A stretch of 42,196 bases of DNA, taken from NCBI GenBank assembly GCA_031262465.1, contig JAISHQ010000063.1, positions 1-42,196 on the forward strand, given 5' to 3'. Under the pieces are notes generated by a model. It was not told the origin of the DNA and made no database searches. It saw only the letters and a program-made list of their open reading frames with translations. Shown here piece by piece: positions 1-42,196 of this stretch. The stretch's first letter is position 1. The number at the start of each line of letters is the position of its first letter. The stretch comes from Rikenellaceae bacterium. Its GTDB lineage: Bacteria > Bacteroidota > Bacteroidia > Bacteroidales > Rikenellaceae. A program made the position numbers and the translations under genes.

Positions 1-246
1 TCGATCCGCGTGGCTCCGCCCACCGACGGCCTTTTCGGCGACAACCGCTCGGACGAAGATCAGATCGGGGCCTCGTACCCCGAGCTGGAATGGGCTATGG
101 AGCAGGCCGAAAGCGGTGCCCGCGCCGAAGATTTCACCGGCCGTCAGCGCGAAGTGTTCGAAATATTCCAACGCCGCAACCGCGCCAACCGCCACAAAAT
201 GGAGGGCATCCCCGTCTGCAAAATCCCGGAAGGGATGAAGAAATGA
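1..246 (+). CDS. nadE: NAD(+) synthase, C-terminal part (5' end outside window)
   Basis: The frame is open from base 1 to the TGA at 244-246 and gives about 81 residues. It contains the PTDGLFGDNRSDEDQIG segment followed by YPELEWAM, which matches the C-terminal part of NAD+ synthase, where the D-rich loop takes part in ATP and deamido-NAD binding. The enzyme amidates deamido-NAD+ to NAD+ in the cytoplasm. A GTG at 10 is only an internal codon; the true start lies upstream of the window. The ammonia- and glutamine-dependent forms cannot be told apart from this fragment. The gene converges on the P-type ATPase, with 11 bp between the two stop codons and no clear terminator hairpin between them. 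Confidence 0.85.
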   Translation, partial: SIRVAPPTDGLFGDNRSDEDQIGASYPELEWAMEQAESGARAEDFTGRQREVFEIFQRRNRANRHKMEGIPVCKIPEGMKK

Positions 247-257
247 TTCCCGAATCA

Positions 258-2951
258 TTATTTCTTCAATAATCGCAAAGCCTCGCCGAGCCAAAGGACG
301 AGCGAGGTGGTGGCGAGGATGATGCCCCAATCTGCAGGGCGGAGCGGGACGACGTTGAACATCGTGCCGCCAAGGGTAACGATCAGCCATTGCCCCGCCA
401 AAATCACGACGGCAATGAGCAGAAAACCACGCGACTGGCCGAGCGAGGCAAAAGCCGAGCGGCCACTGTGAAAGGCTTTGGCGTTGAACATATTCCAAAA
501 TTGGAGCAGCACGAAAATCGTGAAGAAAAGCGACAATTCGTAAGCCGACAGGCCGTTACCCGCGCTGAAATTGAAGAAATTACGACCGAAATCAGCGAAG
601 TTGAATTGCATGAGCGAGGTAATCTCGGCGTGTTTGAAATACTGCACCAGCCCGAAGAGCAGGACAACGAAAAGTACGCCCACGCCGAGGATGCTTCGCG
701 CCATGGGGCGGGTGATGATGTGGTCGGTGGTTTTGCGCGGCTTTTCCGCCATCACCTTTTCGTTGGGCGGCAGGGAGGCCAGCGCGAGGGCGGCAAAGGT
801 GTCCATAATCAGGTTGACCCAAAGCATTTGCGTGACCGTGAGCGGCGATTCGGTGCCGAGAAAGGCCCCGAAGAGCACGATCAGGCAGGCCGTGACGTTG
901 ATGGTCATCTGAAAGACGATGAACCGCTGGATGTTTTGGTAGAGCGACCGCCCCCACATCACGGCGCGGGAGATGCTGCTGAACGAGTTGTCGAGGATCG
1001 TGATGTCGCTCGCCTCTTTGGCCACCGAGGTGCCGTCGCCCATCGAGAGGCCGACCTGCGCGGCGTTGAGTGCCGGAGCATCGTTCGTGCCGTCGCCCGT
1101 GACAGCCACCACCTGATCCCTTTGTTGCAACAGTTGTACGAGGCGTTGTTTGTCCATGGGCCGCGCGCGGGACATGATTTTCAGGTCGAGGATGCGCTCC
1201 AACACCGTTTGGTCATCCATCGCGGCAAACTCCGTCCCGGTGATGTGGTGCGCATCGGGTTCGTCTTCGCCCCACAGGCCGATCTGGCGACCGATTTCGC
1301 GAGCCGTTCCGGGGGTGTCGCCCGTGACAATCTTCACGCCGATGCCCGCCCGCAGGCAACTCTGCACCGCATTGGGCACTTCGGCGCGAATCGGGTCGGA
1401 AATGGCCACAATGCCCATAAAGGTAAGGTCGGTGTGATGCAGGCGACCCTCCTGAATGTAATCGGTCGGATCGTCATCCTCCAAAATTTGACAGGCAAAG
1501 CCGAGGGTGCGCATCGCTTTGTTTTGATACTCCAACAGTTGCGCCTGCACGGTTTCGCGAGCCACGGGCACTGTTTTACAGAGGTCGAGCACGATTTCCG
1601 GCGCACCTTTGACATACAACACCCGCTTGCCCAACAAAGGAGACTGAACAATCGTCGCCATGTATTTGCGCTCGGTCGAGAAAGTGAGCTGTTCAATGAT
1701 CGGTGCTTCCTCGCGCAGGGGCAGGTAATTGATGCCGTTGTCGTGCAACCACAACAGCAACGCCCCCTCGGTCGGGTTGCCCAGGGCCTCGATCTTGTCC
1801 GGGCGGGAGTAGTCGAGGTAGGCCGTGGAATTGGCGGCGATGCCCTCCTTGATCATATCGGTGATGTCCTCCGCGCCGTAAAAATTGGCGGCATAGACCT
1901 TCATCCGGTTTTGGGTCAGCGTCCCCGTTTTGTCGGTACAGATGACGGTCGCCGCGCCCATCGTTTCGCAGGCGTGCATCTTGCGCACGAGGTTGTTGGT
2001 CGAGAGCATCCGCTTCATGCTCATGGCCAGCGAGAGCGTCACGCTCATCGGCAACCCCTCGGGAACGGCCACCACAAGCACGGTGACGGCAATCATGACT
2101 GTATTCAACAAAAATCCGCCGAACTGAATCCAATCGCCGACCACCAGCCCGCCAGCTCCGACGAAATAACTAATCAGTCGACCGACAACGATCAGAATGG
2201 CAATGGCATAGCTCACGCGGGTAATCAGCCCAGCCAGCCGGTTCAACTGCTTGTTGAGCGGGGTTTCGACGCTGTTGTCGATCTGCGCGCCCTCGTAAAC
2301 TTGACCGTACTCGGTGGCATCGCCCACGGTTTCGACCCGCATCAGGCCGTGGCCGTCGATCACCGTGGTTCCCTTGAGCGCACGATCGGAAGGATAGGTG
2401 GCCTCCCGGTCGAAATCGGCGGGGTCAATGGTCTTTTTGATGACCGGCTCGCCGGTCAGGGTCGACTCGTTGATGAGCAGAGAGACCGCCTCCAACAGCT
2501 GGCCGTCGGCGGGAACCTCCTCGCCCGCCTCCAAAATCACCAAATCGCCGACGACAACCTCTTTCTGCGGGATTTGGCAGACGTTGCCCGAGCGGATCAC
2601 CTTGATCTGCGTGTCGTCGTTCATTTGGTTAAGCACCTCGAATTTGCGGTTGGCACTCAACTCAAAGAGAAATCCGACCACCGTGGCCAGCAGGACGGCA
2701 AGCAGAATACCCGCCGGCTCGAAAAAGACGCTCACTCCGGCATGACCCGAGAAAAATTCATAGCACGCCACCCCGATCGAGAGCGCCAACGCGATCAAGA
2801 GGATCAGGATGATTGGGTCGGTGAATTTCTCCAAAAAAAGTTTCCACAGCGGCTCCTTGGGGGGCGGAGTCAGGATATTTTCGCCGTGCCTCCGACGACT
2901 TTCGAGGACCTGAGCCTCACTCAGGCCGGTATGGTGGGGGTTGGATGACAT
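258..2951 (-). CDS. Calcium-translocating P-type ATPase, PMCA type (IIB)
   Basis: This 897-residue protein has every landmark of a P2-type ATPase. There is an N-terminal cation ATPase segment, TM1-2 at roughly residues 40-100, the actuator-domain TGE motif (LTGEPV), the TM4 motif VAVPEGLP that forms part of the Ca2+ site, and DKTGTLT with the phosphorylated Asp near residue 340. The nucleotide-binding motif VKGAPE, the hinge TGDGTNDAP near residue 615 and a TM6 signature NLIMDTFA follow. NLIMD is typical of plasma-membrane Ca2+ pumps rather than SERCA. The likely role is ATP-driven Ca2+ export across the inner membrane. The length is normal and no frameshift is seen. The ATG at 2951 gives a full N-terminus. 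The gene stands alone, convergent with nadE and divergent from the GH51 gene. The ion is inferred from the family. Confidence 0.92.
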   Translation of the reverse strand: MSSNPHHTGLSEAQVLESRRRHGENILTPPPKEPLWKLFLEKFTDPIILILLIALALSIGVACYEFFSGHAGVSVFFEPAGILLAVLLATVVGFLFELSANRKFEVLNQMNDDTQIKVIRSGNVCQIPQKEVVVGDLVILEAGEEVPADGQLLEAVSLLINESTLTGEPVIKKTIDPADFDREATYPSDRALKGTTVIDGHGLMRVETVGDATEYGQVYEGAQIDNSVETPLNKQLNRLAGLITRVSYAIAILIVVGRLISYFVGAGGLVVGDWIQFGGFLLNTVMIAVTVLVVAVPEGLPMSVTLSLAMSMKRMLSTNNLVRKMHACETMGAATVICTDKTGTLTQNRMKVYAANFYGAEDITDMIKEGIAANSTAYLDYSRPDKIEALGNPTEGALLLWLHDNGINYLPLREEAPIIEQLTFSTERKYMATIVQSPLLGKRVLYVKGAPEIVLDLCKTVPVARETVQAQLLEYQNKAMRTLGFACQILEDDDPTDYIQEGRLHHTDLTFMGIVAISDPIRAEVPNAVQSCLRAGIGVKIVTGDTPGTAREIGRQIGLWGEDEPDAHHITGTEFAAMDDQTVLERILDLKIMSRARPMDKQRLVQLLQQRDQVVAVTGDGTNDAPALNAAQVGLSMGDGTSVAKEASDITILDNSFSSISRAVMWGRSLYQNIQRFIVFQMTINVTACLIVLFGAFLGTESPLTVTQMLWVNLIMDTFAALALASLPPNEKVMAEKPRKTTDHIITRPMARSILGVGVLFVVLLFGLVQYFKHAEITSLMQFNFADFGRNFFNFSAGNGLSAYELSLFFTIFVLLQFWNMFNAKAFHSGRSAFASLGQSRGFLLIAVVILAGQWLIVTLGGTMFNVVPLRPADWGIILATTSLVLWLGEALRLLKK

Positions 2952-3266
2952 AATTACCTCTATATATTATGGCGCAAGGTACTTAAATTTCTTGACGTGA
3001 TTTCCTTCTGAGCCACAAAAAACGAGCCGATCGGCAGGGGTTCGGGCTAAGCCGAGGTCAAAATCGTACAAACGAAGCTATCCTGCTATTTTTCAGCGAG
3101 ATTCGTACCGGAAGCCGATTGGTTCATCCATTTTTTTAACTAATTTTCGGAAAAAATAGGCGAGTTATTAAAAAATTTCAAAAATTTAATCTATCTTTGG
3201 TTTCTTCGGGAGGGATTTTTGGACGAAAACCTATTTAGAAACCCAAATACAAATAAACTTACTTTT
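2952..3266. other. Divergent intergenic region between the Ca2+ ATPase and GH51 genes
   Basis: This 315-bp non-coding stretch becomes very AT-rich toward the GH51 gene. It holds a good -7 box for the rightward gene (see 3192-3199). For the leftward ATPase gene there is only a weak TACCTTG-like match on the minus strand near 2971-2978. A TTG at 3219 opens a 16-codon extension into the GH51 frame, but it lies upstream of the signal peptide and I do not take it as the start. No hairpin or RNA gene was recognised. Confidence 0.5.
3192..3199 (+). promoter_or_regulatory. Bacteroidetes -7 box for the GH51 gene
   Basis: TATCTTTG matches the TAnnTTTG -7 consensus. The usual -33 TTTG about 20 nt upstream is not clear in this A/T-rich stretch. 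Transcription from here would leave a leader of about 60 nt before the ATG at 3267. Confidence 0.5.
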
Positions 3267-5789
3267 ATGAAAAAATTTTTTCTTACCCTGATGCTTTTCG
3301 CGGGAATGCTCGCCGCGCAGGCTCAACAGCGTGTTGCTATTGATGTCAACTCCAAGGAGATGGCCGGAGAGATCGACGAGAAACTCTACGGACAGCTCTT
3401 CGAGCACATCTATTTTTCGGCCTACAACGGCCTGTGGCAGGAGCTGATTTACGAACGCTCCTTTGAACCGGAACATTGGCCGGGGATCACCCCGCGCGAC
3501 GGTTATTTCGACGGCTGGTTTGTGGACGACGAGCAGGTGCTCCACTCTCCCACCCGGTACGAACAGCCGATCCCGGTCACCACGATCGAGGGCAACAACT
3601 ACGACATCACCATGGAGGTCAATTGGCGCGCCTTCAAACTGGCTCGCCGTTCTTGGAGCGGTGGCGGTTTGGATGCCCGTTTCGCCTTTAAAACGCAAGC
3701 CAACGGCGACCCGTACTTCTTCCGCATCTTCGACCCGCAGTACGAACGGGCCGGGATGATCTCCGGACTCCCCGGCGCTCCCGGTTCGCAAGAGCGGCTT
3801 CGCGCCGAAGAGATGGTTTCCAAGGCCAACCTCTCGATCACCCGGCAAACCGAAACCCAAGTGGAAGGTCGCAACGGCCAGATGCGGGCGGTCAAAACGT
3901 GGGATCCGCTCAAATACTTCATCCCCAAAGAGGGGCTGGACGGCGGCGGCACTTGGCACAAACTGCGGATCAGCGTCAACGGTAAAAATGCAAAGGTTTA
4001 CTGGGACGGCAAGCAAATCCTGAGCGCCAGCGGGCTGGATGTTGCCGAGGTGAACGACATCAAATTCTGGGTCAACTACTCCGAAGTGTATTACCGCAAC
4101 ATCAAGATCACTTCGAACAACGGACGCACCGTTTATTTCGAAGGGTTCCCCGATGTGGTTAAATTGCCGGCGGTCGCTCCGCAGTGGGATTCGTTCGGCA
4201 ACGGCCAGTTTGAAATGGTCAAAGGCAATGCGGTAAACATGAACTATTCGCAGAAAATCACCTCGACCAGCGGCAAATCGGGCGTTTATCAAGGCCCGCA
4301 GAACATCCTGAGCGGTGAAAAATACGTCGGTTCGGTTTACGCCAAAGGCGATGGCCGGGGCGAACTCTCCGTATCGCTGAAATCGGGCGACCGTACACTG
4401 GTCGAACAGGTTCTCGGACGGCCGGGTAGCGAGTGGAAAAAATACGACTTTGTGCTTTCGGCTGGCAATTACGCCGGTGATGCCGATTTCGCGATCTGCG
4501 TCAACAACGGGAGCATCCAGATCGACCAAGCAACCATGTCCACCCAAACGGGGCTTGAATTGGGCGGCTTCCGTCCCGACATCCTCAAGGCGATCAAAGA
4601 CCTCGGGCCGACCTCGATGCGCTGGCCGGGTGGTGGTTACATCGCTCAATACAATTGGAAATGGGGCATCGGCCCGCAGGAAGAGCGTCAACGCTGGGAT
4701 CACTGGATGTGGATGGACTACGACCAAAACGCCTTCGGTACCGACGAATTTATCCGTTTCTGCCGCGAGATCAACACCGAACCGGTGATCGTTGTCCGCA
4801 TCGGATTCGACCGTCCGGAAGAAGAGCTTGAACAAATCTATCAGGACGCTTTGGACTGGGTGGCTTACTGCAACGAACCGGCGACCGGCAAGTGGGGAAG
4901 CCTGCGCGCGGCCAACGGACATCCGGCACCCTACAACGTGAAATACTGGGAAATCGACAACGAAATGTGGGAAATGGGGATCGAAAAATACGAAGCGGCC
5001 GTTCGCAAATTCTCCGTGGGTATGCGCGAAATCGACCCGTCGATCACTATTTTGGCCTGCGGCGGATTCCCCGAAGACGAAGCGTTCATCAAACGTTCGG
5101 GCAACTACTTCGACTACCTCAGCTTGCACCACTATGAAGGCATGAACGGCTATGCAACCGGCCCCGAGCGACTGCAAACCCAGTATAACCAATACGCCGA
5201 TTGGATCGCCGACAGCCCGAACCCGAACATCAAGCTCTACATCTCCGAGTGGAACCTCAACACGGTGGACTGGCGTACCGGTCTGTTCGCGGGCGGATTC
5301 CTGAATATGTGCGAACAAACTCCGGTGGTCGGACTGGGCGCGGCCGCGCTTTTCATGCGCCGCACCGATGCCGACGGTTGGAACAACGCCTTCATCAACT
5401 TCGACTACAAAGACCTCTATGTGGCTCCGAACTATCAGGTGACCGAACTGTGGTACGACCATTTCTCGAAATACCGCATCAACTACACGGGCGATACCGG
5501 CGAAATGAGCATCGCCACGACACTCTCGGAAGATGGTCGCAACGTGATCGTGAAGGTGGTGAACCCGACCGAAAATAGTTACCAGCTGACCGTCAACGGC
5601 GACTGGAAAGGAATTGTCGGGGCAGACTATGAATACTTCGCTCCGGGGTCGCTGACCGTCGAAAACAGCATGGAAAACAAAAACGCCGTATCGTTGAAAA
5701 CCCGCGATGTGGCTCCGCAAGGCAAAGCGATCCAGATGACCATCGAACCGCTTTCAGCCGGGGTTCTGACGATCGCCAAAGAGTTCTAA
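3267..5789 (+). CDS. Secreted alpha-L-arabinofuranosidase, GH51 family
   Basis: The 840-residue product starts with a signal peptide (MKKFFLTLMLFAGMLAAQAQ), which fixes the start at 3267. Residues about 120-420 hold a laminin-G/carbohydrate-binding-like beta region inserted ahead of the barrel, as in long Bacteroidetes GH51 proteins. The GH51 barrel follows: RWPGGGYIAQYNWKWGIGP, then EIDNEMWE with the likely acid/base Glu566, and YISEWN with the likely nucleophile Glu661. A beta-sandwich C-terminal domain ends the protein. GH51 enzymes remove terminal arabinofuranose from arabinoxylan or arabinan, here probably in the periplasm. The esterases and XylE-like symporter downstream fit arabinoxylan use. 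A strong terminator follows at 5807. The substrate is inferred; some GH51 members are endoglucanases, but the motifs favour arabinofuranosidase. Confidence 0.9.
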   Translation: MKKFFLTLMLFAGMLAAQAQQRVAIDVNSKEMAGEIDEKLYGQLFEHIYFSAYNGLWQELIYERSFEPEHWPGITPRDGYFDGWFVDDEQVLHSPTRYEQPIPVTTIEGNNYDITMEVNWRAFKLARRSWSGGGLDARFAFKTQANGDPYFFRIFDPQYERAGMISGLPGAPGSQERLRAEEMVSKANLSITRQTETQVEGRNGQMRAVKTWDPLKYFIPKEGLDGGGTWHKLRISVNGKNAKVYWDGKQILSASGLDVAEVNDIKFWVNYSEVYYRNIKITSNNGRTVYFEGFPDVVKLPAVAPQWDSFGNGQFEMVKGNAVNMNYSQKITSTSGKSGVYQGPQNILSGEKYVGSVYAKGDGRGELSVSLKSGDRTLVEQVLGRPGSEWKKYDFVLSAGNYAGDADFAICVNNGSIQIDQATMSTQTGLELGGFRPDILKAIKDLGPTSMRWPGGGYIAQYNWKWGIGPQEERQRWDHWMWMDYDQNAFGTDEFIRFCREINTEPVIVVRIGFDRPEEELEQIYQDALDWVAYCNEPATGKWGSLRAANGHPAPYNVKYWEIDNEMWEMGIEKYEAAVRKFSVGMREIDPSITILACGGFPEDEAFIKRSGNYFDYLSLHHYEGMNGYATGPERLQTQYNQYADWIADSPNPNIKLYISEWNLNTVDWRTGLFAGGFLNMCEQTPVVGLGAAALFMRRTDADGWNNAFINFDYKDLYVAPNYQVTELWYDHFSKYRINYTGDTGEMSIATTLSEDGRNVIVKVVNPTENSYQLTVNGDWKGIVGADYEYFAPGSLTVENSMENKNAVSLKTRDVAPQGKAIQMTIEPLSAGVLTIAKEF

Positions 5790-5806
5790 TTCTTTTTCGA
5801 TGTACT

Positions 5807-5848
5807 AAAAGAAGCGGCTGTCTCCGAGGGGAGACAGCCGCTTCTTTT
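5807..5848. terminator. Rho-independent terminator with GGCTGTCTC stem (copy 1)
   Basis: A perfect 19-bp stem (5807-5825 with 5830-5848) closes a 4-nt loop, GAGG. The arms begin with an A-run and end with a T-run, so it can terminate both the GH51 gene and the convergent gene ending at 5886. The inner stem GGCTGTCTC/GAGACAGCC recurs in four other terminators in this window. Confidence 0.85.
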
Positions 5849-5885
5849 ATCGCATTATCCAAAAGCCGATGAAGAGGGGCTCGTG

Positions 5886-6992
5886 TTATTCTCCTCTAAT
5901 CTTTCGGTTGGCAGAATCTCTGTCGACACCACTGACGTGTTTGTTACCGTGGTCATCACGAAACTCGATCATTCCATCATTGCCACTGCCTCCCTTGGAT
6001 ATTATTCCGCCTCCCATGTCGTCAGCCTTGCCATATATATACAGAGCCAAGCCAGTCAGGAATGTTGGTAACATTACGTAGATAAACCAACTGACAATCA
6101 GTGTTAAACCAATGGCAAAAAAACCCAGAAAAAGCCAACCCACATAATTAATGAAAAACCAGCCGCTCTTCATCTTCTTCCACATCTCCACGCCCATAGC
6201 CACGATGCTACATACCCATAGCAATATAACAAAAGGGATGAACTTTGTCAGGGTGGCATACTCAGACCAGTGAGCCAACATATTGGGGTGGTAGTAGAGG
6301 TTGAGTGCTTCCTCTTCGTTGTGTACCAAATAGACACACAAAAACGAAAAAACCAACGACAAACCCAAATAGATAAAGGCAAACCAAAACTTGTGTTTGG
6401 TAACATCAGTACGTTTGCGCTTGCGTTGCACAAGGCGGTAAATCCAAAACCAAAGCAGATAGATGAGTACAAAAACAAAGCTTATGAAAGTAACCACAAT
6501 AATCCAACCGACATAGTCGCCAATGAAGCGTGTCCATTTCATTGGGGCATATTCCGGCTCGTATTCCGACCAGCCCGAAGCACTTACTTTACCATTTTTG
6601 ATCAGGTCAAACTTAATCAGGTTTTTGTAATGAGTCTTCATTCCATCGCCTTGATCTGCCTCGTAGGAAAAGGAACGATAGGCAATAGGCACAATGGTAT
6701 CGCCAAAGGCAAGCTGTATGTCTGGCTCTACATATTCGATCTGTGCGATCGTCGACCCTTTGTGATAAAGCCCAAAATCGGTGATTTTGCCGTGAGGGAA
6801 GACAATTAGCTGCTCACCCATCGTCATGCCATAGTCGTAATGAAGCCAAGCGGAGTCTTGCGCTGCTCCGGCAGGCATACTTTCAATCGTGGCAATGTCG
6901 ATACCACGTGTACACGATGTGATAGAAAAAAGGAATAGCAACAGGAGTGTAGCCATAAAACCTGTGCTGTTGCGGGAAAGTACTGTTTTCAT
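5886..6992 (-). CDS. Predicted lipoprotein with four or five membrane segments, unknown function
   Basis: I do not recognise this 368-residue protein. It starts at the ATG at 6992 with a signal peptide ending in a lipobox-like FSITSC (Cys about 27); an upstream in-frame start at 7034 would lack a sensible N-terminus. Residues about 30-165 form a soluble part. Hydrophobic segments follow around WIIVVTFISFVFVLIYLLWF, FIYLGLSLVFSFLCVYL, FIPFVILLWVCSIVAMG and a long stretch ending in LTGLALYIYG. The C-terminal tail is Gly- and charge-rich. The gene is clearly more AT-rich than its neighbours, uses more AAA/ATA/TTA-type codons, and sits alone between two terminators, which may indicate recent acquisition. 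Confidence 0.75.
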   Translation of the reverse strand: MKTVLSRNSTGFMATLLLLFLFSITSCTRGIDIATIESMPAGAAQDSAWLHYDYGMTMGEQLIVFPHGKITDFGLYHKGSTIAQIEYVEPDIQLAFGDTIVPIAYRSFSYEADQGDGMKTHYKNLIKFDLIKNGKVSASGWSEYEPEYAPMKWTRFIGDYVGWIIVVTFISFVFVLIYLLWFWIYRLVQRKRKRTDVTKHKFWFAFIYLGLSLVFSFLCVYLVHNEEEALNLYYHPNMLAHWSEYATLTKFIPFVILLWVCSIVAMGVEMWKKMKSGWFFINYVGWLFLGFFAIGLTLIVSWFIYVMLPTFLTGLALYIYGKADDMGGGIISKGGSGNDGMIEFRDDHGNKHVSGVDRDSANRKIRGE

Positions 6993-7146
6993 AGGGATTC
7001 TTGTTTTTATGATTTCAGGACAAAAATAAAACAAAAAAGCAAGTAATTATAATCAAATATTTAAAATTGTAATTAAGAAAAGGGGATTTTTCAAAAAGCG
7101 ACGCTGGTTCTCTAAGCCGAACAGTCGGAGGCTAAGCCCTAAACAA

Positions 7147-7178
7147 CAAACAGGTCGCTCAAAAGAGCGACCTGTTTG
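7147..7178. terminator. Terminator downstream of the esterase cluster
   Basis: A perfect 14-bp stem, CAAACAGGTCGCTC (7147-7160) with its complement at 7165-7178, closes an AAAA loop. It lies 19 nt past the stop of the leftward esterase gene at 7198. Its stem differs from the GGCTGTCTC family. Confidence 0.75.
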
Positions 7179-7197
7179 GTTAGGGTGATCGGGAAAT

Positions 7198-8337
7198 CTA
7201 TTTGAAGATGCGTTGGGCGAAATCGTGGAGCGATTTGCGCCACGGGAGCCATTCGTGGCCACCGGGGAAGGAGTTGAACTGAACCTCAAGGCCTGCCTCG
7301 CGGAACCGTTCGACGGCCTTTTTGGTCGGTTCGATCCGGGGATCGGTCTGGCCGCAGGAGATGTAGAAGACATCCAACGCCTCGTTCCACCGCTCGGGGG
7401 CGGTCAGCAGGCCGGGGATTTCCGATTCGGCATCGTAGGCCGGGGCATCGGCACTCCGACCGAAAAGCCCACTGCTGTACACGCCGATGGCCGAGAAGAG
7501 TTCCGGGTTGCGCAAGCCGGTGTAATAGGCCTGCCCACCGCCCATCGACAGCCCCGAAATGGCGCGGTGTTTGGCATCGGTATAGGCACGGTAACGCCCT
7601 TCTACGTAAGGAATTATGCTCTCGACCAGTTCGCGCCGGAAGGTCTCCATCGCATCGTCGGTGTAACCGCCCGTGCTCGCGTTGCCGTTGCCGATCACCA
7701 CGATCATGGGTACGGCCTGGCCGGCGGCGATCAGGTTATCGAGGATGATGTCGGTACGCCCCTGTACCGCCCAGCCGCGTTCATCCTCGCCGCCGCCGTG
7801 CCAGAGGTACATAACGGGGTAGCGGGTGTCGGTCGCGGTGTCGTATCCCGGCGGGGTGTAGACGTTCATGTGTCGCCACGAGCCGGTCACTTCCGAATAG
7901 TACCACTCCGAGCGGATTGTCCCGTGCGGAACGTCTTGGAGCGTATAAAAATCGACCCCCGGTTCAGGAATGTCGATGCCGCTGGCCATGCGCCCCATAC
8001 CGTAGTAGGATTCGCTGGCCGGATCGGCCACCGAAATGCCCTCCAATACCAGCGAATAGTAGTGGAAGCCAAGCTCTTGCGGATCGGTTGTCACCGTCCA
8101 AAACCCATTCTCCTCGCGGGTCATGTCGTAAAGGCGACCCAGATCGAGCTGTACCTTCTCGGCCCCGGGAGCACGCAGGCGGAAGACCACCCGGCCGTCT
8201 TCGGTGACAGCCGGATAGCCATTCTTATTGATGTTGCTGGGGAGCGGCGTCAATTCCGACGGCAACTGCATCGAAAACTGAGCCTGAGCACAGAGTGCCA
8301 AAAGCAACACCCCACAGACCAAAATCAGTTTTTTCAT
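7198..8337 (-). CDS. Secreted CE1-type esterase (feruloyl-esterase-like), paralogue 1
   Basis: The 379-residue protein has a signal peptide (MKKLILVCGVLLLALCAQAQ), an N-terminal beta-sandwich of the E-set/CBM48-like kind (about residues 30-105, with FRLRAPGAEKVQLDL) and an alpha/beta-hydrolase domain. The oxyanion region reads HGGGEDERGW, the nucleophile elbow GLSMGG contains Ser264, and the catalytic His lies in GGHEWLPWR near the C-terminus. This architecture is that of XynZ/Fae-like esterases that remove ferulate or acetate from xylan side chains. It is the last of four leftward paralogues and overlaps the next gene by 4 bp (8334-8337), so the two are translationally coupled. The hydrolysed ester cannot be told from sequence. 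Confidence 0.85.
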   Translation of the reverse strand: MKKLILVCGVLLLALCAQAQFSMQLPSELTPLPSNINKNGYPAVTEDGRVVFRLRAPGAEKVQLDLGRLYDMTREENGFWTVTTDPQELGFHYYSLVLEGISVADPASESYYGMGRMASGIDIPEPGVDFYTLQDVPHGTIRSEWYYSEVTGSWRHMNVYTPPGYDTATDTRYPVMYLWHGGGEDERGWAVQGRTDIILDNLIAAGQAVPMIVVIGNGNASTGGYTDDAMETFRRELVESIIPYVEGRYRAYTDAKHRAISGLSMGGGQAYYTGLRNPELFSAIGVYSSGLFGRSADAPAYDAESEIPGLLTAPERWNEALDVFYISCGQTDPRIEPTKKAVERFREAGLEVQFNSFPGGHEWLPWRKSLHDFAQRIFK

Positions 8338-9497
8338 TGGAACAAAATTTGGGAGAATCGGTATACATTATCCCGCCATACCGGCCAAGCGTGTCCGCCG
8401 GGGTAGTCGTAATAGGTGTATTTGATCCCCCAATCGTCCATCTTGCGCATCATGATTTGGCAATTTTCATAGGCGATGTCCTCTTTGTCGCCCATGGCCA
8501 AGAAGAAGGCTTTCAGGTCGCGGTTGATCTTGTCGGCGTTTTTGCTCATGTATTCGTAATTCTTGTCGGTGGCGGCGTTCGGTTGCCCGTTGTGCCAGCC
8601 CGAGCTGAAGACCCCGAGGTAGTGGAACACATCGGTATTCGGCACCCCGGCGGCCAGTGTTTGGAGGCCACCCATCGAGAGTCCGGCCAGCGCACGGCTG
8701 TCGGCATCGGCCTTCACCCGGTAAGTTTTTTCGACGAACGGGATCACCTCTTTCAGCAGTTCTTGCTCGAAATTGGTGTACATATCGCCCGACATTCCAC
8801 CGCGCATATTGCCGTCCATCATCACGACCAACATGGGTTTGGCTCGCCCTTCGGCGATCAGGTTGTCCAAGATCAGGTCGGTCAGCCCCTGTTGTGCCCA
8901 GCCGCGTTCGTCTTCGCCACCACCGTGCAGGATGTAGAGCACGGGGTATTTTTCGGACTGGTTTTTATCGTACCCGGGAGGGGTATAAACCAGCATCTTC
9001 CGCCAGCTGTCGAGCGTTTTGGAGAAATAACGGTTTACGCGAACATCGCCGTGGGGCACATCCTTCAGGGCATAGTATTCGCCCTCGGCAAAGGGGATTT
9101 CAACCCCGCTGGCCATCCGGCTCATGCCGTAGAAGGTTTCTGCCGCCGGGTCGGCCACGCTCACGCCGTCGATCACCAACGAATAGTAATGGAAGCCGGG
9201 GCTTTGCGGGTCGGTGGTCACCGTCCAAAAGCCGTTGGCATCTTTGGTCATGTCGTATTTCCGACCGAGGTCGATCTGTACCTGTTTCGCCTCGGGAGCC
9301 CTCAGGCGGAAGACCACCCGGTGATCGGGAGTGACCAGCGGATAACGCGAACCCCGGATGTTCAGCGCCGAGGGTTCGCCCGGTTGCTGGTCTTGCGGTT
9401 GGAAGCCGAAGGGTTGAGCCGACAGCGTGGTGAATGCCCCCACGGAGAGGGTGAGTGCGATCAACGAACGGATCGCATAACGTTTAACTGTTTTCAT
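8334..9497 (-). CDS. Secreted CE1-type esterase, paralogue 2
   Basis: The 387-residue product has a signal peptide ending near TTLSAQ, an N-terminal E-set-like domain (FRLRAPEAKQVQIDLG), HGGGEDERGW, the nucleophile elbow GLSMGG with Ser274, and GGHAWPVWR with the catalytic His. It is most like paralogue 1: both have YTPPGYD and the DERGW form of the oxyanion motif, so these two probably arose by a recent duplication. Its start lies 19 bp after the stop of paralogue 3, consistent with one polycistronic message. The probable role is periplasmic or surface de-esterification of hemicellulose. Confidence 0.85.
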   Translation of the reverse strand: MKTVKRYAIRSLIALTLSVGAFTTLSAQPFGFQPQDQQPGEPSALNIRGSRYPLVTPDHRVVFRLRAPEAKQVQIDLGRKYDMTKDANGFWTVTTDPQSPGFHYYSLVIDGVSVADPAAETFYGMSRMASGVEIPFAEGEYYALKDVPHGDVRVNRYFSKTLDSWRKMLVYTPPGYDKNQSEKYPVLYILHGGGEDERGWAQQGLTDLILDNLIAEGRAKPMLVVMMDGNMRGGMSGDMYTNFEQELLKEVIPFVEKTYRVKADADSRALAGLSMGGLQTLAAGVPNTDVFHYLGVFSSGWHNGQPNAATDKNYEYMSKNADKINRDLKAFFLAMGDKEDIAYENCQIMMRKMDDWGIKYTYYDYPGGHAWPVWRDNVYRFSQILFQ

Positions 9498-9516
9498 CTC
9501 TTATCTTACTATGAAA

Positions 9517-10698
<1,182 letters not shown>

Positions 10699-10706
10699 TT
10701 ATAAAA

Positions 10707-10745
10707 AAAGGAGCCTGTTTGCACAGGATGCAAACAGGCTCCTTT
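10707..10745 (-). terminator. Strong hairpin terminator between esterase paralogues 4 and 3
   Basis: A perfect 17-bp stem (10707-10723 with 10729-10745) closes a 5-nt loop. Read on the minus strand, the hairpin is followed by a T-run (A-run at 10703-10709 on the plus strand), as expected for intrinsic termination after paralogue 4. Only 32 nt separate its foot from the start of paralogue 3. Confidence 0.8.
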
Positions 10746-10754
10746 ATCGTTTTG

Positions 10755-11996
<1,242 letters not shown>

Positions 11997-12038
11997 GCAT
12001 AATTTCAAGAGTTTCTCCTATTTTCGGAGAATTATTTT

Positions 12039-12069
12039 AACTTGATGTCGCAAATTGCGACATCAAGTT
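12039..12069. promoter_or_regulatory. 31-bp palindrome in the ORF6N promoter (candidate operator)
   Basis: AACTTGATGTCGCAA is followed by a central A and its exact reverse complement: 15-bp perfect arms around 12054. With a small bulge the pairing extends to 12029-12078 (GAATTATT with AATAATTC). The right arm overlaps the -33 TTG (12068-12070) of the ORF6N promoter. The central 21 bp (12044-12064) are related to the palindrome inside the ORF6N gene. A dimeric-protein operator is the natural reading, and autoregulation is an inference. Confidence 0.6.
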
Positions 12070-12097
12070 GAATAATTCGGGCAATTCATTACCTTTA
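12068..12097 (+). promoter_or_regulatory. Promoter of the ORF6N gene
   Basis: TTG at 12068-12070, 19 nt, then TACCTTTA at 12090-12097 (one mismatch to TAnnTTTG). The start codon is at 12120, so the leader is about 15-20 nt. Confidence 0.5.
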
Positions 12098-12119
12098 TCC
12101 GCAATTTTAACCCACCAAC

Positions 12120-12704
12120 ATGGAGATTCAAGTCATTCAAAGCAAAATATACGAGGTTCGAGGCGCGCGGGTGATGCTCGATTTCGATTTGGCCAGATTA
12201 TATCAGGTTGAAACACGGACGCTCAAACAGGCCGTGCGCCGCAACATCGAACGATTTCCCGACGATTTTATGTTTCGGCTTTCGCCATCAGAAGCTAACT
12301 ACTTAATAGACATGGGGGTATCACAAATTGTGATACCCCCCGGTTACAACGTCGGTGCCACTGAAATGTTTGCTTTTACCGAGCAAGGGGTATCCATGCT
12401 TTCGGCTGTTTTGCGTAGCCCCGTTGCCACACAAGCCAGCATCTCCATTATGCGGGCATTTGTGGCCATGCGCAATTACATCGCCAACACCTCGACCATC
12501 ACGGCGGAATTGGCCGAAATTCGGGCAACGATCGAGGTATTGAGGCGGGACAGCGATGAGACCCTCGAAGCGGTAAACGACCTGTCGGAAGACACCCGCA
12601 AGCACCTTGATAACTTGTACAATGCCATCGGCGAGCTGTCGGTCAAGCCCGCGCCCGAACCGAAAACCCGCCGCCGGATCGGATTCAATTCCGGTGACGA
12701 ATAA
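12120..12704 (+). CDS. ORF6N-domain DNA-binding protein
   Basis: The 194-residue protein has an ORF6N domain at about residues 5-95: IYEVRGARVMLDFDLARLY, then TLKQAVRRNIERFPDDFMFRL and FAFTEQGVSMLSAVL. A charged, probably coiled-coil region (about 120-165) and an RRRIGF tail follow. ORF6N domains occur in phage-type DNA-binding proteins and in many chromosomal Bacteroidetes genes; the targets are unknown. Codons 65-74 (MGVSQIVIPP), in the variable loop just before the FTEQG helix, are encoded by a perfect 27-bp palindrome. A related palindrome overlaps the promoter. The gene is intact and is followed by a weak terminator at 12711-12740. It sits alone between the esterase and sugar-porter genes. 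Confidence 0.85.
   Translation: MEIQVIQSKIYEVRGARVMLDFDLARLYQVETRTLKQAVRRNIERFPDDFMFRLSPSEANYLIDMGVSQIVIPPGYNVGATEMFAFTEQGVSMLSAVLRSPVATQASISIMRAFVAMRNYIANTSTITAELAEIRATIEVLRRDSDETLEAVNDLSEDTRKHLDNLYNAIGELSVKPAPEPKTRRRIGFNSGDE
12314..12340. repeat. Perfect 27-bp palindrome inside the ORF6N coding sequence
   Basis: GGGGGTATCACAA (12314-12326), a central A at 12327, then the exact reverse complement (12328-12340). It covers most of codons 65-74 without breaking the frame. In mRNA it could form a 12-bp hairpin with a 3-nt loop. Confidence 0.9.
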
Positions 12705-12710
12705 TCCGGC

Positions 12711-12740
12711 ATCGGAGGCATTTTTATTTTGCCTCTCCGA
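12711..12740 (+). terminator. Weak terminator after the ORF6N gene
   Basis: GGAGGCA pairs with TGCCTC across a T-rich loop, and ATCGG pairs with CCGA with a small bulge. It begins 7 nt after the ORF6N stop. The 3' side is not followed by a long T-run, so termination may be partial. Confidence 0.4.
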
Positions 12741-12758
12741 AATATTTGCTTACTTTTG
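12728..12758 (+). promoter_or_regulatory. Promoter of the sugar-porter gene
   Basis: TTTG at 12728-12731, 19 nt, then TACTTTTG at 12751-12758, a full match to the TTTG-N19-TAnnTTTG pattern. Predicted leader about 55 nt before the GTG at 12819. Confidence 0.65.
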
Positions 12759-12818
12759 GAAGCATTTTGTGATTTAAGAAAACTATTCAACCTATAAAAA
12801 CCTAAAAAAACTAACAAA

Positions 12819-14213
12819 GTGGGAAAACAAGCAAAATTTAATGTCGCTTACATCTTTGGGATTACCCTCGTGGCGACGATCGGAGGGCTGTTGTTCGGGT
12901 ACGACACGGCGGTGATCTCCGGGGCGGAAAAATCCGTCGAGGCCTATCTGATCCGGCCATTGGGGCTGAGCGCATTCATTCACGGCGCGACTGTTTCGAG
13001 TGCGCTGATCGGCTGTATCATCGGGGGTATCATCTCCGGCGTTCTCTCCTCGCGGTTGGGGCGGAAACGGTCGCTGATCTTGGCCTCGTTCCTCTTTTTC
13101 GTCTCCGCACTCGGATCGGCCTATCCGGAGTTCCTTTTCTTCACCCCGGGCGAACCGACCATGGGTCTGCTGTTGATGTTTAACTTCTACCGCGTCATCG
13201 GGGGCATCGGGGTCGGGCTGGCTTCGGCTGTCGTGCCGATGTACATCGGGGAGATCGCGCCCGCCGAAGTGCGCGGACGGATGGTGTCGTTCAACCAATT
13301 TGCCATCATTTTCGGGATGTTGGTCGTTTATTTCGTCAACTGGGGTATCGCCTCCGGCCAAACGATCGAGTGGATCAACGACATCGGCTGGCGTTATATG
13401 TTTGGTTCTGAGGCCATTCCGGCTTTCCTGTTCGGAGCACTGCTCTTCTTGGTTCCCGAAACGCCGCGTTACCTCGCCCTGCGCAATCAGAACGACAAGG
13501 CGCTGAGCGTATTGACCAAAATCAACGGCAAAGAGCGGGCACAAAAGATTTTGGGCGAGATCAAAGAGTCGGTTCAGCATTCGGTTTCGGCCAAACTCTT
13601 CTCGTATGGCAAGAAAGTGATTATCGTCGGCGTTTTGCTTTGCATCTTCCAACAATTTGTGGGCATCAACGTGGTGCTTTATTACGCGCCCCGCATCTTT
13701 GAAAGCATGGGGGCTGTGAAGGACGCTTCGATGCTTCAGACCATTGTCATGGGGCTGGTCAATGTCGTATTTACCGTGTTGGCTATCCTGACGGTCGACA
13801 AATGGGGCCGCCGTCCGTTGCTCATCACCGGCTCGATCGGGATGGCCATCGGGATGTTCGCTATCGCCCTCCTGTCGGCGTTCAACATCATCGGTATCAG
13901 CACCTTGATCTTCATCATCGTCTTCACCGCTTCGTTCATGATGTCGTGGGGGCCGATCTGCTGGGTGCTCGTGTCGGAAATCTTCCCGAACAAGATTCGC
14001 GGACAAGCCGTGGCTATCGCCGTGGCCGCTCAATGGGCCGCTAACTTCCTGATTTCGTCGACCTATCCGCCGATGATGGAGTTCAGCAGTACGTTCACTT
14101 ACGCCTTCTACGGCTTGATGGCCGTCCTCTCGGCACTCTTCGTTTGGAAAATGGTTCCCGAAACCAAAGGCAAAACGTTGGAACAGATGGAAGCTGTTTG
14201 GAAAAAGCAATAA
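12819..14213 (+). CDS. xylE: MFS sugar porter, XylE-like D-xylose:H+ symporter
   Basis: The 464-residue protein has twelve predicted membrane segments and the sugar-porter signatures GGLLFGYDTAVISGA in TM1, GRKRS in the loop after TM2, GEIAPAEVRGR, PETPRYLA, the second-half GRRP loop, and PETKGKTLEQME at the C-terminus. QQFVGINVVLYYAP in TM7 matches the substrate-binding QQxxGxN motif. The start is a GTG at 12819; the next codons give the expected cytoplasmic N-terminus (GKQAKFNVAYI). It probably imports xylose or arabinose with protons across the inner membrane, which suits the arabinofuranosidase and esterases upstream. It has its own promoter and a terminator at 14242. Substrate choice among xylose, arabinose, galactose and glucose is inferred. 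Confidence 0.85.
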   Translation: MGKQAKFNVAYIFGITLVATIGGLLFGYDTAVISGAEKSVEAYLIRPLGLSAFIHGATVSSALIGCIIGGIISGVLSSRLGRKRSLILASFLFFVSALGSAYPEFLFFTPGEPTMGLLLMFNFYRVIGGIGVGLASAVVPMYIGEIAPAEVRGRMVSFNQFAIIFGMLVVYFVNWGIASGQTIEWINDIGWRYMFGSEAIPAFLFGALLFLVPETPRYLALRNQNDKALSVLTKINGKERAQKILGEIKESVQHSVSAKLFSYGKKVIIVGVLLCIFQQFVGINVVLYYAPRIFESMGAVKDASMLQTIVMGLVNVVFTVLAILTVDKWGRRPLLITGSIGMAIGMFAIALLSAFNIIGISTLIFIIVFTASFMMSWGPICWVLVSEIFPNKIRGQAVAIAVAAQWAANFLISSTYPPMMEFSSTFTYAFYGLMAVLSALFVWKMVPETKGKTLEQMEAVWKKQ

Positions 14214-14241
14214 TCCGACAAGCCATTCCAATTTAACACAA

Positions 14242-14275
14242 ACATCGGCTGTCTTCGAATGGAGACAGCCGATGT
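14242..14275. terminator. Terminator with GGCTGTCT stem (copy 2)
   Basis: ACATCGGCTGTCT (14242-14254) pairs with AGACAGCCGATGT (14263-14275), with extra T-G and C-G pairs at the top and a GAAT loop. A T-run follows. It starts 28 nt after the sugar-porter stop and shares its inner stem with four other terminators here. Confidence 0.8.
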
Positions 14276-14300
14276 GTTTTGAATCGTTACGAATTATAAA

Positions 14301-14399
14301 TTAGGCTAATGGTCAAAATCGTTGGTAAAAAAGGATGTAAATAGTTGTAATTTAGGCTTAATGGTCAAAATCGTTGGTGAAAGAGGGGCGATTTTGGGC
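14301..14399. repeat. Two tandem-like copies of a TTAGGCTTAATGGTCAAAATCG repeat
   Basis: Copy A starts at 14301 (TTAGGCTAATGGTCAAAATC) and copy B at 14352 (TTAGGCTTAATGGTCAAAAT), 51 bp apart. Both continue with CGTTGGT(G/A)AAA. Copy B also contains CAAAATCG (14366-14373) and the complementary CGATTTTG (14389-14396), forming an 8-bp hairpin. A third copy lies at 20494, after asnA. Confidence 0.8.
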
Positions 14400-14418
14400 G
14401 ACTTTTCTAAAAAGTCGC
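14398..14418 (-). terminator. Terminator of the dCMP deaminase gene
   Basis: GCGACTTTT and AAAAGTCGC form a short AT-closed hairpin 27 nt past the stop of the leftward gene ending at 14445. On the minus strand the hairpin is preceded by T-runs rather than followed by one, so it is a modest call. Confidence 0.4.
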
Positions 14419-14444
14419 AGTCAAAGACTGAAAAAAGATGAAAA

Positions 14445-14879
14445 TCAGGGGAGTTCGGTGCGGATGACTTCGATGCCGACGCGCTGGAGGAGTTGGATGC
14501 CGTCGTCGGAGTGGTAGGGGTCGCAGTAGACCACGCGGCGGATTCCGGATTGGATGATGAGTTTGGCGCACTCGATGCAGGGCGAGGCGGTGACGTAGAG
14601 CGTGGCCCCCTCGCTGCTGTTGCTCGATTTGGCCACTTTGGTGATGGCGTTGGCCTCGGCGTGTAGCACGTAAGGCTTGGTTTTGCCGGTCAACTCGTCT
14701 TCGCACACATTCTCGAACCCGCTCGGAGTGCCGTTGTAGCCGTCCGAGATAATCATCCGGTTTTTGACGATCAGCGCGCCCACTTGTCGGCGGAGGCAAT
14801 AGGAGTTTTCGGCCCAGATGCGCGCCATGCGCATATAGCGGATGTCCAGTTGCCGTTGTTTTTCTTCCTGATACCCCAT
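14445..14879 (-). CDS. dCMP deaminase (cytidine/deoxycytidylate deaminase family)
   Basis: The 144-residue protein shows the zinc-dependent deaminase signature: HAEANA supplies the His ligand and the catalytic Glu, and PCIEC supplies two Cys ligands. The N-terminal part (MRMARIWAENSYCLRRQVGA then NGTPSGFENVCED) is characteristic of the ComEB/dCMP deaminase group, which makes dUMP for dTMP synthesis. The length is typical. It follows manA with a 15-bp gap on the same strand and is probably cotranscribed. ComEB-like proteins are sometimes annotated as competence proteins, but deamination is the supported function. Confidence 0.9.
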   Translation of the reverse strand: MGYQEEKQRQLDIRYMRMARIWAENSYCLRRQVGALIVKNRMIISDGYNGTPSGFENVCEDELTGKTKPYVLHAEANAITKVAKSSNSSEGATLYVTASPCIECAKLIIQSGIRRVVYCDPYHSDDGIQLLQRVGIEVIRTELP

Positions 14880-14894
14880 GTCCTTATAATTATA

Positions 14895-15866
14895 CTATTG
14901 CGGCATATAGATTTCGAGGATTTTGCCTTTCCCGGTCAGTCGAACTGTCTCCATTTCGGCGGGAATCAGCACCGTTTCGGTGTCCATCAGGCTTTCGGCA
15001 CCCCCCTCGCATTCGACGATGACTTCGCCCTGAAGGCAGACATAGATCACAAACGAGTCCAAATTGAGGTAATCCCGCTCCATTCGTCCGTCCAATTGGA
15101 TGAGGTTGGTCACGAAGTCGGCACAGTGCTTGACCGGCGCGGCGTGGTTCTTCTCCTTCGGGCAGGGCAGGGTAGGATCTTCGTACCGGCTGTAGTCCAG
15201 CGCATCGAGGGCCAGCTCGGTGTGGAGTTCGCGCGATTGGCCGGACGATTCTTTGCGATCCCAATCGTAAACGCGGTAGGTGATGTCGGAGGTTTGCTGT
15301 ACCTCGACGATCACCAGCCCCGGGCCGATGGAGTGGATCGTGCCCGCCGGGACAAAGAAAATCTCGCCGACCTTTGGCTCGAACCGGTTCATGACCTCGG
15401 TCAGGGTGTGCTCGGCAACCCGTTGCAGGAACTCCTGTTGCGAAAGGTCGCGGTTGAACCCGAGGTAGAAATAACTGCCGGGGTCGGCCTCCATCACGTA
15501 CCACATCTCCGTCTTGCCATAGGCTCCGTGACGTTGGGCGGCCAGCGCGTTGTCGGGATGCACCTGTATGGATAGTAACTCTTTGGTGTCAAGCAATTTG
15601 ACCAATACCGGAAACTCCTCCCCGTAGCGGTTGTACACCCGTTCGCCGACCAGATCGCCCATGTAGATTTCGATCAGTTCGTTGAGTTCGTTGCCCGCGA
15701 GGCTTCCGTTGGATACGACCGATACATCGTCCTGCAGCCCGGAGATTTCCCAGCTCTCTCCGATCCGTTTGTCTGCCGGATAGATTCGGTCGTAACGCAT
15801 CCGGAGCTTCTCTCCGCCCCAAACGCGCTCCTTGTAGATCGGTTCGAATTTTAAAGGATATAGCAT
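14895..15866 (-). CDS. manA: Mannose-6-phosphate isomerase, class I
   Basis: From the ATG at 15866 the product has 323 residues, the usual length for Bacteroidetes ManA, and begins MLYPLKFEPIYKERVWGG. The zinc-site motifs QVHPDN and GKTEMWYVM are present, followed by FVPAGTIHSIGPG with the second His and then EVQQTSDITYRVYDW. The enzyme interconverts mannose-6-P and fructose-6-P, feeding GDP-sugar synthesis or mannose catabolism in the cytoplasm. A longer reading frame extends to 16058, but that part overlaps the divergent ABC gene and lies upstream of the family start. A minus-strand -7 box lies at 15904-15911. Confidence 0.92.
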   Translation of the reverse strand: MLYPLKFEPIYKERVWGGEKLRMRYDRIYPADKRIGESWEISGLQDDVSVVSNGSLAGNELNELIEIYMGDLVGERVYNRYGEEFPVLVKLLDTKELLSIQVHPDNALAAQRHGAYGKTEMWYVMEADPGSYFYLGFNRDLSQQEFLQRVAEHTLTEVMNRFEPKVGEIFFVPAGTIHSIGPGLVIVEVQQTSDITYRVYDWDRKESSGQSRELHTELALDALDYSRYEDPTLPCPKEKNHAAPVKHCADFVTNLIQLDGRMERDYLNLDSFVIYVCLQGEVIVECEGGAESLMDTETVLIPAEMETVRLTGKGKILEIYMPQ

Positions 15867-15903
15867 ATTTTGTTTTTGCTCTATTTCGGATGACTTCTCC
15901 CTG

Positions 15904-15911
15904 CAAATATA
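15904..15911 (-). promoter_or_regulatory. -7 box for manA
   Basis: On the minus strand TATATTTG matches the -7 consensus 37 nt before the manA start. No clear -33 match is visible. It faces the ABC-gene promoter. Confidence 0.5.
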
Positions 15912-15918
15912 GGGCTTA

Positions 15919-15950
15919 TTTGGAATTTTCCGCCTCCGCCCGTATATTTG
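15919..15950 (+). promoter_or_regulatory. Promoter of the ABC exporter operon
   Basis: TTTG at 15919-15922, 20 nt, TATATTTG at 15943-15950. The leader to the ATG at 15973 is only about 15 nt. Confidence 0.65.
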
Positions 15951-15972
15951 CGAGGAAAGATTGAAGATAGGG

Positions 15973-16890
15973 ATGCTGGAAGTAAGAAACCTGACCAAAC
16001 GATACCAAAACCATACGGCGTTGGACGATGTGAGCCTCTCTGTGCGCACGGGGAGCATTTACGGCCTGTTGGGGCCTAACGGCGCGGGAAAAACCTCGCT
16101 GATTCGCATCATCAACCGGATTACCCTGCCCGATAGCGGCGAGGTGTTGCTGGACGGCCACTCGATGACCCGCCGCGATGTGGAGCACATCGGTTACCTG
16201 CCCGAGGAGCGGGGGTTATACAAAAAGATGCGGGTCGGCGAGCAGGCGATCTATTTCGCCCGCCTGAAGGGACTTTCGAGGGTCGAGGCCATCCGGCGAC
16301 TTCGGTGGTGGTTCGACCGATTCGGCATCCAAGCGTGGTGGAGCCGGAGGGTGGAGGAGCTGAGCAAGGGGATGGCTCAGAAAGTCCAATTCATTGTGAC
16401 CGTCCTCCACGAACCCAAACTGCTCATTCTGGACGAGCCTTTCAGCGGCTTCGACCCGATCAACGCCAATCTGCTCAAAGAGGAGATTTTGCGCCTGCGC
16501 CAGCAGGGGGCAACGGTGATCCTGTCGACCCACAACATGGCCTCGGTCGAGGAGATTTGCGACGACATCACCCTGATTAACAACGCCCACAACATCCTGA
16601 GCGGAAGCGTCGACGCGGTGCGCCGAAAGTACGGCTCCAACCTCTACCGGGTCGATTTTAACGGAGACCCTGAGGTGCTGACCCGCCGCATGGGCGAGGC
16701 AAGCATCGCGGTGACCCCCGAGCCGGAAGCTACCGTTGGTTACCACTCCCTGCGGATGGAACTCCCAGAAGGAGAGACCACGCGCCAGTTGCTTCGGGTG
16801 GTGAACGAAGCGGTCGAAGTGCATAATTTTATGGAGATCGTCCCGAGCATGAACGATATTTTTATCCGGGCGGTCGCCGAAAATCAATAA
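15973..16890 (+). CDS. ABC transporter ATP-binding protein, NatA-like
   Basis: The 305-residue ATPase has Walker A GPNGAGKT (about residues 36-43), Q-loop region YLPEERGLY, signature LSKGMAQK, Walker B LLILDEPFSGFDP, and the switch His in STHNMAS. A C-terminal extension of about 85 residues is typical of Bacteroidetes NatA/YhaQ-like proteins. I chose the ATG at 15973 (MLEVRNLTKRY); a TTG at 15961 is in frame but less likely. It is followed after 24 bp by its membrane partner, and the two form an ABC-2 type exporter. The substrate is unknown; sodium is known for B. subtilis NatAB. Confidence 0.9.
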   Translation: MLEVRNLTKRYQNHTALDDVSLSVRTGSIYGLLGPNGAGKTSLIRIINRITLPDSGEVLLDGHSMTRRDVEHIGYLPEERGLYKKMRVGEQAIYFARLKGLSRVEAIRRLRWWFDRFGIQAWWSRRVEELSKGMAQKVQFIVTVLHEPKLLILDEPFSGFDPINANLLKEEILRLRQQGATVILSTHNMASVEEICDDITLINNAHNILSGSVDAVRRKYGSNLYRVDFNGDPEVLTRRMGEASIAVTPEPEATVGYHSLRMELPEGETTRQLLRVVNEAVEVHNFMEIVPSMNDIFIRAVAENQ

Positions 16891-16914
16891 TTCCCTCTCA
16901 GAGAACAGGTAAAC

Positions 16915-18258
16915 ATGAACAAGATAGGTATTATCATCGGGCGGGAATACAGCCAGCGGGTTAAAAAGAGAAGTTTCATCCTGACCACGATCCTCACTCC
17001 GCTGTTGATGATGGGGTTGATGGCGGTCATGGTGTGGGCGATGGTCTCAGACGTTTCTGCCCCCACCCAGCGGGAAATCCGGGTGATCGACCTCAGTGGT
17101 TTGGTGGCCGGAAAATTGGAAGATACGGGCACGCTGCATTTTGTCTCCGACAACCGGACGCTTCAGGAGGCTCGCCAATCGCCTGAGGAGGCTTTTGGTT
17201 ATTTGGTCATCGGAGCCGATGTGCTCTCCCGACCGGACGATGTGCAACTGTACAGCTATGAGCCATCGACCCTGGAGATCGACGCGGCTATCACCCGGCA
17301 GATCAAGGACATCCTCGAAGCCGAGAAGCTGAAACGATACGACATTGAAAATCTGGGGCAAATCCTCGCCGAGATTGACACCCGGGTCAGGCTGTCGACC
17401 TATCGGATCGACTCCTCGACCGACACCGAGCAAGAGAGTTCCAGCATCCTCTCCTACGGGGTCGCTTTTCTTTCCGGCTTTATGATCTACCTGTTTATCC
17501 TCCTCTACGGGGGGATGGTGATGCAGGGCGTGATCCGCGAAAAGAGTTCCAAAGTACTGGAGATCATGGTCTCCTCGGTGCGGCCTTTTCCGCTGATGTT
17601 CGGCAAGATCATCGGCATCGCGCTGGTCGCCCTGACCCAATTGGCCATTTGGGTCGTCCTGTTGACCGGGGCCGTCGCCCTGATCGGCGGGCAACTCGCC
17701 GGGGGAGTCTCTCCCGAGGCGGCCTCTCAGGTGGCCGGGCAGCTGGGCGGCATGGGGATGATGAACACGGAGACCCTGACACAAGGGATGGATCCTTCGG
17801 CGGCGGCGATGTTAAGTACGATGACCGACGTGGGTTTTGTGCTGAAGATGGTGCTTTGTTTTGCGCTCTTTTTCATCGGCGGGTACCTGCTCTATGCCGC
17901 ACTTTTTGCGGCGGTGGGCAGTGCGGTCGACAACGAGGCCGACACGCAACAACTGCAATTGCCGCTTTCGATGCCGCTGATTTTGGGCTTTGTTGTCATG
18001 TATATGGCCATTCGCGACCCGAGTGGGGCGATGGCCACGTGGTTCAGCCTGATCCCGTTTACCTCGCCGATTGTCATGATGGCGCGCCTGCCTTACGGGA
18101 TGCCGACCGGCGAGCTGATTCTTTCGCTGGTGTTGCTCTATGCGACCTTTGTCGCTGTGGTGTGGATGGCCGGGAAGATTTACCGGATCGGCATCTTGAT
18201 GTATGGCAAAAAAGCGACGTGGAAGGATCTAATTAAATGGATTAGTTATAAAGGATAA
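16915..18258 (+). CDS. ABC-2 type permease, NatB/YhaP-like
   Basis: The 447-residue membrane protein has a first TM segment at about residues 20-45 (SFILTTILTPLLMMGLMAVMV) and a large periplasmic domain to about residue 185. A cluster of five membrane segments follows: LSGFMIYLFILLYGGMVMQG, IIGIALVALTQLAIWVVLL, VLCFALFFIGGYLLYAALF, LPLSMPLILGFVVMYMA, and ILSLVLLYATFVAVVWMAG. VIREKSSKVLEIMVSSVRP is the usual ABC-2 coupling region. It pairs with the ATPase just upstream. A Met/Gly-rich loop lies between TM segments. Substrate not known. Confidence 0.88.
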   Translation: MNKIGIIIGREYSQRVKKRSFILTTILTPLLMMGLMAVMVWAMVSDVSAPTQREIRVIDLSGLVAGKLEDTGTLHFVSDNRTLQEARQSPEEAFGYLVIGADVLSRPDDVQLYSYEPSTLEIDAAITRQIKDILEAEKLKRYDIENLGQILAEIDTRVRLSTYRIDSSTDTEQESSSILSYGVAFLSGFMIYLFILLYGGMVMQGVIREKSSKVLEIMVSSVRPFPLMFGKIIGIALVALTQLAIWVVLLTGAVALIGGQLAGGVSPEAASQVAGQLGGMGMMNTETLTQGMDPSAAAMLSTMTDVGFVLKMVLCFALFFIGGYLLYAALFAAVGSAVDNEADTQQLQLPLSMPLILGFVVMYMAIRDPSGAMATWFSLIPFTSPIVMMARLPYGMPTGELILSLVLLYATFVAVVWMAGKIYRIGILMYGKKATWKDLIKWISYKG

Positions 18259-18282
18259 AGGGAACTTCAAAAAAAGAAAACA

Positions 18283-19311
18283 ATGGAAAAAGGAACTATC
18301 TTGGTGACCGGCGGAGCTGGGTTTATCGGCAGTCATACGGCGGTCGAGTTGATCGAGGCGGGCTATCGGGTGGTGATCGTGGACGACCTCTCCAATTCAC
18401 AGGAGAGCGTTATCGAGGCGATCGCCGAAATTACACACACGCCCGTCGACTTTTACGAGGTCGATTGCACGGACAAAGAGGCGCTGAACGAACTTTTTTT
18501 TAAACATAAATTCAACGCGGTGATCCATTTTGCGGCCTTCAAGGCGGTCGGCGAATCGGTCGAAAATCCGTTGATGTATTACCACAACAACCTCCTTTCG
18601 CTCATCAATATTTTGGAGCTGATGGTCGAGCACGAGGTGATGAATATCGTCTTTTCCTCGTCGGCCACGGTCTACGGCGAGCCGGACGAACTACCTGTTA
18701 CTGAGGCTACTCCGACAAAACCGGCCCACTCGCCTTACGGAAAAACCAAGCAGATGGCCGAGGACATTATCCGTGATTCGGCCCGAGCCTATCCCGGCTT
18801 GCGGGCGATCCTGTTGCGCTATTTCAACCCCTTCGGCGCACACCCTTCGGGGCTGATCGGCGAACTGCCTCGGGGCGTTCCGAATAATTTAGTGCCATTT
18901 ATTACGCAAACAGCCGTTGGAATACGAAAAGAATTGAGTATCTTTGGCGGTGACTACCATACGCCGGACGGTTCGGCCATTCGGGACTACATCGACGTGG
19001 TCGATTTGGCTCAGGCTCACGTGGTTGCCATGGAGCGGATGCGTTCCGGGGTCGGAAAGTCGGCCTGCGAGGTCTTCAACATCGGGACGGGGCAGGGGTT
19101 GTCGGTCTTGGAGTTGGTTCACCAATTCGAGCGAGCCACGGGCGTAAAGGTTCCTTATCGGGTCGTCGAACGCCGGGCGGGCGATGTCGAACAGATTTGG
19201 GCTGACACCTCGCTGGCGGCGAATGAATTGGGCTGGAAGGCCACCCGGTCGACCGACCAAACCTTGCGAGCCGCTTGGGCGTGGGAAAAACACCTGCGCG
19301 GGGTGAAGTAA
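18283..19311 (+). CDS. galE: UDP-glucose 4-epimerase
   Basis: The 342-residue protein is a short-chain dehydrogenase-type epimerase: N-terminal NAD-binding GGAGFIGSH, the Ser/Thr site SSSATVYGEP, the catalytic YGKTK, and the sugar-binding segment RYFNPFGAHPSGLIGE. It interconverts UDP-glucose and UDP-galactose (Leloir pathway and glycan precursors). The start is 24 bp after the ABC permease gene, so it is likely cotranscribed with the exporter. Confidence 0.94.
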   Translation: MEKGTILVTGGAGFIGSHTAVELIEAGYRVVIVDDLSNSQESVIEAIAEITHTPVDFYEVDCTDKEALNELFFKHKFNAVIHFAAFKAVGESVENPLMYYHNNLLSLINILELMVEHEVMNIVFSSSATVYGEPDELPVTEATPTKPAHSPYGKTKQMAEDIIRDSARAYPGLRAILLRYFNPFGAHPSGLIGELPRGVPNNLVPFITQTAVGIRKELSIFGGDYHTPDGSAIRDYIDVVDLAQAHVVAMERMRSGVGKSACEVFNIGTGQGLSVLELVHQFERATGVKVPYRVVERRAGDVEQIWADTSLAANELGWKATRSTDQTLRAAWAWEKHLRGVK

Positions 19312-19389
19312 AAGGTACACACATAAGAAGTTTCTCCGGGGGCATGACCGGATAGCGATAATTCGATTGTTTAATTAAAAAAGTGAGAG

Positions 19390-20430
19390 ATGATGGAAGT
19401 GATGAAGCCCAAGGGGTATAAGGATATCCTGGGCGGCGAGGAGAACACCGAGAAGGCGATTAAATTGGTCAAAGATATGTTTCAGGCCAATCTTTCGTCT
19501 CAATTATCGTTGTTGCGCGTAACGGCCCCGATGGTCGTGATGTCGGGGACCGGCATCAACGACGAACTGAACAGCGTGGAGCGTCCGGTGACGTTCCCGA
19601 TCAAAGACCTGAACGACCGCAAGGCGGAAGTGGTTCACTCCCTGGCCAAATGGAAACGGCTGAAATTGGGTGAAATGGGCATGGAGCCGGGACGTGGCAT
19701 CTACACCGACATGAACGCCCTGCGTCCGGACGAAGAGATGGACAACCTGCACTCGATTTACGTCGACCAATGGGATTGGGAGCGCGTGATCCTCAAGGAA
19801 GACCGCAACATCGACTTCCTGAAAAAAATCGTTCGCCGCATCTACGAGGCGATCAAAGAGACGGAAAACCGCATCTATGTCGAGTTTCCGCAGATCAAAC
19901 CGACCCTGCCGGACGAAATTCACTTTGTTTTTGCTGAAGAACTGCGCGCGATGTACCCCGACCTCTCGATCAAAGAGGGCGAAAATCGCATCGCCAAAGA
20001 ATACGGTGCCGTGTTTATCATGGGCATCGGCCACCCGCTGAAAGACGGCACGTTGTACGACGGCCGCGCGGCCGACTACGACGACTGGAGCACGGTGACC
20101 GAATCGGGCTTCCCCGGCATGAACGGCGACATCGTCCTGTGGAACCCGGTGCTCGAACGCGCCTTTGAAGTCTCTTCGATGGGGATCCGCGTCGACGAAA
20201 TCGCCCTGCGCAAACAGCTTGAAATCCGTGGACAAAAGGAAAAGGAAAAACTCTACTTCCACGACCTGTTGCTCAACGGCAAGTTGCCTTACACCATCGG
20301 TGGCGGCATCGGCCAGAGCCGGATGTGTATGATGTTGTTGCGCAAAGCACACATCGGCGAAGTACAGTGCAGCATCTGGCCCGACGCCATGCGCAAAGAG
20401 TGCGCAGAAGCCGGCATCCGGCTGATGTAG
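19390..20430 (+). CDS. asnA: Aspartate-ammonia ligase (asparagine synthetase A)
   Basis: The product (346 residues) matches AsnA throughout: LSSQLSLLRVTAPMVV, FPIKDLNDRKAEVVHSLAKWKR, GIYTDMNALRPDE, VDQWDWERVI, and the C-terminal GGGIGQSRMCMMLL with the ATP-binding Arg. It makes asparagine from aspartate and ammonia with ATP to AMP, using a class II tRNA-synthetase-like fold. Starts at 19390, 19393 and 19402 are all possible; the first ATG after AAGTGAGAG is chosen. There is an 81-bp gap after galE with no clear promoter. It ends at a strong terminator. Confidence 0.93.
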   Translation: MMEVMKPKGYKDILGGEENTEKAIKLVKDMFQANLSSQLSLLRVTAPMVVMSGTGINDELNSVERPVTFPIKDLNDRKAEVVHSLAKWKRLKLGEMGMEPGRGIYTDMNALRPDEEMDNLHSIYVDQWDWERVILKEDRNIDFLKKIVRRIYEAIKETENRIYVEFPQIKPTLPDEIHFVFAEELRAMYPDLSIKEGENRIAKEYGAVFIMGIGHPLKDGTLYDGRAADYDDWSTVTESGFPGMNGDIVLWNPVLERAFEVSSMGIRVDEIALRKQLEIRGQKEKEKLYFHDLLLNGKLPYTIGGGIGQSRMCMMLLRKAHIGEVQCSIWPDAMRKECAEAGIRLM

Positions 20431-20450
20431 CAACCGCACAACCACAACCA

Positions 20451-20488
20451 CAAACGAGGCTGTCTCCATGCGGAGACAGCCTCGTTTG
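20451..20488. terminator. Terminator with GGCTGTCTC stem (copy 3)
   Basis: A perfect 17-bp stem, CAAACGAGGCTGTCTCC (20451-20467) with its complement (20472-20488), and loop ATGC. A T-rich tail follows. It starts 20 nt after asnA. Confidence 0.85.
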
Positions 20489-20493
20489 TTTAA

Positions 20494-20537
20494 TTAGGCT
20501 TAATGGTCAAAATCGTTGGTGAAAAGGGTTGATTTTG
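20494..20537. repeat. Third copy of the TTAGGCTTAATGGTCAAAATCG repeat
   Basis: TTAGGCTTAATGGTCAAAAT begins at 20494 and continues CGTTGGTGAAAAGGG to GATTTTG at 20531-20537, which can pair with CAAAATC at 20508-20514. It is nearly identical to copy B at 14352, including the hairpin, and again lies directly after a GGCTGTCTC terminator. Confidence 0.8.
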
Positions 20538-20538
20538 T

Positions 20539-20630
20539 TTAATACGCAAATGTGAGGATGGATTCCAACAGGGAGAGCGGGCTTAAGCCCGCCCTCTATC
20601 TCTGAAACCACCATCCTTTTTGCGTATTAA
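20539..20630. repeat. 92-bp nested inverted-repeat element
   Basis: Outer arms TTAATACGCAAA (20539-20550) and TTTGCGTATTAA (20619-20630) are perfect complements. AGGATGG (20555-20561) pairs with CCATCCT (20611-20617). The centre holds an inner palindrome around GGGCTTAAGCCC (20579-20590), extendable to about 20573-20596 with one mismatch. No coding frame is seen. Its architecture resembles a small non-autonomous mobile or REP-like element, which is inference. Confidence 0.7.
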
Positions 20631-20643
20631 GCTCATAATTCAA

Positions 20644-20679
20644 AAAAGCGGCTGTCTCAATTATGAGACAGCCGCTTTT
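20644..20679. terminator. Terminator with GGCTGTCTC stem (copy 4), after nifJ
   Basis: A perfect 16-bp stem (20644-20659 with 20664-20679) with loop ATTA. The A-run on the left is a T-run for leftward transcription, so it serves nifJ, which ends at 20711. Confidence 0.85.
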
Positions 20680-20710
20680 GTTTGTATCCCCTTTTAAGGG
20701 GCTGGGACGA

Positions 20711-23700
20711 TTATTCTTCGGTCCCGTAATCCATTTTGGATTGGCGAACATAGCCGTTGTATCGCCATTTGGCGTTTTCTTCGGCGGCGGCGAACAACTC
20801 TTTTGCTTCGGCCGGGAAGGCTTTGAGCAGCGAGGTGTAACGCACTTCTTTGTTCAGGAAATCCTGGAATTTGCTCCAGTCCGGCTCTTTGGAGTCGAGT
20901 TTGAAGGGGTTCTGCCCTTGCGCTTCCAACTCGGGGTTGAAACGCCACAGGTGCCAATAGCCCGACTCAACGGCCTGTTTGCCCACGCTCTGGGTGCGTG
21001 TCATACCGCCTTTGATCCCGTGGTTGATACAGGGAGCGTAAGCGATGATGAGCGACGGCCCCGGATAGGCTTCGGCCTCCTTGATGGCTTGGAGGTATTG
21101 GTTCTGGCTGGCACCGATAGCCACCTGAGCCACATAAACATAGCCGTAGGTCATGGCCATTGCGCCGAGGTCTTTCTTGCGGATGCGCTTGCCCGACGAG
21201 GCAAATTTAGCCACCGCGCCGACCGGAGTCGCTTTCGAGGACTGACCGCCGGTGTTGGAATACACCTCGGTGTCGACCACCAAAATGTTCACGTCCGCGC
21301 CGGAAGCCAACACGTGGTCAACCCCACCGAAACCGATGTCATAAGCCCAACCGTCGCCGCCGAATATCCACTGCGACTTCTTAATCAGGTATTGTTTCAG
21401 GCCGTAAATCTCTTGGCAGTAGGAGCACGTGCATTTTTCGATCATCGGCAACAGTTTTTCGGTTGCCGCCGCGCTGGCCGCACTGCTGTTGCGCCCGTCG
21501 ATCCACTCCTGCATCACGGCTTTCAGCTCGTCGCCGCATTGGTTGCACGACGAGATAGCTTCGCGCATCTTCTCTTCGATGCGGTCGCGCATTTTTTCAA
21601 CGGCCACGTGCATCCCCAAACCAAATTCGGCGTTGTCCTCGAAGAGCGAGTTGCCCCACGACGGACCTTGACCTTTGGCGTTCACACAATAGGGGGTCGA
21701 CGGCGCAGAACCGCTGTAAATCGAAGAACATCCCGTGGCGTTGGCCACCATCATGCGATCGCCAAAGAGCTGGGTAATCAGCTTGATATAGGGCGTTTCG
21801 CCACAACCGGCACAAGCTCCGGAGAACTCGAAGAGCGGCTGAGCAAATTGGGTGTTTTTCACCGATTTGGTCTTGTCGACCACGGTGTCTTTGTAACCCA
21901 CCTTACCATGCATATAGTCCCAACGAACGGTTTCGCCCAATTGGCTTTCGAGCGATTTCATTTCGAGGGCTTTTTTCGGAGCAGGACAAGCGTCGACGCA
22001 GTTGCCGCAACCCGTACAATCCAGCGGGCTGATTTGGATGCGGAACTGGTAGGCTTTCGTTTGTCCCATACCCGTTTTGGTCACGGTGCCTGCGGGGGCG
22101 GCGGCCACTTCCTCGTCGGTCAACAGGAAGGGACGGATCACAGCGTGGGGGCACACATAAGCACATTGGTTACATTGGATACAGTTTTCGTCGAGCCATT
22201 GGGGAACGCTCACCGCGATGCCACGTTTCTCATATTGAGCCGTGCCGTTGTCCCACGTGCCGTCTTCGCGACCGAGGAAAGCGCTCACCGGCAGGTCGTC
22301 GCCTTTCAGCGCGTTGACCGGATCGACAATGTTGCGCACGAAATCGGGGCGATCGCTTGCCACGGCTTCAGCAGCCGCTTTCACCTCAATGGAAGCCCAT
22401 TCGGCAGGTACTTCGACCTTTTCAACCAACTCGCCGCCCTTGTCGACAGCCGCATTGTTCATGTTGATGATGTCCTCGCCCTTTTTGCCATACGACTTTT
22501 TGATCGCTTTTTTCATCTGATCGACCGCCTGATCGAACGGGATCACGTTGGCAATCTTGAAGAAAGCCGACTGCATGATCGTGTTCGTCCGGTTGCCCAG
22601 CCCGAGATCGGCGGCAATCTTCGTGGCGTTGATGATGTAGAAGTTGATCTTGTTTTCGGCCAAGTACTTTTTCATGCCGTCGGGCAGGGTCGCCTTAGTC
22701 GTTTCGGCATCGTGGATGCTGTTCAACAGGAACGAACCGCCCTCTTTCAGCCCATGCAGCACGTCGTATTTGTCGACATACGAAGGCACGTGGCAAGCCA
22801 CAAAGTCGGGCGTGGTCACCAAATAGGGCGACATAATCACGTTGTCACCGAAACGCAGGTGCGAGGAGGTGTAACCGCCCGATTTCTTGGAGTCATAGGA
22901 GAAATAGGCCTGACAATATTTGTCGGTGGTTTCGCCGATGATCTTGATCGAGTTTTTGTTAGCACCCACCGTACCGTCGGCACCCAGACCGAAGAACAAG
23001 CCTTCGAAAGTGCCCGCTTTGGCCACATTGACCGGTTTGCCCACCGGCAGGGAGGTGAAGGTCACGTCGTCGACGATACCGAGGGTGAAGTGGTCTTTCG
23101 GCTCGTTCATCTTCAGGTTGTCGTAAACGGCCACGATGTGAGCCGGTGTGGTGTCTTTCGACGAAAGCCCATAGCGGCCACCCACGATCAGCGGAGCATT
23201 CGCTTTGCCATAGTATTGATCCGTCACGTCCAAATAGAGCGGTTCGGCAGGAGCACCCGGTTCTTTGGTGCGGTCGAGCACGGCGATGCGTTTAACGCTC
23301 GCGGGCATCGCCTGCATGAAGTGTTTGGCCGAGAAGGGACGGTAGAGGTGAACGGCCAGCACACCGACCTTTTCGCCCTTTTTATTGAGGTATTCCACCG
23401 TTTCGCGGATGGTTTCGGTCACCGAACCCATGGCGATGATGACATTTTCAGCGTCCGGCGCACCGTAATATTTGAACGGTTTGTAGCTCCGGCCTGTCAC
23501 TTGGGAGAGCTGATCCATAGCCTCTTCGACCAAATCGGGCACCCGGTCGTAGAACGGGTTGCAAGCCTCGTGGCTTTGGAAGTAAATATCGGAGTTCTGA
23601 GCCGTACCGCGCGTAACGGGGTGTTCGGGATTCAGGGCGCGAGCGCGGAAGTTAGCCAACTCTTCCTGGTCGATCAACCCTTTGATTTCGTCCTGGTCGA

Positions 23701-24262
23701 TGGCTTCGATCTTCTGAATTTCGTGCGAGGTGCGGAAACCGTCGAAGAAGTGGAGGAACGGAATGCGCGATTTGATCGACACCAAGTGGGCAACCGCCGA
23801 GATGTCCATCACCTCCTGCACACTGCCCGAAGCCAACAGGGCGAAACCGGTCTGGCGAACGGCCATCACGTCCTGATGGTCACCGAAGATCGAGAGCGAC
23901 GAGGTGGCCAGCGCGCGTGCCGAAACGTGGAACACGCCCGGGAGCAACTCACCGGCGATCTTGTACATATTGGGGATCATCAACAGAAGCCCTTGCGAGG
24001 CGGTGAAGGTCGAGGTCAGCGCGCCGGCCTGCAACGAGCCGTGAACGGCACCAGCCGCACCCGCTTCGGACTGCATTTCAACGACTTTGACCGTTTCGCC
24101 GAAGATATTCTTCCGGCCTGCCGCCGCCCATTCGTCGACGTACTCGGCCATGGTCGAGGAGGGAGTGATCGGGTAGATCGCCGCCACTTCGCTGAACATA
24201 TAGGCGATGTGTGCGGCGGCGTAGTTGCCGTCACAGGTAATGAATTTTTTCTCTTTTGCCAT
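20711..24262 (-). CDS. nifJ: Pyruvate:ferredoxin (flavodoxin) oxidoreductase
   Basis: The 1183-residue single-chain enzyme has the standard domain order. It opens with the pyruvate-binding domain (YPITPSSTMAEYVDEWA near residue 35). Then come domain II, the gamma-type domain (about 420-620), and a two-[4Fe-4S] ferredoxin domain with CIQCNQCAYVCP (about 695) and CTGCGNCVDACP (about 750). The C-terminal thiamine-diphosphate domain has CAGCGETPY, GDGWAYDIGFGG (about 970) and NTGGQSSK. It converts pyruvate and CoA to acetyl-CoA and CO2 and reduces ferredoxin, the main pyruvate-oxidising step of an anaerobe. The reduced ferredoxin could supply the NfnAB-like pair at 28825-31106. Monocistronic, with a terminator on each side. 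The promoter has an unusual inverted repeat. Confidence 0.96.
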   Translation of the reverse strand: MAKEKKFITCDGNYAAAHIAYMFSEVAAIYPITPSSTMAEYVDEWAAAGRKNIFGETVKVVEMQSEAGAAGAVHGSLQAGALTSTFTASQGLLLMIPNMYKIAGELLPGVFHVSARALATSSLSIFGDHQDVMAVRQTGFALLASGSVQEVMDISAVAHLVSIKSRIPFLHFFDGFRTSHEIQKIEAIDQDEIKGLIDQEELANFRARALNPEHPVTRGTAQNSDIYFQSHEACNPFYDRVPDLVEEAMDQLSQVTGRSYKPFKYYGAPDAENVIIAMGSVTETIRETVEYLNKKGEKVGVLAVHLYRPFSAKHFMQAMPASVKRIAVLDRTKEPGAPAEPLYLDVTDQYYGKANAPLIVGGRYGLSSKDTTPAHIVAVYDNLKMNEPKDHFTLGIVDDVTFTSLPVGKPVNVAKAGTFEGLFFGLGADGTVGANKNSIKIIGETTDKYCQAYFSYDSKKSGGYTSSHLRFGDNVIMSPYLVTTPDFVACHVPSYVDKYDVLHGLKEGGSFLLNSIHDAETTKATLPDGMKKYLAENKINFYIINATKIAADLGLGNRTNTIMQSAFFKIANVIPFDQAVDQMKKAIKKSYGKKGEDIINMNNAAVDKGGELVEKVEVPAEWASIEVKAAAEAVASDRPDFVRNIVDPVNALKGDDLPVSAFLGREDGTWDNGTAQYEKRGIAVSVPQWLDENCIQCNQCAYVCPHAVIRPFLLTDEEVAAAPAGTVTKTGMGQTKAYQFRIQISPLDCTGCGNCVDACPAPKKALEMKSLESQLGETVRWDYMHGKVGYKDTVVDKTKSVKNTQFAQPLFEFSGACAGCGETPYIKLITQLFGDRMMVANATGCSSIYSGSAPSTPYCVNAKGQGPSWGNSLFEDNAEFGLGMHVAVEKMRDRIEEKMREAISSCNQCGDELKAVMQEWIDGRNSSAASAAATEKLLPMIEKCTCSYCQEIYGLKQYLIKKSQWIFGGDGWAYDIGFGGVDHVLASGADVNILVVDTEVYSNTGGQSSKATPVGAVAKFASSGKRIRKKDLGAMAMTYGYVYVAQVAIGASQNQYLQAIKEAEAYPGPSLIIAYAPCINHGIKGGMTRTQSVGKQAVESGYWHLWRFNPELEAQGQNPFKLDSKEPDWSKFQDFLNKEVRYTSLLKAFPAEAKELFAAAEENAKWRYNGYVRQSKMDYGTEE

Positions 24263-24368
24263 CTTGCAGAAAAAGTTTGCGAGGCTGTTTTATGTTATAA
24301 AACACCCCCTTAGGTTAGAGTATTTAATTGTAATTCGTTTGTATTCAGCTTGTTTTATTCAGAACACG

Positions 24369-24400
24369 AATGAAAGTGCCACAAAGGTAGCACTTTCATT
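24369..24400 (-). promoter_or_regulatory. nifJ promoter -7 box inside an 11-bp inverted repeat
   Basis: On the minus strand TACCTTTG (24382-24389) matches TAnnTTTG about 120 nt before the nifJ start. It lies within the 10-nt spacer between AATGAAAGTGC (24369-24379) and its perfect complement GCACTTTCATT (24390-24400). A dimeric regulator bound here would cover the -7 box. The -33 match is poor. Confidence 0.55.
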
Positions 24401-24483
24401 CCAAACTTCATAGACAAAAAACGTTGAAATATTAACGGATTAGGACATTAGCGATCCAAGAGGCGGGCGAGGTAGGAACACAG

Positions 24484-24523
24484 AAACCGGGCGAATGAAG
24501 AGTTGGCTTCATTCGCCCGGTTT
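24484..24523 (-). terminator. Terminator after secG
   Basis: A perfect 17-bp stem, AAACCGGGCGAATGAAG (24484-24500) with its complement (24507-24523), and a 6-nt loop. It lies 23 nt past the secG stop at 24547 on the minus strand. Confidence 0.8.
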
Positions 24524-24546
24524 TATCCGGTATCCCTTAATAGGTA

Positions 24547-24909
24547 TTATTCGGCGGCTTCGCTCGATTCAGCCGGTGCGGCGGCTTCCTCGGCGGTCGG
24601 CAACATCGGCAGGGTTTCAAACGATTGCGTTCCCGTAGCCGACTGTTCGATCACGCTTTCCAGACGCGAACGGCTGGCGTCGATGTCGCCTTTGGGGATG
24701 CTCATGGTGGCCGCCAAGCTCAACACCACGATGGCGATGGCCAGCCCCCACGTAAATTTTTCGAGAAAATCCGCCGTTTGGCGTACTCCCATCACCGCGT
24801 TCGAGGCACCGAAATTGGCGGCCATCCCGCTTTTGGGGTTCTGAGCCAGCACGGTCAGGATCATCAGCACACAGGCGATCAGGATCAGAATAATAATAAA
24901 CGTGTACAT
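24547..24909 (-). CDS. secG: Preprotein translocase subunit SecG
   Basis: The 120-residue protein has the two SecG membrane segments, YTFIIILILIACVLMILTVLAQ and FTWGLAIAIVVLSLAATMS, separated by the conserved cytoplasmic loop NPKSGMAANFGAS. It is part of the SecYEG channel in the inner membrane. The C-terminal tail is Ala/Glu-rich, as in other Bacteroidetes SecG. It is the last gene of the leftward operon, 24 bp after the TPR-like gene, followed by a strong terminator. Confidence 0.93.
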   Translation of the reverse strand: MYTFIIILILIACVLMILTVLAQNPKSGMAANFGASNAVMGVRQTADFLEKFTWGLAIAIVVLSLAATMSIPKGDIDASRSRLESVIEQSATGTQSFETLPMLPTAEEAAAPAESSEAAE

Positions 24910-24933
24910 CGTACTTATTTTTAATTCGTTACG

Positions 24934-25440
24934 TTACTTTTTTCGAGTCAATTGTGCAATACAGTCCGCAAAGTAAACACTTTTTTCGGGAAATTTCAAA
25001 CTTAAACGGCGATATATTCCCTCGGCCTGTGCCGTAAGGCCTTGCGCGGCGTAGATTTTGGCTAAGGTTTCGCTCGCCGGATCGTCGTCCGAGGAGTTCG
25101 CCGAGAGATCTTCGACAGGCGCGGGGGAGTTATCGGGGATAATCCGCCGATCGTCGACGGCCAAAAATTCGTCGACCATCTCCATCGTTCCCCGCCGCCG
25201 GAGCGACGACCAATCCGGCTCGTCCAACAGCAGAGGCGGCGCGGGATAGTAGGTCAGCCTCAACGCCAACCTGCTCCGAAGCCGTGCGGCCAACGCCTCG
25301 TCGCCCACCGTTTCGGCCCACCGCAAGAGCAACATCCGGGGGTGAACGAACCACGGATAACGCCCGATCAGCTCCTCCAACAGTGGCTTATCCTCCGCAC
25401 TGACCCCAGCGGGGTGTTCGAGTAAGTTAAAAAGCTCCAT
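24934..25440 (-). CDS. Small TPR-like protein of the lptE-secG operon
   Basis: The 168-residue product starts at the ATG at 25440-25438, sharing one base with the lptE stop (TAATG), which gives translational coupling. A longer open frame to 25899 is only a shadow of lptE. The N-terminal 80 residues contain ELIGRYPWFVHPRMLLLRWAE. The C-terminal 45 residues (SETLAKIYAAQGLTAQAEGIYRRLSLKFP) form one clear TPR-like helix pair. A protein like this sits between lptE and secG in many Bacteroidetes. Role unknown; there is no signal peptide, so it is probably cytoplasmic. Confidence 0.82.
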   Translation of the reverse strand: MELFNLLEHPAGVSAEDKPLLEELIGRYPWFVHPRMLLLRWAETVGDEALAARLRSRLALRLTYYPAPPLLLDEPDWSSLRRRGTMEMVDEFLAVDDRRIIPDNSPAPVEDLSANSSDDDPASETLAKIYAAQGLTAQAEGIYRRLSLKFPEKSVYFADCIAQLTRKK

Positions 25441-25973
25441 TACCAGTTTGCTACTGCAGCCATATATATGTCGTCCACCAATTTCTCGACAATGATCGGG
25501 ATGAGCGATCCTTCCTGCGATTGGAGGGTGAGGTTGCTGTCGAAATCCTCGTAATGGCTGAAGGTGCGGTTGGTGAAATTCCATTCGGGTTCCAACCGGT
25601 TGGTGAAGCTGACCCGCACCGTGATGGTCAGGCGCATCATCGAGGCCGGAAAATTGCTGGAGGCGGTGACTGCCGTCGGCGTGGCGACGTAGTTGGTGAT
25701 CGCTCCCTCGAAGGCGAAATCGGCATCCTGCAAGGGGTCGACCAACTCCAATTTGGTCTGGTTGGCAAATTTTTCCTGCAAAGCATCGGTAAAGGTTGCG
25801 CTCAGCGTGGGCGTGACCAACGCCGCATTGTTCGGAAAAAAGGGAATGCTCACCGTTGTCGCCCCGGCCGGAATTTTGGCCCCGCTCAACGAATAACACC
25901 CCACACTGCTGAACAAGAAAAACACCCCGACCAAGCCGGTGGTGTACAAAATGCGTCTAATAATCCCCGTCAT
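25440..25973 (-). CDS. lptE: LptE-like LPS-assembly lipoprotein
   Basis: The 177-residue protein has a signal sequence with a lipobox-like SSVGCYSLSG (Cys at about residue 27). The following part shows the Bacteroidetes LptE pattern: ISIPFF-like VSIPFFPNNA, FTDALQEKFANQTKLELVD, ADFAFEGAITNY, then a beta-rich region and a C-terminal LVDDIYMAAVANW. LptE plugs the LptD barrel in the outer membrane for LPS insertion. Its start overlaps the end of the sigma-54 activator gene by 17 bp. Family similarity is weak by nature; the assignment relies on both motifs and operon context. Confidence 0.82.
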   Translation of the reverse strand: MTGIIRRILYTTGLVGVFFLFSSVGCYSLSGAKIPAGATTVSIPFFPNNAALVTPTLSATFTDALQEKFANQTKLELVDPLQDADFAFEGAITNYVATPTAVTASSNFPASMMRLTITVRVSFTNRLEPEWNFTNRTFSHYEDFDSNLTLQSQEGSLIPIIVEKLVDDIYMAAVANW

Positions 25974-27204
25974 CTATGCCTAATTCTTTGATTTTACGGT
26001 ACAACGTGCGCTCCGAAATGAAGAGATCGCGAGCCGCCGCCGCCCGTTTGCCGTTGTTTTTTTTCAGTGCCCGGACGATCGCCTCGCGCTGGGCTTTTTC
26101 TTTGGTCATCTCGGGTTCTGCCCCACCCTCGTCGGTCACCTCCTCGGTTTCGGCAAAGTCGCCCTCGTCGTCGACCGGCGGGACAAAGTAAGGCACCGGA
26201 GCGGGTGATTTGGCGGGCAGGTAGCTTGCCGGCGGAAGGGTCGGAGCAGATTCTCCCGGCGCGCCCGCGCCCGGATGGCTCGCCCTCAATTCCAACATCA
26301 TCTTTTTCAGGTCGTTGATGTCGGTCTTCATGTCGAACAGTATCTTATAGAGCAAATCTCGGTCGCTCGCCTCCTCGCGCCGTGCCTCGTTGCGGACAAT
26401 CACCGGCACGGAGACAGGGGCGTAATCGGGCAGGTATTTTTTCAAGATTTCGGCCGTAATCGTGCGCGTCTCCTCGACCGCCGAGATTTGTTCGGCCACA
26501 TTTTTCAGCTGGCGGATGTTGCCCGGCCAGCGATACTCTTTGAGCACCTGTTTGGCCGCCTCGTCGAGCGAGATGACCGGAATGCGGTATTGCTGGGCGA
26601 TGTCGGTGGCAAATTTCCGGAAGAGCATATTGATGTCCTCCTTGCGCTCGCGCAGGGCAGGCACCTGAATGGGCACCGTATTGAGGCGATAGAACAGGTC
26701 TTCGCGAAAGCGTCCGTCGGCAATGGCCCGGCGCAGGTCGATGTTGGTCGCCGCCACCACACGCACGTTGGTCTTCTGAATTTTCGACGACCCCACGCGG
26801 ATGTATTCGCCCGCCTGCAACACCCGCAACAGGCGCACCTGGGTGGTCAGCGGCAATTCGGCCACTTCGTCCAAGAAGATCGTGCCGCCGTTGGCCTCCT
26901 CGAAATAGCCTTTGCGGCTATCGGTCGCCCCGGTAAAGGCTCCTTTTTCGTGGCCGAAAAGCTCGGAGTCGATCGTCCCCTCGGGAATAGCTCCGCAATT
27001 GACCGCGATGTAATTGCCGTGTTTGCGGGCGGAATAGGCATGGATAATCTGCGGAAAAAACTCCTTCCCCACCCCGCTTTCGCCCGAGACCAGCACGGTC
27101 AGGTCGGTCGCCGCCACACGCAAAGCCACCTCGATCGCATGGTTCATCTCGGGATCGTTCCCGACAATTCCGAAACGCTGTTTTACGCTTTGCAAATTAC
27201 TCAT
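25957..27204 (-). CDS. Sigma-54-dependent transcriptional activator without a receiver domain
   Basis: The 415-residue protein has an AAA+ domain from about residue 10: Walker A GESGVGKE, the sigma-54-contacting GAFTGA loop (ELFGHEKGAFTGATD), Walker B GTIFLDEVAELP, and the arginine region FREDLFYRLN. A Pro/Glu-rich linker of about 100 residues leads to a FIS-type helix-turn-helix (NNGKRAAAARDLFISERTLYRKIKELGI). No N-terminal receiver or sensor domain is present, so activity may be set by partner proteins or expression. It is the first gene of the operon with lptE, the TPR-like gene and secG, an arrangement I recall as common in Bacteroidetes, suggesting an envelope-related regulon. Confidence 0.9.
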   Translation of the reverse strand: MSNLQSVKQRFGIVGNDPEMNHAIEVALRVAATDLTVLVSGESGVGKEFFPQIIHAYSARKHGNYIAVNCGAIPEGTIDSELFGHEKGAFTGATDSRKGYFEEANGGTIFLDEVAELPLTTQVRLLRVLQAGEYIRVGSSKIQKTNVRVVAATNIDLRRAIADGRFREDLFYRLNTVPIQVPALRERKEDINMLFRKFATDIAQQYRIPVISLDEAAKQVLKEYRWPGNIRQLKNVAEQISAVEETRTITAEILKKYLPDYAPVSVPVIVRNEARREEASDRDLLYKILFDMKTDINDLKKMMLELRASHPGAGAPGESAPTLPPASYLPAKSPAPVPYFVPPVDDEGDFAETEEVTDEGGAEPEMTKEKAQREAIVRALKKNNGKRAAAARDLFISERTLYRKIKELGIDDGDY

Positions 27205-27227
27205 ACCTGATTTTGGGCTTAATCCTG

Positions 27228-27235
27228 CAAAGATA
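27228..27235 (-). promoter_or_regulatory. -7 box for the sigma-54 activator operon
   Basis: TATCTTTG on the minus strand, 24 nt before the start at 27204. No clear -33 element. Confidence 0.5.
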
Positions 27236-27246
27236 AGAGATTTTTT

Positions 27247-27254
27247 TATCTTTG
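27247..27254 (+). promoter_or_regulatory. -7 box for the DUF4491 gene
   Basis: TATCTTTG, matching TAnnTTTG, 34 nt before the ATG at 27288. It is back to back with the leftward -7 box at 27228, so the two promoters share a very short control region. Confidence 0.5.
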
Positions 27255-27287
27255 TGTCCTTGTTTTATCTTAACGACCTGAGCTATT

Positions 27288-27602
27288 ATGATGGAATTTT
27301 TAGCGCAATATCACCTTTCCGGCCTCTTTATCGGGGCGGTTACCTTTCTGATTATCGGGGTGTTTCACCCGATCGTGATCCGGGCCGAATACCTGTGGGG
27401 CACCCGGTGCTGGTGGATTTTTTTCATTCTCGGGATCGCCGGGCTGGTGCTCTCGCTCTGGACGGGCAACATCATCCTGTCGGCCATCGGCGGGGTTTTC
27501 TCGTTCACCTCGTTTTGGACAGTCAAGGAGGTTTTCGAACAGCGGGAGCGCGTGCGCAAGGGGTGGTTTCCGGAAAATCCGAAACGCAAGAAGCAGGATT
27601 AA
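27288..27602 (+). CDS. DUF4491 family small membrane protein
   Basis: The 104-residue protein has three predicted membrane segments (LSGLFIGAVTFLIIGVFHPI, CWWIFFILGIAGLVLSLW, IILSAIGGVFSFTSFWTV) and a charged cytoplasmic tail ending PKRKKQD. HPIVIRAEYLWGTRCWW is the most conserved-looking part and matches what I know of DUF4491. No function is known. It has its own promoter, and the next gene has a separate one 29 nt after its stop. Confidence 0.82.
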   Translation: MMEFLAQYHLSGLFIGAVTFLIIGVFHPIVIRAEYLWGTRCWWIFFILGIAGLVLSLWTGNIILSAIGGVFSFTSFWTVKEVFEQRERVRKGWFPENPKRKKQD

Positions 27603-27606
27603 ATCG

Positions 27607-27638
27607 CTTGATAAAGTGGGTGCAAAAAACTACCTTTG
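27607..27638 (+). promoter_or_regulatory. Promoter of the DUF1573 gene
   Basis: CTTG at 27607-27610, 20 nt, TACCTTTG at 27631-27638. The start codon is at 27664, leaving a leader of about 20 nt. Confidence 0.6.
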
Positions 27639-27663
27639 TACACCATATAAAAAAGGGTATAAC

Positions 27664-28788
27664 ATGAAACAACTTCTTACAGGCTTTTTAGCCGGTGTAC
27701 TGACACTTCTACCGCTCTCTTTTTTCGGGGCGCAGACGGCCAACAGGACGGGCAACAGCTCCCAAGCGACGTACAAAACGCTGACCCACGACTTCGGGAA
27801 GATTCAGGAGACGGACGGGCCGGTCACCTATACCTTTGAATTTACCAACAGCAGTTCCGCGCCCTTTATCATCGAGAACATCTCGACCACCTGCGGCTGT
27901 ACCACGCCGGAATACAACAAGGAGCCTGTTCTGCCGGGGCGGTCGGGAATCATCCGGGTGAGTTTCGACCCGACGGGGCGTCCGGGGGTCTTCAACTCGC
28001 CGATCATCGTCACCAGCAACAACCGGCGCGATCAGGTGCGGCTCACCGTTCAGGGCGAGGTGATCGCCCGGCCCAAGACCATCGAAGACCTCTTTCCGTT
28101 CGACCTGACGACCAACGGCCTGCGCGCCGCTTCCAACAACCTGATATACGGATACATGGGCAAAGGCACGAAGAAATTCCAGACGCTGGAGATCGTCAAC
28201 AACGGCACCGCCCCCCTGCAATTGGGCTACCGGGCGACAGACCAGACCACAACGCCTGCAAATCTCTATAAAATCGAGTTCAACCCCGCCACATTGGCTC
28301 CACAAGGGCGCGGGACGGTCATTTTTACTTACGACCTGACCGGTGCCGAGGTCTATGGACAGCTCTCCACCGCTTTCTTGTTGACAGCCAACGGGCAAGT
28401 GGCCACGCGCCCCATTTCGGCCTATGCCACGGCAACGGACGACTTTTCGACCCTCTCCGAGGCCGAAAAAGCCAACGCCCCAAAGGCTAATTTTTCCTCG
28501 CAATTCTATCACTTCGGAACTGTCGGTCGAAACAAGACGCTGACCCAGACCTTCCGGATCACCAACAGCGGCGGCAGGCCGTTGATCGTCCGCCGGGTGG
28601 CGACCAGCAGCAATCGGATCACCTACACCCTGCCCCAAACGAGCATCGCCCCCGGAGAGACCATCACCCTGACGGCCACGCTGAAAACCCCCACTCGCCC
28701 CGAGCGGATGAGCGAAACCATCTCGCTGGTGGTCAACGACCCGGAACGCCCGATGCGCGAATTGCGTTTGGGTGCCAATGTAGAATAA
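27664..28788 (+). CDS. Exported DUF1573 protein with two Ig-like domains
   Basis: The 374-residue protein begins at the ATG at 27664 with a signal peptide (MKQLLTGFLAGVLTLLPLSFFGAQ). An in-frame ATG-less extension to 27616 overlaps the promoter. Residues about 35-135 form a DUF1573 domain (THDFGKIQETDGPVTYTFEF, then STTCGCTTPEY, then FDPTGRPGVF). A second, diverged Ig-like repeat starts near residue 280 (FYHFGTVGRNKTLTQTFRITN). Such domains are ASH/HYDIN-like beta sandwiches, usually periplasmic and probably protein-binding; the function is unknown. The CGC pair is the family hallmark in the first repeat and is missing from the second. Confidence 0.85.
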   Translation: MKQLLTGFLAGVLTLLPLSFFGAQTANRTGNSSQATYKTLTHDFGKIQETDGPVTYTFEFTNSSSAPFIIENISTTCGCTTPEYNKEPVLPGRSGIIRVSFDPTGRPGVFNSPIIVTSNNRRDQVRLTVQGEVIARPKTIEDLFPFDLTTNGLRAASNNLIYGYMGKGTKKFQTLEIVNNGTAPLQLGYRATDQTTTPANLYKIEFNPATLAPQGRGTVIFTYDLTGAEVYGQLSTAFLLTANGQVATRPISAYATATDDFSTLSEAEKANAPKANFSSQFYHFGTVGRNKTLTQTFRITNSGGRPLIVRRVATSSNRITYTLPQTSIAPGETITLTATLKTPTRPERMSETISLVVNDPERPMRELRLGANVE

Positions 28789-28824
28789 AATCCTAAATCC
28801 TAATAACTTAAGCATACCTGAACA

Positions 28825-29712
28825 ATGTTTGAAATCGTAAAAAGAGAGGTCTTAGCTCCGAATATCGTGCTGACCAACGTCCATGCCCCGCGCATCGCCA
28901 AATCGGCCAAACCGGGACAGTTCGTGATCGTGAGAGTCGGCGAGAAAGGCGAGCGTATCCCGCTCACTATCAGCGACTACGACCGACAGGCCGGATGGAT
29001 CACGCTGGTCACCCAAGTCGTCGGGGATTCGTCCCGGAAAATCTGTGAAGTGCCCGAGGGCGGAAGTTTTACCGACGTGGTCGGGCCGCTGGGTCACCCG
29101 TCGGAATTTGTCTATGAAAGCATCGACGAACTGAAGGGCAAAAACATCCTCTTCATCGCCGGGGGGCTGGGCACCGCTCCGGTCTATCCGCAAGTCAAAT
29201 GGCTCTACGAACAGGGCGCACCGGCCGATGTGATCGTGGGGGCTAAAAACAAAGACCTCTTGATCTTTCAGGACGAGATGAAGGCCGTGGCCAAAAACCT
29301 CTACATCGCCACCGACGACGGCAGCGAGGGCTTCCACGGGATGGTCACCGACTGCATGAAAGACCTGATCGACAACCAGGGAAAAACGTATGACGTGGTT
29401 GTGGCGATCGGCCCGATGATTATGATGAAATTTGTGGCGCTGACGACTAAAGCCTACGGCATCAAGACGATCGTGAGCCTCAACAGCCTGATGGTCGACG
29501 GCACCGGGATGTGCGGAGCCTGCCGGGTGAAAGTCGGCGACCGCATCTATTTCACCTGCGTCGACGGCCCCGAATTTGACGGCCACTTGGTCGACTACGA
29601 CGAAGCCATGCGCCGCCAAAATATGTACAAAAGTCTCGACAGCCGCATCGCCAAAATGGAAACGCAACGGGCGGAGGGACATAAATGTAATATCGGTTTA
29701 GACAAAGAGTAA
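28825..29712 (+). CDS. nfnA: Ferredoxin:NADP+ oxidoreductase alpha-like subunit (NfnA / SudB type)
   Basis: The 295-residue flavoprotein has an N-terminal FAD-binding beta barrel (ERIPLTISDYD), an NAD-binding domain (FIAGGLGTAPVYPQVKWL), and C-terminal Cys residues (GMCGACRVKV then YFTCVDGPEFDGHLVD) that ligate a [2Fe-2S] cluster. This matches the small subunit of NfnAB, sulfide dehydrogenase and dihydroorotate-dehydrogenase electron-transfer subunits. With the next gene 8 bp away it should form NfnAB, which couples NADPH, NADH and ferredoxin by electron bifurcation. PyrK is less likely because no pyrD is adjacent. Substrate assignment rests on gene pairing. Confidence 0.82.
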   Translation: MFEIVKREVLAPNIVLTNVHAPRIAKSAKPGQFVIVRVGEKGERIPLTISDYDRQAGWITLVTQVVGDSSRKICEVPEGGSFTDVVGPLGHPSEFVYESIDELKGKNILFIAGGLGTAPVYPQVKWLYEQGAPADVIVGAKNKDLLIFQDEMKAVAKNLYIATDDGSEGFHGMVTDCMKDLIDNQGKTYDVVVAIGPMIMMKFVALTTKAYGIKTIVSLNSLMVDGTGMCGACRVKVGDRIYFTCVDGPEFDGHLVDYDEAMRRQNMYKSLDSRIAKMETQRAEGHKCNIGLDKE

Positions 29713-29720
29713 CGTTAATT

Positions 29721-31106
29721 ATGGCAAACAAAATACCACGTGTCCCTGTTCGGGAACAAGACCCGGCTGTGCGGGCCACCAATTTTGAAGAGGTATCGTA
29801 TGGGTACAACGCCGAGGAGGCGATGCTCGAAGCCTCCCGCTGTATCCAATGTAAAAAGCCGCGCTGTGTCGAACAGTGCCCGGTTTCGATCCAAATTCCG
29901 CAATTTATCAACGCGGTGAACAACGGCGATTTTCTGGCCGCCGCCAAGGTGATCGCCCAAGATAGCCTCTTGCCCTCGGTCTGCGGACGGGTCTGCCCGC
30001 AGGAGACCCAATGCGAAGGCTCTTGCATCTTGGGAGTCAAGGGCGAACCGGTTTCGATCGGCAAGCTCGAACGTTTTGTCGGCGATTGGGGTCACGAAAA
30101 CCAGATCGACCTCTCGGAAAAAGCACCCGCCAACGGCATGAAAGTCGCTGTCATCGGCAGTGGGCCTGCCGGGCTGGCCGCCGCCGCCGATTTGGCCAAA
30201 TTGGGCTATGGGGTGACGATCTTCGAGGCACTCCACCGGGCGGGCGGTGTGTTGGAATACGGCATCCCCGAATTTCGTCTGCCCAAAAACGCCATTGTGG
30301 CCAAAGAGGTTGAAAATGTGAAGAAATTGGGCGTAAAGATCGAGACCGATGTGGTCGTGGGCCGCACGGTGACGATCGACGAGTTGATGGACGAAGAGGG
30401 CTATCAGGCGGTCTTTGTCGGCTCGGGTGCAGGGCTTCCCCGCTTCATGAACATTCCGGGCGAGAACCTCAACGCCGTGGTTTCGGCCAACGAATTTCTG
30501 ACCCGCGCCAACCTGATGAAAGCCTTCGATTCGACTTACGACACCCCCCTCTATGTGGGACAGCGGGTGGCCGTGGTCGGTGGCGGCAACGTGGCAATGG
30601 ACGCTGTGCGGACAGCCAAACGGCTCGGAGCAGAGGCTTCGATCGTCTATCGCCGTGCGGAAAAAGAGCTTCCGGCGCGCCTCGAAGAGGTACACCACGC
30701 CAAAGAGGAGGGCATCCGTTTCGAGATGCTGACCAACCCGGTCGAGGTGATCGGCGATGCCGACGGCTGGGTGACGGCCCTGCGCTGTGTGCGCATGGAG
30801 TTGGGCGAGCCTGACGCATCGGGACGGCGGCGACCGGTCGAAGTTCCCGGATCGGAGTTCGACATCCCGTGCGACGTGGCGATCATGGCGCTGGGCACCT
30901 CGCCCAACCCGCTGATTTCGACCACGACCGAGGGCTTGGAGACCAACCGCTGGGGCGGCCTAATCGCCGACGAGTCGGGTGTCACAACCCGCCCGGGCGT
31001 ATTTGCCGGGGGCGATGCGGTGACAGGCGCGGCCACGGTCATCTTGGCCATGGGGGCAGGACGAACCGCCGCCAAAGCGATTGACGCATACCTGCAAGGA
31101 AAATAA
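29721..31106 (+). CDS. nfnB: NfnB-like / GltA-type NADPH-dependent flavoprotein subunit
   Basis: The 461-residue protein has an N-terminal pair of [4Fe-4S] motifs (CIQCKKPRCVEQCPV and CGRVCPQETQCEGSC), an FAD-binding GSGPAGLAAAADLAKLG near residue 145, an NADPH-binding GGGNVAMDAVRTAKRLG near residue 290, and a C-terminal FAD segment GVFAGGDAVTGAATVILAMGAGR. This is the glutamate-synthase small-subunit fold. Such proteins are often annotated gltA; beside an NfnA homologue the NfnB role (NADPH-binding, electron-bifurcating subunit) is better supported. Without a GltB large subunit nearby, glutamate synthase activity is unlikely. Confidence 0.85.
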   Translation: MANKIPRVPVREQDPAVRATNFEEVSYGYNAEEAMLEASRCIQCKKPRCVEQCPVSIQIPQFINAVNNGDFLAAAKVIAQDSLLPSVCGRVCPQETQCEGSCILGVKGEPVSIGKLERFVGDWGHENQIDLSEKAPANGMKVAVIGSGPAGLAAAADLAKLGYGVTIFEALHRAGGVLEYGIPEFRLPKNAIVAKEVENVKKLGVKIETDVVVGRTVTIDELMDEEGYQAVFVGSGAGLPRFMNIPGENLNAVVSANEFLTRANLMKAFDSTYDTPLYVGQRVAVVGGGNVAMDAVRTAKRLGAEASIVYRRAEKELPARLEEVHHAKEEGIRFEMLTNPVEVIGDADGWVTALRCVRMELGEPDASGRRRPVEVPGSEFDIPCDVAIMALGTSPNPLISTTTEGLETNRWGGLIADESGVTTRPGVFAGGDAVTGAATVILAMGAGRTAAKAIDAYLQGK

Positions 31107-31135
31107 TTACTTGTATTTCTTGCGATTTAGATAAC

Positions 31136-31171
31136 AAAGCGGCTGTCTCGGAGTTTCGAGACAGCCGCTTT
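31136..31171. terminator. Terminator with GGCTGTCTC stem (copy 5), after nfnB
   Basis: A perfect 15-bp stem, AAAGCGGCTGTCTCG (31136-31150) with its complement (31157-31171), followed by a T-rich tail. It lies 30 nt after the nfnB stop and 84 nt past the end of the convergent lipid-kinase gene. Confidence 0.85.
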
Positions 31172-31255
31172 TGGGTTGGCTTATCCGATCCCTTTTCATG
31201 AGAAGAGACAATATTTTCACAGAAAACCCCAAATAAACTCTTACCAGACAAGGGG

Positions 31256-32197
31256 TTATTCCCCTTTTCTCTTTCTGCCCGGATGGGGAACGCGCCGTCG
31301 TTTCGGGACATCCGTTTTGGGGCAGAGCACGCGCAGTGCGCGGGGTTGGCAGGTGATGTGCAGGGGGAAATCGGGGCCGGATTGTCCGTCCATGTCGGTT
31401 GTTTCGTTGTGGAGCGAGGCGATGTGCAGGTCGCCGCTTCGCACGTGGACAATATCTTTGGGGTAATGATCCTGCGGGTGGCCGAGGAAAGCCGTCACCG
31501 TGCGGATGGTCTCCACGATGTTGTCGCCTTTGACGATGAGCACGTCCAACAGGCCGTCGTCGATGTCCGACAGGTAGCCGATTTTGAGGTTGCCCGCCGT
31601 TTTGCCGTTGAAAACGAAGAACATGAGTGCCGAGCCGTCGTAAACGCTCTCCCCGTCGGCCTCACAGCGAATTTGCATCTTCCGGAAATTGGGCACCTCC
31701 CCCAGCCCACTCATGTAATAGGCCAGCTTGCCAAAGGTATTTTTCAGCAGGGTCGGCGTTTTCTGCGACACGTCGGTAAAGAGGCCGCTGCTGAAGACAT
31801 TGACAAAATAGCGTCCGTTGGCGCATCCCAAATCGACCGAGCGGATTTCTCCCGCCAAAATCTGTCGACAGGCCGTCGGAATATCGGCCGGCAGGTTGAG
31901 CAGACGGGCAAAGTCGTTGGCTGTGCCGGTGGGAAGGACAGCCACGGGAATATCTATCGCGTTATTTTTCAGCAGATTGACCACATAATTGATCGTCCCG
32001 TCACCCCCGGCGATCAGCAGGTGGTGGTATCCCTCGCCGAGGTCGGCGAGCATCGCCCGGTCGTCCGCGCCGAAAGTGAGCCGAAAGGGGACGAGCGCGT
32101 AGCTCCGGCGTTGGTAAATGGCGATGATCTCGTCCAACGCGGCCGCAACGCGCCCCCCGCCCGAACGGGGGTTGTATATCAGTTTTACCTTTTTCAT
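31256..32197 (-). CDS. Diacylglycerol/lipid kinase family protein (YegS/DgkB-like)
   Basis: The 313-residue protein has the DAG-kinase catalytic core: YNPRSGGG at residues 7-14, the nucleotide-binding GGDGTINYV near residue 65, and LPTGTANDFAR. The C-terminal part is a beta-rich lipid-binding domain and ends in an Arg/Lys-rich tail (PKRRRVPHPGRKRKG). It phosphorylates a lipid such as diacylglycerol or a sphingoid base; Bacteroidales make sphingolipids, so both are possible. Its start overlaps the apbE stop by 4 bp (32194-32197), so the pair is coupled. A small AAGGGG/CCCCTT hairpin spans its stop codon. Confidence 0.88.
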   Translation of the reverse strand: MKKVKLIYNPRSGGGRVAAALDEIIAIYQRRSYALVPFRLTFGADDRAMLADLGEGYHHLLIAGGDGTINYVVNLLKNNAIDIPVAVLPTGTANDFARLLNLPADIPTACRQILAGEIRSVDLGCANGRYFVNVFSSGLFTDVSQKTPTLLKNTFGKLAYYMSGLGEVPNFRKMQIRCEADGESVYDGSALMFFVFNGKTAGNLKIGYLSDIDDGLLDVLIVKGDNIVETIRTVTAFLGHPQDHYPKDIVHVRSGDLHIASLHNETTDMDGQSGPDFPLHITCQPRALRVLCPKTDVPKRRRVPHPGRKRKGE

Positions 32198-33192
32198 TCC
32201 GTCGATTTAACAATTTCTATGCCCGGAGTGACCATGATTTGAGGCGCGTCGCTCCCCGGATCGGTGTAGATCACATAAGCATCGACCTCGGGATGACGAT
32301 TCAAAAATCCGGCCGTTTTTTCGACCCCGGCCACCATAAAATAGGTGCCGTACATATCGGCGGTGGCGGCATCCGGAGCGATCACCGTGACCGACAGGAT
32401 GCGGCTAATCACCGGCTGGCCGGTTTTGGGGTCGATCGTATGAACAATTTTGCGCCCGGCGGGGTCTTCGTAAAATTTGCGGTAATTGCCCGAGGTGGCC
32501 AGCCCCCGACCGGAGAGGCGAAGGCGCACCTGCAAGTCGACTCCCGGCGTGATGTTGCCCTCGGTGGGGCTGTCGATGCCGACAATCCAGCGGTCGTCGC
32601 GCGCGCTCATCCCCCGAGCAAAAATTTCGCCGCCCATCTCCACGATGTAGTTCTGCAAGCCCAAACTGTCGAAATGGCGCACTAAACGGTCGACCGTATA
32701 ACCTTGAGCCACAGCGTTTAGGTCGATCTGCACACCGGGCGTGGCCTTGATTAAGCGGTTGCCCTCCAAGCGAATTTTTTCATAGCCGACCTCGCGCAAC
32801 AGCGAGTCGATGTTGGGCAACGAGTCGCGGCCCTCCCCGGCAAAGCCATAGGCGCTGGTCAGCGGCTTGACAGTAATGTCGAACAGGCCGTCCGTCTGGC
32901 GGCTGAAAGCCTCGGCCAGCCGGATACAATCGGCAACCCAGCTGTCGACCGTGTCGGTCTGGTTGGCGTTCAACCGCGCGAGCAACGAGGCGGGGTCGAA
33001 GAGCGACAGCGAGGCCTCGGCCTGCCGAAAAAGGCTGTCTATATCGCCCTCAATGGCCGGGTCGACCGCATCGCGAATCACGATGTGAAAGGTCGTCCCC
33101 TGCGTAAAGCCGTCGAACACAGTGGGGGAATGGGGGGTGTTGCACCGGCAGAACAGCACCAACAGGATGGCCGTTAGTAGTGTTTTTTTCAT
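32194..33192 (-). CDS. apbE: FAD:protein FMN transferase (ApbE)
   Basis: The 332-residue lipoprotein has a signal sequence with lipobox LVLFCRC and then the ApbE core. This includes LTSAYGFAGE, DLNAVAQGYTVDRL, EMGGEIFARG, the strongly conserved TIDPKTGQPV, and a metal-binding region VIAPDAATADMYGTYFMV. It covalently attaches FMN from FAD to Thr residues of exported proteins such as RnfG and NqrC/NqrB, on the periplasmic side. No Rnf or Nqr genes lie in the window. It is the first gene of a two-gene operon. The -7 box is at 33246. Confidence 0.92.
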   Translation of the reverse strand: MKKTLLTAILLVLFCRCNTPHSPTVFDGFTQGTTFHIVIRDAVDPAIEGDIDSLFRQAEASLSLFDPASLLARLNANQTDTVDSWVADCIRLAEAFSRQTDGLFDITVKPLTSAYGFAGEGRDSLPNIDSLLREVGYEKIRLEGNRLIKATPGVQIDLNAVAQGYTVDRLVRHFDSLGLQNYIVEMGGEIFARGMSARDDRWIVGIDSPTEGNITPGVDLQVRLRLSGRGLATSGNYRKFYEDPAGRKIVHTIDPKTGQPVISRILSVTVIAPDAATADMYGTYFMVAGVEKTAGFLNRHPEVDAYVIYTDPGSDAPQIMVTPGIEIVKSTE

Positions 33193-33245
33193 TTTTTCTA
33201 CGTAGATTTATATTCAACAGCTGTCGAACCGCATCTTATTCCGCC

Positions 33246-33253
33246 CAAAGGTA
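33246..33253 (-). promoter_or_regulatory. -7 box for the apbE-lipid kinase operon
   Basis: TACCTTTG on the minus strand, 54 nt before the apbE start. -33 not evident. Confidence 0.45.
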
Positions 33254-33303
33254 ATGATTTCCTTTAATCCTTTTGGATTTGCCTCGACTTTAAACTTTAT
33301 TTG

Positions 33304-33420
33304 CCTACCACCTCCCCCTCGCCTTTCGGCTCGGGTACTCCTCCTTCGGAGAAGGAGGAGATTTTCTGTGTAATTCCCCTCCTTCTGGAAGGAGGGGTGC
33401 CCAACGGGCGGGGTGGTAGG
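33304..33420. repeat. 117-bp element with terminal inverted repeats and internal hairpins
   Basis: The left end CCTACCACCTCCCC and the right end (reverse complement CCTACCACCCCGCC) are imperfect terminal inverted repeats. Inside are three hairpins: CTCCTCCTT/AAGGAGGAG (33338-33360), CCCCTCCTT/AAGGAGGGG (33376-33397) and GCCC-AAC-GGGC (33399-33409). The composition is extremely C-rich on one strand. Comparable intergenic repeats with CCACCCCGCCC ends are known to me from other Bacteroidetes genomes. It lies between apbE and the permease gene, just upstream of its start region. Confidence 0.75.
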
Positions 33421-33475
33421 TCTTTTCTGCATTTCTTTGCTTCTTTCTTTTAGGATAAAAGAAAGAAGAAGAAAA

Positions 33476-34624
33476 ATGAGTAAGTTTGCGAAAAGCCTTT
33501 TGGTGATGAATTTTGCAGAAAAACCCTACACCTTTGACCGGGTGGTGCGCATCCTGATCTCGATCGCCATCGTGATCGGCCTCTACCTGCTGGTCAAGAG
33601 CATCAGCGGGGCCCTGTTGCCCTTTTTGATCGGCTGGTTGCTGGCCTATCTGATTAACCCGCTGGTCGAATTTTGTCAATACAAACTCCGGATCAAGAGC
33701 CGGGGCCTGTCGATCGGTCTCGCGCTGGTGGCCACCGCCGGGGTGATCGTCGGTGTGTTTTACGCCCTGTGGCCCTACATCACCAACGAGTTGAGCCGTT
33801 TTGTGGAGATCATGGACTATTTCCGCAACGAGTCGGGGCAAATCCGCATTCTTCCCTCTGCGTGGGTCGATTTCATCAACCAACACATTGATTTCGACGA
33901 GATTGCCCGCAACCTGACGCGGGGCGACATCGAAGAGATTCTCAACCGGGCGGGCACGTGGGTCGGACGGGTGTTCTCCGGGTCGGTCAGCGTGTTGGGC
34001 TGGGTGTGGGTGGTGTTTTTGGTCTTGCTGTACATGGTTTTTATCCTGATCGACTTCGACAAGATCGTCCGGGGCTTCCCCGAACTGTTGCCGCCCAAGT
34101 ACAAAAACACGGTGCTGATGGTGCTCCACGACCTGAAAATCGCCATGAACCGCTATTTCCGGGGACAGGCTCTGGTCGTGCTCTGCGTCACGGTGTTGTA
34201 CTCCACCGGGTTTGCTCTGATCGGGCTTCCGTTGGGCATTCTGTTGGGGATATTCATCGGCATCCTCAACTTCATCCCTTATCTGCAAATCCTGGGGTAT
34301 ATCCCTGCCCTGTTGTTGTGTGCGCTCAAGGCGGTGGCCACCGGGGGCAATTTTGGGTGGATCGTCCTCTCGGCGACGATCGTTTTCGGTGTGGTTCAGG
34401 TGATTCAGGACGGATTTATCGTCCCCAAGATACAGGGCAAAATGTCCGGCATGAACCCGGCACTGATCCTCCTTTCGCTCTCGGTTTGGGGGCTTTTGCT
34501 CGGATTTTTGGGCTTGATTATCGCCATTCCGCTCACCTCGCTGCTGATGTCCTATTATGACAGAGTAATCATTAAAGAAAAGGAACTCTACCAAGCACCA
34601 TCGGACGACAATTCGGAAAAATAA
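33476..34624 (+). CDS. AI-2E family permease (PerM/TqsA-like)
   Basis: From the ATG at 33476 the protein has 382 residues. A longer frame from the GTG at 33413 would read into the repeat element and is rejected. It has about seven to eight membrane segments in the usual arrangement: a first pair (ILISIAIVIGLYLLVKSISGALLPFLIGWLLAYLI region), a soluble cytoplasmic-facing loop, and a C-terminal block with LPLGILLGIFIGILNFIPYL and the typical P-x-I-x-G signature VPKIQGKMSGMNP. Family members export diverse substrates, including autoinducer-2 for TqsA, or Na+. The substrate is unknown here. Confidence 0.85.
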   Translation: MSKFAKSLLVMNFAEKPYTFDRVVRILISIAIVIGLYLLVKSISGALLPFLIGWLLAYLINPLVEFCQYKLRIKSRGLSIGLALVATAGVIVGVFYALWPYITNELSRFVEIMDYFRNESGQIRILPSAWVDFINQHIDFDEIARNLTRGDIEEILNRAGTWVGRVFSGSVSVLGWVWVVFLVLLYMVFILIDFDKIVRGFPELLPPKYKNTVLMVLHDLKIAMNRYFRGQALVVLCVTVLYSTGFALIGLPLGILLGIFIGILNFIPYLQILGYIPALLLCALKAVATGGNFGWIVLSATIVFGVVQVIQDGFIVPKIQGKMSGMNPALILLSLSVWGLLLGFLGLIIAIPLTSLLMSYYDRVIIKEKELYQAPSDDNSEK

Positions 34625-34635
34625 ATAAACTTCGT

Positions 34636-34643
34636 TATATTTG
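34636..34643 (+). promoter_or_regulatory. -7 box for the thiamine operon
   Basis: TATATTTG, with TTCG (34612-34615) 20 nt upstream as a weak -33. Transcription would start just before the TPP riboswitch. Confidence 0.5.
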
Positions 34644-34652
34644 TCCCATCAT

Positions 34653-34781
34653 AGGAAGACAGGGGTGCCGTACCCGTGAAAAAGGAACGGCTGAGATGAT
34701 ACCCTGTGAGGCATATCATATATAACAATGGTACGGCCTCCGAGACCTGATGCGGTTCGTACCGCCGTAGGAAGATCTTCA
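34653..34781 (+). ncRNA. TPP riboswitch (THI element)
   Basis: The conserved TPP aptamer segments appear in order: AGGGGTGCC at 34661-34669, CTGAGATGATACCC (34691-34704, pyrimidine-sensing arm), an extended variable P3 stem with a TATGATAT-like stretch, and ACCTGATGCGGTTCGTACCG then CCGTAGGAAG (34745-34774, pyrophosphate arm). P1 is likely formed by GAAGA at 34655 and TCTTC at 34776. It precedes the thiamine genes by about 50 nt, so TPP binding should lower their expression, probably at translation, as there is no clear terminator. Confidence 0.93.
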
Positions 34782-34828
34782 TTCAAGACCTGTTCCCGCT
34801 TCCGTAATTATTTAATTTCGTGCTTATT

Positions 34829-35026
34829 ATGGAAGTATTCCTGAACAACGAAAAAATCACCACCGGCGCGGCCACGTTGGCCGAGCTGATCGCCGAACGC
34901 CTGCCCGAAACCGGGGGGGTGGCCGTGGCTCTCGGCTCATCGGTCGTTCCGCGTGGGGCGTGGGGCGATACACCCCTCTCCGAAGGGTGTTCAATCACCA
35001 TCATCCGAGCCACTCGAGGTGGCTGA
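34829..35026 (+). CDS. thiS: Sulfur carrier protein ThiS
   Basis: The 65-residue ubiquitin-fold protein starts at the ATG at 34829 (MEVFLNNEKI); a GTG three codons earlier is less likely. It ends in ATRGG, and the terminal Gly-Gly is adenylated by ThiF and converted to a thiocarboxylate that donates sulfur to the thiazole ring. SVVPRGAWGDTPLSEGCSI is the conserved core. First gene of the operon after the TPP riboswitch, 6 bp before the next gene. Confidence 0.92.
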   Translation: MEVFLNNEKITTGAATLAELIAERLPETGGVAVALGSSVVPRGAWGDTPLSEGCSITIIRATRGG

Positions 35027-35032
35027 TAGTCA

Positions 35033-35656
35033 ATGCACTATCATCAACATCACCCGATCGTTATCACGCCTGAGGAGATTTTTCCGAACGAGGCGCGGGC
35101 GTTGTTTGCTCTGGTCGAAAATGGTGCGCAGATCATCCACCTGCGCCACCCGGGAGCGACGGAAAACGCGCTGTGCGACCTGCTGATCACCATTCATCCG
35201 GAGGTGCTCTATCACCTGACGATCCACTATCACCCCCATTTGGCTGGGGTCTTCGGCTTGGGCGGTGTGCATTATCGCCCCGAGGAGATCGCCCGCGAGG
35301 GTGGAGGCAGTCGAAAAAGCGCCTCGGCACACGATTGGATGACGGTCAAATCGTGCATGGGTCACGCCGATTACCTCTTCCTCAGCCCGATTTTCGACTC
35401 GGTTTCCAAAGCGGGGTACAAAGCCGCTTTTGCCGAGGAGCAACTGCGTGTGCTGTTGGAGGATACCGATCGCCCGCCGGTGGTGGCTTTGGGCGGGATC
35501 ACCGTCGCGAACATCGGCTCGGCCCGCCGCTGGGGCTTCGAGGGGGCGGCGGCCATTGGAAGCATCTGGGAGACGCGAAACGGAAAGATAGAGATCGGCC
35601 GAACGGTCGAACGGTATAAAAAACTCGTCGAGGCATGGAACGGAACGAAATCGTAA
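35033..35656 (+). CDS. ThiE/TenI-like protein (diverged thiamine-phosphate-synthase fold)
   Basis: The 207-residue protein has a TIM-barrel ThiE-like fold, with IIHLRHPG in place of the usual VQLRxK, GVHYRPEEI, a clear SPIFDSVSKAGYKAAF and VVALGGITVANI near the C-terminus. The motifs HADYLFLSP and GFEGAAAIGSIW are retained. It lacks the canonical NDR/ND pyrophosphate region. Bacteroidales commonly carry such a second ThiE-like gene in the thi operon; a TenI-like role (thiazole tautomerase) is possible. It overlaps the following thiE by 22 bp. Confidence 0.8.
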   Translation: MHYHQHHPIVITPEEIFPNEARALFALVENGAQIIHLRHPGATENALCDLLITIHPEVLYHLTIHYHPHLAGVFGLGGVHYRPEEIAREGGGSRKSASAHDWMTVKSCMGHADYLFLSPIFDSVSKAGYKAAFAEEQLRVLLEDTDRPPVVALGGITVANIGSARRWGFEGAAAIGSIWETRNGKIEIGRTVERYKKLVEAWNGTKS

Positions 35657-36285
35657 AAAAACTGCCCCTGCAACTCATCACGCAAAAGCAGACCCTGCCG
35701 GAGATTTTGGCCGAGGTTCGCTCCTTTTTGGAGGGAGGCGGACGCTGGGTGCAGTTGCGGATGAAAGAGGCTTCGGTGCAGGAAATCGTCGAGGCGGGAA
35801 GCGCGGTGTTGGCCCTTTGTCGGGAGTACGGCGCGGTTTTTATCCTCAACGACCACCCGCCGATCGCCCGACAGATCGGGGCCGACGGGGTGCACCTCGG
35901 TCGCGAAGACCTCTCGCCCGAGCAGGCGCGAGCGATGTTGGGCGCGGAGAAGATCATCGGCTGTACGGCCAACACGTTTGAGGAGATCGAGCGGCTGAAC
36001 GGCTCGCCGATCGACTACATCGGTCTGGGGCCTTACCGCTTTACCGCCACCAAAAAAAACCTTGCCCCGGTGTTGGGCGCGGAGGGGTATCGCCGCATCC
36101 TCTCGCAAATGAACGCGCACGGCATCACCCTGCCGGTGGTGGCCATTGGCGGGATCACCTTGTTCGACATCGCCGAACTGAACCGCGTCGGGGTGCGTTA
36201 TTATGCACTTTCCGGAGCAATCAGCCGGGCCGAAAACCCCGAGGAGACGACCCGGCAATTTTTAGCAGATATTTTAGACTTATAA
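35635..36285 (+). CDS. thiE: Thiamine-phosphate synthase
   Basis: The 216-residue TIM-barrel enzyme has the full motif set: VQLRMKEA, the pyrophosphate-binding [19 protein letters not shown], the [11 protein letters not shown] segment, [14 protein letters not shown], and VVAIGGI. It couples HMP pyrophosphate to thiazole phosphate to form thiamine monophosphate. Compared with the neighbouring ThiE-like protein it keeps all substrate-binding motifs and is the likely true ThiE. It overlaps the upstream gene by 22 bp and is separated from thiG by 1 bp. Confidence 0.9.
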
Positions 36286-36286
36286 T

Positions 36287-37072
36287 ATGAAAACGTTACA
36301 AATTGGCGAGCGGGAGTTCTCGTCGCGTCTCTTTTTGGGGACAGGGAAATTCAGTTCCAACGACCTGATGCGCCGCGCCGTGGTGGCCAGCGGAAGCCAA
36401 TTGGTCACCGTTGCCCTCAAACGGGTCGAACTCGACGAATCAGCCCACGACGACCTGTTAGGGCACCTGAGCCAGACCGGTGTCGGCCTGTTGCCCAACA
36501 CTTCCGGCGTGCGCAACGCCCGCGAGGCCGTTTTTGCCGCACAATTGGCGCGCGAAGCCCTCGAAACTAATTTTGTCAAATTAGAGATTCACCCCGACCC
36601 GCGTTACCTGCTCCCTGACCCGATCGAGACGCTCAAGGCCTGCGAAGAGTTGGCCAAACAGGGCTTTGTGGTGATGCCGTACATCCACGCCGACCCGGTG
36701 TTGTGCAAACGGTTGGAGGATGTCGGGACGGCCTGTGTGATGCCCTTGGGCGCGCCGATCGGGTCGAACAAAGGATTGGCAACCCGGGAATTACTGAAAA
36801 TAATCATCGAACAGAGCCGGGTTCCGGTGGTGGTCGATGCCGGGATTGGTGCCCCCTCCCACGCGGCCGAGGCCATGGAGATGGGCGCGGATGCCGTGTT
36901 GGTCAACACAGCCATTGCCGTGTCGAAAAACCCGGTCGAGATGACCGAAGCGTTCCGCATGGCGGTAGAGGCCGGGCGCATGGCTTTTGAAGCGTCGCTC
37001 GCCCCGGTCGTGGAGGGCGCGCAGGCCTCCAGCCCGATGACTGCTTTTTTGGATGAGATTGATTTGTTATAG
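36287..37072 (+). CDS. thiG: Thiazole synthase
   Basis: The 261-residue protein carries the ThiG signatures: [16 protein letters not shown] at the N-terminus, the Schiff-base Lys in [30 protein letters not shown], and [30 protein letters not shown] for phosphate binding. It condenses DXP, dehydroglycine from ThiH and ThiS-thiocarboxylate to the thiazole phosphate. Its neighbours thiS and thiH are its direct partners. Full length. Confidence 0.95.
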
Positions 37073-37074
37073 AA

Positions 37075-38214
37075 ATGAGCACGTTTTACGATAAGATTCA
37101 GGAATACGATTGGGATGCGGTGACGCGGCAAATCTACGCCTCGACCCCCGCCGATGTCGCCCGCGCGCTGGAAAAGGAGCGCATCACGATGGACGATTTT
37201 GCCGCGCTGGTCTCCCCCGCCGCCGAAGGATACCTGAAGGAGATGGCCGCCAAAAGCTATCGGATCACCCGCAGGCGGTTTGGCAACGTCATGCAACTCT
37301 ATGTGCCCCTGTATATTGCAAACTATTGCACCAACCAATGCGTCTATTGCGGATTCAACTGCCGCAACCAGATCAAACGCACGATTCTCGACGAGGCGGC
37401 CATTCGCCGCGAGGCCGAGGCATTAAGGCGCAAATACAAATTCCAGCACATCCTGCTGGTGACCGGCGAGGCTCCGGCCAAATCGAGCGTGGAGTACATC
37501 GGTCGGGCGATCGAGATCATGCGGGAGTACTTCCAACAGGTGTCGATCGAGGTGCAACCCTTGCTTGCCGATGAATACAAATACCTGATGGATAAGGGGC
37601 TTCATGCGGTCTATGTCTATCAGGAGACCTACAACGAACAGCGTTATCCGATCTATCACCCCAAAGGGCGCAAGGCCAATTACCGCTATCGCTTAGAGAC
37701 CGGTGACCGCTTAGGTGAGGCAGGCATCTACAAAACCGGGCTGGGCAACCTGATCGGGCTGGAGGAGTGGCGAACCGAGGCTTGGTTTACCGCCCTGCAC
37801 CTGAGGCACTTGGAGAACAATTATTGGCAGACGAAATACAGCATCGCCTTCCCCCGACTGCGCCCTTATGCGGGCGAGGGGGCTTTTCAACCCAATTATC
37901 CCGCCTCGGAACGAGACCTGTTGCAGTTGATTTGCGCCTATCGGCTGGTGTCGGAGGATGTGGAACTGTCGATGTCGACCCGCGAAAGTGCCGCCTATCG
38001 CGACACGGTGATGCCCTTCGGGGTGACCGCGATGAGTGCCGGGTCGAGCACCATGCCGGGCGGATATGCCGACGAGGACGATCGGGAGTTAGAGCAGTTC
38101 GCCATCAACGACGACCGCTCGCCCGCTGAGGTCGAAGCCGCCATCCGCGCCAAAGGCCTGGAACCCGTCTGGAAAGATTGGTCGCTGTTCCTGCAAGAGG
38201 CGTGTATTGGGTAA
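37075..38214 (+). CDS. thiH: 2-iminoacetate synthase (ThiH), radical SAM
   Basis: The 379-residue radical SAM enzyme has the CxxxCxxC motif NYCTNQCVYCGF near residue 85, LVTGEAPAKSSVEYI, VYVYQETYN, and the C-terminal ThiH pattern SMSTRESAAYRD and MSAGSSTMPGGY. It cleaves tyrosine to dehydroglycine for ThiG. The use of ThiH instead of ThiO is typical for an anaerobe. The start is 2 bp after the thiG stop. It is the last gene of the operon and converges on dinD with 8 bp between stops. Confidence 0.95.
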   Translation: MSTFYDKIQEYDWDAVTRQIYASTPADVARALEKERITMDDFAALVSPAAEGYLKEMAAKSYRITRRRFGNVMQLYVPLYIANYCTNQCVYCGFNCRNQIKRTILDEAAIRREAEALRRKYKFQHILLVTGEAPAKSSVEYIGRAIEIMREYFQQVSIEVQPLLADEYKYLMDKGLHAVYVYQETYNEQRYPIYHPKGRKANYRYRLETGDRLGEAGIYKTGLGNLIGLEEWRTEAWFTALHLRHLENNYWQTKYSIAFPRLRPYAGEGAFQPNYPASERDLLQLICAYRLVSEDVELSMSTRESAAYRDTVMPFGVTAMSAGSSTMPGGYADEDDRELEQFAINDDRSPAEVEAAIRAKGLEPVWKDWSLFLQEACIG

Positions 38215-38222
38215 AGGAGAGG

Positions 38223-39050
38223 CTATTTCTTGTTTTTCAACATCTTTTTCTTCTCGGATTCCAGCCTGCGCTCGACCTTTTTCACGTCCTCGGCAGGTGG
38301 CATCAATTCGGTTTGAATGCCTCGCCCCATCAGCATTTGGCGGACAGCGAGGTTGTTGTCGACGTGTTCGCGCTCAATGGGGTTGAGGCCTCGAAGGTCT
38401 TTGGTCTGTACGTTTGTGCTTGTCATTTCCGCCGCTAAATCCTTGGCCTTGATGCCAATAGTGGGCAGAAAATCGGCGATGGGGCGAGCCTCGGGCATAC
38501 CCAATTTCCGTTTGAGTTGCGAAGTCGACAACCGAAACAAGGCCTGATCGCCCTTTGATCGAATCAGAGCAAAACCCGAGTTGTCGACCCCTCTTTCGTA
38601 GAGAACTCCCGATAATTTGCGCTCGGTTTCCATTAATTTAGCGCGGGCCTTTACCCGTTCGCGCTCCAACAGGCGTTGCGAAATCAGCTCTGCCCGACGG
38701 GTTTGAACGGCAAAATAGTTTTGAGCAAAGGAGATTTGCTCCTTGCGACTGTCTCCATTTTGAGCGATCAGGTAACAGGCATAGCGGGTTAAAAGGATGT
38801 CATCTATCTCATGCTGAGCGCCTTTCCCTGCGTCGATCACCTTCCTGACGTCAGGAAAGTGATCACTGATTTTTTCGCCTGCGTTTTCGGCTGATTCTTT
38901 GGCTTTTTCGACGACTTTGTTGAAGTTTTCCCACTTGGAATAGCCCAACAGGTGTTGCAATTCGCGGGCGCTCCAACACTCAACGCCCTGAAATTCCGAT
39001 GCCGCCGCTTCGAACTGATTGAAGAGGGCGGTTATTTCACTTGCTTTCAT
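38223..39050 (-). CDS. dinD: DNA damage-inducible protein D family (DinD)
   Basis: The 275-residue protein matches DinD: N-terminal CWSARELQHLLGYSKWENF, then LLTRYACYLIAQNGDSRKEQISFAQ and YFAVQTRRAEL, and a C-terminal half with REHVDNNLAVRQMLMGRGI. E. coli DinD is SOS-induced and affects RecA filament stability; here function is by family only. Codons 63-72 (DHFPDVRKVI) are exactly covered by a 30-bp near-palindrome. A -7 box lies only 4 nt before the ATG, so the mRNA may be leaderless. The gene sits alone between the thi operon and a cupin gene. Many DinD proteins are on phages or islands, but no other mobile genes are seen. Confidence 0.88.
   Translation of the reverse strand: MKASEITALFNQFEAAASEFQGVECWSARELQHLLGYSKWENFNKVVEKAKESAENAGEKISDHFPDVRKVIDAGKGAQHEIDDILLTRYACYLIAQNGDSRKEQISFAQNYFAVQTRRAELISQRLLERERVKARAKLMETERKLSGVLYERGVDNSGFALIRSKGDQALFRLSTSQLKRKLGMPEARPIADFLPTIGIKAKDLAAEMTSTNVQTKDLRGLNPIEREHVDNNLAVRQMLMGRGIQTELMPPAEDVKKVERRLESEKKKMLKNKK
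38835..38864. repeat. 30-bp near-palindrome inside dinD
   Basis: GATCACCTTCCTGAC is followed by GTCAGGAAAGTGATC; the arms are complementary at 14 of 15 positions, and the remaining pair is a G-U wobble in dinD mRNA. It begins and ends exactly on codon borders (codons 63-72). The mRNA could form a long hairpin. Confidence 0.9.
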
Positions 39051-39054
39051 AAAG

Positions 39055-39086
39055 CAAATATAGTGATTTGGGGTGAAATTAACCCC
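39055..39086 (-). promoter_or_regulatory. dinD -7 box adjacent to the start codon, with upstream inverted repeat
   Basis: TATATTTG on the minus strand (39055-39062) matches the -7 consensus and ends 4 nt before the ATG at 39050. Upstream, GGGGT (39070-39074) and ACCCC (39082-39086) form an inverted repeat with a 7-nt spacer over the -33 region. A regulator could act there; no LexA-type site is recognised. Confidence 0.4.
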
Positions 39087-39424
39087 TACTTCTCCGAATA
39101 ATGGAACGCCAGCCAGAAGCAGTCGTCGCTGGTGAAGGTGACGCGGTGGCGGCGGCCGGCGGGGATAATCAGGTGGTCGCCGAGGCGCAGGGTGACGCTC
39201 TCGCCCGTGTCAAAAAGTAAAACGGCCATCCCCCGGATCACGGCGACCCATTCGGCCCAGGGCTGGTCGTACCACTCCCCTGCCCCGGTCGTTTGGCCGA
39301 ACGAGAGGATGCGTTCCAACCGAAAACCGCCCGGAAAGTTTAGGTCGCCTCCCTCGATCAACAGGTCGAATTGCTCGATGTTTCTGTCCCGAATTGGCTC
39401 TATATCAAATAGATTCTTCTTCAT
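39086..39424 (-). CDS. Small cupin-domain protein
   Basis: The 112-residue protein has a single cupin fold: GAGEWYDQPWAEWVAVIRG then LRLGDHLIIPAGRRHRV. Of the usual metal ligands a His is present in the second motif (RRHRV), whereas the first motif has few His (EWYDQPWAEW). It ends in FWLAFHYSEK. Similar stand-alone cupins have unknown functions. Its start overlaps the upstream DUF308 gene by 20 bp, so the two are coupled. Confidence 0.82.
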   Translation of the reverse strand: MKKNLFDIEPIRDRNIEQFDLLIEGGDLNFPGGFRLERILSFGQTTGAGEWYDQPWAEWVAVIRGMAVLLFDTGESVTLRLGDHLIIPAGRRHRVTFTSDDCFWLAFHYSEK

Positions 39425-39959
39425 CGTCGTCTATTTTGGGGTTCCGCAACAAGTAAGCATCATAGAGCGCAACGACCCCGTAAACGATTGCCGTGATGCC
39501 AAAGAGTAGGATAAACGTCTGCGCCGAGGTTTGTGGCGAGAACATCAGGTAGAGGCCGATCGCCAAAACCAGCACCGGCGCGATGTAAAAATAGACGGAC
39601 AGGCGCACCCCGGCCTGTCGCCCGAGGATCAAGGTCAGGATTTGATCCAACCCGGCCAACACCAACAGGATGCCGAAGACAACCAGCAGGATGTTGATGA
39701 AAAGTTGGGGCATGGCCGTCATGCACAGCCCGATGAGGAGGGTCACCGTCGAGGCCAAAGGCACCTGCACCGGTGCGCCAGCCCGCTTGCGGCGAATCCA
39801 GCCGATCAGCAGGATCGCCCCCAACACCAACAGGGCGATGCCCAAAAATACCACGATCGTGCGGGTCGTCAGCCCCGGCCAAGCGACCATAATCAGGCCT
39901 ATGCCGATCGCAAAAATGCCTTTCCATAACTTTCCGTTATCAACTATCCGTTTTTCCAT
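39405..39959 (-). CDS. DUF308 family membrane protein (HdeD-like)
   Basis: The 184-residue protein has six predicted membrane segments in pairs: GIFAIGIGLIMVAWPGLT, TIVVFLGIALLVLGAILLIGW, VTLLIGLCMTAMPQLF, ILLVVFGILLVLAGLDQIL, YIAPVLVLAIGLYLMFS and FILLFGITAIVYGVVALYDA. The internally repeated G-x-x-x-P pattern is typical of DUF308/HdeD, which in E. coli takes part in acid resistance. The tail DDDEEESI is acidic. It is first in a two-gene operon with the cupin gene. Confidence 0.85.
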   Translation of the reverse strand: MEKRIVDNGKLWKGIFAIGIGLIMVAWPGLTTRTIVVFLGIALLVLGAILLIGWIRRKRAGAPVQVPLASTVTLLIGLCMTAMPQLFINILLVVFGILLVLAGLDQILTLILGRQAGVRLSVYFYIAPVLVLAIGLYLMFSPQTSAQTFILLFGITAIVYGVVALYDAYLLRNPKIDDDEEESI

Positions 39960-40217
39960 AACTATTTGTTTTAGGCTGACACTAAGAGAATATTGAAATG
40001 CAAAGCTGCGTGCATTTCATTTTACACTCATTATCAACAGGTTTCATATTCATTTTCGTTTGGGGATATTTTCCCGGTGAAAAACATTGCAATTACCGTA
40101 CCTTTTTCGCATATTTGGCAAGTTTTTTGCATTATTACGGGCATCAACACTCAAACGATTAAAACAACTCAAACTGTTACACCCAGGCAGTTACAAAGCC
40201 TAAGCTAAATAAAGCGC

Positions 40218-40940
40218 ATGAAAGTAATTATACACCGAGCCAAAAGCCGGGGGCACGTCAATCGGAATCGGTTGAAAGTCTTCCACACCTTCAGCTACGG
40301 CGAATACTTCAACCCGGAACGGGTTCATTTCGGCACCCTGCGGGTACTAAACGACTACATCGTTGCACCGGGTCAGGGATTTGGAACACGCTCCCGCCAC
40401 AACATGGAGATGATCTTTATCCCCCTGCAAGGCGAGATCGAGCATCAAGACAACCTCGACAATAAACAGGTCATTGGCCGGGGGGCGATCCAAATCATGA
40501 GCGCCGGAATAGGCATCAGCCACAGCGAATATAATAAAAACTTAGATAAACCGCTCCATTTTCTCTTAATTTGGATTCTTCCCGAGCGACAGGACGCTGA
40601 GCCGAGGTATCAAGCGGCCCAAATCGCCGACCTAATGGTGCAGAACCAGCTCACTGAAATTGCCAAGCCCTACCCCGGCGACGGGCAAGGGGTTTGGATC
40701 GGCCAACAGGCGTGGGTTTCCGCCGGGCGGCTCGACCGGGACATAGAGGTGACCTATCGGCTAAAATCGGCGGAAAGCTATGGCGTTTACCTCTTTGTGC
40801 TGAGCGGCGAGGTCATCATCGACAACGACATCGAACTGCTCCCGCGCGACGGCATGGGGATTACTCAGGCCGACGAGTTCCGCATCCGGGCACTGACCGA
40901 CGCAGAGGTTCTGCTGATCGAAGTGCCGGCGCTGAAATAA
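40218..40940 (+). CDS. Pirin-family bicupin with an altered first metal motif
   Basis: The 240-residue bicupin looks like YhhW/pirin: HTFSYGEYFNPERVHFGTLRVLNDYIVAPG then GFGTRSRHNMEMIFIPLQGEIEHQD and SAGIGISHSEYN. The usual iron-binding HPH or HSH in the first motif reads RSR (codons CGC TCC CGC), while the second-motif His and Glu in HSEYN are kept. Pirins are quercetinase-like dioxygenases or regulators. Two of four ligands missing suggests altered metal binding. It is a single gene; no terminator was identified. Confidence 0.88.
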   Translation: MKVIIHRAKSRGHVNRNRLKVFHTFSYGEYFNPERVHFGTLRVLNDYIVAPGQGFGTRSRHNMEMIFIPLQGEIEHQDNLDNKQVIGRGAIQIMSAGIGISHSEYNKNLDKPLHFLLIWILPERQDAEPRYQAAQIADLMVQNQLTEIAKPYPGDGQGVWIGQQAWVSAGRLDRDIEVTYRLKSAESYGVYLFVLSGEVIIDNDIELLPRDGMGITQADEFRIRALTDAEVLLIEVPALK

Positions 40941-41093
40941 ATTTCAGACAAACACACCCACATATAACCTTTTTTAACACCTTATATAAACGCCGGACAC
41001 CCCCTCGAAGGCTAAGAGCTTGTTTGGATTTTTCCACCGAAGCTCTAAAGCATTCAGGGGTTTCCTATTTTTTGGATCTTCAGCAGTTCCATT

Positions 41094-41125
41094 TTTCTTA
41101 AATTCAGAACAAACGCTTACCTTTG
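41094..41125 (+). promoter_or_regulatory. Promoter of the EamA transporter gene
   Basis: TTTC at 41094-41097, 20 nt, TACCTTTG at 41118-41125. The ATG at 41141 would leave a leader of only about 8-10 nt. Confidence 0.5.
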
Positions 41126-41140
41126 CCCTTGTAATATTAC

Positions 41141-42079
41141 ATGGCATCAGCGATGAATTTTTCCCTGAAAATTCAGGCCGTTTTGGCCTGCCTGCTGTGG
41201 GGTTCGGCCTTTGCCGGAGCCAAAATTGCTATGGAGTATGCCGACCCGATCCTGCTTTCCGGAATGCGCTTTACGTTGGCCGGTCTCCTGCTCGTGCCCC
41301 TGATCCTCATCCGCAAAGAGAACCTGAAGGGGGTGCTGAAGGCGTGGAAATTCCTGCTGACTTTTGCCTTTTTGCAGACTTTTTTACAGTACGGCCTCTT
41401 CTTCGTTGGCCTCGACCGCGTGCCGGGGGCAACTTCGGCCATTATCGTCGGTGCTGGGCCATTGTTCGTTGCCGTGATGGCTCACTTGACCCTGCACGAC
41501 GACAAAATGACCCTACGCAAGGTGTTGGCCATTGCCTTGGGTATTTGTGGCGTTCTCTTTATCAGCTTGGCCACCGGGAGTGAGCTGGCCGGGAGCGATC
41601 CGGGGTTTTGGGTCGGAATCGGGTTATTGGTCTTGAGCAACATCATCGGCAGTTACACCAACATTCTGGTAGTCAAACAAAAAGAGGCTCAAATCTCGCC
41701 CATCGTGCTGACCGCCGTGGCCAATTTTGTCGGTGGGCTGTTGCTCTTAGCGCTCTCGTTTGCCGTCGAAAAGCCTCAGTTTCACGCCCATTGGCCTTTG
41801 GAATTTTACGGGGCAGTTGTTTGGCTGGCGATCATCCCGGCGAGCGCATTTACGCTCTGGTACGGGGTGTTGAATAAGCCGGGGGTGAAAGTGTCGGAAC
41901 TCAATATGTGGAAATTCCTGATTCCCGTCGTCGGCTGTCTGCTGAGCTGGTTGCTGTTACCCGACGAAAAACCCGACCTCCCCTCGCTGATCGGCATCGG
42001 CATCATCACCCTATCCCTGCAACTCATGCAACTGCCGGAACACTATTTCTTCCGCAAAAAAAACAATGGGGCTTCATAA
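41141..42079 (+). CDS. EamA/DMT family transporter (RhaT/YdcZ-like)
   Basis: The 312-residue membrane protein has ten predicted membrane segments in two EamA repeats: LACLLWGSAFAGAKIAMEY starts the first and LTAVANFVGGLLLLALSFAV the second. PGATSAIIVGAGPLFVAVMAHL and VSELNMWKFLIPVVGCLLSWL are the conserved repeat cores. Members export or import amino acids, purines or other small metabolites; no substrate can be assigned. It has its own promoter and is followed by an inverted-repeat element at the window edge. Confidence 0.87.
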   Translation: MASAMNFSLKIQAVLACLLWGSAFAGAKIAMEYADPILLSGMRFTLAGLLLVPLILIRKENLKGVLKAWKFLLTFAFLQTFLQYGLFFVGLDRVPGATSAIIVGAGPLFVAVMAHLTLHDDKMTLRKVLAIALGICGVLFISLATGSELAGSDPGFWVGIGLLVLSNIIGSYTNILVVKQKEAQISPIVLTAVANFVGGLLLLALSFAVEKPQFHAHWPLEFYGAVVWLAIIPASAFTLWYGVLNKPGVKVSELNMWKFLIPVVGCLLSWLLLPDEKPDLPSLIGIGIITLSLQLMQLPEHYFFRKKNNGAS

Positions 42080-42090
42080 AATTCAAAAGA

Positions 42091-42196
42091 CAAGGCTTGC
42101 GACCGAGGCAAAAGCGCAGTGTACTAAACGTACTCGAGCATTTAGCTTCGCTTTTCTCCTTCGCGCCTCGGCAAAATTGCGAACAAGTTCGCTTTT
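42091..42196. repeat. Inverted-repeat intergenic element at the right edge (possibly incomplete)
   Basis: CCGAGGC (42103-42109) pairs with GCCTCGG (42165-42171), and AAAAGCG (42110-42116) pairs with CGCTTTT (42149-42155). Between them lies GTAC-TAAAC-GTAC. CTTGCGA near 42096 and TTGCGAACAAG near 42177 flank the stems. No coding frame; the element may continue beyond the window. Confidence 0.55.

Follow-up and report, generated by a model that had tools for sequence, protein, structure and literature searches.

The lac operator O2 lies within lacZ and acts as an auxiliary site. It resembles the site described below in being an operator in coding sequence, and differs in that it is located in a target gene and not in the regulator's own. 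Palindromic DNA that is read in frame is found in the Rickettsia palindromic elements, which are treated as selfish inserts; these are longer and are dispersed over many unrelated genes, whereas the palindromes of ORF6N genes are undispersed in the genome analysed below. Phages and DNA viruses encode proteins with KilA-N, BRO and ORF6N domains, which are thought to bind DNA. Genes for ORF6N, KilA-N, RhuM and DUF1016 proteins are often carried by phages and plasmids and are often found in defence islands. In the literature searched, mostly journals open without subscription, their DNA targets are undescribed and no description of intragenic sites in these genes was found.

The closest described system is C.Kpn2I, the controller of the Kpn2I restriction-modification system, which has its site within its own coding region and stalls the elongating polymerase; this intragenic mode has been suggested to be possibly widespread among C.Kpn2I-like proteins (PMC6237814). 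With this precedent, intragenic self-binding is already known in kind and is not a new category. The locus analysed here, part of a stretch of 42,196 nucleotides from a Rikenellaceae bacterium (the window), would share with C.Kpn2I a regulator's site inside its own coding region, a likeness that is statistical in nature, in that an HTH code predicts the internal palindrome. C.Kpn2I has an XRE-type HTH and, close to its start codon, a C-box comprising two dimer sites. The families considered here are instead ORF6N, KilA-N, RhuM and DUF1016, and the Pfam match of the window protein is to ORF6N only; the site is a single near-perfect palindrome about 200–300 bp inside the gene, nearly universal in the family and co-varying with the recognition helix.

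Palindromes inside ORF6N genes

The product of the ORF6N gene in the window (Table 1) matched the ORF6N profile (PF10543) with an E value of 9e-30, at 103 bits against a curated cut-off of 27.8. Codons 65–74 of this gene contain, in frame, the sequence GGGGGTATCACAA-A-TTGTGATACCCCC, in which the arms are complementary at 13/13 positions on either side of the central A; the perfect palindrome reported in the earlier note is therefore confirmed. Only two perfect palindromes of at least 17 bp are present in the window, this one and a 31-bp palindrome upstream of the gene. They have a common core, TRTCRCAAATTGYGAYA, that has no match elsewhere in the window. When the gene was subjected to synonymous codon shuffling, a length of 27 bp was reached in 1 of 2000 shuffles, with a median of about 10, in keeping with the earlier assertion that such a palindrome is very unlikely to arise by chance in coding sequence.

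Table 1. Features of the ORF6N locus (positions in the window)
Feature	Position	Strand	Remarks
Upstream palindrome, 31 bp perfect core at 12039-12069, AACTTGATGTCGCAAATTGCGACATCAAGTT	12036..12072	.	Same core type as internal palindrome
TACCTTTA, possible Bacteroidota -7 box (TAnnTTTG type)	12090..12097	+	Candidate suggested by sequence
ORF6N-domain gene	12120..12704	+	Product of 194 aa, predicted to have an HTH DNA-binding domain at the N terminus and a long helix at the C terminus
Codons of predicted HTH, helices 21-27 and 32-41	12180..12242	+	AlphaFold2 model
Codons R33, T34, Q37	12216..12230	+	Co-vary with half-site positions 7, 4, 4/5 across homologues
Intragenic palindrome, 27 bp perfect	12314..12340	.	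Proposed operator for encoded protein; core TATCACAAATTGTGATA at 12319-12335

The homologues compared were ORF6N genes of the same genome and of its family, order and phylum, together with genes taken from named genomes, phage contigs and plasmids; the family samples were mostly best hits per genome. Expected palindrome counts were derived from synonymous codon shuffles within each gene. This comparison of homologues with codon-shuffled controls, which the earlier note had proposed, revealed a very large excess of self-complementarity. A strong palindrome (score of at least 10) was found in 120 of 184 distinct ORF6N domains versus 2.2 expected, and 55 of the 184 reached a score of at least 13 versus 0.15 expected. 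Two later batches of genes, gathered irrespective of palindromes, were also palindrome-bearing. Palindrome density in other ORFs of the same loci was 17-fold lower (0.066 versus 1.12 per kb). The position is constant across homologues, always the loop before FTEQG, and the idea that the palindrome replaces a variable loop did not hold up, as the same loop is palindromic in nearly all homologues. Close relatives of the SQNV type have a mismatched centre and shorter palindromes.

In some DUF1016 genes (L312, L184 and L167) and ORF6N genes (L124, L161 and L065), the loop encoded by the palindrome is duplicated in tandem and in frame, so that a single gene has two or three operator-like palindromes. 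Two Segatella copri plasmids of 3–4 kb (L218 and L219) are minimal, with no genes other than one for replication and one for ORF6N, the latter with an internal palindrome.

Comparison of the coding sequences argues that the palindrome is selected at the level of DNA and not for the protein. Peptides that differ from one another (NLRSQIVTSS, SLRSQIVILK, NWKSQIVISN, LRFQIGTSS and GVSQIVIPP) are encoded by DNA that is palindromic in every case, and the same DNA core is read in two frames, as LRSQIA and as VANCD. Symmetry extends to the exact dyad. The codon count for CAA was 149:4 at the palindrome centre versus 529:358 elsewhere (P 3e-25), and that for ATT at the centre was 77:1. Conserved amino acids alone were ruled out as an explanation by the codon shuffles, by the use of two reading frames and by a split between the synonymous codons TCA and TCG; neither a lack of excess among homologues nor an adequate account in terms of protein sequence was found.

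Correspondence between recognition helix and half-site

Covariation between half-site bases and protein columns was measured as mutual information with average-product correction, using columns that exclude residues encoded by the palindrome. The strongest links joined residue 37 to half-site positions 4 (Z 14.6) and 5 (Z 6.8), residue 34 to position 4 (Z 9.9), and residue 33 to position 7 (Z 7.1). The AlphaFold2 models are single-chain and of moderate confidence. In that of the ORF6N protein (mean pLDDT 84), residues 33, 34 and 37 are all located on helix 32–41, the second HTH helix, and the palindrome-coded residues surround a low-confidence loop, with pLDDT below 50 at residues 73–77. The predicted HTH suggests that the ORF6N protein binds DNA. 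In a fold comparison with the PDB, the Dachshund/Ski DNA-binding fold was a weak match, with an E value above 0.03. Sequence searches against solved structures returned only chance matches, to coiled coils for ORF6N and one each for KilA-N and RhuM.

The covarying positions can be read as a code. Core CA occurred with Q37 (123/123), CG with E37 (58/58, with R34 in 57 of these), GC with R37 (17/18) and TC with K37 (13/13), and at position 7, G was paired with K33 and A with R33. The code is valid in both reading frames and separates the synonymous serine codons TCA and TCG. For the window gene, R33/T34/Q37 predicts A at position 7 and core CA, and the internal palindrome agrees (TATCACAA); the other two full-length ORF6N genes of the genome also fit, with KAR alongside GGTGCC and RVQ alongside AGATCAC. 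The prediction rule was fixed before new genes were scored. In a first set of unseen genes the core was right in 33/33 and position 7 in 29/31, and a further set gave 34/34 for the core. Over the two sets, recognition-helix residues predicted the core in every one of 67 unseen genes, and we therefore take the palindrome to be, very probably, the DNA site to which the encoded protein binds. This is the best-supported step in our interpretation, and of the possibilities raised in the earlier note, a site bound by the protein itself is the one that these sequence data strongly support.

Switches between core classes were counted on a quick tree built without the covarying columns, on which the core class changed at least 57 times. 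Among the minority of independent pairs that lie on supported branches, the residue switched with the core in 8/8 cases for CG/E37 and in 10/11 for CA/Q37, with 0 in the opposite direction. Control columns 43, 59, 96 and 107 showed no association with core switches on the same tree. An additional code word, outside the four classes, was observed in S34/L37 proteins (L675 and L669), which have a T-rich core (GGTTTCAAATTGAAACC in L675).

Proposed autorepression and alternative readings

We consider it likely that the palindrome is an intragenic operator bound by the encoded ORF6N dimer, with autorepression by an RNA polymerase roadblock as the most likely outcome. The dimer would bind within its own coding sequence, its second HTH helix reading half-site positions 4, 5 and 7 via residues 37, 34 and 33, and the bound protein would block the elongating polymerase about 200 bp into the gene. 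The palindrome, its selection as DNA and the protein-DNA code are shown by the statistics of the sequences, whereas we infer physical binding and, from the example of C.Kpn2I, repression and the roadblock; no binding or expression data for ORF6N proteins were found in the literature searched. The shorter palindromes with a mismatched centre in relatives of the SQNV type, and the poor fit of the window's upstream palindrome to the protein (see below), count against this reading. An operator inside coding sequence travels with the gene, which would therefore stay self-limited even where its mobility had placed it downstream of a foreign promoter. The DNA target would be readable from the gene itself, natural variation would yield a recognition code, and specificity would be directly testable and perhaps designable. 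A coding sequence shaped by the binding of its own product would also confound the usual interpretation of synonymous and amino-acid substitutions. More tentatively, four or more mobile gene families may be lock-and-key units in which the coding sequence is both key (recognition helix) and lock (palindrome), with allele pairs that diversify like a self/non-self tag and each gene recognising and controlling copies of itself wherever they have landed.

It is unlikely, in our judgement, that the protein binds its own gene at a site that serves as an identity tag and not in the control of expression level. Mobile copies with the same key-and-lock allele would then silence or exclude each other, as in superinfection or incompatibility, and alleles would diversify to escape. 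The frequency of code switching on the tree, the three different codes of the genome's three full ORF6N genes, and the location of such genes on phages, plasmids and restriction-modification islands are as expected for a tag. Frequent switching also fits plain avoidance of cross-talk, however, and paralogues within a genome did not avoid each other's codes to a significant extent (0.600 versus 0.623, P 0.11), a result on which cross-talk avoidance within genomes was likewise rejected.

The palindrome could in principle be a recombination site at which mobile genes exchange halves or cassettes are inserted, the protein being an accessory factor. Integrases and recombinases are frequent neighbours and mobile islands contain stand-alone sites between their genes, but no breakpoints were seen at the palindrome, and the helix is encoded upstream of it, so that swapping at the loop would break the link between site and helix. 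We regard this function as very improbable.

An mRNA hairpin affecting stability, translation or attenuation, which the earlier note had also suggested, has next to no likelihood in our estimation. A perfect inverted repeat in the transcript would fold, and the palindrome centre does vary somewhat. Structured RNA, however, is expected to tolerate G-U far more than A-C, and over the four families no such tolerance was apparent, with G-T and A-C mismatches numbering 58 and 41 and no clear G-T excess. The central four bases, which would form the loop of a hairpin, are under the strongest codon bias, the symmetry runs to the dyad itself, and the bases track HTH residues, which a hairpin does not require; an Rfam search of 11900-12900 returned no match. 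A strongly codon-biased centre, together with the lack of a clear G-T excess, points to double-stranded DNA. Hardly more credible is the earlier suggestion of a scar left by selfish palindromic DNA inserted in frame, as in Rickettsia: the loop is tolerant and a few genes have in-frame tandem duplications (L124, L161 and L065, and L312 in DUF1016), but position and codon phase are fixed within each family, the sequence type differs by family and is tied to the HTH code, and almost no copies exist elsewhere in the genome, where sites were present in ORF6N genes and upstream of them, and otherwise only as two weak matches.

Upstream sites and other gene families

In addition to the proposed intragenic operator, the window gene has the second palindrome, which lies 48 bp 5′ of the start codon. 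It has core CG and G at position 7, mismatched to the window protein's own code (Q37, R33), and instead fits an R34/E37 ORF6N protein, being identical at 31/31 positions to the internal palindrome of one such gene (L632). Upstream and internal half-sites of the same gene agreed at 0.64 versus 0.48 for shuffled pairs (0/5000), not always in the individual gene, and about 14 of 23 listed upstream sites, as counted by eye, fit their own protein. Upstream sites thus appear to be only partly self-directed. Bacteroidota -7 boxes have the consensus TAnnTTTG; given the candidate box in Table 1, a -33 element would fall where the upstream palindrome has its right-hand border. A scan for consensus promoters and terminators was uninformative. 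DNA looping between upstream and internal sites was not supported as a general feature, as their spacing, 273 bp or 26.0 turns in the window and about 217 to 590 bp elsewhere, has no constant phase. In an empty-site comparison with relatives, the neighbouring transporter gene matched, and no ORF6N-type site was found beside it.

Palindromes of other types were found within genes of the other families: TTTTAATTATACCGAATTCGGTATAATTAAAA-type in 76/82 KilA-N genes versus 2.1 expected, AACTGTTCGGAAATTCCGAACAGTT-type in 59/111 RhuM genes versus 2.8 expected, and AATTTTCCAGACACTGTCTGGAAAATT-type in 48/77 DUF1016 nuclease genes versus 0.8 expected. In KilA-N, residues 37, 40 and 41, on helix 35–42 of the KilA-N model, are coupled to the variable bases of the palindrome; in RhuM this holds for residues 40–45 and in DUF1016, more weakly, for residues 76, 79 and 80. 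Plasmid copies with the same pattern were present in Aeromonas, Xenorhabdus, Streptococcus, Pasteurella, Arcobacter, Roseomonas, Pseudonocardia and Selenomonas.

ORF6N-type sites were also intergenic, in the vicinity of genes for type I restriction, RhuM, integrase and DUF1016, and from this distribution a wider regulon of ORF6N proteins is possible. Stand-alone palindromes of this type (CTGGTCRCAAATTGYGACC) were observed 40–140 bp 5′ of DUF1016 nuclease genes in restriction-modification islands (L184, L187 and the pattern matches G161:C385:5832 and G187:C82:352), where cross-regulation of DUF1016 genes may possibly occur. One KilA-N gene (L211; 2622, 2909) has a palindrome of its own type inside and a RhuM-like palindrome upstream.

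Two further observations concern the remainder of the window. The ORF6N gene is adjoined by tandem, related genes for secreted esterase-like proteins (9517-10674 and 10755-11921, minus strand), which are 74% identical over a stretch of about 500 bp. Intergenic hairpins at 5806-5849, 14242-14275, 20450-20489, 20644-20679 and 31136-31171 have common GGCTGTCTC/GAGACAGCC arms with loops of 4–8 nt, and perhaps represent a repeated terminator or REP-like element.
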